DNA of 64,000 bases from Sphingosinicella sp. YJ22 (lineage in GTDB: Bacteria > Pseudomonadota > Alphaproteobacteria > Sphingomonadales > Sphingomonadaceae), in contig NZ_JAANPA010000001.1 of NCBI RefSeq assembly GCF_011320075.1, positions 170,112 through 234,111 of the forward strand, read 5' to 3'. The notes below the pieces were generated by a model that was not told where the DNA came from, did not search any database, and saw only the letters and a list, made by a program, of their open reading frames with translations. This document shows, in pieces, positions 1 to 64,000 of the stretch. Within the stretch, counting starts at the first letter, position 1. The number at the start of each line of letters is the position of its first letter. The translations under genes and the position numbers were made by a program.

Positions 1-80
1 TGAACAAGGATTTGAGGGAGCTGAGCGCCAAGGTCGGCGCGCCGGCCGCCGCGATGCCGGCCCAGCCGCAGCCCGCCTGA
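1..80 (+). CDS. C-terminal end of an unidentified protein (partial)
   Basis: An open frame enters from the left edge (first complete codon at position 3) and stops at TGA 78-80. It encodes about 25 residues with an Ala/Pro/Gln-rich end (AAAMPAQPQPA). Nothing in the fragment identifies a family. It lies 25 bases before the aldehyde dehydrogenase start on the same strand, so the two may be co-transcribed. Confidence 0.5.
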   Translation, partial: NKDLRELSAKVGAPAAAMPAQPQPA

Positions 81-105
81 TCCGCCGGATCGATTGGGGG
101 ATCAG

Positions 106-1545
<1,440 letters not shown>

Positions 1546-1575
1546 CCAGCCAAGGAAGCTGACCGGCGAATAGGG

Positions 1576-1599
1576 GCCGCGCCGGCTGGGCGGCGCGGC
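1576..1599. terminator. Hairpin between convergent genes
   Basis: A perfect 8-bp stem (GCCGCGCC/GGCGCGGC) with an 8-nt loop lies between the aldehyde dehydrogenase and the convergent secreted-protein gene. Only a short T run follows on the plus strand, so it is a probable weak bidirectional terminator. Confidence 0.5.
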
Positions 1600-1607
1600 G
1601 GTTTCGC

Positions 1608-2339
1608 TCAGGCGGGCTCGTCGGATGCGGCGCGGGTCGCGATCAGGACGTCAAGCTGCGAGCGGCAATTGTTGTCGAGGAACGCGGTCGCCACCGCATC
1701 GACATTGCCGATCTGCAGGCCGGTCAGCGTCCGCGTGGTCACACGCACCGGATTGACCGCGCCGTTCCAGTTGAGCTGATAGCTGGCGCCGTCGGCGACG
1801 GGCACGCTGGCGGGCCATTCGAGAGTCGCCTGGCCGGCATTCCAGTTCACCGTCTGAGCCGCACCGTTCTGCGGCGTGATGGTGAGGCGGACGGCGCGGT
1901 CGCTCTGCGGGCGCCACAGGACCGGACGCTGCCCGGACAGCACGCAGGCGCGGCCGCTCTGGGTCACGTCGAACTGCCAGATATCCGCTGGGCGGGCCAC
2001 CGCAGCCGCCGGGAGGTCGGTGCGAACTGCTCCGGTCTGGCGGCGAACGTTACTGCCGCCGGCCATTTGCGGGCCGCGGCGCACCGGGCCGGTGGCGCTG
2101 TACGAGCCCGGGCCGCGGAACGTGCGCGTCGCGCCGTTGGCGAGCACCACGACGACGTCGCCCGGACGAAGCGTGAAGCTGGTCGTGTCGGCGACCCGGC
2201 GGCCGGCCGGGTAATTGCGCGCGGACGGTCCCGCCGAGCGCAGAATGAGCACTTCCGCCGCCGCAGCCGAGATTTCACCTGCCGCGATGGCGAGAACGGC
2301 GAACTGGACAAGCCGCCGCTTGCGTGGACTCCAAGTCAA
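1608..2339 (-). CDS. Exported protein, paralogue of the upstream gene (243 aa)
   Basis: No named family was recognised. The N-terminus has basic residues then a hydrophobic stretch (VQFAVLAIAAGEIS) ending AAAAEV, a plausible Sec signal peptide. The mature start EVLILRSAGPSAR is followed by a compact beta-rich segment (LRPGDVVVVLANGATRTFRGPG) resembling an SH3-like or FecR-like beta domain. A single conserved Cys pair lies towards the C-terminus. TTG 2339 is chosen because it sits 5 nt after a strong GGAGGGAGG. It is the distal gene of a cyclase-paralogue-paralogue array and about half the residues match the neighbour, so it arose by tandem duplication. Confidence 0.75.
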   Translation of the reverse strand: MTWSPRKRRLVQFAVLAIAAGEISAAAAEVLILRSAGPSARNYPAGRRVADTTSFTLRPGDVVVVLANGATRTFRGPGSYSATGPVRRGPQMAGGSNVRRQTGAVRTDLPAAAVARPADIWQFDVTQSGRACVLSGQRPVLWRPQSDRAVRLTITPQNGAAQTVNWNAGQATLEWPASVPVADGASYQLNWNGAVNPVRVTTRTLTGLQIGNVDAVATAFLDNNCRSQLDVLIATRAASDEPA

Positions 2340-2423
2340 TCTGACCTCCCTCCGACCTGCCTTGCAGGTCCTATACACAAAATCCTGCGGCGCGGCATCC
2401 CGCGCCCTGCCTGCGGCTCCGAG

Positions 2424-3203
2424 TCACCGGCGCGGTGCCGCCGGCTCGCGCGCCGGTGTGCGCCGCGCATCGGCGTCGCCCACCGGGGCCTCGGGATCCG
2501 TCCGCGTCGCGATGAACGTGTCGAGCTGGCTGGTACACTCGTTTCGGATGAAAGTGCTCGCCAGCGTGTCGAGATTGTCGGCCTCGCTCTCGCCGAGCAT
2601 AATCGTGCGGATGCGTACGGGACGTGCGTCGCTGTCCCAGTTCAACGTGAAGGTGGCACCGCTGGCGATCGGCAGGCTCGCCGGCCAGGCGTAGCTGGTC
2701 TGCCCCGCCGGCCAGTCGAACGACTGGGCGTCGCCCGCCAGCGTGCGGATGGTGAGACGGGTGCCGCCATGGTCGGCCGGGCGCCACAGCGTCGGGAGCG
2801 CGCCGGCCGGCACGCAGACATTGCCGCTCTGGCGGGAATCGAATTGCCAGATGTCAGTCGGATCGACGCCCGGGACAACCGGCTCGGTGCGGACCACGCC
2901 GGTCTGGACGCGGACCGCCACGCCGTTGTCGGTGCGATAGCCCTGCGGCGGGGCGACGACGCTGAACGCGCCCGGTCCGCGGAAGGTGCGCGTCCCGCCC
3001 TGCGCCAGCACGGTGACGCGGTCGCCGGTGCGCAGGTTGAAGACGTGGGTGTCCGGCACATGCGCGCCGACGCGGAACAGGCGCCGCGCGCTCGGCCCGT
3101 CGGTGCGCAGGATGAGGACTTCGGCGGCGGCATGGGAAATCTCGCCGGCCGCGACTGCAAGAAGCGCGAACTGCGCCAGGCGCGTTGCGGATATCTTCGA
3201 CAT
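2424..3203 (-). CDS. Exported protein, tandem paralogue (259 aa)
   Basis: Same architecture as the adjacent downstream gene: signal peptide (AQFALLAVAAGEIS), mature start EVLILRTDGPSAR, then the segment LRTGDRVTVLAQGGTRTFRGPG, an IWQFD box, a W-rich beta region and a C-terminal NECTSQLDTFIATR block shared with the paralogue (NNCRSQLDVLIATR). It lies about 127 nt downstream of the CHASE2-type cyclase on the same strand. The cyclase has an extracytoplasmic sensor, so these exported proteins could act on or with that sensor; this is inference from gene order only. Confidence 0.75.
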   Translation of the reverse strand: MSKISATRLAQFALLAVAAGEISHAAAEVLILRTDGPSARRLFRVGAHVPDTHVFNLRTGDRVTVLAQGGTRTFRGPGAFSVVAPPQGYRTDNGVAVRVQTGVVRTEPVVPGVDPTDIWQFDSRQSGNVCVPAGALPTLWRPADHGGTRLTIRTLAGDAQSFDWPAGQTSYAWPASLPIASGATFTLNWDSDARPVRIRTIMLGESEADNLDTLASTFIRNECTSQLDTFIATRTDPEAPVGDADARRTPAREPAAPRR

Positions 3204-3329
3204 GTCGCCCTCCGAGACCCGTCTTGAGGCCGCTTATACGCCGCTCAGGCTGAACGGCAGAATTACGGCTCCGTCATATTCGACGCGGCGCGCGCCGCCT
3301 TCGTCGAATTCCGAGCGCCGGCGCCGGCG

Positions 3330-5399
3330 CTATTTCGACTCCAGAACGAAGGCACCGCCGGGCCCCGCCTCGCGGATTCGAAACACGAAATTGTGCAGGG
3401 CCGCGTCGTCGGGATGCTCCGCCGCGACCCGCTCGATGTCGCCGAGCGCAGTGTGGTCGCCGCCATCGTAACGCTGCCACAGGTCGCGCAAGCGGGCGCG
3501 GACCTCCGCGTCCATGTGCGGGACCGGCTCCCAGATCTCGATCGGGGTGGGACGGCCGCTGAGGACGACGCGCCCCATCGGCCGGTAGAGGTCGGTGTCG
3601 GTCACGTCCTTGACCGCGGTGCTGACGAGGATGCTGGTCTGCAGCGCCTTGTTGGCGGATTCCAGCCGTGCTGCCGTGTTCATGCCGTCGCCGAGCGCGG
3701 TGTATTGGATTCGCTTCTGCCCGCCGAAATTGCCGACCACGACGTCGCCGAGGTGGAGGCCGACTCGGGTGCGGCCGATCGTCGGGAGGTCGGCATCGGC
3801 GGTTCGGCGGAACTCCTCGCCGGCCTCGAACATGGCGATCGCTGCCCGCACGGCGCGCTCGGCGTCGTCCGGCCGGCTGATCGGCGCGCCCCAGAAGGCG
3901 ACGACGGCGTCGCCGACGAACTTGTCGATCGTGCCGCCATGGCTGAGGACGGTGTCGCTCAGAGTGTCGAGATAATGGTTGAGCAGCGCCGACAATCGCT
4001 CCGGCTGGATGCCGTGGCTCAATTTGGTGAAGCCTTCGAGGTCGGTGAACAGGGCGTAGATCTGCTTCTTCTCGCCCTTCAGAGCGAGCCGCTCGGGATC
4101 GCGCATGATCTGGGCGGCGACGTCGGCGGGGAGATATTTGCCGAGCGCCGAGGACGCGAACTTGCGTTGCTCCGACCCGACCGCGCGTGCGGCGATGCCG
4201 GCGCCGAGCACGGCAAGCAGCCAGCCGGCGCCCCAGCCCGCGGCGGGCAGGTGAATGGTCTCGACCTCGTTCGCTTCCAAAAAGAACGGCACGGCGGCGA
4301 TCAGCGCGACCTGGACGATGACCGCGAGTCCGAGAATCCAGCCGCGGCCCTCGAGCACGGCGGTCAGCACGCCGCCGGCGACGATCGCCACCGCGATCGC
4401 CCACAGCAGCCAATCCGGGATTGGCCTCGGCATCCGCCCGTCCAGCACTTGCGACAGCATGTGCGCGTGGATGATCATGCCCTTGGTGAAGGTCTGGCCA
4501 TCCTGCCGGGTCCGCGACATCGGCGTTTCGAAGTCGTCGAGCAGCTGGATGTTGCCGCCGAGGATGATGTAGCGGCCCTCGATCGTCGGCCGAAGACTCT
4601 CGGCGATCGCCGCGCTTTCCTCGGGGGGCAGGTCGCCGCTGGCGAGCGAGGCCAGCATCTCGACGGGAAGCTCCGTGAACGGCTGGATCTCGGGGCTGTC
4701 GGTGAGGCGATAGTCGATCGCGCCGCGATAGCCGACGAAGGCGCGATGCTCGGGCGCCATCGCGCTGGCCAGGAAGGTCGGCAGATGCGGGTCCAGCTCC
4801 GGCCAGCGCCGCATCACGCCGTCGGCGTTGTCCGGCCGGAACTGGATGCTCGCCGGCCGTACCGGGCCCGAACGCACCTGATCGAGGAAGTTGCTCAGGA
4901 ATTGCTCCTGCCAATATTGCATCTGCTCGGGATTGGCCTGCGTCGTCGTGAACGCGAGGAAGGTGGGCGTGCGCATCGCGCGCATCGTGGCGATCAGCTC
5001 GGCATCTTCGGGCTGGGCCTGGTCGATCAGGATGTCGATGCCGATCGCGCGCGGGTTCATGCGGTCGATCGCGCGAAGCGCCTGGGCCATCATCCGCCGG
5101 TCGAGCGGCGAGCGCTTGCCGAGCTGCTCCAGAGTCTGGTCGGTATAGGTGACGAGCGTGATTCGGTCGTCCTGGCCGAGCCGGTCGGCCGCCCAGAAGA
5201 AGCGCAGGTCGTAAAGCGCGCGTTCGGCATCGCTGGTGAGCGGCATCGTCCAGCTGGAGCGAGCGACGGTGAGCGCGATGCCAAGCAGCAGCAGCGTCAG
5301 GATCAGCCGAGCGACGCCGATCTGGCGGAGCGTCCGGCGAACGCCGATCAGGCCGCGGCGCCCTTCCTGCTGCACAGCCCGGGTGCCCGCGTCGGCCAT
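3330..5399 (-). CDS. CHASE2-type sensor adenylate/guanylate cyclase
   Basis: Membrane-anchored class III nucleotide cyclase of 689 residues, probably making cAMP or cGMP in response to an extracytoplasmic signal. The order is a first TM near residues 31-51, a periplasmic CHASE2-like domain to about 330, three closely spaced TMs to about 420, and a C-terminal class III catalytic domain. Metal-binding aspartates are visible in FTDLEGF (about D453) and FVGDAVVAFWG (about D497), with the usual 44-residue spacing; GDVVVGNFGG and GDGMNTAARLE follow. ATG 5399 has a GGGAGGGGAG ribosome site; an upstream in-frame start (5465) lacks one. It heads the run with the two exported paralogues and is divergent from the ECF sigma gene. 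Confidence 0.92.
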   Translation of the reverse strand: MADAGTRAVQQEGRRGLIGVRRTLRQIGVARLILTLLLLGIALTVARSSWTMPLTSDAERALYDLRFFWAADRLGQDDRITLVTYTDQTLEQLGKRSPLDRRMMAQALRAIDRMNPRAIGIDILIDQAQPEDAELIATMRAMRTPTFLAFTTTQANPEQMQYWQEQFLSNFLDQVRSGPVRPASIQFRPDNADGVMRRWPELDPHLPTFLASAMAPEHRAFVGYRGAIDYRLTDSPEIQPFTELPVEMLASLASGDLPPEESAAIAESLRPTIEGRYIILGGNIQLLDDFETPMSRTRQDGQTFTKGMIIHAHMLSQVLDGRMPRPIPDWLLWAIAVAIVAGGVLTAVLEGRGWILGLAVIVQVALIAAVPFFLEANEVETIHLPAAGWGAGWLLAVLGAGIAARAVGSEQRKFASSALGKYLPADVAAQIMRDPERLALKGEKKQIYALFTDLEGFTKLSHGIQPERLSALLNHYLDTLSDTVLSHGGTIDKFVGDAVVAFWGAPISRPDDAERAVRAAIAMFEAGEEFRRTADADLPTIGRTRVGLHLGDVVVGNFGGQKRIQYTALGDGMNTAARLESANKALQTSILVSTAVKDVTDTDLYRPMGRVVLSGRPTPIEIWEPVPHMDAEVRARLRDLWQRYDGGDHTALGDIERVAAEHPDDAALHNFVFRIREAGPGGAFVLESK

Positions 5400-5586
5400 T
5401 GCTCCCCTCCCGATTTCCCCTGGGGCGGAGGCTAGACCGCACCGGGCGAGAAGAACAGGCCCCAATCGTCGACGGGCCCGGGACGACTATTTGACCCGCT
5501 TCGGCGCAAATCGCCCGCGCGACTTGCGGGAACCCGCACCTCGTCTATCATGATGCCGCTTTGTTCCCATCTCTCCTCAGGCCCGC

Positions 5587-6135
5587 GTGGCAACGGTGAG
5601 CATAGAACCGCTAGACCCCTCGTCCGGCGGGACGCCGGGGGACAGGCAGAGCCTGTTCGACCACGCGCGCGAGCATCACATCGCACTGATCAACCGCATC
5701 GCCTTGTCCTACGAGATCGACCCGGCTTTGCGGCGTGAGTTGGTTCAGGACATCATGCTCGCGCTGTGGATGGCGCTTGCCACCTTCCGCGGGGAATCCT
5801 CTCTCAAGACCTTCGTCGCCTCGGTCGCTCAGAAACGGTCCATTTCGCACGTGACTCGCCGTGCCCGCGAGCCGAGACAGGAGGAGCTGTCGCCGGATCT
5901 GCCGTCGTCCGGGCCGCGGCCGGACGAGATCGCGGTACAGAACGACATGAAGCAGCGCCTCGTGGAATCGATCCAGAAGCTGCCGATCCCGCAGCGCGAG
6001 GCGATCGTGCTCACCCTCGAAGAGTTCAGCTATGCCGAGATCGGTGAGGTGCTCGGCATCACCAGCAACGCGGCCATGCTTCGCTGCCAGCGCGCCAGGG
6101 CCGCCCTGAAGGCCATCATGGAGACTCGCTCATGA
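5587..6135 (+). CDS. ECF-type RNA polymerase sigma factor
   Basis: A 182-residue sigma-70 family factor of the extracytoplasmic-function class. Region 2 is recognisable (LVQDIMLALWMALATFRGESSLKTFVASVAQKR, of which the latter part is the -10 helix), and region 4 is the HTH in QREAIVLTLEEFSYAEIGEVLG followed by a second helix. A GTG start at 5587 is the first in frame; the ribosome site is weak, and GTG 5596 is an alternative. Its stop overlaps the next start (ATGA), a typical sigma/anti-sigma arrangement. The regulon is unknown. The start region is divergent from the cyclase gene. Confidence 0.9.
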   Translation: MATVSIEPLDPSSGGTPGDRQSLFDHAREHHIALINRIALSYEIDPALRRELVQDIMLALWMALATFRGESSLKTFVASVAQKRSISHVTRRAREPRQEELSPDLPSSGPRPDEIAVQNDMKQRLVESIQKLPIPQREAIVLTLEEFSYAEIGEVLGITSNAAMLRCQRARAALKAIMETRS

Positions 6136-6755
6136 GCACGGGCGACCTCGACGACCTGGCGACCCTGTGGCGCGCCGAGCCGGACGCTGCCGAGCAGGAG
6201 GAGCTTCAGCGGCTCGCCGGCAGGGCGCGTTGGCGCGGCCGGCTTGTCGACTATGTCGATCTGGCGATGGTCGCTCTGGTGATCGGAGGCAGCATCGTCG
6301 CCGCTTTCGCTGCGCGCAGCCCGCTGCTGATGGCCGCGGCGCTGGTCCTCATCGTCGCGTCGGTTTGGCTGACCTGGAAACGGCGGATGATCCGCCAGGT
6401 GACTCGTGACCTCGTGACGACGGATCGCGACAGTTTCCTTTCCGGCAGCATTCGCCATACCAAGGCCAATCTGCGCCGAAACACGCTGAGCCTCGTCGCT
6501 TTCCCGCTGATCGTCCCGCTCGCCGTGATTCTGAAACGCGCAGCGACGACCGGCGGGGACCCCAACGCCGTGCTCACTGGCCTGGCCGAATGGGCGGGCT
6601 CGCAACGCGGCGTCATCACGCTCTCGGTCCTGTCGCTCATGATCCTGTTCCTGCTTCGCAGCCGGCATCGCCATAAGGCGGAATTGCGGCGGCTGGAGGA
6701 CCTGCGACGGGCCTACGAGGACGAGGCGCGGATGGATGGCGAAGTCGACTTATAA
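6132..6755 (+). CDS. Four-TM membrane protein, putative anti-sigma partner
   Basis: A 207-residue protein translationally coupled to the sigma factor by a 4-nt ATGA overlap. A soluble N-terminus (LDDLATLWRAEPD) precedes TM segments at about residues 41-60, 64-84, 115-133 and 155-172, ending in a charged cytoplasmic tail. No zinc-binding HxxxCxxC anti-sigma motif is present. The coupling and topology suggest a membrane anti-sigma factor or sensor for the adjacent ECF factor, but sequence alone does not prove it. Confidence 0.7.
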   Translation: MSTGDLDDLATLWRAEPDAAEQEELQRLAGRARWRGRLVDYVDLAMVALVIGGSIVAAFAARSPLLMAAALVLIVASVWLTWKRRMIRQVTRDLVTTDRDSFLSGSIRHTKANLRRNTLSLVAFPLIVPLAVILKRAATTGGDPNAVLTGLAEWAGSQRGVITLSVLSLMILFLLRSRHRHKAELRRLEDLRRAYEDEARMDGEVDL

Positions 6756-6843
6756 ACAGCTTTTCCCGCCTGTTTCCCGGGAGTTTCCCCAGTTGCGTCC
6801 ACAACTTAGTCGCTAACCCCGGACAGGAATCCTTCCCTTTCGA

Positions 6844-6882
6844 GACTGTTGCCGACGGGGTGGCGATGCCGCGGCAACAGTC
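6844..6882. promoter_or_regulatory. 11-bp perfect inverted repeat upstream of the peptide cassette
   Basis: GACTGTTGCCG (6844-6854) is matched by CGGCAACAGTC (6872-6882) with a 17-nt spacer. It lies 35 nt before the small-peptide gene and after the sigma/membrane pair. It could be an operator for a dimeric regulator or an mRNA leader hairpin; there is no T run, so it is not a simple terminator. Confidence 0.6.
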
Positions 6883-6917
6883 GACGGCGAACCTCCTCCA
6901 GAGGACAGGAGGACGAC

Positions 6918-7046
6918 GTGAAGAAGATGGACATCGGAAGGATCCCGGAGTTGCGGACCCGGGTCGGGGTGCATGGTTCCGCCAAGCAGAAGGAAGTCGG
7001 CGGCGCGGCCTGCGTCGGCGTCGTCATCGCGCTCATCACGACCTGA
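6918..7046 (+). CDS. Small GG-motif peptide (42 aa), candidate RiPP precursor
   Basis: GTG 6918 sits 5 nt after a strong AGGAGG. The 42-residue product has a charged N-terminal part (KKMDIGRIPELRTR, then VGVHGSAKQKE), a VGG pair, and a hydrophobic, Cys/Thr-containing end (AACVGVVIALITT). This leader-GG-core layout is that of many ribosomally made, modified peptides and GG-leader bacteriocins. It is followed by an intercistronic hairpin and two larger genes that could encode processing proteins. No lanthipeptide, radical-SAM, lasso or YcaO enzyme, protease or exporter is visible nearby, so the class is unknown. Confidence 0.65.
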   Translation: MKKMDIGRIPELRTRVGVHGSAKQKEVGGAACVGVVIALITT

Positions 7047-7053
7047 CGGGATG

Positions 7054-7076
7054 GGGAGGGGCGGGCGTCCCCTCCC
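7054..7076 (+). promoter_or_regulatory. Intercistronic hairpin between peptide and enzyme genes
   Basis: GGGAGGGG (7054-7061), 7-nt loop, CCCCTCCC (7069-7076), immediately after the peptide stop and before the ribosome site of the next gene. It has no T run. Such hairpins often stabilise the precursor mRNA or lower expression of downstream genes; that role is inferred. Confidence 0.6.
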
Positions 7077-7103
7077 GCCCACCTTCGCGGGGAGGACAGG
7101 AGC

Positions 7104-8102
7104 GTGAAAGCCAGCGATAGCCTGGCCGAATGGTTCGGCGACGCCGGAGCGCAGGCCAGGACGATGGCGCTCGCCGAAGGCGTGGCGCGGCACGTCGCGT
7201 CGCTGCCCGAGCTGCGCCGTCTCGAGGCCGATCTCTCGGCCGCAGGGGGGCGAAGCGCCGCGGCGGTGCTCGACGCGGCCCGAACCTTCCTCGACGACGA
7301 GCACGCGGTGGCGGCGTGCCTCGCGCCCCTGATCCAGGCGGCGCGCTCGGACCCCTTCTTCCGCCCGCCTCTGCGCCACGGATCGAGCCCGGTTCATACC
7401 GGCCTGCTGCTGTTCGACCGGCCCGAGCTGATGATCTTCCTGTCCGTCGTGTCCGCCGAAGCGGTCGCCGCCAAGCGCGTGTTCCGCCAGGGCGGAGCCT
7501 CGATCATCCTTCCGGGAACCCGCTCCCTCTACAAATTCCTCAGGTCGGGCGACGCGACCCTGTCGATCTGGGAAGCGCCCGAGGTCGACGGGGATTTCAG
7601 CTCCTCGGCAGGCACCAGGTGCCGCCGCGCCGAGCGCCGCCGGATGCGGGACGGCGAGACACTCGAGCTCGACGGGGGCCGGCAGACCTTCGTGATCGAC
7701 CACGCCGTGTCCGACATCGTCTATCTGCACGCGACCACCCAGGTCGACGCGGCGCCGCTGTCCGTCCAATATGATTCCGAAACCCTCGAGTTCGTCGGCG
7801 CAAGCAGCACCGACGAAGCGAGCTCGCGCGCCCATTTGATGCTGTCCCTGCTGCGCAGCATGGACCGCCAGGACGCGGCGCCCGTGTTCGAAGCGATGCT
7901 GAAGAGCCCGCATTTCTACATGCGCTGGGCGGCGATGCGCGACTTCCTCGGGCTCGACGCGGACCGCGCCCTTCCGCACCTGCGGGAAATGGCACGAAGC
8001 GACGACCATCCTGACGTGCGCGAGGCGGCCGCCCAGACCCTGGCGCTGCTGGTTGCCGATGATGAAGCGACCGAAAGAGAGGACGTGCCATGCCTCGCGT
8101 GA
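7104..8102 (+). CDS. Uncharacterised protein with cupin-like core and HEAT-like C-terminus
   Basis: No named family recognised. GTG 7104 follows GGAGGACAGGAG, nearly the same leader as the peptide gene. The 332 residues divide into a helical N-terminus (1-90), a beta-rich middle (about 97-235) that may be a double-stranded beta-helix (FRQGGASIILPGTRSLYKF, DGETLELDGG, IVYLHATT), and helical repeats (about 255-316: HFYMRWAAMRDFLG, then HLREMARSDDHPDVREAAAQTL) resembling HEAT units. The cupin metal-ligand pattern is poor here. Its 3' end overlaps the next gene by 13 nt, so the two proteins are probably made together. A role in modifying or binding the small peptide is inferred from context. Confidence 0.7.
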   Translation: MKASDSLAEWFGDAGAQARTMALAEGVARHVASLPELRRLEADLSAAGGRSAAAVLDAARTFLDDEHAVAACLAPLIQAARSDPFFRPPLRHGSSPVHTGLLLFDRPELMIFLSVVSAEAVAAKRVFRQGGASIILPGTRSLYKFLRSGDATLSIWEAPEVDGDFSSSAGTRCRRAERRRMRDGETLELDGGRQTFVIDHAVSDIVYLHATTQVDAAPLSVQYDSETLEFVGASSTDEASSRAHLMLSLLRSMDRQDAAPVFEAMLKSPHFYMRWAAMRDFLGLDADRALPHLREMARSDDHPDVREAAAQTLALLVADDEATEREDVPCLA

Positions 8103-9025
8103 TCGACACCGAAGCCGCGGACTCGATCGAGCTCGGCGACCTCGTCGAGATGCTCGAGGCCGGCCCGTTCGATCCCGAGGACGAGGGCTGCGTCGCGGAA
8201 TGGGGGCCGGCGCTCAAGCGGCTGGCCAACAACCGCCGCTTCATCGGCGATCTCGTGATCGAGGAGCTCAAGCAGCGCTGCGCCGGGCAGCTCAAGAACA
8301 ATTACTACACCACCCAGGTGCTGCTGCTGCACCGCGCGCGGACGTTCGCGCTCCGGGCGAACTTCTGGCCGGCCGAAGGCGACAGCGCCCTCGCCAATAG
8401 CGGCCGCGAGCCGTTCTTCTACGACGTCCCGCACGACCACAATTTCTCGTTCCTGACGGTCGGCTATCACGGGCCCGGCTATTGGAGCGACTATTACGAA
8501 TATGAGTATGGCCAGGTCGTCGGCTATCCCGGCGAGAAGGTCGACCTTCGCTTCGTAGAGCGGTCGGCGCTGAGCGAAGGCAAGGTCATGCTCTACCGCA
8601 AGCATGTCGACGTGCATCGCCAGCTGCCGCCGGACTCGCTGTCGGTGTCGCTCAACATCATCGCGCTGTCCGCGGTTTCCGATTTTCGCGACCAGTATCG
8701 CTTCGACGTCGATCGCTCCGAGGTGGCGTCGATCGTCAACCACACCGGCCTCGAGACCCTGATCAGGCTCGCCGCCCATTGCGGTGGCGGCAACGGGCTG
8801 GATCTCGTCGAGAGCTGCGCGGAGAGCCATCCGAGCGGCCGCGTGCGGTTCGCGGCGTGGCAGGCGAAGGCGTCGCTGCGTGACGATGTCGATGGGCGCA
8901 TCGCGGTCTACGAGGAAGCGGCCGCGGGCGCGGGCGGTCTCGCGGCCGCGACGGCGGCGCGCGAAGTGGAGCGCATCAAGGCGACGCGGCACTGGATCGA
9001 CGGCGCTCCGGACCTCGCCGCCTGA
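8090..9025 (+). CDS. Uncharacterised His-rich cupin-like protein with HEAT-like tail
   Basis: A 311-residue protein translationally coupled to the preceding gene. After a helical N-terminus (to about 85), residues 108-195 carry clustered possible metal ligands: H115 and H117 in PHDHNFSFLTVGYHGPGY, H127, acidic E137/E139 in YEYEYG, then H172 and H176 in KHVDVHRQL. This spacing suggests a metal-dependent cupin or 2-oxoglutarate-oxygenase-like fold, but it does not match the textbook cupin motifs exactly. Residues about 210-305 look like HEAT helices. If the adjacent peptide is a RiPP precursor, this is the best candidate for a modifying oxygenase. Function remains unassigned. Confidence 0.7.
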   Translation: MPRVIDTEAADSIELGDLVEMLEAGPFDPEDEGCVAEWGPALKRLANNRRFIGDLVIEELKQRCAGQLKNNYYTTQVLLLHRARTFALRANFWPAEGDSALANSGREPFFYDVPHDHNFSFLTVGYHGPGYWSDYYEYEYGQVVGYPGEKVDLRFVERSALSEGKVMLYRKHVDVHRQLPPDSLSVSLNIIALSAVSDFRDQYRFDVDRSEVASIVNHTGLETLIRLAAHCGGGNGLDLVESCAESHPSGRVRFAAWQAKASLRDDVDGRIAVYEEAAAGAGGLAAATAAREVERIKATRHWIDGAPDLAA

Positions 9026-9173
9026 CCACAAAAATTTTTCGGCTGCAGCGACAGGTTTTGCCGAGGGCGGTGACTAAGCGGTTTGGAGGGGGTGTCCACG
9101 GCCCTCGCGGCCGCGCTTCGGCGCGCCGCCAAGCGGTGGAAGGATCAAGACCTCTGTCCTGAGGTCCCACTCG

Positions 9174-9199
9174 GAGGCGGCTTCGGCCGCCTCTTTTTT
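9174..9199 (+). terminator. Intrinsic terminator after the peptide cassette
   Basis: GAGGCGGC (9174-9181), TTCG tetraloop, GCCGCCTC (9186-9193), then TTTTTT (9194-9199). A textbook rho-independent terminator on the plus strand; the T run reaches the stop codon of the convergent malate synthase gene. Confidence 0.9.
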
Positions 9200-11330
9200 A
9201 GTCTCTTTGCTTGAGCTTCAGGCGGTGGGCGTGGAGCAGGGGCTCGGTGTAGCCGGACGGCTGTGCCTCGCCCTCGAAGATGAGCGCTCGGGCGGCCTGG
9301 AAGGCGAGGCCTCCCTGCGGATCGGCCGCCATTGGGCGGTAGCCTGGATCGCCCTCATTCTGCCGGTCGACCACCGCCGCCATGCGTAGCAGGGCCTCGT
9401 TGACCTGTTCGTCGGAGACGATCCCGTGACTCAGCCAGTTGGCGATGTGCTGGCTGGAGATCCGGCAGGTCGCGCGGTCCTCCATCAGGCCGACGTCGTG
9501 GATGTCGGGCACTTTCGAGCACCCGACTCCGGCGTCGATCCAGCGCACGACATAGCCGAGGATGCCCTGAACGTTGTTGTCGAGCTCCTCCCGCACCTCC
9601 TCTGGCGACCAATTGTGGCCCTCGGCCACGGGAATGACCAGCATGTCGCGCAGCTTCGCCGGCGCGCGACCGGCAATCTCGCGCTGCCGCTCGGCCACGT
9701 CGGTGCGGTGATAGTGGATGGCATGAAGCGACGCCGCGGTGGGGGAGGGCACCCAGGCGGTGTCGGCGCCCGCCTGCGGGTGGGCGATCTTGGCCGCCAT
9801 CATCTCGGCCATACGGTCCGGCATCGCCCACATGCCCTTGCCGATCTGCGCGCGGCCCTCGAAGCCACAGGCGAGGCCGACGTCGACATTGTTGTTCTCA
9901 TAGGCGGCGAGCCAGGTGCTCGACTTCATCTCGCCCTTGCGGATCATCGGGCCGAGCCGCATCGAGGTGTGAATCTCGTCGCCGGTGCGATCGAGGAAGC
10001 CGGTGTTGATGAAGACGACCCGGTCTTTCACCGCATGGATGCAGGCGGCGAGGTTCAGCGAGGTGCGCCGTTCCTCGTCCATCACGCCGATCTTGATCGT
10101 GTGGCGCGGCAGGCCGAGCAGGTTCTCGACCCGGTCGAACAATGTGTCGGCAAACGCGGCTTCCTCGGGACCGTGCATCTTCGGCTTGACGATGTAGATC
10201 GATCCGGCCGCGCTGTTCGCCCGCTTGCCGCGCACGTCGTGAAGAGCGATCAGCGACGTGAACAGGGCGTCGCACAGCCCCTCATACGCTTCCTCCCCGT
10301 CGATCCGGACCATCGGGTTGGTCATCAAATGCCCGACATTGCGCATGAACATCAGCGCACGGCCCTTGAGCGTCACGGTGCCGCCGCCCGGTCCCTTGTA
10401 GCTTCGGTCTTCCGCCGGCGTCCGGACCATGCTGCCGTTGCCCTTGGCGAAGCTGGCGGCGAGCGTGCCCTGCATCAAACCGAGCAGGTTGCGGTAGACG
10501 CCGACCTTGTCCTCCGCGTCGACCGCAGCGACGCTGTCCTCGCAGTCCATGATCGTGGTGACGGCGCTTTCGAGCAGGATGTCGGCGACACCGGCCTTGT
10601 CCTGGCTGCCGATCGGGCTCTCCCGATCGATCGCGATTTCCACGTGAAGGTCGTGATGACGCAGAAGGAGGGCATCCGGCGCGTCGGCCTGGCCTCGCCA
10701 TCCGGCAAAGAGGGATGGGTCGGCGAGCGGACCCAGGTCACTCACCAGCGCGCCCTGTTCGACGCGATAGGCAAAGACGTCAGCATGACTGCCGCTCGCC
10801 AGCGGCGCGATCTCGTCGAGGAGCGAGCGTCCGGCATCGATCACGCGCTGCCCGCGCTCGGGATCGTAGCCGCCGCCCGTCGGCAGGTCGCCGAGGACAT
10901 CGGTGCCATACAGCGCGTCGTAGAGGCTGCCCCAGCGGGCGTTGAGCGCGTTGAGCGCGTAGCGGGCGTTGCTCGCCGGGACGACCAGCTGCGGCCCGGC
11001 AATGTCGGCGATCTCGGGATCGACATTCGCGGTCCCGATCGTGAACGGCGCGGGCGGATCGACCAGGTAGCCGATTTCGCGCAGGAAGCTTTCTTCCTCC
11101 GCGGGCGTCGGCACGTGCCCGTGAAGGGCTTGATTGCGGGCGTCGATCCGCGCCTGCAATTGCTCGCGGCGCGCCAGCAGGCGCCGGTTCTCGGGCGTCA
11201 GCGCGCGAAGCAGCTCGGCCGCGCCTTCCCAGAAGGCGTCGCGCCCAGCGCCGCTGCCGGGCAGCGCTTCCCCGTCGATGAACCCGAGCAGGATCGGATC
11301 GACGTCGAGCCCCGGGACAATCTCCGTCAA
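9198..11330 (-). CDS. glcB: Malate synthase G
   Basis: Condenses glyoxylate with acetyl-CoA to malate in the glyoxylate shunt and glycolate use; a cytosolic monomeric TIM-barrel enzyme. The 710-residue length is right for form G (about 720). Family blocks are visible: [19 protein letters not shown], the [17 protein letters not shown] stretch, [56 protein letters not shown] and the C-terminal [20 protein letters not shown]. Isocitrate lyase is not in this window. The gene stands alone, divergent from a TPR protein. Confidence 0.97.
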
Positions 11331-11481
11331 ACCGTGCCTCCTGCGGCTGTGCTGACCGGCCTATGCGGGAGCGGCGCGGGCGCATCAAGCGCGCCGAAGA
11401 AACCGCGCGGCTCGGTTGGGCTGGCGGCGCAAAAGTGCTATGATCGCGGGCGGTGGGCTCCTTCGAGAAAGGAGAAGGATC

Positions 11482-12054
11482 ATGGCCAAGCATCATGTTC
11501 TCATCGCCGCCGCCTTCGCGGTGCTTCCGTTCCCCGCGATTGCCGGCGTTACCGTCATCGGCTCGAGCTCCGCACGCCTCTGCTATCTGGCCGCAGACTC
11601 GCCGATGATGCCGCGCGTACAGGACCTGCGTCGCTGCGACGCTGCCTTGGAGGAAGCGGCGATCATGCCGCGCGACGTCACGGCGACCTACGTGAACCGC
11701 GGCATCCTGCGGCTCCGCCGGGGCGACGCCGAAGGTGCGATGAGCGATTTCGACGAGGCTTTGCGCCGCGACCCGGGCGAGGCCGAGGCCTATCTCAATC
11801 GCGGATCGGCGCTTCTTCGGCGCGACCGGACGGACGAAGCTGTGGCGATGTACAGCCAGGCGCTCGAGCACAACACGCGCCGGCCGGCGCTTGCCCATTA
11901 CGGCCGGGCGATGGCGCAGGAGCTGCTCGGCAACGTGCGCGCCGCCTATAACGACTATCGCCGGGCGAGCGAGCTCGCTCCGGACTGGTCGGCGCCGCGC
12001 GAGGACCTGCGGCGCTTCCGCGTGGTGCCGGCGAGCCAGACCAACATCGGCTGA
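11482..12054 (+). CDS. Exported tetratricopeptide-repeat protein
   Basis: A 190-residue protein with a signal peptide (MAKHHVLIAAAFAVLPFPAIAG) and about three TPR units: TYVNRGILRLRRGDAEGAMSD, AYLNRGSALLRRDRTDEAVAM and ALAHYGRAMAQELLGNVRAAY. TPRs bind partner proteins; the partner is unknown. ATG 11482 is chosen for its AAGGAGAAGG site and because it gives a proper signal peptide; an upstream in-frame start (11416) is unlikely. Confidence 0.8.
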   Translation: MAKHHVLIAAAFAVLPFPAIAGVTVIGSSSARLCYLAADSPMMPRVQDLRRCDAALEEAAIMPRDVTATYVNRGILRLRRGDAEGAMSDFDEALRRDPGEAEAYLNRGSALLRRDRTDEAVAMYSQALEHNTRRPALAHYGRAMAQELLGNVRAAYNDYRRASELAPDWSAPREDLRRFRVVPASQTNIG

Positions 12055-12081
12055 GCCGAAAAAAGGGGGTGCCGTTCCTCC

Positions 12082-12116
12082 GAGGCTGGGCTAGCGAGGC
12101 CGCAAATCCCAGCCTC
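12082..12116 (+). promoter_or_regulatory. Leader hairpin at the sodB ribosome site
   Basis: GAGGCTGGG (12082-12090) and CCCAGCCTC (12108-12116) form a perfect 9-bp stem ending one base before the AGGAGG of sodB. It could sequester or stabilise the translation initiation region, or act as an operator. No T run follows. Confidence 0.5.
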
Positions 12117-12127
12117 AGGAGGACATG

Positions 12128-12754
12128 ATGCCCTATACATTGCCCGAACTTCCTTACGCCAAGGACGCGCTCGGCGAGTTCATGTCGGCCGAGACGCTCG
12201 AATATCACCACGGCAAGCATCACAAGGCCTATGTCGACAAGACCAATGGCCTGGTCGGCGAGAAGAATCTCGGCGCGATGCCGCTCAGCCGGCTGATCGC
12301 CCACGCCAAGGCGGAGGGCGACAAGACCTTGTTCAACCAGTCGGCGCAGATCTGGAACCACAGCTTCTACTGGCAGTGCCTCGCGCCGGCGCAGGGGCAG
12401 CGCCCGAGCGGCAAGCTCGCCGAGCTGATCGACCAAGCCTATGGCTCGACCGACAATCTGCTCGCGGAGCTGAAGAAGGAGGCGGTCGGCCACTTCTCCA
12501 ACGGCTGGGCGTGGCTGGTCCTGGACGGCGACGCGCTCAAGATCACCTCGCTTCACGACGCCGACAGCCCGGTCGCCCACGAGGGCATGAAGCCGCTCCT
12601 CACGCTCGATGTGTGGGAACATGCCTATTACATCGACTACCGCAACGCGCGGCCGGACTTCGCGGAGAAAGTGCTCGGCAACATCGTCAATTGGGACTTC
12701 GTCGCCCAGAATCTCGACGGCAACGGCATCGCCCGCGCCGACCAGGAGGGTTGA
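12128..12754 (+). CDS. sodB: Superoxide dismutase, Fe/Mn family
   Basis: Cytosolic enzyme converting superoxide to O2 and H2O2. The 208-residue protein carries the four metal ligands H27, H78 (WNHSFYW), D161 and H165 (DVWEHAYYIDYRN). The start MPYTLPELPYAKDAL and the FNQSAQIWNHSFYW block suit the iron type. Two ATGs are adjacent (12125, 12128); the second has the better 5-nt spacing from AGGAGG and the usual N-terminus. A 9-bp hairpin lies directly upstream. Confidence 0.96.
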   Translation: MPYTLPELPYAKDALGEFMSAETLEYHHGKHHKAYVDKTNGLVGEKNLGAMPLSRLIAHAKAEGDKTLFNQSAQIWNHSFYWQCLAPAQGQRPSGKLAELIDQAYGSTDNLLAELKKEAVGHFSNGWAWLVLDGDALKITSLHDADSPVAHEGMKPLLTLDVWEHAYYIDYRNARPDFAEKVLGNIVNWDFVAQNLDGNGIARADQEG

Positions 12755-12761
12755 CGCTTCG

Positions 12762-12787
12762 GCGGCGGCCGCTCTCGCGGCCGCCGC
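12762..12787. terminator. Strong hairpin between convergent genes
   Basis: A perfect 11-bp GC stem (GCGGCGGCCGC, TCTC loop, GCGGCCGCCGC) lies between sodB and the convergent PuuD-like gene. The T run is poor (ATCTCTTC), so it is a likely but imperfect bidirectional terminator. Confidence 0.55.
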
Positions 12788-12799
12788 ATCTCTTCGGGT

Positions 12800-13390
12800 T
12801 CAGCCGCCGATATGGACCTGCGCGACCATGCAGTAGAGCATCGGGATCGACAGGATGAGGTTGGTGCGGCTCGCCATCATCGCGGTCGAGGCGGAGCGCG
12901 ACTTCACGTCATCCTCGGCCGCCACGATACCGAGCGCTCGCTTCTGGTTCGGCCAGATGATGAACCACACATTGGCCGCCATGATGAGGCCGAGCCACAT
13001 GCCGATGCCGATGGTGCGATAGCCTTCCTCGAGCGTCAGCGCACGGACCGTGTAGCCGCCCTGCTGCATGTCGCCGACCGCGAGGCCGAGGATCACGGTC
13101 GCCAGCGCCGCCCAACGGAACCAGAACAAGGCCGCGGGCGCGATATGCTTGCTGATGCCCGGCTTCAGCTCGGCCGGCACCTTCGGCATGGTCGGGATCT
13201 GCACGAAGTTGAAATAATAGAGCAAGCCGATCCACAGCACGCCCGCGATGACGTGAAGGTAGCGCAGGAACTGCGCCCACTGATAGCTGCCGTCGCCGAG
13301 CTGGCCGCCGTGAAGCCCGAACATCGTGAGGATCAGCAGGACGACGCCGATCCCCAGCGCGAGGTGAAAATTGCCCAATATCTTCGCCAT
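12800..13390 (-). CDS. PuuD-like urate hydroxylase membrane domain protein
   Basis: A 196-residue membrane protein resembling the N-terminal membrane domain of PuuD-type urate oxidases. About four to five TM helices are visible, with conserved RYLHVIAGVLWIGLLYYFNFVQ, HIAPAALFWFRWAAL, and the stretch around IMAANVWFIIWPNQ (Trp-Pro-Asn-Gln). The C-terminal cytochrome c part of full PuuD is absent and no purine genes are nearby, so urate oxidation is not assured. A monocistronic gene ending against sodB. Confidence 0.75.
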   Translation of the reverse strand: MAKILGNFHLALGIGVVLLILTMFGLHGGQLGDGSYQWAQFLRYLHVIAGVLWIGLLYYFNFVQIPTMPKVPAELKPGISKHIAPAALFWFRWAALATVILGLAVGDMQQGGYTVRALTLEEGYRTIGIGMWLGLIMAANVWFIIWPNQKRALGIVAAEDDVKSRSASTAMMASRTNLILSIPMLYCMVAQVHIGG

Positions 13391-13460
13391 GACGGTATCT
13401 CCCCTGCCTGCCCGGCCAGTTGTGACCCCGCCGTAACAATTTGCAAGGGAGCGAAGCGAG

Positions 13461-14237
13461 CTAGGCCTTCAGCCGGTATCCGGTGCGGAAGATCCAGGCG
13501 ATGACGGCGAGGCAGAGCAGGAAGAAGGCGAAGGTCGCCGCAAGCGCGTAGCCGACCGGCACGTCGGCGGTGCCGAAGAAGGTCCAGCGGAAGCCGTTTA
13601 TCAGGTAGACGACGGGGTTAAACAGGGTGATCGTGCGCCATGGCTCGGCGAGCATGTCGATCGAGTAGAAGGCGCCGCCGAGGAAGGTCAAAGGCGTTAC
13701 AACGAGCAGCGGAATGACCTGAAGCTGCTCGAACCCCTTGGCCCAGATGCCGATGATGAATCCGAACAGGCAGAAGGTCGCCGCGACCAGAAGCAGATAG
13801 GCGAGCATCAGGAAGGGATGCGCGATCTGCACGTCGACGAAGAGGTTGGCGGTGGCGAGGATCACCAAAGCCACGATCGTCGCTTTGGTCGCCGCCGCGC
13901 CGACATAGCCGAGCACCGTCTCGAACGCCGACATCGGCGCCGACAGAAGCTCGTAGATGGTTCCGGTGAAGCGCGGCATGTGGATGCCGAAGCTCGCGTT
14001 GAAGATGCTCTCGGTGAACAGCGACAACATCATCAGGCCGGGGACGATGAAGCTGCCATAGGCGATGCCGTCGATCTCGGTCATTCGGCTGCCGATCGCC
14101 GCCCCGAACACGACGAAATAGAGCGACGTGGTGATCACCGGCACCGCAAGGCCGGTCCACAGCGTTCGGCGGAAGCGGTGCATCTCGAAGCGGTAGACGG
14201 CCAGCACGCCGCGATGGTTGAACGCGCCGACGCTCAT
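13461..14237 (-). CDS. ABC-2 type transporter permease
   Basis: Inner-membrane permease of 258 residues with six TM helices, typical of the ABC-2 group. After a short cytosolic lead ([20 protein letters not shown]) come TMs around [33 protein letters not shown], and the conserved [20 protein letters not shown], followed by [12 protein letters not shown]. It overlaps the ATPase gene by ATGA (14234-14237), so the pair forms one transporter. The cargo is unknown. Confidence 0.92.
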
Positions 14238-15178
14238 GACCGTGCCTCCCCTAGTCTTCGGTCGCTCACCAGGCTGACGAAGATTTCTTCCAGCGAGCTC
14301 TGGTGGGTGTTGAGGTCCTTGAACTGGATGCCCGAGTCACGCATCGCCGTCAGCAGGGAGGGGATGCCGGTGCGCTCGCCCTTGGGATCGAACACGTAGT
14401 GAAGCTCGGTGCCGTCGCCGTTCAGCGTGAGGTTCCAGTCGGCAAGCTCCGGCGGCACGGCGGCGAGCGGCTCGGCGAGCTGAAGCGTCAGCTCCTTCTT
14501 GCCGAGCTTGCGCATGAGCGCGTCCTTCTCCTCGACCAGGATCAGCTCGCCCTTGTTGATGACTCCAACGCGGTCGGCCATCTCCTCGGCTTCCTCGATA
14601 TAATGGGTGGTGAGGATGATGGTGACGCCGCGCTCGCGAAGCTGCCGAACCAGGTTCCACATGTCGCGGCGAAGCTCGACGTCGACGCCAGCGGTCGGCT
14701 CGTCGAGGAACAGGATTTCGGGCTCGTGGGCGAGCGCCTTGGCGATCATCACCCGGCGTTTCATGCCGCCGGACAGCTCCTTCATGATCGTCCGTCGCTT
14801 GTCCCACAGCGACAGGTCGCGGAGTACCTTCTCGATATAGGCATCGTCGCCCGGCCGGCCGAACAAGCCGCGGCTGAACGAGACCGTCGACCATACCGGC
14901 TCGAACGCGTCGGTATGGAGCTCCTGCGGCACGAGGCCGATCTTGGTGCGCGCGGCGCGATAGTCCCGGACAATGTCGTGACCGTCGATGGTCACCGTGC
15001 CGCCCGACGGATTCACCAGACCGCAGACGATGCTGATCAAGGTCGTCTTGCCGGCGCCGTTGGGGCCGAGCAGGGCGAATATCTCGCCTCGGCGAATCTC
15101 CAGATCGACCGGCTTCAGAGCGACCGTGCCCGACTTGTAGGTTTTCGATAGGCCGCGGATCGATAGGACGGAATCCAT
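14234..15178 (-). CDS. ABC transporter ATP-binding protein
   Basis: A 314-residue ATPase for the adjacent ABC-2 permease. Walker A is GPNGAGKTT, the signature is LSGGMKRRV and Walker B is [13 protein letters not shown], with a final switch His in TTHYIEE. A C-terminal extension (about 230-314) is typical of drug/polysaccharide ABC-2 ATPases. ATG 15178 ([17 protein letters not shown]) is preferred over a long upstream extension that overlaps yciB. It lies 11 nt after yciB in the dapF-to-permease run. Confidence 0.93.
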
Positions 15179-15189
15179 TGGGTCGGCTC

Positions 15190-15822
15190 TCACTGCACCG
15201 GCGGGACGGGCGGATCTTCCTTGACCTCGCCGGCCTCGAGCCCGTGGCGCATCAGCATCGGCACGTTGGCGAGCGCGAAGACGAAGGTCGCCGGGAGGAA
15301 GAACCACAGCTTGAAACCGATCCAGAAGTCGGTGCTCTGGGTGCGCCACACCGCCTCGTTGACCACCGCCATCACCAGGAAATAGCCGATCCAGTTGCGG
15401 GTGAGCAGCTTCCAGCCGCGCTCGGACAGGCCCGGATAGACCGACTCCAGCACCATCTTGAGGAGGTTGCGGCCGGTGACGAGGCCGAAGGTGAGCAGGC
15501 CGGCGACGAGGACGTAATAGATGGTCGGCTTGACCTTGATGAAGGTCTCGTCGTGCAGCCAGATGGTGATCCCGCCGAGCACGAGCACCATCGCGCCCGA
15601 GAAAAGCAGCAGCGGCGAGATGTGCTTGTAGCGGATCTGCGAGTAGATCATCGCCGCGAACATGGCGGCCATGAAGGCGCCGGTCGCGTAGAAGACCCTG
15701 AGCTGATCGGCGACCGGGGCGAAGCCATTGGTCAGGAAGAAGACGAGCAGCGGACCGAGATCGATCAGCAGCCGCGCGCCAGCGCTGGGACCGGCGGGCT
15801 TGGTGGTGGCGGCGTCGGTCAA
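15190..15822 (-). CDS. yciB: Inner membrane-spanning protein YciB (septation protein A family)
   Basis: A 210-residue polytopic inner-membrane protein of the YciB/IspZ family linked to cell-envelope growth and division. Recognisable parts are [15 protein letters not shown] near the start, the central TMs, and the C-terminal [17 protein letters not shown] block. About five to six TMs. Its start overlaps the ftsY stop by ATGA, placing it in the ftsY operon as in many alphaproteobacteria. Confidence 0.93.
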
Positions 15823-16751
15823 TCTACTCCCCTTATTCCCGCGATGGCGCCCGCGACCTCCTTGGGGTCGAACGGGCGCAGGTCGTTCATGCCTTCACCG
15901 ATGCCGATGGCGTGGATCGGCATGCCATATTTGTCCGCCGCCGCGACCATGACTCCGCCGCGCGCGGTGCCATCCAGCTTGGTCATGACCAGGCCGGTCA
16001 CGCCCGCCACTTCGCGGAACACGTCGATCTGCGCCAGCGCATTCTGCCCGGTGGTGGCGTCGAGGACGAGCACGACGTCGTGCGGCGCGGCTGGATTCAG
16101 GCGGCCGAGAACCTTCCGGATCTTGGCGAGCTCGTCCATCAGGTGGCGCTTGTTATGGAGGCGACCGGCGGTGTCGACGATGAGGATGTCGATGCCCTCC
16201 TCGGTCGCCTTCTTGACCCCGTCGAAAACGATCGCCGAGCTGTCGCCGCCTTCGGGCCCCGAGATGATCGGAACGCCGATGCGATCGGCCCAGATTTTCA
16301 GCTGCTCGATCGCGGCGGCGCGGAAGGTGTCGCCGGCGGCGAGCAGGACCGAATAGTCCTGGTCGAGAAACTGGTTGGCGAGCTTGGCGATGGTCGTCGT
16401 CTTGCCCGAGCCGTTGACTCCGACGACGAGGATCACCTGTGGGCGCGGGAAGGCGTCGATCTCGAGCGGCTCGGCGACCGGCGCGAGAATCTTCTCCAGC
16501 TCCTGGGCGACGACGCGGCGCACCTCGACCTCGGTGACCCCGCGCTCGAACCGCTCGGCAGCGAGGCGGTCGCGGATCTTGGCGGCGGTGGAGGGGCCGA
16601 GGTCGGACGCGATCAGCGCCTCCTCGAGCTCGTCCAGCGACTGCTCGTCGAGCGCGGCCTTGTTGAACAGGCCGGTGAGATTGTCGCCGAACCGGTCCGA
16701 CGTGCGCCGGAAGCCTTCCCGCATCTTCTCCGCCCAACTCGTGTCGGTCAT
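15819..16751 (-). CDS. ftsY: Signal recognition particle receptor FtsY
   Basis: SRP receptor GTPase that docks Ffh-ribosome complexes at the membrane. The 310 residues hold the N domain (about 1-105) and the G domain with [34 protein letters not shown] and the terminal [14 protein letters not shown]. The acidic A domain of enteric FtsY is missing, as is usual in alphaproteobacteria. The start overlaps the mtaB stop (ATGA) and its stop overlaps yciB. Its partner ffh is about 4 kb away on the other strand. Confidence 0.97.
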
Positions 16752-18025
16752 GCCGGCACCCCGACGAGCGTTTCGCCTTCCACTCCAGTCACACTCACCT
16801 CGACAATCGTACCCACCTCGCCACCGCGAGCCGCCTGGACGGGCGCGAAATTCTCCGCGTGGCCACGGTTACCCTTCTCGACAAGCACACGCTGCGTGGT
16901 CCCCACCATGCCCTCGAGCCAGCCCGCCTTGCGCCGCGCGCTTGCCTCGCGCAGCCGCCGCGCCCTTTCCTTGATCGCCGCCGCCGCGACCTGCGGCATG
17001 CGCGCAGCCGGGGTGCCGCGCTTTGGCGAATAGGGGAAGATGTGGCCCATGACGATGTCGCAATCGTCGATCAGCGCGAGGCTGTTGGCAGCCATGTCGT
17101 CGGTCTCGGTCGGGAAGCCGGCGATGATGTCGGCGCCGATCGCGATCTCGGGACGGCGCATCTTCAACCGCTCGACCAGGGCGACCGCCTCGGCGCGGCT
17201 GTGGCGGCGCTTCATGCGCTTCAAAATCATGTCGTCGCCGGCCTGAAGCGACAGGTGGAGGTGCGGCATGACCCGCTCGTCGCCGGTGACGAGGTCGAAC
17301 AGGCGGTCGTCCATCTCGATGCAGTCGAGTGACGATAGGCGCAGCCGCTCGAGCGCCGGAACGTGGCGGAGGATGCGTTCGACGAGCAATCCGAGCGACG
17401 GCGCGCCGGGAAGGTCGGGGCCGTAGCTGGTCACGTCGACACCGGTCAGGACGATCTCGCGGAAACCCTCGTCGACCAGCGCCTTGACGCGGTCGACGAC
17501 GAGGCCGGCAGGCACTGAGCGGCTGTTCCCGCGGCCATATGGGATGATGCAGAAGGTGCAGCGATGATCGCAGCCATTCTGCACCTCGACGAAGGCGCGG
17601 GCGCGCTCGGCGAAGCCGGAGAGGAGGTGCGGGGCAGTCTCGGTGACCGCCATGATGTCGGAGACTCGGATTTCGGCTTCACCCTCGACGTCCCACGGTC
17701 GTTCGGCCCGAGCCCGAACGGTGCGGGGGAACAGAAAGGAGGAGGCTTCGAACTTCTCCCTGTTCCCGAGCACCCGGCTCACCTCGGGCATCGCCGCGAA
17801 GGTCTCGGGCTCGACCTGGGCGGCGCAGCCGGTGACGATGACGCGGGCGTCCGGACGGGCGCGCTTGGCCCTGCGGATGGCCTGGCGGGTCTGGCGCACC
17901 GCCTCGTTGGTGACGGCGCAGCTGTTGACGATGACGAGGTCGTCCTCGCCCGAGGCCAGCGCGCGCATCGCCTCGCTCTCCGCGGCGTTGAGGCGGCAGC
18001 CGAGGGTGACGACCTCGACGCTCAC
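16748..18025 (-). CDS. mtaB: tRNA (t6A37) methylthiotransferase MtaB
   Basis: Radical-SAM enzyme that adds a methylthio group to t6A37 in tRNA. Three N-terminal Cys for the auxiliary cluster are in TLGCRLNAAES, NSCAVT and VTGCAAQ; the SAM cluster motif CxxxCxxC is in GCDHRCTFCIIPYGRG; a C-terminal TRAM-like beta segment follows about residue 365. The 425-residue length fits the family. GTG 18025 overlaps the dapF stop (GTGA), so the long upstream extension of the frame is rejected. Confidence 0.95.
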   Translation of the reverse strand: MSVEVVTLGCRLNAAESEAMRALASGEDDLVIVNSCAVTNEAVRQTRQAIRRAKRARPDARVIVTGCAAQVEPETFAAMPEVSRVLGNREKFEASSFLFPRTVRARAERPWDVEGEAEIRVSDIMAVTETAPHLLSGFAERARAFVEVQNGCDHRCTFCIIPYGRGNSRSVPAGLVVDRVKALVDEGFREIVLTGVDVTSYGPDLPGAPSLGLLVERILRHVPALERLRLSSLDCIEMDDRLFDLVTGDERVMPHLHLSLQAGDDMILKRMKRRHSRAEAVALVERLKMRRPEIAIGADIIAGFPTETDDMAANSLALIDDCDIVMGHIFPYSPKRGTPAARMPQVAAAAIKERARRLREASARRKAGWLEGMVGTTQRVLVEKGNRGHAENFAPVQAARGGEVGTIVEVSVTGVEGETLVGVPA

Positions 18026-18843
18026 AGCTCGATCTCGCCGGTGAAGACGTGGACGGCGGCGCCGCTCATGCGCACGCTTTCGCCGGGGGCCCACTCGATG
18101 ACCAGGGTCCCGCCGGGGAGGTTCACGGCGACGGGCGAAGTCATGTGGCCATATTTGATGGCCGCGACGGCGGTCGCGCAGGCGCCGCTGCCGCAGGCCT
18201 GGGTCAGCCCCGCGCCGCGTTCCCACACGCGAAGATCCAGCCCGTTCCTGCGCACGCCTTCGAGGTTCATCCCGCCAATGCGGGTCTCGGCGACGTTGAC
18301 ATTGACCCCTTCGGGAAAAAGCGGGTCCTTCTCGATGAGCGGGCCGAGCCGAGCGAGATCGATCGCGGACGAATCCTCCAGCAGGAAGACGACGTGCGGG
18401 TTGCCGACGTTGACGGCGATGGGGTTATGGAGATCCTCCCAGCCGACCGGCATCGGGGCCGTTTCCATCGCATAGGCGAGAGGAATGTCATCCCAGCCGA
18501 AGCGCGGCTTGCCCATGTCGACGGTTGCGCCGCCGTCGTTTGCGGTCGCGCGGATGATGCCCCCCTTCGTCTCGATCGTGCTTTCGCCCCCTTCCAGCAG
18601 AGCGACGCAGCGCGATGCGTTGCCGCACGATTCGACCTCGCCGCCGTCGGCGTTGAAGATGCGCATGCGCAGGTCGGCGCGGTCGGAATGTTCGAGGACG
18701 ATGAGCTGGTCGCAACCGATCCCGGTGCGGCGGTCGGCGATCGTCCGCACCCGGTCGGCGTCGAACGCCACCGGCGCCTCGCGCGCGTCGAGCACGACGA
18801 AGTCGTTGCCGAGGCCATGCATCTTGTGAAAGCGGGTTCCCAT
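18022..18843 (-). CDS. dapF: Diaminopimelate epimerase
   Basis: Interconverts LL- and meso-diaminopimelate for lysine and peptidoglycan. The 273-residue protein has the two catalytic-Cys motifs ESCGNASRC and QACGSGACAT and the N-terminal KMHGLGNDF. It is the first gene of an overlapping minus-strand run dapF-mtaB-ftsY-yciB-ABC transporter. The ATG at 18843 has no close competitor. Confidence 0.97.
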   Translation of the reverse strand: MGTRFHKMHGLGNDFVVLDAREAPVAFDADRVRTIADRRTGIGCDQLIVLEHSDRADLRMRIFNADGGEVESCGNASRCVALLEGGESTIETKGGIIRATANDGGATVDMGKPRFGWDDIPLAYAMETAPMPVGWEDLHNPIAVNVGNPHVVFLLEDSSAIDLARLGPLIEKDPLFPEGVNVNVAETRIGGMNLEGVRRNGLDLRVWERGAGLTQACGSGACATAVAAIKYGHMTSPVAVNLPGGTLVIEWAPGESVRMSGAAVHVFTGEIEL

Positions 18844-18886
18844 CGCTCGCGCGATCTAGGTGGCGGGCGGCGCCAAGTCCACCTGT

Positions 18887-20556
<1,670 letters not shown>

Positions 20557-20718
20557 CTACTCGCTGCCTGCTTCCAGTTGACCACAAGTCCTAGGCAGAA
20601 CGGGGTGAACAAGGCGTAAAGGCGCCGCTTCGCTTGACGCTGGTCGGGCCGATGCGATATGGGCCGCGCCACATCCCTTGCGAGGGGTGGAAATGCGCCC
20701 TCCGGGGGGTGCGCGCTG

Positions 20719-20748
20719 GCCGGCGAGTGTTCGCCCGCCGGCGTTTTT
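20719..20748 (+). terminator. Terminator-like hairpin in the ffh leader
   Basis: GCCGGCG (20719-20725), 10-nt loop, CGCCGGC (20736-20742), then G and TTTTT (20744-20748), 20 nt before the ffh start. No plus-strand gene lies directly upstream, so it would end a short leader transcript (roughly 20640-20748), which also contains hairpins CCCTtgcgAGGG and GCGCCC...GTGCGC. Attenuation of ffh or a small RNA are both possible. Confidence 0.5.
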
Positions 20749-20767
20749 CGTTTGGAGTTGATTGCGG

Positions 20768-22231
20768 ATGTTCGAGAGCCTGAGCGATCGCCTGAGCGGC
20801 GTGTTCGACCGCCTCCGCGGCCGCGGCGCGCTGACCGAGGCCGACGTGCGCGCGGCGATGCGCGAGGTGCGGATCGCCCTGCTCGAGGCGGACGTGGCGC
20901 TCCCGGTGGTGCGCGAGTTCGTCGACAAGGCGACCGAGCAGGCGGTCGGCCAGCAGGTCCTCCGCTCGGTCACTCCGGGCCAGCAGGTCGTCAAGATCGT
21001 CAACGACGCTCTGGTCGAGATGCTTGGCGCCGAGGAAGCGGCGCTCGACCTCGCGGTCACTCCGCCCGCGATCGTGATGATGGTCGGCCTGCAGGGCTCG
21101 GGCAAGACCACCACCACCGCCAAGCTCGCCAAGCGTCTCAGCGAGAAGGACCGCAAGAAGGTCCTGATGGCGTCGCTCGACGTCCAACGCCCGGCCGCGC
21201 AGGAGCAGCTCGCCGTGCTCGGCCGCCAGACCGACGTCGCGACCTTGCCGATCGTCCCCGGCCAGCAGCCGGTCGAGATCGCGCGCCGAGCGGTCCAGGC
21301 CGCCAAGCTGCAGGGCTATGACGTCCTCATGCTCGACACCGCCGGCCGGCTCGCCGTCGACCAGGCGCTGATGGACGAGATGAAGGCGGTGGCCGCTGCG
21401 ACCAGCCCGACCGAGATCCTGCTCGTCGCCGACTCGATGACCGGCCAGGACGCGGTCAACACCGCGAAGATCTTCTCCGAGGAGGTTGCCCTCACCGGCG
21501 TGGTCCTCACCCGGATGGACGGCGACGCCCGCGGCGGCGCGGCGCTGTCGATGCGTGCGGTCACCGGCCGGCCGATCAAGTTCGCCGGCGTCGGCGAGGG
21601 CATGGACGCTCTCGAGGTGTTCAGCCCGGGGCGCGTCGCCGGCCGCATCCTCGGCATGGGCGACATCGTCAGCCTGGTCGAGAAGGCGCAGGAGACGATC
21701 CAGGCCGAGGAGGCCGACGCCCTCGCCAAGAAGATGGCCAAGGGCCAGTTCGATTTGAACGACCTGCGCATGCAGCTCCAGCAGATGCAGCGCATGGGCG
21801 GCCTCGGCGCGCTCGCCGGAATGATGCCGGGCATGGGCAAATTGAAGGGCCAGGTCGACGCGATCGACGGCCAGGGCAAGATGCTCGCCCGCCTCGACGC
21901 CATCGTCGGCTCGATGACGGCGAAGGAGCGGGCCAAGCCCGAGCTCCTCAACGCCAAGCGCAAGATCCGCGTCGCCAAGGGCTCCGGAACCACGGTCCAA
22001 GACGTCAACCGTCTCCTCAAGATGCACCAGGAGATGGCCAACGCGATGAAGAAGATCCGCAAGATGGGCGGCCTCGGCAAGCTCGCCGCGATGTTCGGCG
22101 GCGGCGGTGGCCTCGGCGGTCTGGGCGGCCTCGGCGGACCAGGCGGCCCGGGCGCCGCGCTCCCGCCCGGCGGTCTTCCCGGATTGGGCGGAGGCGGCGC
22201 GCCGTTCAACCTCCCGAAGAAATTCAAGTGA
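20768..22231 (+). CDS. ffh: Signal recognition particle protein Ffh
   Basis: SRP54 GTPase that binds signal peptides and 4.5S RNA and targets nascent membrane proteins. The 487 residues comprise the N domain, the G domain (GLQGSGKTTTTAKLAKRL, DTAGRLAVDQ, TRMDGDARGG, GVGEGMDAL) and a Met-rich M domain (about 320-440), then an unusually Gly/Pro-rich tail (GGGGGLGGLGGLGG and following) ending in PKKFK. ATG 20768 is chosen over TTG 20762. First gene of ffh-rpsP-rimM. Confidence 0.97.
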   Translation: MFESLSDRLSGVFDRLRGRGALTEADVRAAMREVRIALLEADVALPVVREFVDKATEQAVGQQVLRSVTPGQQVVKIVNDALVEMLGAEEAALDLAVTPPAIVMMVGLQGSGKTTTTAKLAKRLSEKDRKKVLMASLDVQRPAAQEQLAVLGRQTDVATLPIVPGQQPVEIARRAVQAAKLQGYDVLMLDTAGRLAVDQALMDEMKAVAAATSPTEILLVADSMTGQDAVNTAKIFSEEVALTGVVLTRMDGDARGGAALSMRAVTGRPIKFAGVGEGMDALEVFSPGRVAGRILGMGDIVSLVEKAQETIQAEEADALAKKMAKGQFDLNDLRMQLQQMQRMGGLGALAGMMPGMGKLKGQVDAIDGQGKMLARLDAIVGSMTAKERAKPELLNAKRKIRVAKGSGTTVQDVNRLLKMHQEMANAMKKIRKMGGLGKLAAMFGGGGGLGGLGGLGGPGGPGAALPPGGLPGLGGGGAPFNLPKKFK

Positions 22232-22260
22232 TCAGAGTTAGAATTAGAAAGGACAAATAA

Positions 22261-22857
22261 ATGGCTGTTTCAATTCGTCTTTCCCGTGGCGGCGCCAAGA
22301 AGCGTCCCTATTTCAAGATCGTCGTGGCCGACTCCCGCACCGCTCGTGACGGCAAGTTCATCGAGCGCATCGGCAGCTACAATCCGATGCTTCCGAAGGA
22401 TTCGCCCGAGCGCGTGAAGCTCGACGCCGACCGCGCCAAGCATTGGCTGAGCGTCGGGGCGCAGCCGACCGACCGCGTCGCCCGCTTCCTCGACGCTGCC
22501 GGCGTCCGCGAGCGCGCCGCGCGCAGCAACCCGAACAAGGCTGTCCCGGGCGACAAGGCCAAGGAGCGCGCCGAGGAGCGTGCCCAGCGCGAGGCTGATG
22601 CCGCCGAGGCGGCCGCCGAGGCCGCGGCCGCGCCGGCCGAAGAGGCTGTGACGGAGACCGCCGAGGTTGAGGCTCCGGCCGCCGAGGCTGCGCCGGAGGC
22701 CGCTGAGGCTGAGGCTCCGGCCGCCGAGGCCGAAGCTCCGGCCTCCGAGGCTGAAGCCACCAACGAGGGCGAGTCCGCCTCCGAGCCCGCCGAGGGCGCC
22801 GACGAGGCCGCTCCCGCCGAGGACGCCGAAAAGGCGGAGGCCGAAAAGGCGGAATAA
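22261..22857 (+). CDS. rpsP: 30S ribosomal protein S16 with long Ala/Glu/Pro tail
   Basis: Ribosomal protein of the 30S body. Residues 1-90 are the conserved S16 fold ([21 protein letters not shown], then [19 protein letters not shown]). S16 is normally 80-90 residues; here about 105 extra residues of acidic low-complexity sequence (repeats of AEAEAPAAE) bring it to 198. Such tails occur in sphingomonads, but this one is long. An AAAGGAC site precedes ATG 22261. Between ffh and rimM in the usual order. Confidence 0.97.
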
Positions 22858-22860
22858 GCC

Positions 22861-23346
22861 TTGTCGGACGAAAGTCAGGTCACCCTCGCCGCCGTCGCCG
22901 GAGCCCATGGCGTCGGCGGCGAGGTGCGCATCAAGCTGTTCGCCCAGAGCGTGGACAGCCTGAAGCGGCACAAGCAGGTCTCCGTGGGAGGCCGGCCGCT
23001 TACCTTGAAGTCGATCCGGGGCGGCGGTCAGCCCGTCGCCCGTTTCGCCGAGATCACCGACCGCAACGGCGCCGAGGCGCTTCGCGGTCAGCTCGTCACC
23101 ATTCCCCGCTCGGCGCTGCCGGCGCTCGAGGAGGGGGAATATTACCATGCCGACCTGATCGGCCTTCCCTGCGTGGACCAAGAAGGGCAGCCGCTCGGCA
23201 CTGTGTTCGCGGTCGAGAATTTCGGCGCCGGCGACCTCATCGAGATCGAGAAGCCCGACGGCAAGCGCGGCCTGGTGCCGTTCCGGCCGGGCATCGCCGA
23301 CCTCGATGGCGAACGGGTCGTCGTGGATCCGGCATTTCTCGCCTGA
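22861..23346 (+). CDS. rimM: Ribosome maturation factor RimM
   Basis: Binds S19 and assists 30S head assembly. The 161-residue protein has the N-terminal RimM barrel (LAAVAGAHGVGGEVRIKLF) and a PRC-barrel-like C-terminal half (YYHADLIGLPCVDQEG, VPFRPGIADLDGERVVVD). TTG start at 22861, three nt after the rpsP stop, with only a weak ribosome site, so coupling to rpsP translation is likely. The usual next gene, trmD, is displaced to 28.8 kb. Confidence 0.95.
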   Translation: MSDESQVTLAAVAGAHGVGGEVRIKLFAQSVDSLKRHKQVSVGGRPLTLKSIRGGGQPVARFAEITDRNGAEALRGQLVTIPRSALPALEEGEYYHADLIGLPCVDQEGQPLGTVFAVENFGAGDLIEIEKPDGKRGLVPFRPGIADLDGERVVVDPAFLA

Positions 23347-23438
23347 CCGGCCGCAATCGGTCGCGCTTTCGCCGCAATCGCTTTGCTAGGTCCCCCCGCC
23401 GCGGCGAACGCGCCCGGCCTGTTTAAGGGAATAGCATC

Positions 23439-24050
23439 GTGAAGCTTGGTCTTTCTGCCTTTGCCGCCGCCACGTTCCTGGTCGCGGTCCCGGCCCATGC
23501 CCAATTCAGCGGCCCGCGCGTCGAGGCGCGGCTCGCTTATGAATCCGTCGAGGCGGCGATCGAGACGGGCGACCCGCTCGCCACCGAGGATAGCGAAAGC
23601 GCGATCAGCTATGGCGGCGAGGTGGGCTATGATCTCGGCCTCGGACCGCTCGTCGTTGGCGCCTATGCCGGCCTTGAAGGCTCCAATCTACGCACCTGCC
23701 AGGAAGTGTTCGGCGGCGACGAAGGCTGCATCGACCAGGGGCGCAATCTCTATGCGGGGGTCCGCGCCGGCTTCAATCCGGTGCCCCGGGTGCTGCTCTA
23801 CGCCAAGGGCGGCTATTCGAACGGCACTGTCGACGTCAGCTATGATGATGGCGGCGCCGGCGGCTTCGACGTGTCCGACGATTTCGGCGGCTACCATCTC
23901 GGCGTCGGCGGCGAAGTGGCGGTCGCGGCGGGCCTCTACGGCCGCCTCGAATATGTCCACATCGACTATGGCGAGTTCGAGTTCGACACCGACACGCTTG
24001 CGGACCTGAGCCGCGGCCAGGTCATGGTCGGCCTCGGCCTGCGCTTCTAA
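23439..24050 (+). CDS. Outer-membrane beta-barrel protein
   Basis: A 203-residue protein with a signal peptide (MKLGLSAFAAATFLVAVPAHA, cleavage before QF), repeating amphipathic beta strands (GGEVGYDLGLGPLVVGAYAG, NLYAGVRAGFNPV, HLGVGGEVAVA) and a C-terminal Phe (GLGLRF), as expected for an 8-stranded OmpA/porin-like barrel. One disulfide-type Cys pair (TCQEVFGGDEGC) sits in a loop. It lies just downstream of rimM where trmD would be expected. Confidence 0.8.
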   Translation: MKLGLSAFAAATFLVAVPAHAQFSGPRVEARLAYESVEAAIETGDPLATEDSESAISYGGEVGYDLGLGPLVVGAYAGLEGSNLRTCQEVFGGDEGCIDQGRNLYAGVRAGFNPVPRVLLYAKGGYSNGTVDVSYDDGGAGGFDVSDDFGGYHLGVGGEVAVAAGLYGRLEYVHIDYGEFEFDTDTLADLSRGQVMVGLGLRF

Positions 24051-24123
24051 GCCTGACGCTCCTTCGCCTTTTGTCGGGCACGGTCTCGGGGTAGGATGAC
24101 CGCGGCAAAAGGGGAGGGGCGAG

Positions 24124-25500
24124 ATGGAGAATCTCGGGGCGACGCGGCGCGACGTATTGCGTGGCGCCGCGTCGCTTGCGCTGGCCGGCTCGCTGACCGG
24201 ATGCGACCCGCGGCCGACCAACATCGTCTTCATCCTGGCCGACGATCTCGGCTATGCCGACCTCAGCTGCTACGGCCGGCGTGACTATGAGACGCCCAAG
24301 ATCGACGGACTCGCGGCCGGGGGCGTGAAGCTGACCCAGGGCTACGCCAACAGCTGCGTCTGCTCGCCGACCCGGGTGGCGCTGATCACCGGCCGTTACC
24401 AGCAGCGTCTTCGCGTCGGGCTCGAGGAGCCGATCAACGACGTGAATTTCGAGGTTCGCCTGCCCGACGGCCACCCGACCCTGCCGTCGCTGCTCAAGGG
24501 CCTGGGCTACCGAACCGCGCTGATCGGCAAATGGCATGTCGGGGTGGCACCCGAGGCGGGGCCGCTCGCCTTCGGCTACGACTATTTCTTCGGTTATCCG
24601 TTCGGCGGCACCAATTATTATCAGCAGACCGATTCCAGCGGCCGGATCGTCCCGCGCGACCTCGTCTTTCGCAATCGCGAGCCGGTCCGGGTCGAGGGCT
24701 ATCTCACCGATGCGCTCGGCGACGAAGCGGCAGCGTGGATCGGCGCCGGCACCGGCCCGTTCTTCCTCAGTCTTCATTTCAACGCCGCTCACTTCCCCTG
24801 GGTGGCGCCCGGCGACCGAGCGGCCGCCGCGGCGTGGACCGACGATTTCGACCGCAACCAGGGCAATCTCGAGATATACGGCCAGATGGTCGGGAGCCTC
24901 GACGCCAATGTCGGCAAGGTGCTGGCGGCGATCGACCGGCTCGGCCTCGCCAACGATACGATCGTCGTGTTCACCAGCGACAATGGCGGCGAGCGCTTCT
25001 CGGACACCTGGCCGTTCACCGGTGCGAAGGGCGAACTGCTGGAAGGCGGGCTTCGCGTGCCGCTGATCGTGCGCTGGCCGGGACGGGTCGCCGCCAACAC
25101 CGTCTCGCCGCAGGTGATGACGACGATGGATTTCCTCCCCACGCTGCTCGGTGCGGTGGGGGGGCGGCCCGACCCGGCTTTTCCGTCCGACGGGGAGGAT
25201 TTGATGCCGGTGCTCCGGGGACATGCGAGCGTGCGTTCGCGCCGGCTGTTCTGGCGCCATCGGACCGCGACCCAGGAAGCGGTTCGCGATGGCGACTGGA
25301 AATACCTTCTGCTCGGCGGCAAGGAGCATCTGTTCAACCTCGCCTATGACGAGCGCGAGCGCGCCGACCGGTCGGCGGAGGAACCGGCGAAGCTCGCCGA
25401 GCTCAAGAATGCCTATGCGGCGTGGAATGCGTCGATGCTGATCTATCCCCCGGACAGTTTCAGCTACGACGTCAAGCAGATCGACGCCGACCGCTATTGA
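24124..25500 (+). CDS. Sulfatase (formylglycine type), exported
   Basis: Arylsulfatase-family enzyme removing sulfate esters; the substrate is unknown. The N-terminus has a twin-arginine signal (ATRRDVLRGAASLALAGSLTGC) that may also be a lipobox. The catalytic Cys (about C80) lies in CSPTR, which is converted to formylglycine by a separate enzyme. Metal ligands include the first ADDLGYADLS block and FTSDNGG later; the KWHVG lysine/histidine pair is present. Length 458 fits the family. No maturation enzyme is in the window. Confidence 0.93.
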   Translation: MENLGATRRDVLRGAASLALAGSLTGCDPRPTNIVFILADDLGYADLSCYGRRDYETPKIDGLAAGGVKLTQGYANSCVCSPTRVALITGRYQQRLRVGLEEPINDVNFEVRLPDGHPTLPSLLKGLGYRTALIGKWHVGVAPEAGPLAFGYDYFFGYPFGGTNYYQQTDSSGRIVPRDLVFRNREPVRVEGYLTDALGDEAAAWIGAGTGPFFLSLHFNAAHFPWVAPGDRAAAAAWTDDFDRNQGNLEIYGQMVGSLDANVGKVLAAIDRLGLANDTIVVFTSDNGGERFSDTWPFTGAKGELLEGGLRVPLIVRWPGRVAANTVSPQVMTTMDFLPTLLGAVGGRPDPAFPSDGEDLMPVLRGHASVRSRRLFWRHRTATQEAVRDGDWKYLLLGGKEHLFNLAYDERERADRSAEEPAKLAELKNAYAAWNASMLIYPPDSFSYDVKQIDADRY

Positions 25501-26448
25501 TCAGCGGATCGAGTTGCCGCGCAGCTTCTCGCGCAGGATCGGCCGTTCGTTCGCGAGGTCGTTGCGGATCGTCGTCGCGGCGACGCCGCCCTCGCCCATG
25601 GCGTGGCTGATCTGGTCGAGGCCGAGCACAACGTCGCCGGCCGCGTAGAGGCCGGTCACGCTGGTGCGCTGGTGGCTGTCCACCACGATGCAGCCGGTGT
25701 CCGCGCTGAGGGCGGCGCCGACCTGACCGGCGAGTTCGGTATGGGTGTCGGAGCCGAGCGCCGGATAGACGCTGTCGAAGCGATGCTCGCCATAGGGCGT
25801 GGCGATGGTGATCGTGTCGCCGGACGCCGCCACCGCCTGGCAGGGGCCGTCGACGCTGGCGATGCCGAACTCCGCGAGCTTCGCCCGGTCCTCCGCGCTG
25901 AGATCGTGCGCGCGATCGGGGGCGATCAGAGTGACGTCCTCGGTGAAGCCGCGCAGGAACACCGCCTCGGCGACGCCGCGGCCGCCGCTTCCGATCACGC
26001 CCACTTTCTTGTCGGTGACCTCGAAGCCGTCGCAGACCGGGCAATAGCGGATCAGCCCCTTGGCGAGCGCGGAATCGTGCAGATCCTCATCCATTGCCGG
26101 TCGGCGGTTGGTGACTCCGGTGGCGAGCAGCACCTTGCGCGCTCTGACGCAGCCCGAACCCCAGGTCGCCTGGAAGCCGCCCTCGATCCGGTCCAGCCGC
26201 GTCACCCGCCCGGTCTCGATCGACGCGCCGTATTTCTGCGCCTGCTCGCGCATCAGCCAAAGCAGCTCTTTGCCGCTGATCCCGTCGGGAAACCCGGCGT
26301 GGTTGTGGGTGCACGGGATCCAGCCCGCGCGGCTCTTGCCCGCGTCGATCACCCTCAGCGAGAGATGGTAGCGGGTCAGATAAATGGCCGCCGTCAGCCC
26401 CGCCGGGCCGCCGCCGATCACCAGGCAGTCATAGTCGAAGTCGCTCAT
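25501..26448 (-). CDS. NAD(P)/FAD-dependent oxidoreductase, thioredoxin-reductase-like
   Basis: A 315-residue flavoprotein with two Rossmann motifs (VIGGGPAGLTAAIYL near residue 10 and VGVIGSGGRG near 150) and the redox pair CPVC (about C136/C139) in the position of the thioredoxin reductase CATC. The NADPH and FAD C-terminal motif GLYAAGDVVLGLDQISHAMG is present. It may be a thioredoxin/ferredoxin reductase paralogue; the physiological partner is unclear. Its stop abuts the convergent sulfatase stop. Confidence 0.88.
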   Translation of the reverse strand: MSDFDYDCLVIGGGPAGLTAAIYLTRYHLSLRVIDAGKSRAGWIPCTHNHAGFPDGISGKELLWLMREQAQKYGASIETGRVTRLDRIEGGFQATWGSGCVRARKVLLATGVTNRRPAMDEDLHDSALAKGLIRYCPVCDGFEVTDKKVGVIGSGGRGVAEAVFLRGFTEDVTLIAPDRAHDLSAEDRAKLAEFGIASVDGPCQAVAASGDTITIATPYGEHRFDSVYPALGSDTHTELAGQVGAALSADTGCIVVDSHQRTSVTGLYAAGDVVLGLDQISHAMGEGGVAATTIRNDLANERPILREKLRGNSIR

Positions 26449-26575
26449 TCCCGTGACAGCGCCGGAACGACCGCGCGGTTCCGCTTTGGGTGACTGAACC
26501 GCCTAGGTCACCTGCTGGCGCCGCCGGGAAGGGCGCGCTAAGTCCCGGCAAAACCGCAATCGGGGAGGGGACGCC

Positions 26576-28111
26576 ATGAAGAAATATCTCGCACTGCTCG
26601 GCACCGCACTGGTCCTGGCCCCGCCCGCTGCCGCACAGGCGCCGGCGGCCCAGCCCGCCGCCGAGGCGCCGCGCACCCGCGAGCAGGTCTTCGCCGCCCT
26701 CGACGCGCAATTCGCCGCCTTCCAGCGCGGCCAACACGTGCCGGGCCTCGTCTGGGGCGTGGTGCAGGACGGCCGGCTGGTCCATGTCAGAGGCTTCGGC
26801 GCGCACGAGCCGAACGGTTCGCAACCGGTCACCGGCGACAGCCTGTTCCGCATCGCCTCCATGTCCAAGGCCTTCACCGGTCTCGCCATCCTGAAGCTGC
26901 GCGACGAGGGCCGCCTGCGCCTCGACGACCTCGCCGAGCAATATGTGCCGGAAATGCGCAACTGGCGTTATCCGACCGCGGACTCTCCCCGCATCCGGGT
27001 TCGCGACCTGCTCGCCCATGTGCCCGGCTTCGTCACCGACGATCCGTGGGGCGACCGCCAGCAGGTGCTGAGCGAGGCGGACTTCACCCGAATGCTTCGC
27101 GCGGGCGTTCCGTTCACCCGCGCGCCGCAGCTGCAGATGGAATATTCCAACTTCGGCTACGCGCTGCTCGGCCGGATCATCACCAACGTCTCGGGCCGGC
27201 CCTACAAGGACTATATCGAGCAGACGATCATGCGCCCGCTCGGCATGGCGTCGAGCGGCTACGACATCTCGGAATCGCCGCTCGAGCGCCGCGCCATCGG
27301 CTATCGCTGGGAGAACGAGGCCTGGGCGCGCGAGCCCGACATGGCCCACGGCACCTTCGGTTCGATGGGCGGCGTGCAGACCAGCGCCAACGACTATGCC
27401 CGCTGGATCGGCTTCCTGCTGTCCGCCTGGCCGGCGCGCGACGACCCGGAGAGCGGCCCGGTGCGGCGCTCGACGGTGCGCGAGATGGGGCAGGGGCTGA
27501 ACTTCCCGACAATCTCGACGCGTCCGTCGAGCGGCGGCGCGCAATGCCCGATGGTCAGCGCCTACGGCATGGGCCTAATCGCGCTGCAGGACTGCAATTT
27601 CCGCCAGATGCTCACCCACAGCGGCGGCTATCCCGGCTACGGCTCGTTCATGCTGCTTCTGCCGGAGCACAATAGCGGCCTGTTCGCTTTCTCCAGCCGC
27701 ACCTACACCGCGCCGTCGCGGCAGGTGATGGAGGCGGCCCAGGAGCTGCTTCGAGCGGGCCTGCTGCCGACGCGCACGGAAGCGGTCGGCGACGCGCTCG
27801 CGGCGACCTACCGCGCGGCCGGCGCCGCCTACCAGGCCGGCTCGATCGAGCCGATCCGCGGCCGGCTTGCGATGAACTTCCTGATGGACCGCTCGCCGGA
27901 GAATTGGGGCCGCGTCCTCGGCGAGATTCGCCAGCAGGTCGGCGCCTGCCAGACCGACGCGCCGATCACGCCGAGCGGCGCATTGAACGGCTATTTCGAA
28001 TGGACCTGCGAGCGTGGCCGCCTTGGCGGGCAAGTGCTGCTCGCGCCGACCAGCCCGCCGACCATCCAGGCGCTGCGCTTCCGCCCGATGCCGAACGTCT
28101 CGCCGCAATGA
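26576..28111 (+). CDS. Serine hydrolase, beta-lactamase/D-aminopeptidase family, exported
   Basis: A 511-residue class C-like serine hydrolase with a signal peptide (LGTALVLAPPAAAQA). The catalytic S95-x-x-K98 is in IASMSK, the Tyr in MEYSN (about Y190), and a third motif HSGG at about 348. The C-terminal 130 residues form an additional beta domain. Such enzymes act as esterases, D-peptidases or beta-lactamases; the substrate is not predictable. It is divergent from the TrxR-like gene and sits just before vapBC. Confidence 0.9.
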   Translation: MKKYLALLGTALVLAPPAAAQAPAAQPAAEAPRTREQVFAALDAQFAAFQRGQHVPGLVWGVVQDGRLVHVRGFGAHEPNGSQPVTGDSLFRIASMSKAFTGLAILKLRDEGRLRLDDLAEQYVPEMRNWRYPTADSPRIRVRDLLAHVPGFVTDDPWGDRQQVLSEADFTRMLRAGVPFTRAPQLQMEYSNFGYALLGRIITNVSGRPYKDYIEQTIMRPLGMASSGYDISESPLERRAIGYRWENEAWAREPDMAHGTFGSMGGVQTSANDYARWIGFLLSAWPARDDPESGPVRRSTVREMGQGLNFPTISTRPSSGGAQCPMVSAYGMGLIALQDCNFRQMLTHSGGYPGYGSFMLLLPEHNSGLFAFSSRTYTAPSRQVMEAAQELLRAGLLPTRTEAVGDALAATYRAAGAAYQAGSIEPIRGRLAMNFLMDRSPENWGRVLGEIRQQVGACQTDAPITPSGALNGYFEWTCERGRLGGQVLLAPTSPPTIQALRFRPMPNVSPQ

Positions 28112-28156
28112 CGCCAATCGGCGCCGCGACCGCGTTGAAGCCTGGCGAAAGCGAAT

Positions 28157-28177
28157 GTATATACAGGCCGTATATAC
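28157..28177. promoter_or_regulatory. vapB operator (paired palindromes)
   Basis: Two identical 8-bp palindromes, GTATATAC at 28157-28164 and 28170-28177, 13 bp apart, directly upstream of the vapB ribosome site. The AT-rich paired half-sites are typical of VapB/AbrB-type autoregulation, and would also set transcription of trmD and rplS downstream. Confidence 0.75.
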
Positions 28178-28187
28178 GGAGGCTCGG

Positions 28188-28463
28188 ATGAGCAAGGAAT
28201 ATACCGCCAAGAGCTTCAGGTCGGGCAATTCGGTCGCGATCCGGATGCCGGCTGCGCTCGGGATCGAGCCCGACCGCGAGTGGACGGTGACCGAGGAGCA
28301 GGGCGAATTGCACATTCGCGCCAAGGCGCCGCCGAGGCGAACGATCGACGTCAGCGGGTTTGCCGGCAAGGCGCCTTGGCTGAAGCCGATTCCTAGGGAG
28401 CTCCGCGAGTTCGAGGAGCGGCCGAGCACGATCGCCGCACATGCCAAGCAGCGTGATGCGTGA
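28188..28463 (+). CDS. vapB: VapB-type antitoxin (AbrB fold)
   Basis: A 91-residue antitoxin: an N-terminal swapped-hairpin DNA-binding domain (EYTAKSFRSGNSVAIRMPAALGI) and a C-terminal toxin-neutralising tail with Phe/Trp-Leu-Lys residues. ATG 28188 follows ACGGAGG. Its stop overlaps the VapC start (GTGA). It probably represses the whole run through the paired palindromes just upstream. Confidence 0.9.
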   Translation: MSKEYTAKSFRSGNSVAIRMPAALGIEPDREWTVTEEQGELHIRAKAPPRRTIDVSGFAGKAPWLKPIPRELREFEERPSTIAAHAKQRDA

Positions 28464-28840
28464 TCAAATATCTCATCGACACCAACGTCGCGATTTACGC
28501 GATGGCCGAGCGCGATTCCCCGCTCACCGTGCGAATGGAACGATGCTCGCCGGGCGAAATAGCCATTTCTGCCATCAGCTTCGCTGAAATCGCTCTCGGT
28601 TCGCATTCGGGACGGCCGCCTCCGCCCGAACTCCTCGATGCGTTCCTCGCGGCAATCCCGTTGCTCCCCTTCGACGAAGCGGCCGCGCGCGCTTACGCCC
28701 GGCTGCCGTTCAGGCGCACCCGCTTCGATCGACTGCTCGCGGCGCACGCACTCAGCATCGAGGCCGCGGTGATTACCAACAACGAGAGCGACTTTGACGA
28801 CGTGCCCGATCTGAAGGTTGAGAATTGGACCAAGCCGTGA
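28460..28840 (+). CDS. vapC: VapC-type PIN-domain ribonuclease toxin
   Basis: A 126-residue PIN-domain toxin that cleaves RNA, classically tRNA or rRNA loops. The four acidic metal ligands are visible as D7 (LIDTN), E43 (FAEIALG), D90 ([11 protein letters not shown]) and D111 (NNESDF). GTG start coupled to vapB. Its stop overlaps the likely trmD start (GTGA 28837-28840), so toxin and an essential tRNA enzyme share one message. Confidence 0.92.
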
Positions 28841-29577
28841 CCTGGGCCGCCACCATCCTCACGCTCTACCCGGAGATGTTTCCCGGGCCGCTGGGCCACA
28901 GCCTGGCCGGCCGCGCTCTCGCGGACGGCACATGGTCGCTCGACACGGTGCAGATCCGCGACTTCGCGACCGACAAGCACCGCTCGGTCGACGACACGCC
29001 GGCCGGCGGCGGGGCCGGGATGGTGCTCAAGGTGGACGTGCTCGCCGCGGCCGTCGACCATGTCCTGGCGCGCGATCCGGACGTGCCGATGCTTGCGATG
29101 AGCCCGCGCGGGCGGCCGCTCGACCAGGCGCTGGTGCGCGAGCTCGCGGCCGGCCCCGGCGTCTCCGTCCTATGCGGCCGTTTCGAAGGCTTCGACGAGC
29201 GATTGTTCGAGGCGCGGCCGGTCATCCCGGTGTCGATCGGCGACTATGTGCTTTCCGGTGGGGAAACGGGCGCTTTCGTCCTCCTCGATGCTTGCATTCG
29301 CCTGCTTCCCGGCGTAATGGGCGCGCCTTCCAGCGGCGACGAGGAGAGCTTCGAAAGCGGCCTACTCGAATATCCGCATTATACCCGACCTCAAGTATGG
29401 GAAGGGCGCACGATCCCCGAAGTGCTGCGATCGGGGGATCATGCGAAGATCGCCGCCTGGCGTAAGCAGAGGGCGGAAGACGATACACGGCTAAGGCGGC
29501 CGGACCTGATCGAGCGCCACGGGGGCGCACGAAGGCCACCGCCCTCTGGCGCGCAGCGACGAGAACAGGAAGACTGA
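28837..29577 (+). CDS. trmD: tRNA (guanine-N1-)-methyltransferase TrmD
   Basis: Essential SPOUT methyltransferase making m1G37. The 246 residues include [22 protein letters not shown], the knot motif [10 protein letters not shown], and the C-terminal [18 protein letters not shown] 28837 gives the usual N-terminus ([11 protein letters not shown]) and overlaps the vapC stop; an upstream TTG at 28825 is possible. In the classical order trmD follows rimM directly; here 5.5 kb of accessory genes intervene. Confidence 0.95.
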
Positions 29578-29578
29578 A

Positions 29579-30001
29579 ATGAACCTCATTCAGCAGCTCG
29601 AGGCCGAGCAGATCGAGCAGTACACCTCGGCCAAGCCGATCCCCGAATTCCGTCCCGGCGACACGCTGCGCGTCGGGGTGAAGGTGGTCGAGGGCGAGCG
29701 CACCCGAGTCCAGAATTTCGAAGGCGTCTGCATCGCCCGCGCCAACAAGGGCATGGGCAGCTGCTTCACCGTCCGCAAGATCAGCTTCGGCGAGGGCGTC
29801 GAGCGCGTCTTCCCGCTCTACAGCCCGAACGTCGATTCGATCGAGGTCGTCCGCCGCGGCGCCGTCCGTCGCGCCAAGCTCTATTACCTGCGTGGCCGCA
29901 CCGGCAAGTCGGCGCGCATCGCCGAGCGCCGCGACCCGCGCACCACCGGCAAGCAGGCCACCGCGGCCGCGCCGAAGGAGACCGAGACCGCCGAGGGCTG
30001 A
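29579..30001 (+). CDS. rplS: 50S ribosomal protein L19
   Basis: Ribosomal protein at the 30S-50S interface. 140 residues; conserved [30 protein letters not shown], and [29 protein letters not shown]. It starts one nt after the trmD stop and ends just before a strong terminator. It completes the ribosomal block. Confidence 0.97.
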
Positions 30002-30027
30002 TCCTCTCGCGCAGTCGCGAAACGAAG

Positions 30028-30056
30028 AGGCGGTCGCTCGAAGCGGCCGCCTTTTT
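30028..30056 (+). terminator. Rho-independent terminator after rplS
   Basis: AGGCGGTCGC (30028-30037), loop TCGAA, GCGGCCGCCT (30043-30052; one G.T wobble), and T run to 30056. It ends the rplS message ahead of the convergent M28 peptidase. Confidence 0.85.
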
Positions 30057-30061
30057 CGTAT

Positions 30062-32263
30062 CTAGAGCCGAACCCGGGCGATCGCGATCGTCGAGTCCGG
30101 GCCATATTGCGGCCGGGAATTGGCGGGGCGTGCGGCGACCAGCGGCTGCGCCTCGCGCGGAAGGCCGGCGCGGGTGCCGATCAGCTGCGCATCGACCGGT
30201 TCGGCGTTGCCGAGCAGCAGCTCGAGACGCATGCCGTCGCAACTCCGGCCCACGCAGCGCACCCAGGAGGGGCTGTCTTCGGCGCCCTCGCCGACGGGCA
30301 GCGCCTGGCCCGGCATGCCGGCGCGAAGCAGCCGGACTTCGGGCGGAAGCCTGAGCGCCACCGAGTTCGAGCCATTGGCGCGCAAGGTGAGCGTGACCAA
30401 GCGTCCCTCCGCAGCAGGGGCGGAAACCGCCTCGATCGCGGGGGCGGGGACCGGCAGCGCCGGCGCGGCCAGGGTCCAGCGACGGCGGCTGGAATAGGGG
30501 AGTTCGGTCAACGCCCAGTCCCCCATCGCTTCGAACGGGCCGGGCAGCCCGACGCGCTTGTTGCTGATCGCCCAGCGCGCGGCGTCGTCGCGGATATATT
30601 CGATGGTGAAGAGCTGCTGCCGGTCAGGCGTCGAGCGCGGCACCAGCAGAACCGCCGCCCACGCCACGGCGGCCACGGCGACGCCTCCCCAGAGCAGCGG
30701 TCTCGTCTTCCCGTCCGGCCGCGCCTCGACGAGGAGGGGCAAGGTGGCGAGGACCGCGAGCGGCGCGAGGATCCAGTAAGGCCCGTCGATCAGCAGGAGC
30801 TCGATGAGGTGAAGGATCTCGGCGAAGGTGACGAGCAGCAGGAGCGCGGCCGCAATCGCGCCGATCCGCCCGGCGGCGGGATGCACGCGGCCGAGGAGGA
30901 TTCCGGCGGGCACGAGCAAAGGCGGGAAAATGAAGTAGATCGCCGCGCCCGGTGCGACGAGGCAGGCGAGAGCGCCGGCGAGGAGGAAGAGCAGCCAGGC
31001 GGCGATGCGCAGCTGCGCGCGATCGGCGCGCTTGCCGATCGTCAGCAGCGCTGCGCAAGCGCTGGACAACGCCACGACGTACATGAAGGCGAAGGTGACC
31101 AGGGGATAGCCCCGCCAATAGTCGCCGGGGCGCAAGGCGCTGGTCAGCCAGTCGACGGCGAAGGCGAGCAAGCCGGCGCCGGAGATTGCGGCGAGGGCGG
31201 TGAGGAGCGGGAGCCCGAGCGCTTTGCGCCGCCATCCGAGCAGGGCGAAGAACAGGATGAGCAGTCCGAGCAGGATCAGCCCGAGCAGCAGGGGCAAGAC
31301 GACCAGGAACAGGCCGTAGAAGTCGGCATAGATGCGCTCGCCCGTCGCGCTCGGCACGCCCTCGACCGCGATCGCGCGCGCCGCGCCGAGCGCTTCGCTG
31401 CCCATGTGGTGGAGGCTTCGGCGATCGAGCGCGGCGAGCTCGTCGCCGGGGCTGTGATAGCGGGTCTCGTTGCCGATGATCGCATAGTTGAGGATCGTCC
31501 AGGGTCGGTCCTCGAACACAGCGACGTCGGTCGAGTTGGGGATGAGGCGGTAGAAGTCGGTGCTCAGCGAGTTGGCGAAGGGACGGCGGCTGCCCGCGGT
31601 GAAGGCGGCGATGGCGCCGGCGTTGGGCCGGCTCGTCTCGAACATGATCGCCGGCCCCTCGGTGCCGCGCGCCTCGAGATTGATCAATGTGTCGACCTGC
31701 CGCGCCACCGGATCGGAATCGAGGAAGGCGCGGGCGCCGTTGAGCCCGGTCTCCTCGCCCTCGTTGAACAGGAAGGTGACCGGCCGCCGAAGCTGCTCGC
31801 CCCGCAACAGAGCGGCGATCTCGATCATGCTCGCCACGCCGATGCCGTCGTCCGCAGCCCCCGGTGAGGCTCCGTTGCTGTCATAATGGCTGACCAGCAA
31901 CAGGTGGCGGCCCTCGGCCGGGCCGATGGTGACGACGACGTTGCGCACCCGCGCGCAATTGATGCTCGGGGCGTCGGCGAAATTGCTGCAGGTCATCGTG
32001 TCGGTGACCCGCGGCTGGAGGCCGGCGGCACCCAGCTCGGCGACGAGGCGGTTGCGGACGCGGTCGTTGGCGGCGCTGTCGACCGGATGGGGCTGGCGGT
32101 CGGCGAGGATGCGCTCGAGCCGGGCGAAGGCGCGGGCCGCGTCGAACGCGCCCGGCGCCGCGGCCTCGGGCACCGCAGGCGGCGCGACCAGCGCGCCCTT
32201 GAAGACGAGCACGGCAAGCAGCGCCAGCAGGATGCCGGCAAACCCGATGAACCGTGTCCCCAC
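30062..32263 (-). CDS. M28-family membrane metallopeptidase
   Basis: A 733-residue zinc aminopeptidase-like protein. After one N-terminal TM (FAGILLALLAVLVFKGAL) comes the M28 catalytic domain (about 35-300) with metal ligands in VSHYDSNG, GAADDGIGV and the NEGEETGLNGAR stretch. Then about eight TM helices (about 320-545) and a C-terminal periplasmic beta domain. This layout resembles ER metallopeptidase/FXNA-type proteins. It stands alone, with the rplS terminator at its 3' end. Confidence 0.88.
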   Translation of the reverse strand: MGTRFIGFAGILLALLAVLVFKGALVAPPAVPEAAAPGAFDAARAFARLERILADRQPHPVDSAANDRVRNRLVAELGAAGLQPRVTDTMTCSNFADAPSINCARVRNVVVTIGPAEGRHLLLVSHYDSNGASPGAADDGIGVASMIEIAALLRGEQLRRPVTFLFNEGEETGLNGARAFLDSDPVARQVDTLINLEARGTEGPAIMFETSRPNAGAIAAFTAGSRRPFANSLSTDFYRLIPNSTDVAVFEDRPWTILNYAIIGNETRYHSPGDELAALDRRSLHHMGSEALGAARAIAVEGVPSATGERIYADFYGLFLVVLPLLLGLILLGLLILFFALLGWRRKALGLPLLTALAAISGAGLLAFAVDWLTSALRPGDYWRGYPLVTFAFMYVVALSSACAALLTIGKRADRAQLRIAAWLLFLLAGALACLVAPGAAIYFIFPPLLVPAGILLGRVHPAAGRIGAIAAALLLLVTFAEILHLIELLLIDGPYWILAPLAVLATLPLLVEARPDGKTRPLLWGGVAVAAVAWAAVLLVPRSTPDRQQLFTIEYIRDDAARWAISNKRVGLPGPFEAMGDWALTELPYSSRRRWTLAAPALPVPAPAIEAVSAPAAEGRLVTLTLRANGSNSVALRLPPEVRLLRAGMPGQALPVGEGAEDSPSWVRCVGRSCDGMRLELLLGNAEPVDAQLIGTRAGLPREAQPLVAARPANSRPQYGPDSTIAIARVRL

Positions 32264-32324
32264 CGTTCCCCCCCTTCGGTTGGTGCGGGGGGGAACCTAA
32301 CAGGTCAGCCCGCCAGGGCCAGCG

Positions 32325-33158
32325 TCATTCCGCCGGCGGGGGCAGTGTGCTGCGGTCGACCGCCCGGGTGTAGAGATGCCAGGTCGCATAGCCGAGCCAG
32401 GGCAGCACGAAGGCGAGGCCGACGAACAAGGGCAGCGAGCCGAGCACCAGCAGGACGAGAACGGTCAGGCCCCACAGGAACATTACGCCGAAATTGGCTC
32501 GGACGACGGCGACCGAGGTCGCGATTGCCGACCGAGCCCCGATGTCGCGGTCGACCAGCATCGGCAGGGAGACGACGCTCACGGCGAGCACCAGAATTGC
32601 GAAGGCGGCGCCGATGAGATTGCCGATCAGGATCAGGCTCCACCCCTCGGTCGTGGTGACCAGGCGAGCGACGAAATCGCCGATGGCCCCGGGCGGCGGC
32701 CCGAGAAGCGCCGCATAGAGAAGCCCCGCAGTGGCGATCCAGAAGCCGAAGATGACGAGCAGGATCGCGATGACCGCGGTGATCGAGTCGAAGGACGGCC
32801 GCTTCACGATGTCGAGGAAATGCGACCAGTCCGATTCCAGCCCTTCCTCCTGGCGCCGGGCGATCTCGTAGAAGCCGGTCGCGGCGACCGGCCCGAGCAA
32901 GGCGACTCCGAACGCGATCGGGAAGAAATATTGGGACAGCGTCCCGCCGAGCGCGGCGGCAGCGGCGACGAGGCCGATCAACGGATAGATCAGGCCGATG
33001 AAGATGAGATCGCCGCGATGCTCGATGAAATCGCGATAGCCGTCCCGCAGCGACGCCTTGAGATCGTCGGTCGTCACTCGGCGGACGGGATAAGCGGCAT
33101 CCGACCCGGCTTTGGCCGGATCCTTTGAAGGAGTCGTCACTGAATCGGTTACAGCCAT
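32325..33158 (-). CDS. DUF2189 membrane protein
   Basis: A 277-residue polytopic membrane protein matching the DUF2189 layout: charged N-terminus (VRRVTTDDLKASLRDGYRDF), then about six TMs, with conserved GYRDFIEHRGD, ARRQEEGLESDWSHF and SVVSLPMLVDRDIG. Function unknown. ATG 33158 is chosen because AGGAGAGG precedes it by 6 nt; upstream starts would include the ribosome site. Divergent from the S9 peptidase. Confidence 0.82.
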   Translation of the reverse strand: MAVTDSVTTPSKDPAKAGSDAAYPVRRVTTDDLKASLRDGYRDFIEHRGDLIFIGLIYPLIGLVAAAAALGGTLSQYFFPIAFGVALLGPVAATGFYEIARRQEEGLESDWSHFLDIVKRPSFDSITAVIAILLVIFGFWIATAGLLYAALLGPPPGAIGDFVARLVTTTEGWSLILIGNLIGAAFAILVLAVSVVSLPMLVDRDIGARSAIATSVAVVRANFGVMFLWGLTVLVLLVLGSLPLFVGLAFVLPWLGYATWHLYTRAVDRSTLPPPAE

Positions 33159-33316
33159 GGCGAGCCTCTCCTGCATCACCTGCAGCGGGGCCTCCGGCGC
33201 GGGCGGGCCGGAGGACCGCCGGCCCGAGTCGTACCATAAGTCGGCAACAGGCGCACCATGGCTGGTGCGGTGCCGGCGCGCCGGTTACATCCCGCCTCAA
33301 AACCACGGAGGTGAGC

Positions 33317-35557
33317 ATGGGCAAGCGGGGCATGGCGTACGGCATCAGGCGAGCGGGACCGGTCATCCTGGCGGTTCTTGCGATCCTGCCGACTCCCGCC
33401 GCCGCTCAGGAACAACCGTCGCAGCTCACGCTCGAGCGGGTGTTCGCGAGCCCGTCGCTGTCGGGCCCGGCGCCGCGGCTGCCCAAGCTGTCCCCCGATG
33501 GCCGCTATGCGACGATGCTGCGCAACCGGGACAGCGACCGCGACCGCTACGATCTGTGGGCGGTCGACACGACGACCGGCCAGGCGCGCATGCTGGTCGA
33601 CGGCGAGCGGCTCGGCACCGGCGCGGCCCTGTCCGAGGAAGAGATGATGCGGCGCGAGCGGGCGCGGGTCTCCGGCGTCCGCGGAATCGTCAATTACGAC
33701 TGGTCGCCTGACGGCCGTGCGATCCTGGTGCCGCTCGACGGCGACCTTTATCTCGCCGCGCTCGACGGCAATGTCCGCCGACTGACGGAGACCGAGGCGA
33801 CCGAGCTCGACGCGCAGGTGTCCGAGACCGGCCGTTACGTCTCCTTCGTGCGCGGGCAAAACCTCCACGTCATCGACGCCGCCAGCGGCGCCGAGCGGCA
33901 GCTGACCCAGGACGGCGCCGGAACGGTCAGCTGGGGCTCGGCCGAGTTCGTCGCGCAGGAGGAGATGGACCGGAATACCGGCCATTGGTGGTCGCCGGAC
34001 GACCGTTACATCGCCGTCGCTCGGGTCGACGAGGCGCAGGTGCGCACGGTGACCCGCACCGCGATCGGCGCCGAGGGGACGCGCGTGTTCGAACAGCGCT
34101 ATCCCGCCGCGGGCACGCCGAACGCGGTGGTCGAGCTCTATGTGATGGCGCCCGACGGCCGCGGCCGGGTCAAGGTCGATCTCGGCACCGACACGGACTA
34201 TTACCTCGCCCGCGTCGACTGGACCGCCAACGGCAGCGCCCTGCTGGTCCAGCGCCAGAGCCGCGACCAGCGCAGGCTCGACATGCTCCGCGTCGACCCC
34301 GCGACCGGCCGCTCGACGATCCTGTTCAGCGAGACGGCCGAGACCTGGCTCAACCTCCATTCCAACCTGCGTCCGCTCGACGACGGAAGCCTGATCTGGA
34401 CGTCGGAGCGTGACGGCTTCTCCCACATCTACCGCTTCAGGAACGGGCGTTGGACTCAGCTGACCCGCGGCCGCTGGATGGTTCGCGAGATCGAGGGCGT
34501 CGATGAGCGGACCGGCCGAATCTACTTCACCGGCAACATGGACACGCCGCTCGAGGACCATCTCTATTGGGTCGACATGCGCCGCCCGCGCACGCCGCAG
34601 CGGGTGACCGAGGCCGGCTGGTGGAACGAGGCGGAGATGGACGGGGCGGCGACTCGCGCGCTGATCTTCCGTTCCAACCCGGACCAGCCCAAGCAGGTCT
34701 ATCTCGCCGACACGAGCGGCCGCCGCCTCGCCTGGGTCGAGGAAAACCGGCTCGGGCCGGACCATCCCTACGCGCCGCACCTCGCCAGCCACGCGACTCC
34801 GACCTTCGGAACGATCCGCGCCGAGGACGGCACCGACCTCCACTATCGGCTGCTCTCGCCACCGCGCGAGCCGGGCCGGCGCTACCCCGTCTTCGTCCAG
34901 GTCTATGGCGGCCCCGGCGCGGGGCGGCAGGTGACCCGCGCCTGGACCAACCCGCTCCACCAATATCTCGTCGACCGCGGCTGGATCGTCTTCTCGGTCG
35001 ACGGCCGCGGCTCGCCCGACCGCGGCAAGGCGTTCGAGGACGCCATCAACCGCGCGATGGGTGGGGTCGAGGTGCGCGACCAGCTCGCCGGGGTGCAGTG
35101 GCTGCGCGGCCAGGACTATGTCGATGCCGATCGGATCGCGGTCTATGGCTGGTCCTATGGCGGCTACATGACGCTCCGTCTTCTGCAGGGCGCGCCGGGC
35201 ACTTATGCCGCCGGCATCGCCGGGGCGCCGGTGACTCGTTGGGAGCTCTACGATACCCATTATACCGAGCGCTATCTCGGCAACCCCGCGACCGACGCCG
35301 CGCCCTACACCGCGTCCAACGCGGTCGCCGTCGACCGCATCGCCGACCCGCTGCTGCTGATCCACGGAATGGCCGACGACAATGTCGTGTTCGAGAATTC
35401 GACCGTGCTGATCGGCGCCCTGCAGCAGCGCAGCGTTCCGTTCGACATGATGGTCTATCCGGGCGCGACCCACCGGGTCAGCGGGGAGGGGCGCGAGATC
35501 CATATGTGGCGGACGATCGAGCGCTTCCTGCAGCGAAACGTGCTCGATCCGCGCTGA
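33317..35557 (+). CDS. S9-family dipeptidyl-peptidase IV-like serine peptidase
   Basis: Exported or periplasmic prolyl peptidase of 746 residues. Signal peptide (ILAVLAILPTPAAAQ), a beta-propeller N-terminal part (about 30-490; DWSPDGRAILVPL, WWSPDDRYIAVARVDE), and an alpha/beta-hydrolase C-terminus with nucleophile S613 in GWSYGGYM, Asp in HGMADDNV and His in GATHRVSG. The DPP-IV double-Glu pair is visible in AQEEMDRNTGHWW. ATG 33317 has GGAGGTGAGC upstream. Confidence 0.94.
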   Translation: MGKRGMAYGIRRAGPVILAVLAILPTPAAAQEQPSQLTLERVFASPSLSGPAPRLPKLSPDGRYATMLRNRDSDRDRYDLWAVDTTTGQARMLVDGERLGTGAALSEEEMMRRERARVSGVRGIVNYDWSPDGRAILVPLDGDLYLAALDGNVRRLTETEATELDAQVSETGRYVSFVRGQNLHVIDAASGAERQLTQDGAGTVSWGSAEFVAQEEMDRNTGHWWSPDDRYIAVARVDEAQVRTVTRTAIGAEGTRVFEQRYPAAGTPNAVVELYVMAPDGRGRVKVDLGTDTDYYLARVDWTANGSALLVQRQSRDQRRLDMLRVDPATGRSTILFSETAETWLNLHSNLRPLDDGSLIWTSERDGFSHIYRFRNGRWTQLTRGRWMVREIEGVDERTGRIYFTGNMDTPLEDHLYWVDMRRPRTPQRVTEAGWWNEAEMDGAATRALIFRSNPDQPKQVYLADTSGRRLAWVEENRLGPDHPYAPHLASHATPTFGTIRAEDGTDLHYRLLSPPREPGRRYPVFVQVYGGPGAGRQVTRAWTNPLHQYLVDRGWIVFSVDGRGSPDRGKAFEDAINRAMGGVEVRDQLAGVQWLRGQDYVDADRIAVYGWSYGGYMTLRLLQGAPGTYAAGIAGAPVTRWELYDTHYTERYLGNPATDAAPYTASNAVAVDRIADPLLLIHGMADDNVVFENSTVLIGALQQRSVPFDMMVYPGATHRVSGEGREIHMWRTIERFLQRNVLDPR

Positions 35558-35604
35558 TCATGGCTTGTCGGCGGGAGAGCCGACGCCATATCGCGTTCAC
35601 ATGA

Positions 35605-35625
35605 CGCCCGCCTGTGCGGCGGGCG
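35605..35625 (+). promoter_or_regulatory. Hairpin between the S9 peptidase and asd
   Basis: CGCCCGCC (35605-35612), loop TGTGC, GGCGGGCG (35618-35625), then GCGCTTTT. It may end the peptidase message or be an asd leader hairpin; the T run is short. Confidence 0.5.
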
Positions 35626-35650
35626 GCGCTTTTCCGCTGGAGACGAGACT

Positions 35651-36679
35651 ATGGGTTATCGGGTGGTCGTGGTCGGCGCGACCGGCAATGTCGGGCGCGA
35701 GATGCTCAACATCCTGGCCGAGCGGCAATTCCCCGTCGACGAGGTCGCGGCAGTGGCCTCGTCACGCTCGCAGGGCGACGAGATCGACTTCGGCGACAGC
35801 GGCAAGCTGCTGAAGGTCCAGAATATCGACCATTTCGACTTCGAGGGCTGGGACATGGCCCTGTTCGCGGCCGGATCGGCGGCGTCCAAGGCCCATGCCC
35901 CGCGCGCGGCCGCCTCCGGCTGCACCGTGATCGACAACAGCTCGCTCTACCGCATGGACCCCGACGTGCCCCTGATCGTGCCGGAGGTGAACCCGGAGGC
36001 GATCGACGGCTACCGCGCGAAGAACATCATCGCCAACCCGAACTGCTCGACCGCGCAGATGGTGGTGGCGCTGAAGCCGCTCCACGATTTCGCGCGCATC
36101 AAGCGGGTGGTCGTCGCGACCTACCAGTCGGTCTCCGGCGCCGGCAAGCAGGGCATGGACGAGCTGTTCGAGCAGAGCCGCAACATCTTCGTCGGCGACA
36201 GCGCCGAGGCGAAGAAGTTCACCAAGCAGATCGCCTTCAACGTCATCCCCCACATCGACTCCTTCCTCGACGACGGCTCGACCAAGGAGGAGTGGAAGAT
36301 GGTCGTCGAGACCAAGAAGATCCTCGACCCCAGGATCAAGGTGACCGCGACCTGCGTGCGCGTGCCGGTGTTCGTCGGCCATTCGGAAGCGATCAACATC
36401 GAGTTCGAGGACGAGATTTCCGCGCAGCAGGCCCAGGAAATCCTGCGCGAGGCGCCCGGAATCATGCTCGTCGATAAGCGCGAGGATGGCGGCTACGTGA
36501 CGCCGGTCGAGGCGGTCGGCGAATATGCCACCTATGTCAGCCGAGTGCGCGAGGACCCGACCGTCGAGAACGGCCTCAGCCTGTGGTGCGTCTCGGATAA
36601 CCTGCGCAAGGGCGCGGCGCTCAACGCGGTGCAGATCGCCGAGCTGCTCGGAAGGCGCCACCTCCAGAAGGCGGCATAA
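35651..36679 (+). CDS. asd: Aspartate-semialdehyde dehydrogenase
   Basis: Reduces aspartyl phosphate to the semialdehyde in lysine, threonine, methionine and DAP synthesis. 342 residues with the NADPH motif VVGATGNVGREML, the catalytic Cys in NPNCSTAQMV, and the YQSVSGAGKQGM and VRVPVFVGHSEAIN blocks. It has a GGAGACGAG ribosome site. Followed by a REP-like repeat facing the convergent nitronate monooxygenase gene. Confidence 0.97.
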   Translation: MGYRVVVVGATGNVGREMLNILAERQFPVDEVAAVASSRSQGDEIDFGDSGKLLKVQNIDHFDFEGWDMALFAAGSAASKAHAPRAAASGCTVIDNSSLYRMDPDVPLIVPEVNPEAIDGYRAKNIIANPNCSTAQMVVALKPLHDFARIKRVVVATYQSVSGAGKQGMDELFEQSRNIFVGDSAEAKKFTKQIAFNVIPHIDSFLDDGSTKEEWKMVVETKKILDPRIKVTATCVRVPVFVGHSEAINIEFEDEISAQQAQEILREAPGIMLVDKREDGGYVTPVEAVGEYATYVSRVREDPTVENGLSLWCVSDNLRKGAALNAVQIAELLGRRHLQKAA

Positions 36680-36682
36680 GCC

Positions 36683-36720
36683 CGGTTCCTCCCCATCGCC
36701 TTCGGCGAAAGGGGGGGAAC
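36683..36720. repeat. REP-like element between convergent genes
   Basis: TTCCTCCCC (5' arm) and AAGGGGGGAA (3' arm) enclose a small CGCC-TTCG-GCG hairpin. The arm plus core (CCTCCCCATCGC) is shared with an element inside the UvrD gene at about 56817-56845, suggesting a dispersed repeat family. Confidence 0.55.
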
Positions 36721-37679
36721 TAGAATTTCGCCAGCAGCTCGCGCTTCGCTTCCTCATATTCGGCGGCGAGCTTGGCGACGAACTCGCCGGCGGGGAGGAC
36801 TTCCTTGACCGCGCCGATGCCCTGGCCCGAGCCCCAGATGTCGCGCCAGGCCTTGGCCCCCGTCGCGCTTTCGAAGTTCATCGTCTTGACGTCGCCCTGG
36901 GGCAGATTGTCGGGGTCCATGCCCGCCGCCGCGATCGACGCGCGCAAATAGTTGCCGTGAATCCCGGTGAACAGGTTGGAATAGACGATGTCCGAGGCGC
37001 GGGCCTCGACGATGCCCTGCTTGTAGGCGTCGGCGGCGTGGGCCTCGCGGGTCGCGACAAAGGGCGAGCCGATATAGGCGAGGTCGGCGCCCATCGCCTG
37101 GGCGGCGAGGATCGAGCGGCCGGTGGAGATGGAGCCGGACAGCAGCAGCGGCCCGTCGAACCATTCGCGGATCTCCTGGACCAGAGCGAAGGGCGACAGG
37201 GTGCCAGCGTGGCCGCCGGCGCCGGCCGCGACGGCGATCAGGCCGCCGGCGCCCTTGTCCACCGCCTTGCGGGCGAAGCGGTCGTGGATGATGTCGTGAA
37301 GGGTGATGCCGCCCCACGAGTGCACGCCATCGTTGATCTCCGGGATCGCGCCCAGCGAGGTGATGACGATCGGCACCTTCCATTTGGCGCAGGTCGCCAT
37401 GTCCTGTTCGAGCCGGTCGTTGGAGCGGTGGACGATCTGGTTGACCGCGAACGGCGCGGCGGGCGTGTCCGGATGGTCGCGGTCCCACGCGGCGAGCTCC
37501 TCGGTGATGCGGTGGAGCCACTCGTCGACGAGGCTCTGCGGCCGCGCGTTCAAGGCCGGGAAGCTGCCGACGATGCCCGCCTTGCACTGGGCGATGACGA
37601 GGTCGGGATTCGACACGATGAACAGGGGCGCGCCGACCGCGGGCAGGCGCAGGCGATCGAAGATCGGTGGCAAGCTCAT
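36720..37679 (-). CDS. Nitronate monooxygenase
   Basis: FMN-dependent class I-like nitronate monooxygenase oxidising propionate-3-nitronate and related nitronates. 319 residues; TIM-barrel with APLFIVSNPDLVIAQCKAG near the start, the active-site AGAGGHAG loop (H in GGHAG) and the FMN phosphate loop LSGSISTGRSILAAQAMGADLAYIG area. It lies 32 nt after trpA on the same strand and is probably the last gene of the trp message. Confidence 0.9.
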   Translation of the reverse strand: MSLPPIFDRLRLPAVGAPLFIVSNPDLVIAQCKAGIVGSFPALNARPQSLVDEWLHRITEELAAWDRDHPDTPAAPFAVNQIVHRSNDRLEQDMATCAKWKVPIVITSLGAIPEINDGVHSWGGITLHDIIHDRFARKAVDKGAGGLIAVAAGAGGHAGTLSPFALVQEIREWFDGPLLLSGSISTGRSILAAQAMGADLAYIGSPFVATREAHAADAYKQGIVEARASDIVYSNLFTGIHGNYLRASIAAAGMDPDNLPQGDVKTMNFESATGAKAWRDIWGSGQGIGAVKEVLPAGEFVAKLAAEYEEAKRELLAKF

Positions 37680-37711
37680 GACGGCTGCGTAGCGAAAGGA
37701 AACCGAAGCGG

Positions 37712-38503
37712 CTAGGCCCTGGTGGCGGCCTTCATCTCGCCCACGAAGGCGCTGACCGCGGGCAAATCGCCTGACTCCACCAGTTTCACGATTGCCGAGC
37801 CGCTGATGACTCCCGCGGCGCCGGCGCCAAGCGCGTCTCGGACATGGTCGGGCGTGGAGATGCCGAAGCCGAGCACGGCGGGCGGCGCGCCCAGTTCGGC
37901 GAGTGCGCCGAGCAATGCGCCGTGGTCGAGCTCCATGGCGCGCTCGGCGCCGGTCACTCCGCTGCGGGCCACGCAATAGGTGTAGCCGCGGCCCATTCGG
38001 GCGATGCGCGCTAGCGCCCGGCGCGGCGTGTTGGGGGCGGCGATCAGGACCGGGGCGATGCCGGAGCCGATCGCCGAGGCGACAAACGGCGCCGCTTCCA
38101 TCTCCGGAACGTCGGCCACCAGCACGCTGTCGACCCCGGCCTCGGCCGCGGCGCGGTAGAAGGCGTCGCGACCGGGCGCTGAGACGATGTTGGCGTAGGT
38201 GAGGATTCCTACCGGGACCTCCGGGTGGCGTCGGCGGAACGCGGCGAGCACCGTGAAGCATTGCGACGGCGTGACGCCTTGGCTCAGCGCGCGCTCGGCA
38301 GCGGCCTGGATCGTCGGCCCGTCGGCGACGGGATCGGAGAAGGGGATACCGACCTCGATCATGTCCGCGTCGGCGTCGACGAGCAGGTCCAAGATGCGGG
38401 CGCTGGTTTCAAGGTCCGGATCGCCGAGCATCACGAACGCACCGAAAGCGCCTTCGCCGCGCTGGCGGAGGCGGTGGAACATGGCGGCATAGCGGGCGGT
38501 CAT
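37712..38503 (-). CDS. trpA: Tryptophan synthase alpha subunit
   Basis: Cleaves indole-3-glycerol phosphate and channels indole to TrpB. 263-residue TIM barrel with the catalytic Glu and Asp in [19 protein letters not shown], plus [14 protein letters not shown] and [14 protein letters not shown]. Its start overlaps the trpB stop by 4 nt. Confidence 0.97.
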
Positions 38504-39675
38504 GCGAGGGCTCCGAGGAGCCGCTGGGCCTGCTCCATGTCCTTGTCGCCGCGGCCGGAGAGGTTGACCACGAATATCGTTTCCTCAGTGACTTGGTCCG
38601 CGACCTTGAGCGCATGTGCGAGCGCATGGGCGGATTCGAAGGCGCAGATGATGCCTTCGGAGCGGGCGAGCAGGGCGAAGGCGTCGAGCGCCTCGCGGTC
38701 GGTGACCCCGACATAGTCAGCGCGGCCGCTGTCCTTGAGGAAGGCATGTTCGGGGCCGACGGCTGGGTAGTCGAGGCCGGCCGAGACCGACCAACTCTCG
38801 CTGATCTGTCCGTGCTCGTCCTGGAGGACGTAGGTCTCCGACCCGTGGAGGATTCCGGGCCGGCCGCGAAGCAGGGTCGCGCCATGCTCGCCGCCGTCGA
38901 GGCCCTTGCCGGCGGCCTCGACGCCGACCAGCCGCACGCCTTCGTCGTCGACGAAATCGGCGAACAGGCCGATCGCGTTGGAGCCGCCCCCGACCGCGGC
39001 GATCGCCACGTCGGGGAGCCGGCCCTCAGCGGCCAGGATCTGAGCCCGCGCCTCGCGGCCGATGACCCGCTGATATTCGCGGACCATGAGCGGGAAGGGG
39101 TGGGGACCTGCGACGGTGCCGAGCAGGTAATGGGTGTCGGCGAAGCTGGCGGTCCAGTCGCGCAGCGCCTCGTTGATCGCGTCCTTGAGGCCGCGCTGGC
39201 CGCTCTCGACCGGCACCACCTCGGCGCCCATCAGTTCCATCCGGAAGACGTTGAGCTTCTGCCGCTCGACGTCATGAGCGCCCATGTAGATTCGCGTCTC
39301 CAGACCGAACAGCGCCCCGGCAAGGGCGGTCGCCACGCCATGCTGCCCGGCGCCGGTCTCGGCGATCAGCCGGGTCTTGCCCATCCGCCGGGCGAGCAGG
39401 GCCTGGCCAAGCACCTGGTTGGTCTTGTGGGCGCCGCCGTGGAGCAGGTCCTCGCGCTTGAGATAGATGCGCGCCTTGTCGGTGCCGAGGTTGCGGCACA
39501 AAGTCAGCGGCGTCGGGCGCCCCGCATAGGTGGCGAGGAGGGCGCCGAGCTCGGCGGCGAACGCCTCATCCTCCTGCGCATCGAGAAAGGCGACCTCGAG
39601 CTGCTCGAGCGCCGGCATCAGGATCTCGGGGACATAGGCGCCGCCAAAGGCGCCGAAGCGGCCGTCTAGGCGCAT
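38500..39675 (-). CDS. trpB: Tryptophan synthase beta subunit
   Basis: PLP enzyme joining indole to serine. 391 residues; PLP lysine in [14 protein letters not shown], glycine-rich phosphate loop [21 protein letters not shown] and [16 protein letters not shown]. It overlaps trpCF by 10 nt and trpA by 4 nt. Confidence 0.97.
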
Positions 39676-41075
39676 ACCAGCTCCATCCGTGCGGCGGGGC
39701 GTAGCGCCTCGAAGAAGGCCGCGAGCCGCGCCGGGTCCTTCCGTCCTGGAGTGACCTCGACCCCGGAGCCGACGTCGAGCGCCCAGGCGCCGAGCCGAGC
39801 CGCGGCGCGGGCGTTGCCGGGATTGAGGCCGCCGGCGAGGAGCGAGCGCGACAGGTCCGGGCGGCGCTCGACCCGGCCCCAGTCGAACACGCGGCCGGTG
39901 CCGCCCGAGCGGCCGCCGCTGACGGTGTCGAACAGCAGGCGATCGGCGCCGATCCGTTCCGGAAGCTCGACGCCGACACCGCAGGCGGCCCAGATCTCGA
40001 CGTCATCGGGCAGCAGGTTGCGCAGTCCGAGCAGGTAGCGGCGCTCCTCCTCGCCATGGAGTTGGACGGCGCTGAGATCGAGGTCGAGCGCGGTTCGGGC
40101 GACGTCCATCAGCCGCGCGTTGCGGAACACGCCGACGGTGCGTCCGCCGGCCTCTTGGGCAAGCTCGGCGAGCGGAAGCGCGCGGCCCGGCGTGATCGCT
40201 CGCGGCGTGCCGGGGACGAAGATGAAGCCGGCATAGGTGGCGCCGGCGGCGAGCGCAGCGGTGACGTCGGCGGTACGGGTGAGCCCGCAGACCTTGACCC
40301 GGCCGAAGGCGAGGGCCCGGGCGGCGCGGGCGGGGCAGCGCGCCTTCATCAGCGACGATCCGACGAGGAAGGCGTCGGCATAGGGGGCGAGGCGCTGCAC
40401 GTCGGTGCGGTTGGCGATGCCGGATTCCGCGACGAGCAGGCGGTCTGGCGGCACCAGCCGGGCGAGCCGCTCGGTGGTCGCGAGGTCGACTCGCAGGGTC
40501 TTCAGGTCGCGGTTGTTGATGCCGATGATCGGGGCGCCCAGGGCGACCGCGCGGCGGACCTCCATCTCGTTGTGCGCCTCGACCAGAACGTCCATTCGGA
40601 GCCGTTCGGCCTCGGCGATGATCGCTCGGGCGGCCTCATCCGGGAGCACGGACAGCATGACAAGCACGGCGTCGGCGCCGTGGATCCGCGCCTCCGGCAC
40701 CTGGCGCGGGTCGATGACGAAGTCCTTGGCGAGGATCGGGCCGTCATAGGCCGCGCGGACCGCCTCCAGATCGCGGTAGGATCCGCGGAAGAAGGGCTCG
40801 TCGACCAGCACGCTGATCGCGTCGGCGGCGGGGGCATAGGCGCGGGCCAGCGCAGCGGGGTCGGCATCGCCGCGAAGCAGGCCTTCGGAGGGCGAGGCGC
40901 GCTTCACCTCCATGATGAAGCGCGCGCCCGGCCGCGTGAGGGCGGCGGCGAGGCTTCGGCTGGTTGGCGCGGCTTGGGCGCGGAGATCGGAAAGCGACGT
41001 GCCCGAAAGGCGCGCGGCGACGTCCGCGCGCTTGCGGGCGACGATGGTGTCGAGAACGGAGACGGTGTCAGTCAT
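39666..41075 (-). CDS. trpCF: Fused indole-3-glycerol-phosphate synthase / phosphoribosylanthranilate isomerase
   Basis: One 469-residue protein holding two TIM barrels. Residues 1 to about 258 are TrpC ([46 protein letters not shown]). Residues about 262-469 are TrpF ([46 protein letters not shown]). No stop separates them. Such a fusion is known from enteric bacteria but is not the usual arrangement in alphaproteobacteria, where trpF is separate. It overlaps trpD by 8 nt and trpB by 10 nt. Confidence 0.95.
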
Positions 41076-42129
41076 TGGTGATGTCCACGAGAGCTTTGAG
41101 ACGTTGGTAGGGCTGGCCCGAGGCGAGCTCCTGGCGGGCGAGGTCGGCGCCTTCGGCCAGGGTTGCGGCGAGACCGGCCGTCATCAGGAGCGCGCCGGCG
41201 TTCAGCGCGACCGCGTCATTCTCGGCGGCGGTGCCGTAGCCCATCAGCAGAGCCTTCAGCCGCTCGGCATTCTCCTCGGGCCCGCCGCCAGCCAGCGCCT
41301 GCAGCGGCGCGCGCGCAATGCCGGCCTGCTCGGGGCTCAAAGTCACGCGGGTGGCGACACCCTGGCGGACGTGGACGGCGTCCGTGTCGCCGTGAAGGGC
41401 GACTTCGTCGAGCCCGGCGCCGTGCACGACCATCGCGCGGGTGACCCCCAGGCCGATCAAGGTGGTGGCGACCGGCTCGAGCAAGGCGGGATCGGCGACT
41501 CCGAGCAGCTGCACCCCCGGCCGGGCCGGGTTCACGCATGGCCCGAGCATGTTCATCACCGTGCGCACCTTGAGCGCCCGGCGCACCGGCCCGGCATGGC
41601 GCAGGCCGGGATGGTAATGCGGCGCGAACAGGAAGCAGATGCCGATCTGGTCGAGCGCCCGGCGGGAGACGCAGGGATCGACGTCGAGCCGGACTCCGAG
41701 CCGCTCGAGCACGTCGGCCGAGCCGCATTTCGACGTCACCGAGCGGTTGCCATGCTTGGCGACGGGGAGGCCGGCGGCGGCCGCGACGAAGGCGACGGCG
41801 GTCGACAGGTTGATCGTGCCGGAGGAATCGCCGCCGGTGCCGCAGCTGTCGGCGAACAGATAATCGGGCCGCTCGAACGGCAGCGCGGCGGCGCGGAGCG
41901 CGCGGGCGGCGCCGATCAGCTCGTCGCCGGTCTCGCCCTTGACCTTGAGCGCGATGAGGAGAGCCGCGATGTCGGTGTCGCCGAGGTCGCCGGCGACCAG
42001 TGCCTCGAACAAGGCCTGGCATTCGTCGGCAGCGAGCGAGTGTCCGCCGCACAGCCGGGCGAGGAGGGCGGCGGGCTGGGGAGCATCGAGGAGCGCGACG
42101 CCGGCGCTGATGCGGGTATCGATATACAT
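41068..42129 (-). CDS. trpD: Anthranilate phosphoribosyltransferase
   Basis: Transfers phosphoribosyl to anthranilate. 353 residues with the PRPP motifs DSCGTGGDSSGTINLS and KHGNRSVTSKCGSADVLE, the MNMLGPCVNPA block and VVHGAGLDEVAL. First structural gene of the trp operon; the glutamine-dependent trpE and trpG are not in the window. Confidence 0.97.
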   Translation of the reverse strand: MYIDTRISAGVALLDAPQPAALLARLCGGHSLAADECQALFEALVAGDLGDTDIAALLIALKVKGETGDELIGAARALRAAALPFERPDYLFADSCGTGGDSSGTINLSTAVAFVAAAAGLPVAKHGNRSVTSKCGSADVLERLGVRLDVDPCVSRRALDQIGICFLFAPHYHPGLRHAGPVRRALKVRTVMNMLGPCVNPARPGVQLLGVADPALLEPVATTLIGLGVTRAMVVHGAGLDEVALHGDTDAVHVRQGVATRVTLSPEQAGIARAPLQALAGGGPEENAERLKALLMGYGTAAENDAVALNAGALLMTAGLAATLAEGADLARQELASGQPYQRLKALVDITND

Positions 42130-42164
42130 GGTGGAAGTCCTTGGAAGAGCGCGGAAAAAGGCAC

Positions 42165-42186
42165 AAAAAAACCCGCCGGGGGCGGG
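42165..42186 (-). terminator. trp operon attenuator (rho-independent)
   Basis: On the minus strand the stem CCCGCC, 3-nt loop, GGCGGG is followed by seven T (A run at 42165-42171 on the plus strand). It lies between the leader peptide stop and trpD, where a ribosome-controlled attenuator is expected. Confidence 0.85.
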
Positions 42187-42225
42187 CCTTTTGCGGGTGT
42201 CGATACGGTTCTTAGAGAGCCGCGT

Positions 42226-42354
42226 TCACCATCGCTCGAGCAAGGCCGCCCGGGGGGAGTCGTTCCACCACCAATGCCAGGCCTGACCATGGACGCGCGC
42301 CGGGGCGGCCGCGGAAGCGGCAGCGCGATCGGTGAAGGCGGCGCGGTTGGTCAT
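42226..42354 (-). CDS. trpL: trp operon leader peptide
   Basis: A 42-residue frame 97 nt upstream of trpD. It holds a Trp cluster WHWWW (residues 26-30) and a further Trp immediately before the stop, and is followed by an attenuator hairpin with a T run. Ribosome stalling at scarce tRNA-Trp would favour read-through. The frame begins ATG 42354 (MTNRAAFTDR). Too short and too skewed in Trp for chance. Confidence 0.85.
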   Translation of the reverse strand: MTNRAAFTDRAAASAAAPARVHGQAWHWWWNDSPRAALLERW

Positions 42355-42528
42355 GCCCCCATAAAATGGCGGCAATGGCGGCGGCGTCAACCCGCCATGA
42401 TCAGGAAGGCCGGATTGCCGTGCGGCGGCACGCTCGGAATGACGTCATGGCGGCGTCCGCAACGAGATGCCGGGCTGCGGCTGGCCGTCGCGCCCGGCAG
42501 GCAGCCGCGCGGATTTCCCGGTCGTGGG

Positions 42529-42543
42529 TTAAATCCGCTTTAA
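42529..42543 (+). promoter_or_regulatory. CtrA-type binding site upstream of the chemoreceptor gene
   Basis: TTAA-N7-TTAA (TTAAATCCGCTTTAA, followed by CC) is the exact consensus of the alphaproteobacterial cell-cycle/motility regulator CtrA, itself inside a 7-bp inverted repeat (GGTTAAA...TTTAACC, 42527-42545). A GANTC (GATTC, 42560-42564) CcrM site lies between it and the start codon. It sits 28 nt before ATG 42571. Confidence 0.7.
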
Positions 42544-42570
42544 CCAGAAAGGACTAGCCGATTCTCGCAG

Positions 42571-44184
42571 ATGATTGCGACGGGCGTGTTGATGAAGCTT
42601 TTGGACAGGATCGGATTGAGGCGGGAGGGAGAGGCGAGGCGCCAGGAAGCGCCCGCGGACCTCGTCCTCGCGCAGCTCCGCTTCATCTTCCGCGCCTATC
42701 CGCTGACCTGGGCGGTCACTTTGCTGGTGATCGGCAGCATGAGCTTCTCGCTTCGACACAATGCGAACTTCGCCATGATAGCCGCCGCCGGGGCGGTGCA
42801 CGTCTCGATCGCCAGCGCGGTGATGTGGCGCTGGTATCGGCTGCTCCGCGACGGCTGGAAGATCGACCGCCCGGCCGCCTATGCCCGCGGAATCATCGTT
42901 GAGGCGGCGATGGTGGCGCTCGGCTGGTTCCTGTTCCTGTCGGTCGCCGGTCTTTATGCCGACCGCGACCAGGTGATCCTGATCATCGCGATCATGGCGG
43001 CGGTGATGGCGGTCGGCGCGCTGCGTTACGCCGCCATTCCCGGCGCGAGCCTCGCATTTCTCGCTTCGAGCGTGGTGGTGTGCGGGCTCTATTCCTTCGA
43101 GTCGTCGGTCCCGGTCGAAGTTTTCGCGTTCCTGTCGATCTACGCCGTCCTTCTCGGGCGGTCGGTGATGGCCCAGGCGCATGTCTTCACCGCCCAGTTC
43201 GACGCCGGCGTCGCGCTCGCCAATGCCGCCGCCGAGCGCGAGCGGGCGGCTGCCGAGAAGCAGGCCGAGGAGCTGCGCGCGCGGGCCGAACGCGAGGAAG
43301 CAGCCAGCGCGCAGCGGACCGAGAGCGAGCGCGAGCGCCGCGCCGCGATGCGCGCGATCGCCAGCCAGTTCGAATCGACCGTGGTCGAGATGATCACCGG
43401 TCTCGCCGCCGCGGCGGAGCAGGCGAGGATCGCCGCCGCGACCCTCGCCGAGAGCAGCCAGGCGAGCCACCAGGAAGTGGCCGAGCTGGTCGCGCGGGCG
43501 GGCAAGGCCGATACCGGCGCCGCCGAGCTGATCGGCCACAGCGAGGCGCTCGGACGATCGCTCGCCGCCGTCGAATCGCGAATCCGCGAGCAGGAGGAGA
43601 TCACCGGCCAGGTGCAGCAGCTGTCGCGCAGCGCCGACGACCGCTTCGCTGCGCTCGTCCACAGCGTCGCCGGAATCGAATCGGTCGTGCAGACCATCGC
43701 CGAGATCGCATCGCGCACCAATCTGCTCGCCCTCAACGCCACCATTGAGGCGGCGCGCGCGGGCGAGGCCGGCCGCGGCTTCGCGGTCGTCGCCGGCGAA
43801 GTGAAGGCGCTCGCCCAGCAGACCACCGACGCCACCGAGCGGGTGCGCCAGCAGATCGGCGACATCACCGGCGCCGTGGCCAATACCGCGGCCATCGTCG
43901 CCAGCATGCGCGACAGCTTCAAGTCGGTCGACGAGGTCGCCCTCGCGGTCGAGCAGGCTGTCGCCAGCCAGGGCGCGGCGATCGGGTCGATCCAGCATTA
44001 TGCCGGCGTCGCCGCCTCGCTCGCCACCGACCTCCAGGGCAGCGCCGCCAGCGTCGCCGGCGCCTCGGACCAGGCGTCGGACGCCGCCGACGGGCTCAGC
44101 GAGGCGACCGCGGTCCTAGTCGGCGACGCCCAGAAGCTGCTCAGCCGAACCCAGAGCTTCGTCGGGAGCCTCAAGGCCGCCTGA
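42571..44184 (+). CDS. Methyl-accepting chemotaxis protein with multi-TM N-terminus
   Basis: A 537-residue transducer. Five to six TM helices (about residues 38-205) replace the usual periplasmic sensor, followed by an Ala/Glu-rich coiled coil (about 215-270) and the MCP signalling domain with the hairpin tip [34 protein letters not shown]. No HAMP is evident. ATG 42571 is first; the in-frame ATG 42592 (MKLLDRIGL) is a serious alternative given the CtrA-like site position. No che genes are in the window. Confidence 0.9.
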
Positions 44185-44284
44185 CCCGCATCCTGTGGTT
44201 TAGCTGAACACAACAGTTGCTTGAGGTTCAGGCGCGTCTGTGTAGGAAATGGCCACATTCCCCCTTCAAATTGCGGAGCCTGAA

Positions 44285-46468
44285 TTGAAGCCCATTCTTC
44301 TCGCCAGTGCCGCTGCGATCGCCATCAGCGGCGTCGTGACCCTTCTCCCCGCCACCGCGCAGACCTCCGGAAGCGCCGCGCAGCCGGCTCAGAATCCGCT
44401 GCTCGCCGACTGGACCGGTCCCTATGCCGGCGTGCCGCCGTTCGGAAGCGTCCGTCCCGACATGTTCCCGCCGGCCTTCGAGGCCGCGATCGCGGAGCGC
44501 CGCGCCGAAATCGCCGCGATCGTCAACAACCGCGCCGCGCCGACCTTCGCCAACACCATCGAGGCCTATGAGCGCTCCGGCGAGCGGCTCGGCCGAGTCC
44601 AGGCGGTGTTCGGAGTCATGACCAGCAACATGACGACCCCGGACTATCAGCGGCTCGAGCGTGAATGGGGCCCGCGCCTGTCCGCGGCGTCGGACGAGAT
44701 CGTCCTCAACCCGCAATTCTTCAACCGCGTGAAGGCGGTCTATGACGGCCGCCAGAGCGCCGGCCTCAGCGCCGAGCAGCAGCGAGTCGTCACCCGGCTC
44801 TACGAGTCGATGGTCCGCCGCGGCGCCAACCTCAATCCCGAGCAGAAGCAGCAGCTGACGGCTTACAACCAGCAGCTCGCGACCCTGTTCGCCCAGTTCA
44901 GCGAGAAGGTTCTCGCCGACGAGAGCACCCATATCGCGGTGACCGAAGCCGACCTCACCGGCGTCCCCGCCGACGTGAAGGCGGCCGCCGCGGCGGCGGC
45001 GCGCGAGCGCGGCCTGCCGGCCGGCCAGTTTGCGATCATCAACACGCGCTCGGCGGTCGATCCGGTGCTGACCTTCGCCGACAACCGCGAGCTTCGCCAG
45101 CGCGTGTGGCAGGCCTTCGTCAATCGCGGCGACAATAATGGCGCCAACGACACCAACGCCACGATCCGCGAGATTGTTCGGCTGCGCGCCGAGCGCGCCC
45201 GCCTGCTCGGCTTCGCCAACCATGCCGAGTGGCGCATGCAGGACACGATGGCGGGCACCCCGGCGCGCGCCCAGGAGCTGATGATGCGCGTGTGGCCGGC
45301 CGCGGTCGCCCGGGTCAACGAGGAGGTCGCCGAGCAGCAGGCGATGGCGCGCAGCCTCGGTCACGACATCACGATCGAGCCGTGGGACTATCGCTACTAT
45401 ATGGAGAAGATCCGCAAGCAGCGGTTCAATCTCAGCCAGGAAGAGATCAAGCCCTATTTCGAGCTCAACAACATGACCCAGGCCATGTTCCACATGGCGG
45501 GGCAGCTCTACGGGCTCCAGTTCCGCGAGATCACCGGGCAGGTGCCGACCTGGCATCCGGACGTGAAGGCCTATCACGTCACCAACCAGGCGGGCGAGGA
45601 TGTCGGCGTGTTCTATGCCGACAATTATGCCCGCACCGGCAAGCGCTCCGGCGCGTGGGCGACGACCTACCGCTCGCGCTCGGGCCTGCTCGGCAACGAC
45701 ATCGTGCTCGGCTCGAACAACAACAATTTCGCCAAGCCGGAAGCCGGGCAGCCCGCGCTGCTCAGCATCGACGACGCGGAGACGCTGTTCCACGAGTTCG
45801 GCCACGCCATCCACTATTTCCTGTCGGACGTGCGCTATCCGAGCCTTGGCGGCACACCGCGCGACTTCGTCGAATATCCGAGCCAGGTGCACGAGAACTG
45901 GCTGCTGACTCCGGAGATCCTGACCCGCTTCGCGCGTCACTACCAGACCGGCGCGCCGATGCCGCAGGCTCTGGTCGACCGCATCCAGCAGGCGAGCACC
46001 TTCAACCAGGGCTTCGCGACGGTCGAATATCTGTCGTCGGCGCTGGTCGACATGGCGATGCACACCCGGCCCGACGGGGTGACCGATCCTGACGCGTTCG
46101 AGCGGGAGACGCTGGCGAGCCTCGGCATGCCGCGCGAGCTGGTGATGCGGCACCGCCTGCCGCAGTTCAATCACCTGTTCTCGAGCGACGCCTACTCGGC
46201 CGGCTATTATTCCTACCTGTGGTCGGAGACGATGGACGCCGACACCTGGGCCGCGTTCGAGGAGGCCGGCAACGTGTGGGATCCGGCGACCGCTCAGCGC
46301 TTCGCCCGCACCCTGCTGTCGACCGGCAACGTGATCGACCGCGCCGAGGCCTACCGCCAGTTCCGTGGCCGCGACCCGGACGTGGCGGCGCTTCTGCGCA
46401 AGCGCGGCTTTCCGACCGGCACGACCCAGCCGGCGCAGCCGCCGCGCCGCTCCGGCGAACGCGGCTAA
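44285..46468 (+). CDS. M3-family metallopeptidase (dipeptidyl carboxypeptidase-like)
   Basis: Exported zinc oligopeptidase of about 727 residues. The active site is HEFGH (about 503-507) with the downstream Glu in YPSQVHENW. TTG 44285 is preferred: GGAG lies 6 nt upstream and it gives a signal peptide KPILLASAAAIAISGVVTLLPATAQ cut in two halves (M-KPILLASAAAIAIS, VVTLLPATAQ). ATG 44249 is an alternative. Closest layout is Dcp, which trims C-terminal dipeptides. Confidence 0.94.
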   Translation: MKPILLASAAAIAISGVVTLLPATAQTSGSAAQPAQNPLLADWTGPYAGVPPFGSVRPDMFPPAFEAAIAERRAEIAAIVNNRAAPTFANTIEAYERSGERLGRVQAVFGVMTSNMTTPDYQRLEREWGPRLSAASDEIVLNPQFFNRVKAVYDGRQSAGLSAEQQRVVTRLYESMVRRGANLNPEQKQQLTAYNQQLATLFAQFSEKVLADESTHIAVTEADLTGVPADVKAAAAAAARERGLPAGQFAIINTRSAVDPVLTFADNRELRQRVWQAFVNRGDNNGANDTNATIREIVRLRAERARLLGFANHAEWRMQDTMAGTPARAQELMMRVWPAAVARVNEEVAEQQAMARSLGHDITIEPWDYRYYMEKIRKQRFNLSQEEIKPYFELNNMTQAMFHMAGQLYGLQFREITGQVPTWHPDVKAYHVTNQAGEDVGVFYADNYARTGKRSGAWATTYRSRSGLLGNDIVLGSNNNNFAKPEAGQPALLSIDDAETLFHEFGHAIHYFLSDVRYPSLGGTPRDFVEYPSQVHENWLLTPEILTRFARHYQTGAPMPQALVDRIQQASTFNQGFATVEYLSSALVDMAMHTRPDGVTDPDAFERETLASLGMPRELVMRHRLPQFNHLFSSDAYSAGYYSYLWSETMDADTWAAFEEAGNVWDPATAQRFARTLLSTGNVIDRAEAYRQFRGRDPDVAALLRKRGFPTGTTQPAQPPRRSGERG

Positions 46469-46490
46469 GCACACAAGGCGAGAATGAGAG

Positions 46491-46518
46491 CGGCGTCCGG
46501 GAAACCGGGCGCCGTTTT
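46491..46518 (+). terminator. Rho-independent terminator after the M3 peptidase
   Basis: CGGCGTCCGG (46491-46500), GAAA tetraloop, CCGGGCGCCG (46505-46514; one wobble), TTTT to 46518. Confidence 0.85.
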
Positions 46519-46635
46519 CCTTTTGGGGCAGCCATCCAGCCACTTGTCGAAGCTCTGCGGTGGTTCGCCGAAGCGCAGGCCCGCGCCTGTTCGCGGCTGT
46601 CTAGAGGTTGGCGCGACTCCAAAAGGGGATTGAAG

Positions 46636-46836
46636 ATGCGCCTGCGACTGCCTGCCCTGTGCCTTGGCCTCGTTGCCGTTCCGGCGCTTGCCGGGCTGGC
46701 CGCAGATGCGCGCGCATGCTCGCGGCATGGGGAGCGCAGCGGCCAGCTGTCACTGGTGAGCCTCGACCAGTCTCAAGCGCCGCCGCGCGCGTCCGGCAGC
46801 TTGCGCGTCACCGTCGGCGCGGCGTTCCCGCTCTAG
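46636..46836 (+). CDS. Small exported protein (66 aa)
   Basis: No family recognised. ATG 46636 follows AAAGGGGATTGAAG. Signal-like N-terminus (MRLRLPALCLGLVAVPALAG) then a short mature part containing one Cys in RACSRHGERSG. It ends 3 nt before the convergent pirin stop. Plausible but short. Confidence 0.5.
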   Translation: MRLRLPALCLGLVAVPALAGLAADARACSRHGERSGQLSLVSLDQSQAPPRASGSLRVTVGAAFPL

Positions 46837-46839
46837 CGG

Positions 46840-47700
46840 TCAGCCAAGCGCGGCCGGATCGCCGAACCGGCCGTCCTGATAGTCCTGGATCGCTTGGGCG
46901 ATCTCTTCCCGAGTGTTCATGACGAACGGGCCGTGGGCGACGACCGGCTCGCCCAGCGGCGCGGAATGGCCGTAGAGGAGCGTCGCGCCGTCCCGGCTCG
47001 TCAGCTGGACCTCGTCGCCGTCGCCGAGCTGGGCGAGATGCCATTGCGGGACCAGCGACCCCGCAACCTTAGCCTCGCCGCGGACGACATAGAGGAAGAC
47101 CGTCCGCCCGGCCGGGGCGGGGAGGACGGCCTCCGCCCCCGGCGCGAGGCGAACGACGCTCATGAAGGTATCGGTCAGCGAGGCGATCGGACCGCTCGTG
47201 CCGCCGAGCGCGCCGGAGATGAGGTCGACGGTCGCGCCCGGGGCCAGCTCGATCGCGGGGATGTCGGGTCGCTGCACGCCGGTGTAGCGCGGCGCGGTCA
47301 TCTTGAGGCGCGCGGGCAGGTTCAGCCAGAGCTGGAGGATCTCCATGTCGCCGCCGTCGCGCTTGAATGAAGCGGGGGAGAGCTCGGCATGGATGAGGCC
47401 CGAGCCGGCGGTCATCCACTGGACTCCGCCGGCGTCGATCACGCTCTCATGGACGCCGGTGTCGCTGTGGGCGAGACTGCCGTCCAGGATGAACGTCACC
47501 GTCTCGAAGCCGCGATGCGGATGCGGGCCGAACGGCAGGCCTTCATTGTTGGGCAGATAGCGCTGCGGGCCGTGGTGGTTGAGGAACAGGAACGGGTCGA
47601 GCAGCGGCAGGTTGGGGCCGGGCAGCGGGCGGCGGGTGACGAGATCGCCGATGTCGTCGCGATAGGCAGCGTGTGAACGGATCAGCTCGCGAACGGTCAT
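46840..47700 (-). CDS. Pirin family protein
   Basis: A 286-residue bicupin. The N-terminal metal site is PHPHRGFETVT with later HSDTGV and the GSGLIHAELS motif; LQLWLNLPARLKM is the typical second block. Some pirins are quercetin dioxygenases or redox-linked regulators; role here unknown. Last gene of the minus-strand run GreA/B-like - HTH - DUF188 - pirin. Confidence 0.92.
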   Translation of the reverse strand: MTVRELIRSHAAYRDDIGDLVTRRPLPGPNLPLLDPFLFLNHHGPQRYLPNNEGLPFGPHPHRGFETVTFILDGSLAHSDTGVHESVIDAGGVQWMTAGSGLIHAELSPASFKRDGGDMEILQLWLNLPARLKMTAPRYTGVQRPDIPAIELAPGATVDLISGALGGTSGPIASLTDTFMSVVRLAPGAEAVLPAPAGRTVFLYVVRGEAKVAGSLVPQWHLAQLGDGDEVQLTSRDGATLLYGHSAPLGEPVVAHGPFVMNTREEIAQAIQDYQDGRFGDPAALG

Positions 47701-47738
47701 GGCGCCGAATTAGTCGGTCCAACCGCGCGCCGCCAGGG

Positions 47739-48191
47739 TCACCGCCGCCGCCCGATCCGCACCAGGGCTTCGTCGAGCGCCGACAGGAAGCGCGAGCGGT
47801 CGGCCTTGGCGAAGGGTGCCGGGCCGCCGATCTGGTCGCCGCCGGCGCGCAGGTCGGCCATGATCGCGCGGGTGGCGATGGCGGCGCCGATCGAGCTGGT
47901 CGTGAAGGCCTTGCCATTCGGCGCGATCACCGTCGCGCCGGCCTTGAGCGCGCGGTCGGCGAGCAGGATGTCGGCGGTGATCACGAGAGTGTCCGGGCCT
48001 GCGGCCTCGGCGATCCAGTCGTCCGCCGCGTCGAAGGCGTCGGAAACGGTGATCCGCTCGATCAGCGGATGGTCGGGTATGCGGATGCGCTGGTTGCTGA
48101 CGATCGCGACCGGCACCTCGCGGCGGAAGGCGACCTTGTAGATCTCCTCCTTCACCGGGCAGGCGTCTGCGTCGACCAGGATGCGGGGCAT
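47739..48191 (-). CDS. YaiI/YqxD family (DUF188) protein
   Basis: A 150-residue conserved protein with the family signature [34 protein letters not shown], the [11 protein letters not shown] block and the [16 protein letters not shown]-terminus. The Asp-rich active-site layout suggests a PIN/NYN nuclease-like fold; the function is not established. It starts 14 nt after the small HTH gene. Confidence 0.93.
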
Positions 48192-48205
48192 CGAGCGGGC
48201 GCGGA

Positions 48206-48385
48206 CTAGCGCAGCTTGGAGATCGAGAGGCCGTCGGCCTTGGCCCGGTCCTTCACCGATTCCTCGCTTCGCGTGAGGGCCTTGGCGATGCTCTTCAGCG
48301 ACTGGCCCTTCTTGGCGAGGGCGTGAAGCTTGGCGATCTCTTCCTGCTTCCAGGGCTGGCGGTGTCGTTCGAAGCGTTCGCTCAT
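48206..48385 (-). CDS. Small HTH (Myb/SANT-like) protein (59 aa)
   Basis: ATG 48385 overlaps the GreA/B-like stop (ATGA); TAG at 48206. The 59 residues carry a three-helix pattern [20 protein letters not shown], then [22 protein letters not shown], like Myb/SANT or GcrA-type short HTH domains. It is basic and small, consistent with a DNA-binding accessory protein. Translational coupling to a transcript-cleavage factor is the only clue to role. Confidence 0.75.
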
Positions 48386-48864
48386 GCCGTCGTGCCTACA
48401 CGCTCGTCCGGCTCGACCGAAATGATTTCGATCGCCTCCTCGCGGCCGTTGAAGTCGGCGAAGTCGCCGGCGGCTGCGCCCATCAAGGCGCGTGCGAGCG
48501 GAGCGGAGAAGGCGATCAGGCCGGCGTCGGGATCGGCCTCGTCATGGCCGGTGATAGCGACGTGGCGTTCCTTTCCGGCAAGGCGGAAGGTGACTTGGCT
48601 GCCGATGCCGGCTTCGCCCGCGGCTGGCGGCGGCGCCGGCTCCGCCGTGGCGAGGCGGGTGCGCCAGTAACGCACGTCGCGCTCGATGACCTTGCGCGCC
48701 TCGTCGTCCGCCTCAGTCGAGGCGGCGGTCTCGAGCTCGCCGAGGCGGGCGCGGATCAGCGCGAGGCCGCGCGGGGTGACGAAATTGGGACCGGGCGGGA
48801 TCGGCAGCTCGAACTTGGGCTCGAGATGCTCCTCATCGCTCTCGCGGCGGAAGGCTACGCTCAT
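48382..48864 (-). CDS. GreA/GreB-family transcription factor
   Basis: A 160-residue Gre-like protein: N-terminal coiled-coil part ([21 protein letters not shown]) and the C-terminal FKBP-like domain ([32 protein letters not shown] run [15 protein letters not shown]). The coiled-coil tip acidic pair that promotes RNA cleavage cannot be confirmed by eye. An extra N-terminal segment (about 30 residues) resembles GreB-like variants of alphaproteobacteria. Overlaps the small HTH gene. Confidence 0.85.
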
Positions 48865-48901
48865 GGCTCCCTGTGCCTTTGCCGAGCCCGGAACGGAAGC
48901 G

Positions 48902-49984
48902 TCAAAGCGGGCCGGCGACGAGGTTGACCAGCTCCGACTGGCGGTGGACTCCGAGCTTGTCGAAGATCGCGGTCAAGTGGCTGCGCACTGTCGTCTCGCG
49001 GATTCCGAGCCGTTCGGCGACCGCGGCGCGGCCGTCGCCGCGGGCAATCTCGACCGCGACGTCGGCTTCGGCGCGGGTCAGGCGGTGGAACTCGATCAGG
49101 CGCTGGATACGGGTGCGGCGCTGCGCCTCGGGCACTGCGACATGGACGAGCGCGGCGGGCTGGTCGATCTGCAGCCAGTGCGGCGCGGCCTCGGCTTCGC
49201 CATGGACCGGGACGACGGTGAAGCGGAGAAGCACGCCGTCGTCGCCCATCAACTCGCAGCTGCCACCGGAGACATGGCCGTTGCCGGCGATGAGGCGCTC
49301 CAGCGAGCGGTCGAAGGTGCGCAGCCGCCGGCGCGCTCCGTCGGATACCAGCAAGCCCGCTTCGGCGAGGCTGGCGCAGGTCGGGCCGTCGTCCGACAGC
49401 AGCCGCCCGCGCCGGTCGACGACGAGGAAGCCCGACTGCGCCGAGTCGGCCCCCTGCGCCGCGGCGAGCTGGGCGAGGCGGAGGCGGCGGTGGATTTCGA
49501 CGGCGCGGACGAGATGGTCGACGAGACCGTCGAAGCGGCGGCGCTCGTCGCCTGAAAACTCCTCGCCGCGCGGCTTGTAGACCGAGGCCATGACCGTGCC
49601 TTCGTCGTCAGCGACGAGATTGGCGCCGCGCATTCCGAAGCCGAGCCCCTGCGGCGCCCACCATTCATTGTAGATGGCGGTGTGGCGGATCGTCTCGCGT
49701 TCCTCGCGGTCGTCGAAATCGAAGATCCGGCCGACCGGATAGAGCACGGCGTGGCGCCAGTGCGGCGAATATTGCCGCCACCGCTCCTTGTAGGACGCGA
49801 CCGCTTCCGGATCCATCATCGGGGCGAGGCCGCCGTTGAGGCCGGTCTGGTCGAAGAAGTGGAGCACGCATTGCGACGAGCCGGTGATCGCCGCCACCGC
49901 GCGCACCGCATCGGTCCAGCGCTCGCCGTTGAGCGCCGCCTCGTAGATCAGGGATACGACCTTGTCCTGTCCGTCGCCGTGCAT
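48902..49984 (-). CDS. LuxR-type HTH transcriptional regulator
   Basis: A 360-residue regulator. The C-terminal GerE HTH (RLTRAEADVAVEIARGDG, then VAERLGIRETTVRSHLTAIF, DKLG) is clear; the N-terminal about 270 residues are a putative PAS/GAF-like sensor of unknown ligand. ATG 49984 is chosen for AAAGGGGAAT 6 nt upstream. Divergent from the UrcA gene with repeats and a dyad in between; 37 nt before the GreA/B-like gene. Confidence 0.9.
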   Translation of the reverse strand: MHGDGQDKVVSLIYEAALNGERWTDAVRAVAAITGSSQCVLHFFDQTGLNGGLAPMMDPEAVASYKERWRQYSPHWRHAVLYPVGRIFDFDDREERETIRHTAIYNEWWAPQGLGFGMRGANLVADDEGTVMASVYKPRGEEFSGDERRRFDGLVDHLVRAVEIHRRLRLAQLAAAQGADSAQSGFLVVDRRGRLLSDDGPTCASLAEAGLLVSDGARRRLRTFDRSLERLIAGNGHVSGGSCELMGDDGVLLRFTVVPVHGEAEAAPHWLQIDQPAALVHVAVPEAQRRTRIQRLIEFHRLTRAEADVAVEIARGDGRAAVAERLGIRETTVRSHLTAIFDKLGVHRQSELVNLVAGPL

Positions 49985-50114
49985 CGGGGCATTCCCCTTT
50001 GACAAACCGTACGCGACCGCGAGCCGTGCCTTCGTGCATAGCATGCGGCCGTCGCTCGGCGCCACCTGTCGCTCCCGCCGATAGCTCAAAAACGCGGATA
50101 ACCCGTTGGGCGTG

Positions 50115-50162
50115 CGACGAATACCGACGAACGTACGACGAAGATGTCGGACAAACGTCCGA
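50115..50162. promoter_or_regulatory. Phased CGACGAA repeats and TCGGAC dyad in the luxR-urcA interval
   Basis: CGACGAA occurs at 50115-50121, 50125-50131 and 50136-50142, spaced 10-11 bp (one helical turn). It is followed by the perfect dyad TCGGAC-AAAC-GTCCGA (50147-50162). The block lies between divergent LuxR and UrcA genes and looks like a multi-site operator. Confidence 0.6.
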
Positions 50163-50259
50163 TGTGGACCAAAACGAATCGGCATAGATGAGAGGAAGTC
50201 GGTCCGCCGATGCGGGGGTTCGCGGACGCCGGCCGGCACAGACGAAACGGGAGAATGTC

Positions 50260-50586
50260 ATGAACAGGACTATCGTGCCGGTCGCCATCTTGAGCGCCGC
50301 CATTTTCTTCACTGCCAGCAATGCGCAGGCCCAGTCGACTCATGTCAGCGAGCCGGTCAGCTACGCCGATCTCAATTTGCGGACGCCGTCGGGCCAGGCC
50401 GCGCTCGACGGTCGTATCCGGGCGGCGGCGCGCCGCATCTGCCAGGTCAGCGGCCAGAACAGCGACCTCGGTGAGTGGGTCCGGCAGCGCCGCTGCTTCC
50501 GCGAGTCGATGTATCTCGCCCGCGGCCGCGCCCGGGTGGCGATCGCCCAGGCCCAGGCCGACGGCGTCAGCCTCGCTTCGCGCTGA
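50260..50586 (+). CDS. UrcA family protein, exported
   Basis: A 108-residue periplasmic protein of the UrcA family, common in sphingomonads. Signal peptide (ILSAAIFFTASNAQA) then VSYADLNLRTPSGQAALDGRIR, ICQVSGQN and CFRESMYLARGRARV with the paired Cys. Function unknown. ATG 50260 has ACGGGAGAATGTC upstream. Confidence 0.88.
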   Translation: MNRTIVPVAILSAAIFFTASNAQAQSTHVSEPVSYADLNLRTPSGQAALDGRIRAAARRICQVSGQNSDLGEWVRQRRCFRESMYLARGRARVAIAQAQADGVSLASR

Positions 50587-50669
50587 CCCCACGACGCGGG
50601 AAGGGGGGAACCGGCGCCGTCAGCTGGGGAGAGGGCGGCGCCGGTCTTCAATTGCCACAGGAGGGGGGG

Positions 50670-50744
50670 AATGCTGAGACCGAGAAAGAAGGTGCGAGAG
50701 CCGGGGCCGCGCGTGGTGCGGCCCCGTGCGCGCGGGAAGGGCTG
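50670..50744 (+). CDS. Possible 24-residue basic peptide
   Basis: ATG 50670 follows an excellent AGGAGGGGGGA. The 24 codons (MLRPRKKVREPGPRVVRPR and on) give a very basic peptide. The sequence GGGGCCGC...GCGGCCCC within it folds into an 8-bp hairpin, so it may instead be part of a structured RNA. Low confidence. Confidence 0.25.
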
Positions 50745-50772
50745 ACCGAGGGCCCACGGGCCGCGCCCTGAC

Positions 50773-50823
50773 CCGGTCGCCGCCGAGCGACGACGTTCCC
50801 TCTCCCGTCGGGCGAGGGTTTTT
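50773..50823. repeat. REP-like element before a small-protein gene
   Basis: GTCGCCGCCGAGCGAC (hairpin) then GACGTTCCCTCTCCC and GGGCGAGGG. The core GACGTTCC(C)TCTCCC recurs in the UvrD-internal element at 56111-56125. The following TTTT gives terminator-like character. Confidence 0.5.
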
Positions 50824-51031
50824 ATTTGGACGCGAACTGGCCGGCTTCGGCGCCGTAATGCTCCTTGGCATAAGCGCGGGCGGCGGCGGCGGTCTTGAAG
50901 CTTTCACCGACCGGCTTGGAATCGGTCAGCGGATAGCCCCAGCTGTTGTAGCGGGTGGTGCGAACGGTGAGGTGGAATTCGCCGTCATCCTTCTTGGCGA
51001 TCAGGAAGGGGCTCGGGATTTCTCTGCTCAT
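50822..51031 (-). CDS. Conserved small protein (69 aa), unknown function
   Basis: Start ATG 51031 to stop 50822. The sequence MSREIPSPFLIAKKDDGEF, beta strand LTVRTTRYNSWGYPL, then FKTAAAARAYAKEHYGAEAG (a helix) suggests a compact alpha/beta fold. No family is named with confidence. Single gene between UrcA and IF-1. Confidence 0.6.
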   Translation of the reverse strand: MSREIPSPFLIAKKDDGEFHLTVRTTRYNSWGYPLTDSKPVGESFKTAAAARAYAKEHYGAEAGQFASK

Positions 51032-51084
51032 GGGCGGTCTCCGAAATGTAGCAACCCTCCCCGGCGGACCGGAGAGGGCGGTGT

Positions 51085-51207
51085 TCAGCCGATCAGGTCG
51101 GCGACGATGCGGCGCAGCTCGTGCCGCGAAAGCGTGGACCTCGATACCGGCGCCGGCCGAAGCAGCGCGAGAGGCGGATGGAGTGCGGGTCGTTGTGTCG
51201 TTTGCAT
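51085..51207 (-). CDS. Possible 40-residue peptide
   Basis: ATG 51207, AGGA upstream, stop 51085. The C-terminal part STLSRHELRRIVADLIG looks like an amphipathic helix of the type found on short sphingomonad proteins. Too short for firm assignment. Confidence 0.35.
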   Translation of the reverse strand: MQTTQRPALHPPLALLRPAPVSRSTLSRHELRRIVADLIG

Positions 51208-51275
51208 GTCAGTCCTGAAGGCGCACGGCCCCTTCATAGAAGGGATGGCGGCGCTATTTGTTTCAAAAAAAGGGT

Positions 51276-51539
51276 CTATCGTTTCGCTCCGGGGCGGCGC
51301 GGAGCGGGCCCTTGGCCCGGCGTGCGCTCGCGGAAGATGATCCGGCCCTTGCTGAGGTCGTAGGGAGTCATCTCGACATGGACTCGGTCGCCCACGACCG
51401 AGCGGATGCGGAAACGCCGCATCCTGCCGGCGGTGTAGGCGATGATGCGATGGTCGTTGTCGAGCATCACACCGAAGCGGCCGTCGGGATAGATCTCGTC
51501 GATCTGCCCCTCGAGCGTGAGCAATTCTTCCTTGGCCAT
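51276..51539 (-). CDS. infA: Translation initiation factor IF-1 with basic tail
   Basis: S1-domain protein binding the ribosomal A site. 87 residues; [55 protein letters not shown] then a basic C-terminal extension ([11 protein letters not shown]). The sequence diverges somewhat from standard IF-1, so a second infA copy elsewhere is possible. Longer upstream frames are rejected. Confidence 0.9.
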
Positions 51540-51901
51540 CTTTGGCTCCCGTTTGCGGCGCGCCATACGGCGCGATGAATATGTCCGCGCACGCAGATGC
51601 GGCGCGGAGCCGTCAGCCATGAGTGGGGAAGAGCGGCCTCGGAAAAGAGGCGCGCGGGACCCGTCGCCAGCGACGTCAGCAGGAGGGATATGGGGGATTG
51701 TGGGTGAAAAAGCAATGAATGCGGCGGCTGAGCGATGCGGCGGCCGGAATGCGACCGCATCGCCGCCAGGGTCGGACGCCGCCATTGGTGGTTATTTACG
51801 ATCCCAGCGCCTATATTCAGGTCATCACCTGAACTTGGTCGGCAGGCCGCCTGTGACAGAGAGACCTCCGTGCTCTCGCCTGCACAGAGAAGGTGTACCC
51901 C
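51540..51901. promoter_or_regulatory. Divergent intergenic region with 7-bp dyad
   Basis: A 362-base gap between infA and the small-gene operon with no credible gene. It must hold two divergent promoters. The clearest element is TTCAGGT-CATC-ACCTGAA (51816-51833), a perfect 18-bp dyad of the size bound by dimeric HTH regulators, 69 bases before the first small gene. Confidence 0.6.
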
Positions 51902-52129
51902 ATGGAACAGAAATATTGGCTGAAGCGCCAGCGATTGGCGCTCGGCATGGCGCGCGGCGCCGAGGCCGCGGAAACGCGGCTTGTCCATTACGAGATGGCG
52001 GGGCTCTACAGCATCATGGCCGCGCAGAGCGCCGGCGCGACGCCGACCGGCGAAGTCTGCGCCGCTCTTCCGTTGCCACCGCGCATCGCACGGGCGCCCG
52101 GCGGCGAGACGTCGGAGGCTGCGCGATGA
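51902..52129 (+). CDS. Small conserved protein (75 aa), first of a mini-operon
   Basis: ATG 51902 after AGAAGGTGTACCCC. Basic N-terminus MEQKYWLKRQRLALGMARG, then RLVHYEMAGLYSIMAAQSAG. Sphingomonad-type small protein of unknown function. Its stop overlaps the next start (ATGA). Confidence 0.65.
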   Translation: MEQKYWLKRQRLALGMARGAEAAETRLVHYEMAGLYSIMAAQSAGATPTGEVCAALPLPPRIARAPGGETSEAAR

Positions 52130-52371
52130 ACCGCTTCAAGAAGAGCAATGCGCCGCGGCTGACCCGCGAGGAGATGATCCGCCAAGGCCGCATCGTCAAC
52201 GTGGCCCAGGCCGCGCTCGCCGACCTGGCGTCGGTGCGGACGTTCCTCAACACCCATCATGACGGCCTCGGCGGCCGGCCGATCGACCTGGCGGTCGCCA
52301 GCGACGACGGCCTCGCCGCGGCGGAAGCGGCGATCGCTGACGAGGCCGCGGCGTCGAGGCCGGGACGGTGA
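52126..52371 (+). CDS. Small protein with MbcA/ParS-like C-terminus (81 aa)
   Basis: Coupled to the gene before (ATGA) and after (GTGA). MNRFKKSNAPRLTREEMIRQ then the stretch FLNTHHDGLGGRPIDLAVAS, followed by an Ala/Glu-rich helix. The GGRPIDL phrase resembles the end of Xre/MbcA/ParS toxin-binding domains, but the HTH part is missing. Role unknown. Confidence 0.6.
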   Translation: MNRFKKSNAPRLTREEMIRQGRIVNVAQAALADLASVRTFLNTHHDGLGGRPIDLAVASDDGLAAAEAAIADEAAASRPGR

Positions 52372-52517
52372 GCCTCCACAGCCTGTTCGGGCGCCATGTC
52401 GTCGACGTGCCCTACAGCCATTGGGAAGGCGGCCACTTCGTCAGCCGCTGCACCTTGTGCGGGCGGGAAATGGTCAAGCTTCCGGGCATGCCCTGGGGGC
52501 TAAGCGGGCGGAAGTGA
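52368..52517 (+). CDS. Small CxxC protein (49 aa)
   Basis: GTG 52368 overlaps the previous stop. VPYSHWEGGHFVSRCTLCGR, then EMVKLPGMPWGL; the CTLC pair could bind zinc with His residues nearby (H18/H23). Third of three overlapping small genes, so the products are probably made in fixed ratio. Confidence 0.6.
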   Translation: MSLHSLFGRHVVDVPYSHWEGGHFVSRCTLCGREMVKLPGMPWGLSGRK

Positions 52518-52590
52518 CGCGAGCGTCGAAGAGGGTGCTCGCGCGGCGCGGCGCGGTGTAGGATGGCCGGCCTCGGAGAGGAGAGTCGGC

Positions 52591-52776
52591 ATGGAGCGGG
52601 ACGACGCACAGGCTTTCGACGGCGAGGGCGGCCGGGGGGTCAGCCGGCGGGGACTGCTGACCGGCGTGATGCTGGGCGCGGCGGCCTTGCTGGTCGCGGG
52701 CTGCGACGGCGGGGACGATGACGACGATGATGGTGACGACGACGACGGGCGCAGGCGCCGCCGTCGCCGGCGCTGA
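52591..52776 (+). CDS. Tat-type small lipoprotein with Asp and Arg runs (61 aa)
   Basis: ATG 52591 after GGAGAGGAGAG. Twin-arginine/lipobox start SRRGLLTGVMLGAAALLVAGC, then GG and an 11-of-12 Asp tract (DDDDDDGDDDD) ending with G and eight Arg. The mature protein would be a charge-block peptide of about 20 residues anchored outside the cytoplasm. No homologue can be named. Confidence 0.6.
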   Translation: MERDDAQAFDGEGGRGVSRRGLLTGVMLGAAALLVAGCDGGDDDDDDGDDDDGRRRRRRRR

Positions 52777-52798
52777 TCCGGACGCCTAGGACTCGCGT

Positions 52799-53247
52799 TC
52801 AGCGCGGGCGGGGGTCGTCGGTCTGGCGGAGGAGCCAGGCGCGGGCGTGGACGGCGTGCTCGCGGTCATAGACTTCGTAATGGACCCCCGGGATGAGCGC
52901 GCTCTCAATGCGCGAGGCGACGCGCACCCAATGCTCGTCAGCGACGATGGCGACGCGGAGTTTCCTTGTGGTCGCGCTTGCCGGGCCGGCAGGTGATTCA
53001 CCTGCCTCGCAACCGCTCAGGCCTGTCGGATCATCCGAAACACGAGCGGGAAGCGCCGCATCTCCTCGCCGATCGCGGACAAGGCGATGCTGGGCGAGCC
53101 GCGCACGTCGGCGAGGATGTCCATCCGCGGCATCTCGTCGAGCAGTTGCGCCATGCGATCGAGTGCCGGCCCCATGTCCGCGCCGGTGAACCGGCCTCCT
53201 GCGACGATCTTGACGGCGCGAGGGGAGAGCGGAGTGATGGTGAGCAT
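52799..53247 (-). pseudogene. Interrupted SpoIIAA/STAS-like gene
   Basis: The N-terminal part (ATG 53247, TITPLSPRAVKIVAGGRFTG, to IGEEMRRFPLVFRMIRQA) stops at 53017. The C-terminal part (KLRVAIVADEHWVRVASRIE, SALIPGVHYEVYDREHAVHARAWLLRQ) continues in another frame to TGA 52799. An intact SpoIIAA-like protein of about 126 residues would run straight from FRMIR into VAIVADE; the excess is about 68 nt, containing a palindrome. So a small insertion with a frameshift has broken the gene. The N-terminal fragment may still be translated. Confidence 0.7.
52988..53006. repeat. Palindrome at the break of the STAS-like gene
   Basis: GGCAGGTG-ATT-CACCTGCC, an 8-bp perfect inverted repeat, lies inside the extra segment that breaks the reading frame. 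It may mark a small palindromic insertion. Confidence 0.7.
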
Positions 53248-53398
53248 GGAGGTCGCCTCACATTTTGAGTCGATCTTACGGCGGTCTCGGGCCATTGCAG
53301 CAGGAATAAAGCGGTCTCGCACCAGTGAGAACAGAGGTGGAACTAAACGTGGCCATGATCTACTATGCTGCCGAATCGAATCGGCACGGGAGGGCTAG

Positions 53399-54559
53399 TT
53401 GAAGATCGTCGGCCTGTTTGCTGGTATCGGGGGGCTTGAGACTGGCCTCGCTCGTGCGGGTCATGAGACCTCTATGCTCTGCGAGATTTGGGAACCTGCG
53501 CGTGCAGTGCTCGCAGCACATATGCCCGATGTCCCGCTGGAATGCGACGTCCGTGAACTCCGATCACTCCCGAGCGAGGTTGAGTTGCTCGTTGGTGGGT
53601 TCCCTTGCCAGGATCTAAGTCAAGCAGGTCTCACTTCTGGTATCGGCGGGGCGCGCTCGGGGCTGGTTGGAGAGATTTTCCGGCTCATTGACGACAATGA
53701 TGTGCCATGGGTCGTTCTGGAAAACGTCTCGTTCATGCTACGCCTTGAGGCCGGGCGGGCGATGCGGGTTCTAACCGAGGCATTCGAAGCAAGGGGATAC
53801 CGTTGGGCTTATAGGGTTGTGAACTCGCTCAGCTTCTTGCCGCAGCGGCGAGAGCGTGTCCTGTTCGTAGCGACCACTTCCGACGTAGATCCCGCTACGG
53901 TCATCCTCGCCGACGAAGCACAGCCAATTATTCCTGAGACCGATCTCAACATTCGCGCACACGGTTTTTATTGGACCGAAGGGGTGAGGGGCCTGGGCTG
54001 GGCTGTGGATTCTATTCCCACGCTGAAGAATGGCTCAACCGTCGGCATTGCGTCACCCCCGGCGATTTTGCTCCCCGACGGTAGCGTCATAACGCCCGAC
54101 ATCCGAGATGCCGAACGTCTGCAAGGCTTCTCGTCGGGCTGGACAGCGGCAGCCGAGAGCGTCGCAAAGCCCTCCATTCGGTGGTCGCTTGTCGGAAATG
54201 CAGTGAGCGTACCCGTCGCTGAGTGGCTGGGCGGTCGCTTACAGACACCGGGCGAATATGACTTAAGGCGCGACTTCGAACTCAATCGATTGAAGAGCTG
54301 GCCGAGAGCGGCGCGCTTTGACGGACATGCTCGACATGCCGTGGAGATCAGCGATTATCCGGTTTGGCGCGATCGAGCGCCATTGACGAAGTTCCTTCAA
54401 TACCCCGGAAAGCCACTTTCGGCACGGGCCACGCGTGGTTTCCTGTCTCGTACTGAACGCGCGAAGTTACGGTTTCCCGACGGCTTCTGCGATCGACTGA
54501 GGAAGCATCTTGCTGATGTAGAGGCAGTTGTTCCGGCTTACGCCATCGCCGCAGAGTAA
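53399..54559 (+). CDS. DNA (cytosine-5) methyltransferase
   Basis: Methylates cytosine C5, probably as the protecting half of a restriction system. 386 residues with motif I FAGIGGLETGLARAGH, motif IV GGFPCQDLSQAG (catalytic C70), motif VI LENVSF, motif VIII QRRERVLFVA and motif X GNAVSVPVAEWL. The target-recognition region lies about 185-260. TTG 53399 follows GGGAGGG. The base composition is plainly more AT-rich than flanking genes, suggesting transfer. Overlaps vsr by 1 nt. Confidence 0.95.
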   Translation: MKIVGLFAGIGGLETGLARAGHETSMLCEIWEPARAVLAAHMPDVPLECDVRELRSLPSEVELLVGGFPCQDLSQAGLTSGIGGARSGLVGEIFRLIDDNDVPWVVLENVSFMLRLEAGRAMRVLTEAFEARGYRWAYRVVNSLSFLPQRRERVLFVATTSDVDPATVILADEAQPIIPETDLNIRAHGFYWTEGVRGLGWAVDSIPTLKNGSTVGIASPPAILLPDGSVITPDIRDAERLQGFSSGWTAAAESVAKPSIRWSLVGNAVSVPVAEWLGGRLQTPGEYDLRRDFELNRLKSWPRAARFDGHARHAVEISDYPVWRDRAPLTKFLQYPGKPLSARATRGFLSRTERAKLRFPDGFCDRLRKHLADVEAVVPAYAIAAE

Positions 54560-54975
54560 TGCGCGCACAGCCGAGTAGTCCCCAGATCTCTGCCCGGATG
54601 AAGGCCCTCAAAAAGAGTGGCTCGAAGATTGAACGTCACGTCGGGCAAGTGCTTAGGACTCGTCGCCTTGGCTACCGCAAGAATGTCAAGGATTTACCCG
54701 GCAGCCCCGATTTTGCCAACAAGTCCAGACGGTGGGCTATCTTCGTGAATGGCTGCTTTTGGCATCATCACACTGGCTGCGGGAGAGCAACGGTGCCAAA
54801 GGCCAATCGCGATTTCTGGACTGATAAGTTCCGGCGCAACCGGAAGCGCGACGCGAAGGCGGTCGTCGAGTTGCGCCGGCGGGGGTTTAGAGTTGCCGTA
54901 GTATGGGAATGTCAGCGCGCCAACATTGAGACGAAGCTACGTGAGATCCTTGAAACGAGTGGCGTAGATTCCTGA
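54559..54975 (+). CDS. vsr: Very short patch repair endonuclease Vsr
   Basis: Nicks at T:G mismatches arising from deamination of 5-methylcytosine at Dcm sites. 138 residues; conserved KKSGSKIERHVGQVLRTRRLG, LPGSPDF (catalytic Asp), FVNGCFWHHHTGCGR with zinc-type His/Cys, WTDKFRRNRKRD and VVWECQ. It shares one base with the methyltransferase stop (TAATG) and overlaps the convergent nuclease gene by 39 nt. Confidence 0.94.
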   Translation: MRAQPSSPQISARMKALKKSGSKIERHVGQVLRTRRLGYRKNVKDLPGSPDFANKSRRWAIFVNGCFWHHHTGCGRATVPKANRDFWTDKFRRNRKRDAKAVVELRRRGFRVAVVWECQRANIETKLREILETSGVDS

Positions 54976-55779
54976 CAGGCGCCTGATCATCGTGTCATAG
55001 TGATAAATGTCGCCAATCGCGGGGGCGGGTGGCTCCTGAATCAGAGAAGCGACTGTGCCGTCGTTCTGCATGTCGATCACCGCGATGGAAAACGCATCAT
55101 ATCCCTGATCGCCTGGCTTGGACCGGCGCGGAAGCTGCTTGACCTTCTCGACCGCCAATATGGCGTCGCGAGGCTGCTTGTGCTTGCTCCATTCCGGATG
55201 GTTGGCGCGGTGTGCCTTGTTGAGATCTGGGCTGAGATACACCGATGCGGAATTGACCATCGCAAAACCGACAGCGATCGCCTGCTCGCTGGAGCCATGA
55301 ACTGTTTGATGAGACGAGTTGAGCTCATCGTACAGGCGGGGCAATGCCCTTTGGTGGGCGGTCATGCACGCCTTTGCTTCAAGGGCCATCACTACCGCAC
55401 CGACAGGCGTCCGATGGAGGGCTGGTAACGATGACAGGATCCCGCGCTCCTGGTCGGTCAGTTCTATGCCGTAAGTCGCCGCAAGGTCTGCGAAGGTGGT
55501 CTTCAAGGGCGCGCCATTCGGTGTGCACAGAACGAGATCGAGATCTTTCTTTCGATCGTGGACGAAGTCTCGAATCTCATGATTGATGCCGAAGCCGATG
55601 GCCCCGGCCGACACATGCCGGCGAAGAAGGGGCGTCGATGCGAGAAGATCGAACAAGATCCCCCAACAAGCAATCTTTGAATGACGATCGCTACGCGAGT
55701 GATACTGCCACTCGTTGCCGTGCTTGTCCGAAATCTTTGCTGCGCTCAGCGATCTGACGAGGATATCGAGGCCATGCAT
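54937..55779 (-). CDS. Putative type II restriction endonuclease
   Basis: A 280-residue protein, AT-richer than neighbours, convergent with the methyltransferase-vsr pair and overlapping vsr. The arrangement DLDLVLC (residues about 92-98) ... VMALEAKACMTAH fits a PD-(D/E)xK nuclease core (D...ExK). No named restriction-enzyme family was recognised. Pairing with Dcm and Vsr makes a restriction role likely. It ends a compact island bounded by uvrD. Confidence 0.7.
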   Translation of the reverse strand: MHGLDILVRSLSAAKISDKHGNEWQYHSRSDRHSKIACWGILFDLLASTPLLRRHVSAGAIGFGINHEIRDFVHDRKKDLDLVLCTPNGAPLKTTFADLAATYGIELTDQERGILSSLPALHRTPVGAVVMALEAKACMTAHQRALPRLYDELNSSHQTVHGSSEQAIAVGFAMVNSASVYLSPDLNKAHRANHPEWSKHKQPRDAILAVEKVKQLPRRSKPGDQGYDAFSIAVIDMQNDGTVASLIQEPPAPAIGDIYHYDTMIRRLSGIYATRFKDLT

Positions 55780-55788
55780 GCCTTGATG

Positions 55789-58299
55789 CTAGCCGACACT
55801 CACAAAGCTATCCAGCACGCGCTTCCTGCCCGCCTGCTCGAAGTCGATTTCGAGCTTGTTGCCTTCGATCTCGGCGATGGTGCCGTAGCCGAATTTCTGG
55901 TGGAAGACGCGCTGGCCCAGCTCCAGGTCTGACCTTCCGGGGTTGCCGAGGCTGACGGCGCTGGCTCGAGATTCGACCGGGAGCGTGTGGGTGGTGGCGC
56001 CTCGGGAGCGGGCCTGGGCGGCTCGGAAGGCTTCGGTGCTGGCGGAGACGCGGTCGGAGAAGGCCTGGTAGTTGCCGCCGTACTGACTCCCCCTCTCCCC
56101 GTCGCTTCGCGACGTTCCTCTCCCCTGAAGGGGAGAGGGGCTTTGGCCCGCGGCGCGTTGCCAGCCAGGGCCTCTCGTGCCGCTTCGGCCGACATTGGCG
56201 AAGGGGTCGGCGTGCTCGCTCCAGTTGGCGCGCCACAGGGACTCACCGCCGGTCAGGGTGGTTTCCTGCTCGGTGTGCTCCTCGGGGAGCTCGGCGACGA
56301 AGCGGCTCGGGATGCTGCTCGTCCACTGGCCGTAGATTCGGCGGTTAGCGGCGTGGAGGATGATGCAGCGGCGCCGCGCGCGGGTGATCGCGACATAGGC
56401 GAGGCGGCGCTCCTCCTCGAGCGCGGCGTTGCCGCCTTCGTCGAGTGCGCGCTGCGACGGGAACACGCCTTCCTCCCAGCCGGCGAGGAAGACGGTGTCG
56501 AACTCCAGGCCCTTGGCGGCGTGGACGGTCATCATCGTGACCTTGTCCTCGTCGGCGGCCGCGTCGTTGTCCATGACGAGTGCGACGTGCTCGAGGAAGG
56601 CGCCGAGGGTCTCATATTCCTCCATGGCGCGGGCGAGCTCGGCGAGGTTTTCGAGCCGGCCGGCGGATTCGGCGCTTCGGTCGGCCTGGAGCATGGCGGT
56701 GTAGCCTGATTCGTCGAGCATGAGGCGGGTGAGCTCGGCGTGGGGGAGGCCGCCGCGCGGGGCGGTGGCGGAGTCGGGGGTTACCCCTCCACCATCTGCT
56801 TGCAGCAGATGGTCCCCCTCCCCATCGCTCCGCGACAGGGAGGAACTGACGCCCAGCATGCCGCGCCACCGCGCGAAATCGGCGACGAGGTTGGCGAGGG
56901 ACTTGCGGGCGGCTCCTGAGAGCTCGTCGGTGCCGACGATCTCGGCGGCCGCCTGGAAGAGGGGGATGCCCTGGGCGCGGGCGTATTGGTGGATGTTGGC
57001 GACGGCCTTGTCGCCGAGGCCGCGCTTGGGGGTGTTGACGATACGCTCGAAGGCGAGGTCGTCGGCGGGCTGGGCGATGACTCGGAGGTAGGCCATCGCG
57101 TCGCGGATCTCCATCCGCTCGTAGAAGCGGGCGCCGCCGACGATTCGGTAGGGCATGCCGATGGAGATGAAGCGCTCCTCGAACTCGCGGGTCTGGAACT
57201 GGGCGCGGATCAGGATGGCGGCACCGGCGATGCTCTCGCCGCGGCGCTGCATGGCCTCCAGCTCCTCGCCGACGCGGCGGGCTTCTTCGGGGCCGTCCCA
57301 CACGCCGACGACCTGGATCTTGTCGCCCTGATCGACCTCGGTCCACAGCGCCTTGCCGAGGCGGCCGGCATTGTTGGCGATGACGCCCGAGGCGGCGCCG
57401 AGGATGTGGGGCGTGGAGCGGTAATTCTGCTCGAGGCGGATGATCTTGGCGCCGGGGAAGTCCTGTTCGAACTTCAGGATGTTCTCCACCTGGGCGCCGC
57501 GCCAGGAGTAGATCGACTGGTCGTCGTCGCCGACGCAGCAAATGTTCTTGCGCTCCTGGGCGAGGAGCCGGAGCCAGAGATACTGGACTGAGTTGGTGTC
57601 CTGATATTCGTCGACCATGATGTAGCGGAAGCGCTGCTGGTAGAGCTCCAGGACGTCGCGGTGCGTCTTCAGGATCACCAGCATGTGGAGGAGGAGGTCG
57701 CCGAAGTCGCAGGCGTTCAGCGTGCGCAGGCGGTCCTGATATTGCTGGTAGAGGGCGGCGCCCTTGCCGTGGGCGAATGCCTCCGCCTCGCCGATGTCGA
57801 CGTCCTTCGGGGTCCAGCCCTTGTTCTTCCAGCGGTCGATGAGCGCGGCGAGGGCGCGCGGCGTCCAGCGCTTCTCGTCGAGATTGTTGGCGGCGATGAT
57901 CTGCTTGAGCAGCCGCAGCTGGTCGTCGGTGTCGAGGATGGTAAAGTTGCTCTGGAGCCCGACCAGCTCGGCGTGGCGGCGGAGCATCTTGGCGCCGATC
58001 GCGTGGAAGGTGCCGAGCCAGGGCATGCCCTCGACCGCCTGGCCGACAAGGCGGCCGACGCGCTCGCGCATCTCGCGCGCCGCCTTGTTGGTGAAGGTGA
58101 CCGAGAGGATCTCGGAGGGCCACGCCTTGCGGGTGAAGAGGAGGTGGGCGAGGCGGGCGGTGAGCGCCGCGGTCTTGCCGGTGCCGGCGCCGGCGAGGAC
58201 GAGCACCGGGCCCTCGGTGGTGAGCACGGCGTCGCGCTGCGGGTCGTTGAGGCCGCGGAGGTAGGGGGCGTCGGGGGCGGGAGTTGGGAGGTCGGTCAC
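55789..58299 (-). CDS. UvrD/Rep-type superfamily 1 DNA helicase
   Basis: An 836-residue 3'-5' SF1 helicase. Walker A LAGAGTGKT, motif Ia TFTNKAAREM, Walker B VDEYQDTNSVQYL, motif III GDDDQSIYSWRGA, motif IV EQNYRST, motif V VHAAKGLEF and motif VI VAITRARRR are all visible. It lies just beyond the restriction island. GTG 58299 is the likely start. Two stretches (about residues 484-515 and 715-740) translate REP-like palindromic DNA in frame and are probably insertions; the helicase motifs themselves are intact. Confidence 0.93.
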   Translation of the reverse strand: MTDLPTPAPDAPYLRGLNDPQRDAVLTTEGPVLVLAGAGTGKTAALTARLAHLLFTRKAWPSEILSVTFTNKAAREMRERVGRLVGQAVEGMPWLGTFHAIGAKMLRRHAELVGLQSNFTILDTDDQLRLLKQIIAANNLDEKRWTPRALAALIDRWKNKGWTPKDVDIGEAEAFAHGKGAALYQQYQDRLRTLNACDFGDLLLHMLVILKTHRDVLELYQQRFRYIMVDEYQDTNSVQYLWLRLLAQERKNICCVGDDDQSIYSWRGAQVENILKFEQDFPGAKIIRLEQNYRSTPHILGAASGVIANNAGRLGKALWTEVDQGDKIQVVGVWDGPEEARRVGEELEAMQRRGESIAGAAILIRAQFQTREFEERFISIGMPYRIVGGARFYERMEIRDAMAYLRVIAQPADDLAFERIVNTPKRGLGDKAVANIHQYARAQGIPLFQAAAEIVGTDELSGAARKSLANLVADFARWRGMLGVSSSLSRSDGEGDHLLQADGGGVTPDSATAPRGGLPHAELTRLMLDESGYTAMLQADRSAESAGRLENLAELARAMEEYETLGAFLEHVALVMDNDAAADEDKVTMMTVHAAKGLEFDTVFLAGWEEGVFPSQRALDEGGNAALEEERRLAYVAITRARRRCIILHAANRRIYGQWTSSIPSRFVAELPEEHTEQETTLTGGESLWRANWSEHADPFANVGRSGTRGPGWQRAAGQSPSPLQGRGTSRSDGERGSQYGGNYQAFSDRVSASTEAFRAAQARSRGATTHTLPVESRASAVSLGNPGRSDLELGQRVFHQKFGYGTIAEIEGNKLEIDFEQAGRKRVLDSFVSVG
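56087..56143. repeat. REP-like palindromic element inside the helicase gene (C-terminal)
   Basis: Contains the hairpin GTCGC-TTC-GCGAC (56101-56113) and the 9-bp dyad CCTCTCCCC-TGAA-GGGGAGAGG (56117-56138). It is translated in frame as part of SPLQGRGTSRSDGERGSQ. The core recurs at 50773-50823. Confidence 0.7.
56783..56845. repeat. REP-like palindromic element inside the helicase gene (central)
   Basis: The perfect 9-bp dyad ACCATCTGC-TTGCA-GCAGATGGT (56791-56813) and arms CCTCCC/GGGAGG (56817-56822, 56838-56843). Translated in frame as SLSRSDGEGDHLLQADGGG. It shares SRSDGE and the CCTCCCCATCGC core with other elements in this window. Confidence 0.7.
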
Positions 58300-58415
58300 C
58301 CGTGAACAGCTAGGGAACGAGGGCGCCCGGGGCAAGCGCCGGGCGGCTTCATCATCGCGCTTTTCAATTCGCTGCGGATGACGGATCATCCGGAAACACA
58401 AGGAGGAAATCGGCG

Positions 58416-59315
58416 ATGATGAGGGCGGTGAGGGAACCGGAATTCGTGGGTCTGGCCTGCGCGGCTGGAGCGGTTGGGCTCGGAATCCTCTATCTCGCCC
58501 TAGCCGGAGCGCCGGCGCGCCACATCGCGATCAATCTTGCCGCCTTGGCAGTGGGGCTGGCGGCCTATGCGACGATCGTCATGCCGAAGTGGCAATTGCG
58601 ACGTGCGGAGGGAGCGGTGCTTCCGGCGCTCGGGCTGGCACTGGTGGCGACCGCCTTGCTCGGCACGCCGGTGGAGGGGGCGGCCCGTTGGGTCCCGCTG
58701 GGGCCGCTCAATCTGCAGGTGAGTCTGATCGTGATCCCGGCGATGGTCGTCCTGTTCGCGCGCAGGCCCGATGCGGCGGGGACTGTCGGGGTGACGATCG
58801 CGGCGCTGGGCCTCGCGCTCCAGCCCGACCGAGGCATGGCCGGCGCGCTCGCGGCGGGAATCGCGGCCGTCGCCCTGTCGAGGCGTGAGCCATGGGTGCT
58901 GATCGCGCTCGTTGTGGCGGCGGCGGGCTTGATCGCGACCCTGCTTCAGGCAGACAATCTCCCGGCGATGCCCTGGGTCGACCAGGTCTTTTATTCCTCG
59001 TTCGATGTTCAGCCCGTCGCCGGCCTGGCCGTGGTTGCCGGAAGTGTCCTTCTTCTGATCCCGGCGGTTGCGGGCGCGCCGCAGCGTTCGGTCGGCCTGG
59101 CGTTTGGGGCGGTGTGGCTGGCCATTCTCGCGGCTGCGGCTCTCGGCAATTATCCCACGCCGCTGGTCGGCTATGGTGGAAGCGCAATCGTCGGCTATCT
59201 CCTCAGCCTGTCGCTGATGTCGCGGGCGTTCCGCGCCGAAGGGCGGGAAGCGGCGTCCCGGCTATCTTCCACAGACAAAAGCGACGATCGCTCGCTCAGC
59301 GCCCGCCTGACCTGA
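58416..59315 (+). CDS. Short divergent FtsW/RodA-like (SEDS) membrane protein
   Basis: A 299-residue polytopic protein (about nine TMs). SEDS-like phrases in the right order: GAARWVPLGPLNLQVSLIV (family: GA.RW..LG....PSE), ALQPDRGMAGALAAG (family LLQPDLG) and the C-terminal YPTPLVGYGGSAIVGYLLSL (family PLPFVSYGGSS). It is shorter than FtsW/RodA (about 370-400). Whether it still makes peptidoglycan glycan chains is unclear. Divergent from the helicase gene. Confidence 0.6.
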   Translation: MMRAVREPEFVGLACAAGAVGLGILYLALAGAPARHIAINLAALAVGLAAYATIVMPKWQLRRAEGAVLPALGLALVATALLGTPVEGAARWVPLGPLNLQVSLIVIPAMVVLFARRPDAAGTVGVTIAALGLALQPDRGMAGALAAGIAAVALSRREPWVLIALVVAAAGLIATLLQADNLPAMPWVDQVFYSSFDVQPVAGLAVVAGSVLLLIPAVAGAPQRSVGLAFGAVWLAILAAAALGNYPTPLVGYGGSAIVGYLLSLSLMSRAFRAEGREAASRLSSTDKSDDRSLSARLT

Positions 59316-59364
59316 TCGGGTCGCTAGCGCCGCCTTAACCGGTCGGAGGGTAGAGGGCGCGGCG

Positions 59365-60171
59365 ATGAGCGCGCTTTCGGCATTTTCGGGGATCGACCAG
59401 GCGGTGTTCGTGGCGGCGAACCAGATCGTGGCGCGGTCGTGGGCGCTGGACAGTTTGATGGCGATGGCGCTGGAGAGCCCGGTGGTGAAGGCGGGGCCGC
59501 TCGGGGCCTTGTTCCTGTTCGCCTGGTACCGGCTGCGCGGCAGGCCGGTCGAGGTGCGGCGACGGGTGTTGGCAATCACCCTGCTCGCGGTGTTCCTGAT
59601 CGCGCCGGTGACCAAGATCTTCTCGGAAGGGGCGATGGAGCCTCGGCCGGTGGTACTCGCTCATCCGGGCTATGTGCTTCGCGGCGGGGAGCTGGTGGAA
59701 TCGCCGCGGCTTGAGGTGCGGTTGCTGCAGACCGGCGAGCTTGCCGCGCGCGCCCAGGCGCTTCGCCAGGGGCGGCCGACGAGCAACGATTTCGACGCCT
59801 TCCCGAGCGACCATGCCGCCATTTACGTCGCGATGGCGCTCGGCATCTTTCTCGCGTGCCGGCTGGCGGGGGTGCTGGCCTTGTTGTGGACGGCGTTTGT
59901 GGTGCTGGGGCTGCGCGTCGCGGTCGGCATGCACTGGCTGTCGGACATCGTGGTCGGCGCGGCGGCGGGGGCCGCCTTGCTGGTGACGCTTCAGTTCGTC
60001 GGCGCGCGCTTCGCCAAGCGGCTCGACCCTGCTTTGCTGCGCTGGTCGCAGCGCTGGCAGGGCGCGACCGCGGCGATCCTGTTCCTGCTGCTGATCGAGG
60101 CGGCGGGGCCGATGAAGACGATGGAGCGGCTTCGCGACCTCGTCAGCGGCGTTCTTGGGGGCGGGGCGTGA
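59365..60171 (+). CDS. PAP2-family membrane phosphatase
   Basis: Type 2 phosphatidic-acid phosphatase-like membrane protein of 268 residues with six TMs. The PAP2 signature 2 is FPSDHAA (about 151) and signature 3 is LRVAVGMHWLSDIVVG. Signature 1 (KxxxxxxRP) fits KIFSEGAMEPRP. Substrate may be a lipid or undecaprenyl phosphate. It overlaps the next gene (GTGA). Confidence 0.9.
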   Translation: MSALSAFSGIDQAVFVAANQIVARSWALDSLMAMALESPVVKAGPLGALFLFAWYRLRGRPVEVRRRVLAITLLAVFLIAPVTKIFSEGAMEPRPVVLAHPGYVLRGGELVESPRLEVRLLQTGELAARAQALRQGRPTSNDFDAFPSDHAAIYVAMALGIFLACRLAGVLALLWTAFVVLGLRVAVGMHWLSDIVVGAAAGAALLVTLQFVGARFAKRLDPALLRWSQRWQGATAAILFLLLIEAAGPMKTMERLRDLVSGVLGGGA

Positions 60172-61040
60172 GGCGGCTGATCGCCATCGCCGCCGCGCTG
60201 CTGATCGCGGGCTGCGGCGACGAGGAGGGCCGCGTGGTCATGCTCGATCCCGGCTACCGGCTGGAGTTGGCGGCGGACCAGAGCGTGGGAATCGTCGCGG
60301 TCGACGGGCTGCTGTGGCACGACGGCACGCTGTTCATGGCCGACGAGGCCGGAGTGGCGGTGCGGCGCTGGGCGCCGGGGCAGCACGCCGAAACGCTGGC
60401 GGACGCCCGGGACGGGCTGTCGTCGCCCGAGGACATCGTCCGCGACGCGGCGGGCAACCTCTACGTCACCGACGACAATATCGGTGGGGTTCGGCGGATC
60501 TCGCCGGACGGGCGGGTGGCGGTGGTCGCCGGGCCGCAGCGCCGGCTGCCGTCGACCGAGGGGCTGGCGATCACGCCGGCGGGCGTGCTCCTGGTCGGCG
60601 ACGGCGAGGCGCACCGGATCGCGGCGATCGCTCCGGACGGGCGAATGGCCGAGCTGGTCGGGCCGGAGGCGGGGATCGCCAAGCCGGAAAGCCTCGCGCT
60701 GGACGGCCAGGGCAATCTCTACATCGCCGACAACGAGGCGGCGACCTTGTACCTGCGCACGAGCGATGGCCGAATCACCGCGCCTATCAGCGGGCGCGAG
60801 GGCTTCTCGCCGGAGTCGATCGCCTGGATCGACGGCGCTCTGTTCATCACCGACAGCGATCATGGACTGGTCTACCGCTACACGCCCGAGGCGGGGCTGG
60901 CGCCGATCGCGGCCTTCGTCGGCGCGCTCGCCAACGTCCAGGGCATCACGAGCGACGGCGCCGGCGGGCTCTATGTGTCGGTGCGCGCCGGCGAGGACGA
61001 GCGGCGCGGCTACATCCTGAGGCTGGCGCGGACGCGTTAA
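60168..61040 (+). CDS. Six-bladed beta-propeller lipoprotein (NHL/SMP-30-like)
   Basis: GTG start coupled to the PAP2 gene. A 290-residue lipoprotein (MRRLIAIAAALLIAGCGDEE lipobox) then repeated blades with YVTDDNIGGVRRISPDG, LVGDGEAHRIAAIAPDG, LYIADNEAATLYLR and FITDSDHGLVYR. Related propellers bind or hydrolyse lactones or act as scaffolds; here the function is not determined. Confidence 0.85.
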   Translation: MRRLIAIAAALLIAGCGDEEGRVVMLDPGYRLELAADQSVGIVAVDGLLWHDGTLFMADEAGVAVRRWAPGQHAETLADARDGLSSPEDIVRDAAGNLYVTDDNIGGVRRISPDGRVAVVAGPQRRLPSTEGLAITPAGVLLVGDGEAHRIAAIAPDGRMAELVGPEAGIAKPESLALDGQGNLYIADNEAATLYLRTSDGRITAPISGREGFSPESIAWIDGALFITDSDHGLVYRYTPEAGLAPIAAFVGALANVQGITSDGAGGLYVSVRAGEDERRGYILRLARTR

Positions 61041-61154
61041 CCCGTGGCGCGGGGCCGGCCCGGATCGGGACGGCGCGGAGAAAGCGTCGCCGGATTAACC
61101 CGGCCTCCCTGATTTCGTGAGATTTTACGGCCCGAACAGAGGAGGGTCCGAGTC

Positions 61155-61877
61155 GTGCCGCCGCTCATCCGAGCCACCATTTCCGAATGCCGCTCCCAGG
61201 CGGGCTCGCGCGCGTTCCTACTCGCCCTCGTCCTGATCCTGCCTTGCGCCGCCTTCCTCATCGGACTCGACGCCGCCTACATTTACGCGCGGATCGACGG
61301 CGAGATGCTGCCTTGGCAGCTCAACCTGTCCGAGGAAGGCGCGCTCGCCGAATGGTTCGAATATGCGCTGACCCTCGGCGCGGCCGTCTGGATGTACCAG
61401 CTGTGGCGGCGCGAGCGGGCGCCGGCCTTCGCCGCCGCGGCCGCGACCTTCCTGTGGCTGACACTCGACAACGCCTTGGCCCTTCACGAGGCAGCGGGGG
61501 CCGCGCTCGCGCCGTTGCTTGAGGGGATTGCGGGCGAGCGCGCCGCCGATCTCGGCGAGCTGATCGTCTTCGCCGTGGCGGCGGCCGCGATCGTCGTCCT
61601 GCTCAGCGCCGCGATCCGCGCGAGCGCGCCGGGCGCCGCCGCGCGAGTCCTGTGCGTGATGGTCCCGATCGCAGTCGGCGCGGGCTTCGGGGTGGCGATG
61701 GATTTCGTCTCGCACATCGTCGCCGATGCCCAGGCGGCGCGGCTGGGCTTCGATTTCGTCGAGGACAGCGGCGAGCTCGCCATGCTGTGCCTCGCCGCCG
61801 CCTGCGCCACCGCGGTGCGCTTCAACGCGGTGGCTTCGCGACCGGCGGAACTGCCACGTCAACCCGCCGTCGCTTGA
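61155..61877 (+). CDS. Multi-TM membrane protein, unknown
   Basis: A 240-residue protein with about six TMs (AFLLALVLILPCAAFLIGLD, ALTLGAAVWMYQLW, AAAATFLWLTLDNALALHEA and others). Charged conserved-looking positions (EWFEYALT, LDNALALHEA, MDFVSHIVAD, VEDSGELAM) sit within or next to TMs, suggesting a transport or enzymatic role. GTG 61155 after GAGGAGGGTCC. No family named. Confidence 0.7.
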   Translation: MPPLIRATISECRSQAGSRAFLLALVLILPCAAFLIGLDAAYIYARIDGEMLPWQLNLSEEGALAEWFEYALTLGAAVWMYQLWRRERAPAFAAAAATFLWLTLDNALALHEAAGAALAPLLEGIAGERAADLGELIVFAVAAAAIVVLLSAAIRASAPGAAARVLCVMVPIAVGAGFGVAMDFVSHIVADAQAARLGFDFVEDSGELAMLCLAAACATAVRFNAVASRPAELPRQPAVA

Positions 61878-61932
61878 TCGCTCCGCCAGTACGTGACATA
61901 GCCCGAAAATTAGAACAAAAGGGGATCGATCG

Positions 61933-62322
61933 ATGGAAGGCGGATGTCGTTGCCGGGCGGTGCGCTATCGCGTGTCGGGAGATTTCGTGCATGTCGCCTT
62001 ATGCCATTGCAGCGACTGCCGCGGCCATGCCGGGGCGCCGGCGGTGGCCTGGGCGGCGGTGAAGGGCGACCAGCTCGAGGTCGACGGCAAGCTCACCACC
62101 TATGCCTCGTCCGAGCATGGCCGGCGGCAATTCTGCCCGGCCTGCGGGACCGGGCTGTTCTACATCAACGAAGCCAATTTGCCGGGTCTCGTCGACATCC
62201 AGGCCGGCACGTTCGACGACCCGGAGGCGGCGTCGCCCGGCGTCCATATCCAGACCGCCGAGCGGCTAGGCTATATGACCCGGCTTGCCGACCTGCCGGC
62301 GTTCGAGCGCTACCCCGGCTGA
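61933..62322 (+). CDS. GFA family (formaldehyde-activating enzyme-like) protein
   Basis: A 129-residue zinc protein. Conserved Cys pattern GGCRCRAVRYRV, CHCSDCRGHAG and CPACGTGLFY supplies the zinc sites. Family members include glutathione-dependent formaldehyde-activating enzyme Gfa and uncharacterised relatives; no frmA/gfa operon is nearby, so the specific reaction is open. Confidence 0.92.
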   Translation: MEGGCRCRAVRYRVSGDFVHVALCHCSDCRGHAGAPAVAWAAVKGDQLEVDGKLTTYASSEHGRRQFCPACGTGLFYINEANLPGLVDIQAGTFDDPEAASPGVHIQTAERLGYMTRLADLPAFERYPG

Positions 62323-62326
62323 GGAA

Positions 62327-62821
62327 TCAGCCGCCGGCGACGAGGTTTCGCGCGCGGGCGGCGAGGGCGGGCGAGCCGCAGCATTGAGCGTGCCTGGCGA
62401 GGTCGCGCGCGCGCGGCAGCATGCGGCGGTGGCGGGCGGCGAGGCCGAAGGCGGCGGCAAGGGCTTCGGCGCGGACGATCTCGTTGGGGTTGTTGAGCAC
62501 CGCGTCCTGGAGACGCCGCATCAGCCGCGCCGCCTCGTTCGAGTCGAGCTCGAGGCGCGCCGCCATCGGCAGCAAGTGCCAGCTCAATTCCGGCGTTCCG
62601 TCCTCCAGCACCGGATGGATGAGATCGCATTTGTAGGGCTGGAGCAGCTCGGGGCGCTCCCGTGTCGCCTTCTCGGCGGCGTCGGCGGCGCGGCTGCGTA
62701 CGGCAACGTCGTCATGGCGGAGCAGGGCCCACAAGGCCGCGAACGTGTCGGGCTCGGTGGCGAGGGCGGCGGCATCGTCGGCGGCGCCGGGGGAGCGGTC
62801 ATCGCCGCCGGTCAGGTACAT
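62327..62821 (-). CDS. HEAT-repeat protein (164 aa), unknown
   Basis: Alpha-helical repeats (DDVAVRSRAADAAEKATRE, NNPNEIVRAEALAAAFGLAARH) of HEAT type with Cys pair CCGSPALAARARN near the end. It follows a 60-residue frame by 20 nt on the same strand, so the pair is likely one unit. HEAT proteins bind partners; target unknown. Confidence 0.65.
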   Translation of the reverse strand: MYLTGGDDRSPGAADDAAALATEPDTFAALWALLRHDDVAVRSRAADAAEKATRERPELLQPYKCDLIHPVLEDGTPELSWHLLPMAARLELDSNEAARLMRRLQDAVLNNPNEIVRAEALAAAFGLAARHRRMLPRARDLARHAQCCGSPALAARARNLVAGG

Positions 62822-62841
62822 ATGGTGTCGGTTCCGTTGGA

Positions 62842-63024
62842 TCAGGCGCGGCCTGGCAAGTCGCCCGCAGCGATACGGCCGAGCAGCAGCCGCGCTTCGC
62901 TGCGCCAGTAGCCGCGCAAATAGCCTGGGTAGGTGTCGAGCCGGTCCCAGGCGAGGCCGGCGCCGGCCGCCATCATGCGGGCGACGCGTTCGATTTCGCT
63001 TTCGTGGGTGGCGTGACGGGACAT
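62842..63024 (-). CDS. Small conserved-looking protein (60 aa)
   Basis: ATG 63024 to stop 62842. Amphipathic helix (ESEIERVARMMAAGAGLAWD) and the phrase YPGYLRGYWRSEARLLLGRI, which reads like a compact helical protein. Immediately upstream of the HEAT-repeat gene on the same strand; the two may form a partner pair. No family assigned. Confidence 0.55.
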   Translation of the reverse strand: MSRHATHESEIERVARMMAAGAGLAWDRLDTYPGYLRGYWRSEARLLLGRIAAGDLPGRA

Positions 63025-63227
63025 GGAGCGGATTGTGACTGATCGGATCGCGGCAGGCGAGGCGGCGGCGACGAACTTCGCCCGGCGCGCGATGAAGCCG
63101 CCGGCGTTACAGACCGGAAACCCGGCCCCCGGGGCGGATCGGGAACGGTTGAGGAAGGTCGGCCGTTACCCCAGTCCGCAGCGTGAGAGCGGGCGTTGAC
63201 GGGAACTCGTGTCGATGGAGATCCCCG

Positions 63228-63575
63228 ATGAATAAATCTGCGTTATCAATTGCCTTACTCGGTTCGCTGACGCTCGCTGGGTGCACGGCCTATGGCAACG
63301 ATCCGTTCGGGTCGGTGCTCGGCAGCGTGCTCAATCCCAATCGCGGCAGCGGCTATTACGGCCAGGGCGGCCCGAGCTTCCAGGAAGCCGCGGTCGAGAC
63401 CTGCGCCAACCAGGCCCAGCGCTACGGCCAGGTCCGCGTCAACAGCGTCCAGCAGGTGCGCAGCGACACGCTCCGCGTGAACGGCGCGGTCGCGGTCAAT
63501 GGCGGCTGGCAGCAGCGCGGCTTCTATTGCGACTTCCGCGCCGACGGCCGGATCACCGCATTCGACATCCAGTAA
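63228..63575 (+). CDS. Exported lipoprotein (115 aa)
   Basis: ATG 63228 after TGGAGATCCCCG, with a lipobox (IALLGSLTLAGC). The mature part contains FQEAAVETCANQAQRYGQV and GGWQQRGFYCDFRADGRI, a small secreted domain with two Cys (about residues 64 and 102). Unknown function. An upstream in-frame start at 63183 lacks a better site. Confidence 0.8.
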   Translation: MNKSALSIALLGSLTLAGCTAYGNDPFGSVLGSVLNPNRGSGYYGQGGPSFQEAAVETCANQAQRYGQVRVNSVQQVRSDTLRVNGAVAVNGGWQQRGFYCDFRADGRITAFDIQ

Positions 63576-63584
63576 GCTCCGGAA

Positions 63585-64000
63585 CTACCAACCGCGGCGC
63601 CGTGGCGGCGGAGGGATGAAGTCGCCCTCCGACTCGAAATAGTGGTTCTCCTCGATGAAGGAGGAGGTCGGCCGGCCGGCGGCGTCGCGTGAGGGACGGA
63701 AGCGGAATCGGCGCTCGATCAGCCGGCAGGTCGTCTCGTCGACGAGACGCCTGCCGCTGGAGCGGATCGGGCGACAGCCGGTGGCGCGCCCGTCGGCCTC
63801 GACCCGGTAGCGCACCTCGACGTCGCCGCGGAAGCCGGCGGCTCGGAGCGCCTCGGGAAGGTCGTCGATGCTGAGGTCGCCCGCGACCCGGCGCGGCGGG
63901 GTCACTGCCCAGCCGGCGCCGTTGCCGCCGCCACCCCCGCCTCCGCCGGGGCCGCCGCCATAGCGGCCGCTGCCCGTCCCGGTGCCGAAGCCGCCGCTGC
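63585..64000 (-). CDS. Energy-transducing TonB-like C-terminus (partial)
   Basis: The window ends inside this gene (its N-terminus is missing). A Gly-rich segment (GGGPGGGGGGGGNGAG) leads to RRVAGDLSIDDLPEALRAAG, EVRYRVEADGRATGCRPIRS, LVDETTCRLIERRFRFRPSRD, the pattern of the TonB C-terminal domain. It probably transmits energy to outer-membrane receptors or is a TonB-fold periplasmic protein. Convergent with the lipoprotein gene. Confidence 0.8.
   Translation of the reverse strand, partial: SGGFGTGTGSGRYGGGPGGGGGGGGNGAGWAVTPPRRVAGDLSIDDLPEALRAAGFRGDVEVRYRVEADGRATGCRPIRSSGRRLVDETTCRLIERRFRFRPSRDAAGRPTSSFIEENHYFESEGDFIPPPPRRRGW

Follow-up and report, generated by a model that had tools for sequence, protein, structure and literature searches.

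A peptide-associated cupin and HEAT-repeat protein pair in Sphingomonadales as a probable new RiPP-type pathway

Organization of the cassette and its surroundings

The window analysed here is a stretch of 64,000 nucleotides from Sphingosinicella sp. YJ22. Its sequence and open reading frames contain a three-gene cassette on the forward strand, spanning positions 6918-9025 and encoding a 42-residue peptide and two larger proteins, which we call P1 and P2 (Table 1). A tiny peptide gene with its own ribosome-binding site and two larger overlapping genes had been described here from the sequence alone, and the coordinates, the AGGAGG motif and the 13 nt shared by the P1 and P2 frames confirm that description. 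The terminator proposed behind the cassette was found as well, as a stem of nine pairs (9173-9194) followed by a T run; the number of terminator-like sites is not unusual, because two were observed where shuffled sequence gives 1.5 on average. The proposed hairpin between the peptide gene and P1 fared less evenly: at or below -2.4, its z was low in 7 of the 11 gaps folded behind type-A peptide genes (described below), but the hairpin of the window does not exceed shuffles in strength (z -0.66). The gaps behind type-B peptide genes are mostly -4 to +39 nt long, which is too short to hold such a hairpin.

Table 1. Features of the cassette and the genes directly upstream of it (positions in the window)
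Feature	Position	Strand	Basis or remark
ECF-type sigma factor, possible regulator	5587..6135	+	same neighbour in 7/69 loci including the window (cluster 26)
Membrane protein, possible anti-sigma factor	6132..6755	+	overlaps sigma gene; putative role
AGGAGG ribosome-binding site of peptide gene	6907..6912	+	sequence
Peptide gene, 42 aa, precursor-like	6918..7046, GTG start	+	sequence; gene ahead of P1-P2 in relatives
VGG codons, residues 27-29, possible leader end	6996..7004	+	sequence; putative cleavage there
Cys32 codon, VGG-x(1,2)-C motif, candidate modification site	7011..7013	+	putative role
Intercistronic gap with hairpin	7047..7103	+	folding of gaps
P1, 332 aa, predicted non-catalytic partner	7104..8102	+	
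P2, 311 aa, predicted 3-His metal oxygenase	8090..9025	+	
P2 H115-D116-H117 codons, HxH metal-ligand motif	8432..8440	+	His 115/117 in 84/84 P2s
P2 H176 codon, third His ligand	8615..8617	+	84/84 P2s
Intrinsic terminator of cassette	9173..9199	+	stem 9173-9194

The membrane-protein gene upstream of the cassette, for which a Pfam scan gave nothing above the cut-off, recurs as a neighbour in eight of 69 loci including the window (cluster 25). Neighbour clustering of these 69 loci shows that the sigma pair is missing from most of them and that the conserved neighbours of the cassette are mostly lineage-specific; we therefore regard the three genes as the module.

Several other features of the surroundings were recorded. 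Every locus with the sigma-factor and membrane-protein neighbours (clusters 26 and 25) has a VGG...C peptide. By eye, a TTTTCC...GGGACTA-like stretch lies at 6740-6800 of the window and at the same place in loci L002, L004-L009 and L016; it stands upstream of type-A peptide genes, is least clear in the window and may represent a promoter or a leader element. Pfam recognizes a CHASE2 sensor and adenylate/guanylate cyclase protein at 3330-5465 on the reverse strand, and a similar gene occurs in L002, L005 and L006 (cluster 36). The ABC ATPase/permease gene pair at 13461-15349, on the strand opposite to the cassette, was not counted as a cassette exporter; it is found again in L002, L005 and L007, there next to a gene for superoxide dismutase.

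Distribution of the cassette and conservation of the peptide gene

Scanning of genome contigs for P2 yielded 68 loci, almost all of them from Sphingomonadales, plus Lysobacter and Alteromonas. P2 was found in 15 of 398 genomes sampled across the phylum, 13 of these 15 being among the 19 genomes from the family of the window. It is present in 55 of 149 sampled genomes of that family, so the peptide pathway proposed below, if true, would be common but unnoticed. A frame at the place of P1 precedes P2 in all 68 loci; it is incomplete in L003 and L053, where the upstream part is cut by a contig edge, and in L025 and L039, where the P1 frames are broken or short. A single P1 similarity cluster takes in 63 of 69 loci including the window, and P1 diverges fast.

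The sequence-only reading had anticipated a peptide gene conserved beside both proteins in relatives, and this is what iterated peptide profiles revealed: the gene precedes P1 in 66 of the 68 loci as well as in the window, the remaining two loci being those cut by contig edges. Loci outside the seed set also have a match in this position before P1-P2 (for example 2.8e-18 in L015 and 5.9e-26 in L041). The type-A profile matched in 11 of the 149 family genomes, with ten of the matches in the orientation of P2 and 0.9-1.25 kb ahead of it and the eleventh (E 0.0015) off the locus in a genome bearing P2; among the 94 family genomes lacking P2 it had no match. The pN/pS of the peptide gene was 0.18 for two pairs labelled type A, one of which is L025/L028, and 0.29 for type-B pairs, which are not independent of each other. 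Values of about 0.2-0.3 indicate purifying selection. The profile matches, the linkage to P2 and the pN/pS values together indicate that the peptide is encoded by a real gene tied to P1-P2. As in RiPP pathways, a short precursor-like gene adjoins the genes of the protein pair and is conserved with them.

The window peptide begins with a leader-like part, KMDIGRIPELRTRVGVHGS, which is followed by VGG-AA-C and a hydrophobic tail. In type-A peptides, VGG-x(1,2)-C precedes such a tail; the 16 aligned sequences (the window, 12 Sphingomonadales loci, two Lysobacter copies and Alteromonas) all have the Cys, in a set that was picked for the VGG...C motif. The alignment omits one Lysobacter peptide, Lysobacter having three tandem copies, the peptides of the second cassettes in L008, L009 and L016, and those of L025/L028, which score with profile A and are without Cys. 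Type-B peptides, found in Novosphingobium and many Sphingomonas, keep the leader-like half and carry a Cys-less tail, mostly after D/N residues. Altogether, Cys is absent from 55 of the 72 peptides found. The alignment has the bipartite pattern of precursors, with a common half, P[DE]LxT..[VT][GA]xxG, that is putatively a leader, and divergent tails, which in most members are V/I/L-rich and transmembrane-like. On the P2 tree the VGG...C label requires 5 changes versus 14.9 in shuffles, so it is clustered, though not confined to one clade.

Canonical double-glycine leaders have a hydrophobic residue at position -4. The window leader has VGG but E at that position, and the classical form was seen only in L147/L148, where a precursor-like ORF has the leader MKELTLEDAEFVSGG. 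Other small ORFs lie near the distant P2 copies L097, L098, L099, L100, L145, L146 and L141/L144; the peptide ORFs of distant loci were chosen by ribosome site and by tail or leader rather than by profile. L140 has two small peptide ORFs, its second P1-P2 pair having none directly ahead and one after, and the L142 peptide ORF, again with VGGPLC, is located downstream of P2. A precursor-like ORF was looked for and not found near L139 and L143; two other short ORFs at the L139 site were judged not precursor-like.

The P1-P2 pair and its neighbours in relatives

The predicted structure of P2 consists of a thiol-dioxygenase-like cupin domain (residues ~8-217) and C-terminal HEAT-like helices (220-304). 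Its cupin beta-helix matches solved thiol dioxygenases, with cysteine dioxygenase (CDO) and 3-mercaptopropionate dioxygenase among the best PDB matches, and also ADO/PCO-like structures; the VIA-align lists used here indicate the fold only, and absence of a family from them excludes nothing. The predicted beta-helix, together with the conserved His triad, agrees with the double-stranded beta-helix and metal site suspected from the sequence. H115, H117 and H176, which are of metal-ligand type, are kept with their surrounding residues in 84 of 84 P2s, in an alignment that omits L065, whose P2 is cut by the contig. All five clustered His residues pointed out earlier (115, 117, 127, 172 and 176) are present in the window, but only these three are invariant: His occupies position 127 in 4 of 51 sequences and position 172 in 39 of 51. 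The conserved site is thus of the 3-His, thiol-dioxygenase type and not the 2-His/acid site that had been envisaged. The Ser-His-Tyr (SHY) triad of small-molecule thiol dioxygenases is altered in P2, where S187 is kept in 83 of 84 sequences, N189 stands in all 84, and position 191 is M, L, I or V in all 84. Six P2 positions track the peptide type, none of them a metal ligand.

Database searches contributed little to the identification of the proteins. With E values up to 1 admitted, Pfam has no family that P2 matches, and hence no matching thiol-dioxygenase profile, and P2 alone has no Pfam HEAT match. Its hhalign comparison with 13 thiol-dioxygenase homologues is weak (E 0.0034, probability 9.6%); Gln76, which aligns with theirs and is Q in 78 of 84 sequences, was dropped as a link to "Gln-type" thiol dioxygenases, the hhalign alignment being too weak. 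Searching PDB sequences left P2 without a match and gave P1 a single weak one, and profile searches returned just designed helical proteins or chance-level matches. Phage and defence libraries held nothing relevant for the peptide, P1 or P2, and a weak PADLOC match to P1 (E 0.074) was discarded. Pfam and NCBIfam scans of the sequences showed no PqqD/RRE-type domain. Among the matches listed, 12 of 120 P2 homologues are named 'transposase' (e.g. P0022, P0033 and P0112), which seems to be a propagated misannotation. We predict, from modelling of the fold, that P2 is a 3-His oxygenase of the thiol-dioxygenase fold.

P1 is predicted (pLDDT 93.6) to have a helical N-terminus, a cupin-like beta domain (~92-235) and HEAT repeats (246-317), the last being recognized by Pfam HEAT_2 (36.2 bits versus a cut-off of 27.7, E 7.6e-9). 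Profiles of P1 and P2 align with each other (hhalign E 2.4e-6, probability 89%), the C-terminal part of P2 falling on the HEAT region of P1. The HEAT-like C-termini read from the sequence are thereby supported for both proteins, and profile comparison identifies P1 as a paralogue of P2. There is no conserved His in P1, where even the column richest in His has it in at most 20 of 47 sequences, and the position matching P2 H176 is variable. P1 therefore looks like a pseudo-enzyme partner rather than a second oxygenase, and the two proteins look like a pair of enzyme and pseudo-enzyme, with P1 probably metal-free.

No protease or exporter adjoins the window cassette, as had been stated, and neighbour clustering found none beside the cassette in most Sphingomonadales loci, but some relatives do carry them there. 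In L033, HlyD, ABC and MacB/FtsX genes run into tandem peptides, and an ABC ATPase gene overlaps the end of P2; in L036, P2 is followed by overlapping genes for an ABC ATPase and an ABC-2 permease. Behind the second cassette of L016 come genes for an ABC exporter, HlyD and a MacB/FtsX permease, an arrangement that L008 appears to share, judging by clustering and gene order. L140 combines two P1-P2 pairs with an ABC ATPase, HlyD-ABC-MacB and an ABC-2-like permease (below the Pfam cut-off); its SohB was set aside as probably a resident gene. HlyD and MacB/FtsX genes are found on the opposite strand in L142. Two TldD/TldE-type genes, the second with an HExxxH motif, start 2 nt past the P2 stop in L146, the one genome with this linkage, and two such genes occur elsewhere in the genome of the window. 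According to the available part of PMC10885120, TldD/TldE removes leaders in the maturation of microcin B17 and klebsazolicin, among others, and its genes often lie apart from the cluster.

Other genes were observed next to individual cassettes. A cluster-13 gene directly follows P2 in about 19 loci, many of them from Sphingomonas, and its copy at L014:6985-7305 encodes a winged-helix Trans_reg_C protein; L008 has a different small gene, without a Pfam match, at this place. Directly after P2, L099:9060-9401 encodes a hydrophobic, probably membrane protein of 114 aa without a Pfam match, a candidate for immunity or export helper. The L147 cassette, with its GG-leader precursor, is near a two-module NRPS gene (L147:18-5663), and a 77-aa ORF on the reverse strand (L147:6196-6426) with an IGGG motif and two Cys looks like another precursor.

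Proposed function and comparison with known systems

On balance, we favour the view that the cassette is a RiPP-type pathway in which the peptide is the precursor and P1-P2 bind its leader and likely oxidise its core. The earlier proposal of a new peptide-modification system holds in its conserved linkage and predicted metal-site fold, but it has to be revised to a 3-His instead of a 2-His/acid site and to a His-less P1. In the proposed mechanism the P1-P2 pair would recognize the leader half (PELxTxVGxxGS), perhaps via the HEAT arms, and P2, using Fe(II) and O2, would oxidise the core at the C-terminal end. Cys32 would probably be the target in the VGG-x(1,2)-C subfamily, and the product could be a sulfinic acid or another oxidised form. 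The leader may then be trimmed by TldD/TldE, and the product exported by an ABC pump, both encoded elsewhere in the genome. A secreted natural product is the likely result of oxidation by P1-P2. Since 55 of 72 peptides are Cys-less, thiol oxidation cannot be the common reaction; Cys-less precursors beside the same intact P2 site mean that the general reaction is something else or broader, and they imply that the fold may do chemistry other than thiol oxidation.

Two other functions of the peptide have to be weighed against this reading. The peptide could be made and exported unmodified, being membrane-active or signalling, with P1-P2 serving as chaperone, immunity or export-coupling proteins and the cupin for binding only. 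The transmembrane-like, V/I/L-rich tails of most members, their wide variation next to a common leader half and the exporters linked in some relatives are all consistent with this. The full His triad and its surroundings in 84 of 84 P2s would be unneeded for pure binding, however, and the TldD/TldE-type pair and the GG-type leader point to maturation; we give an unmodified peptide a small but appreciable chance. It is improbable that P1-P2 form an oxygen- or thiol-sensing pair like ADO and the plant cysteine oxidases (PCOs), with the peptide as a membrane regulator signalling by Cys oxidation or turnover and the ECF sigma pair as read-out. The ADO/PCO-like fold matches of P2, the sigma gene in 7 and membrane gene in 8 of 69 loci, and the SHY His, which is replaced in ADO and PCOs too (in the accessible portion of PMC8503633), would fit such a role. 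In contrast, 55 of 72 peptides have no Cys to oxidise, most loci have no sigma pair, and exporters, tandem precursors and TldD/TldE are better explained by a secreted product.

Readings that leave the peptide out of account are weaker. That P2 is an ordinary small-molecule thiol dioxygenase beside an incidental small ORF is very doubtful in spite of the CDO and 3-mercaptopropionate dioxygenase matches, as the conserved peptide carries leader-like motifs and is under purifying selection, and P2 has an extra HEAT-like domain, an adjacent paralogue and a changed SHY triad. We attach almost no credence to a transposase: the source names in 12 of the 120 matches listed suggest one, but neither Pfam nor NCBIfam gives a transposase family match, the three-gene context is fixed and the predicted fold is that of a thiol-dioxygenase cupin.

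Returning to a RiPP-type pathway, we consider that the cassette probably represents a new RiPP class. Its detailed form, which in our judgement is as apt to be wrong as right, is a heterodimer that joins a catalytic enzyme of the thiol-dioxygenase fold to a His-less twin and holds the leader with the HEAT arms of both. It would oxidise the cores of very diverse peptides, at Cys in the VGG-x(1,2)-C branch and at other residues in the rest, and would be widespread in Sphingomonadales, occur also in Gammaproteobacteria and be partly hidden as 'transposase'. If true, a 3-His oxygenase with a pseudo-enzyme partner would join the peptide-modifying chemistries, and HDHN ... DxHxQ ... SLN with a small ORF alongside would provide a signature for genome mining. 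No modified product of the cassette is known. Among the papers listed by searches of mostly open literature, preprints excluded, we met none reporting that a HEAT-cupin pair or an enzyme of the thiol-dioxygenase fold serves as core RiPP modifier, and no paper linking a cysteine dioxygenase to a RiPP precursor peptide; matches for thiol dioxygenase together with RiPP look off-topic by title.

The cassette resembles double-glycine-leader bacteriocins and darobactin-type MacAB export in its GG motif, its hydrophobic cores and the HlyD-ABC-MacB/FtsX genes beside some cassettes (NF038010 matched weakly), whereas the window leader has E at -4 and type-B peptides are without such a GG site. With the thiol dioxygenases (CDO, 3-mercaptopropionate dioxygenase, ADO and plant cysteine oxidases) P2 has in common the predicted cupin fold and three His. 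It differs from them in about 90 extra C-terminal HEAT-like residues, the adjacent His-less paralogue, the linked peptide gene, the lack of a Pfam match, and the exchange of the SHY His and Tyr for Asn and M/L/I/V, the His being likewise replaced in ADO and plant cysteine oxidases (PMC8503633, available part). The TldD/TldE-type pair following P2 in L146 recalls microcin B17-type maturation, but the cassette has no YcaO/azoline enzyme (compared with the available text of PMC10885120). As far as the portion of PMC12257519 at hand describes it, the biphenomycin-like pbs cluster shares with the cassette a precursor gene, a cupin-superfamily oxygenase and a TldD-type HExxxH protease in the pathway; its oxygenase PbsQ, however, is a tailoring hydroxylase related to JmjC and works alongside an MNIO, an arginase and a B12-rSAM enzyme, whereas our cassette offers no candidate modifier other than the thiol-dioxygenase-fold pair. 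Cupin-4 genes occur beside NHLP precursors, in the part of PMC9426513 available. Cupin oxygenases in RiPP clusters are thus already known, and it is the thiol-dioxygenase-fold pair as core modifier that is probably new.
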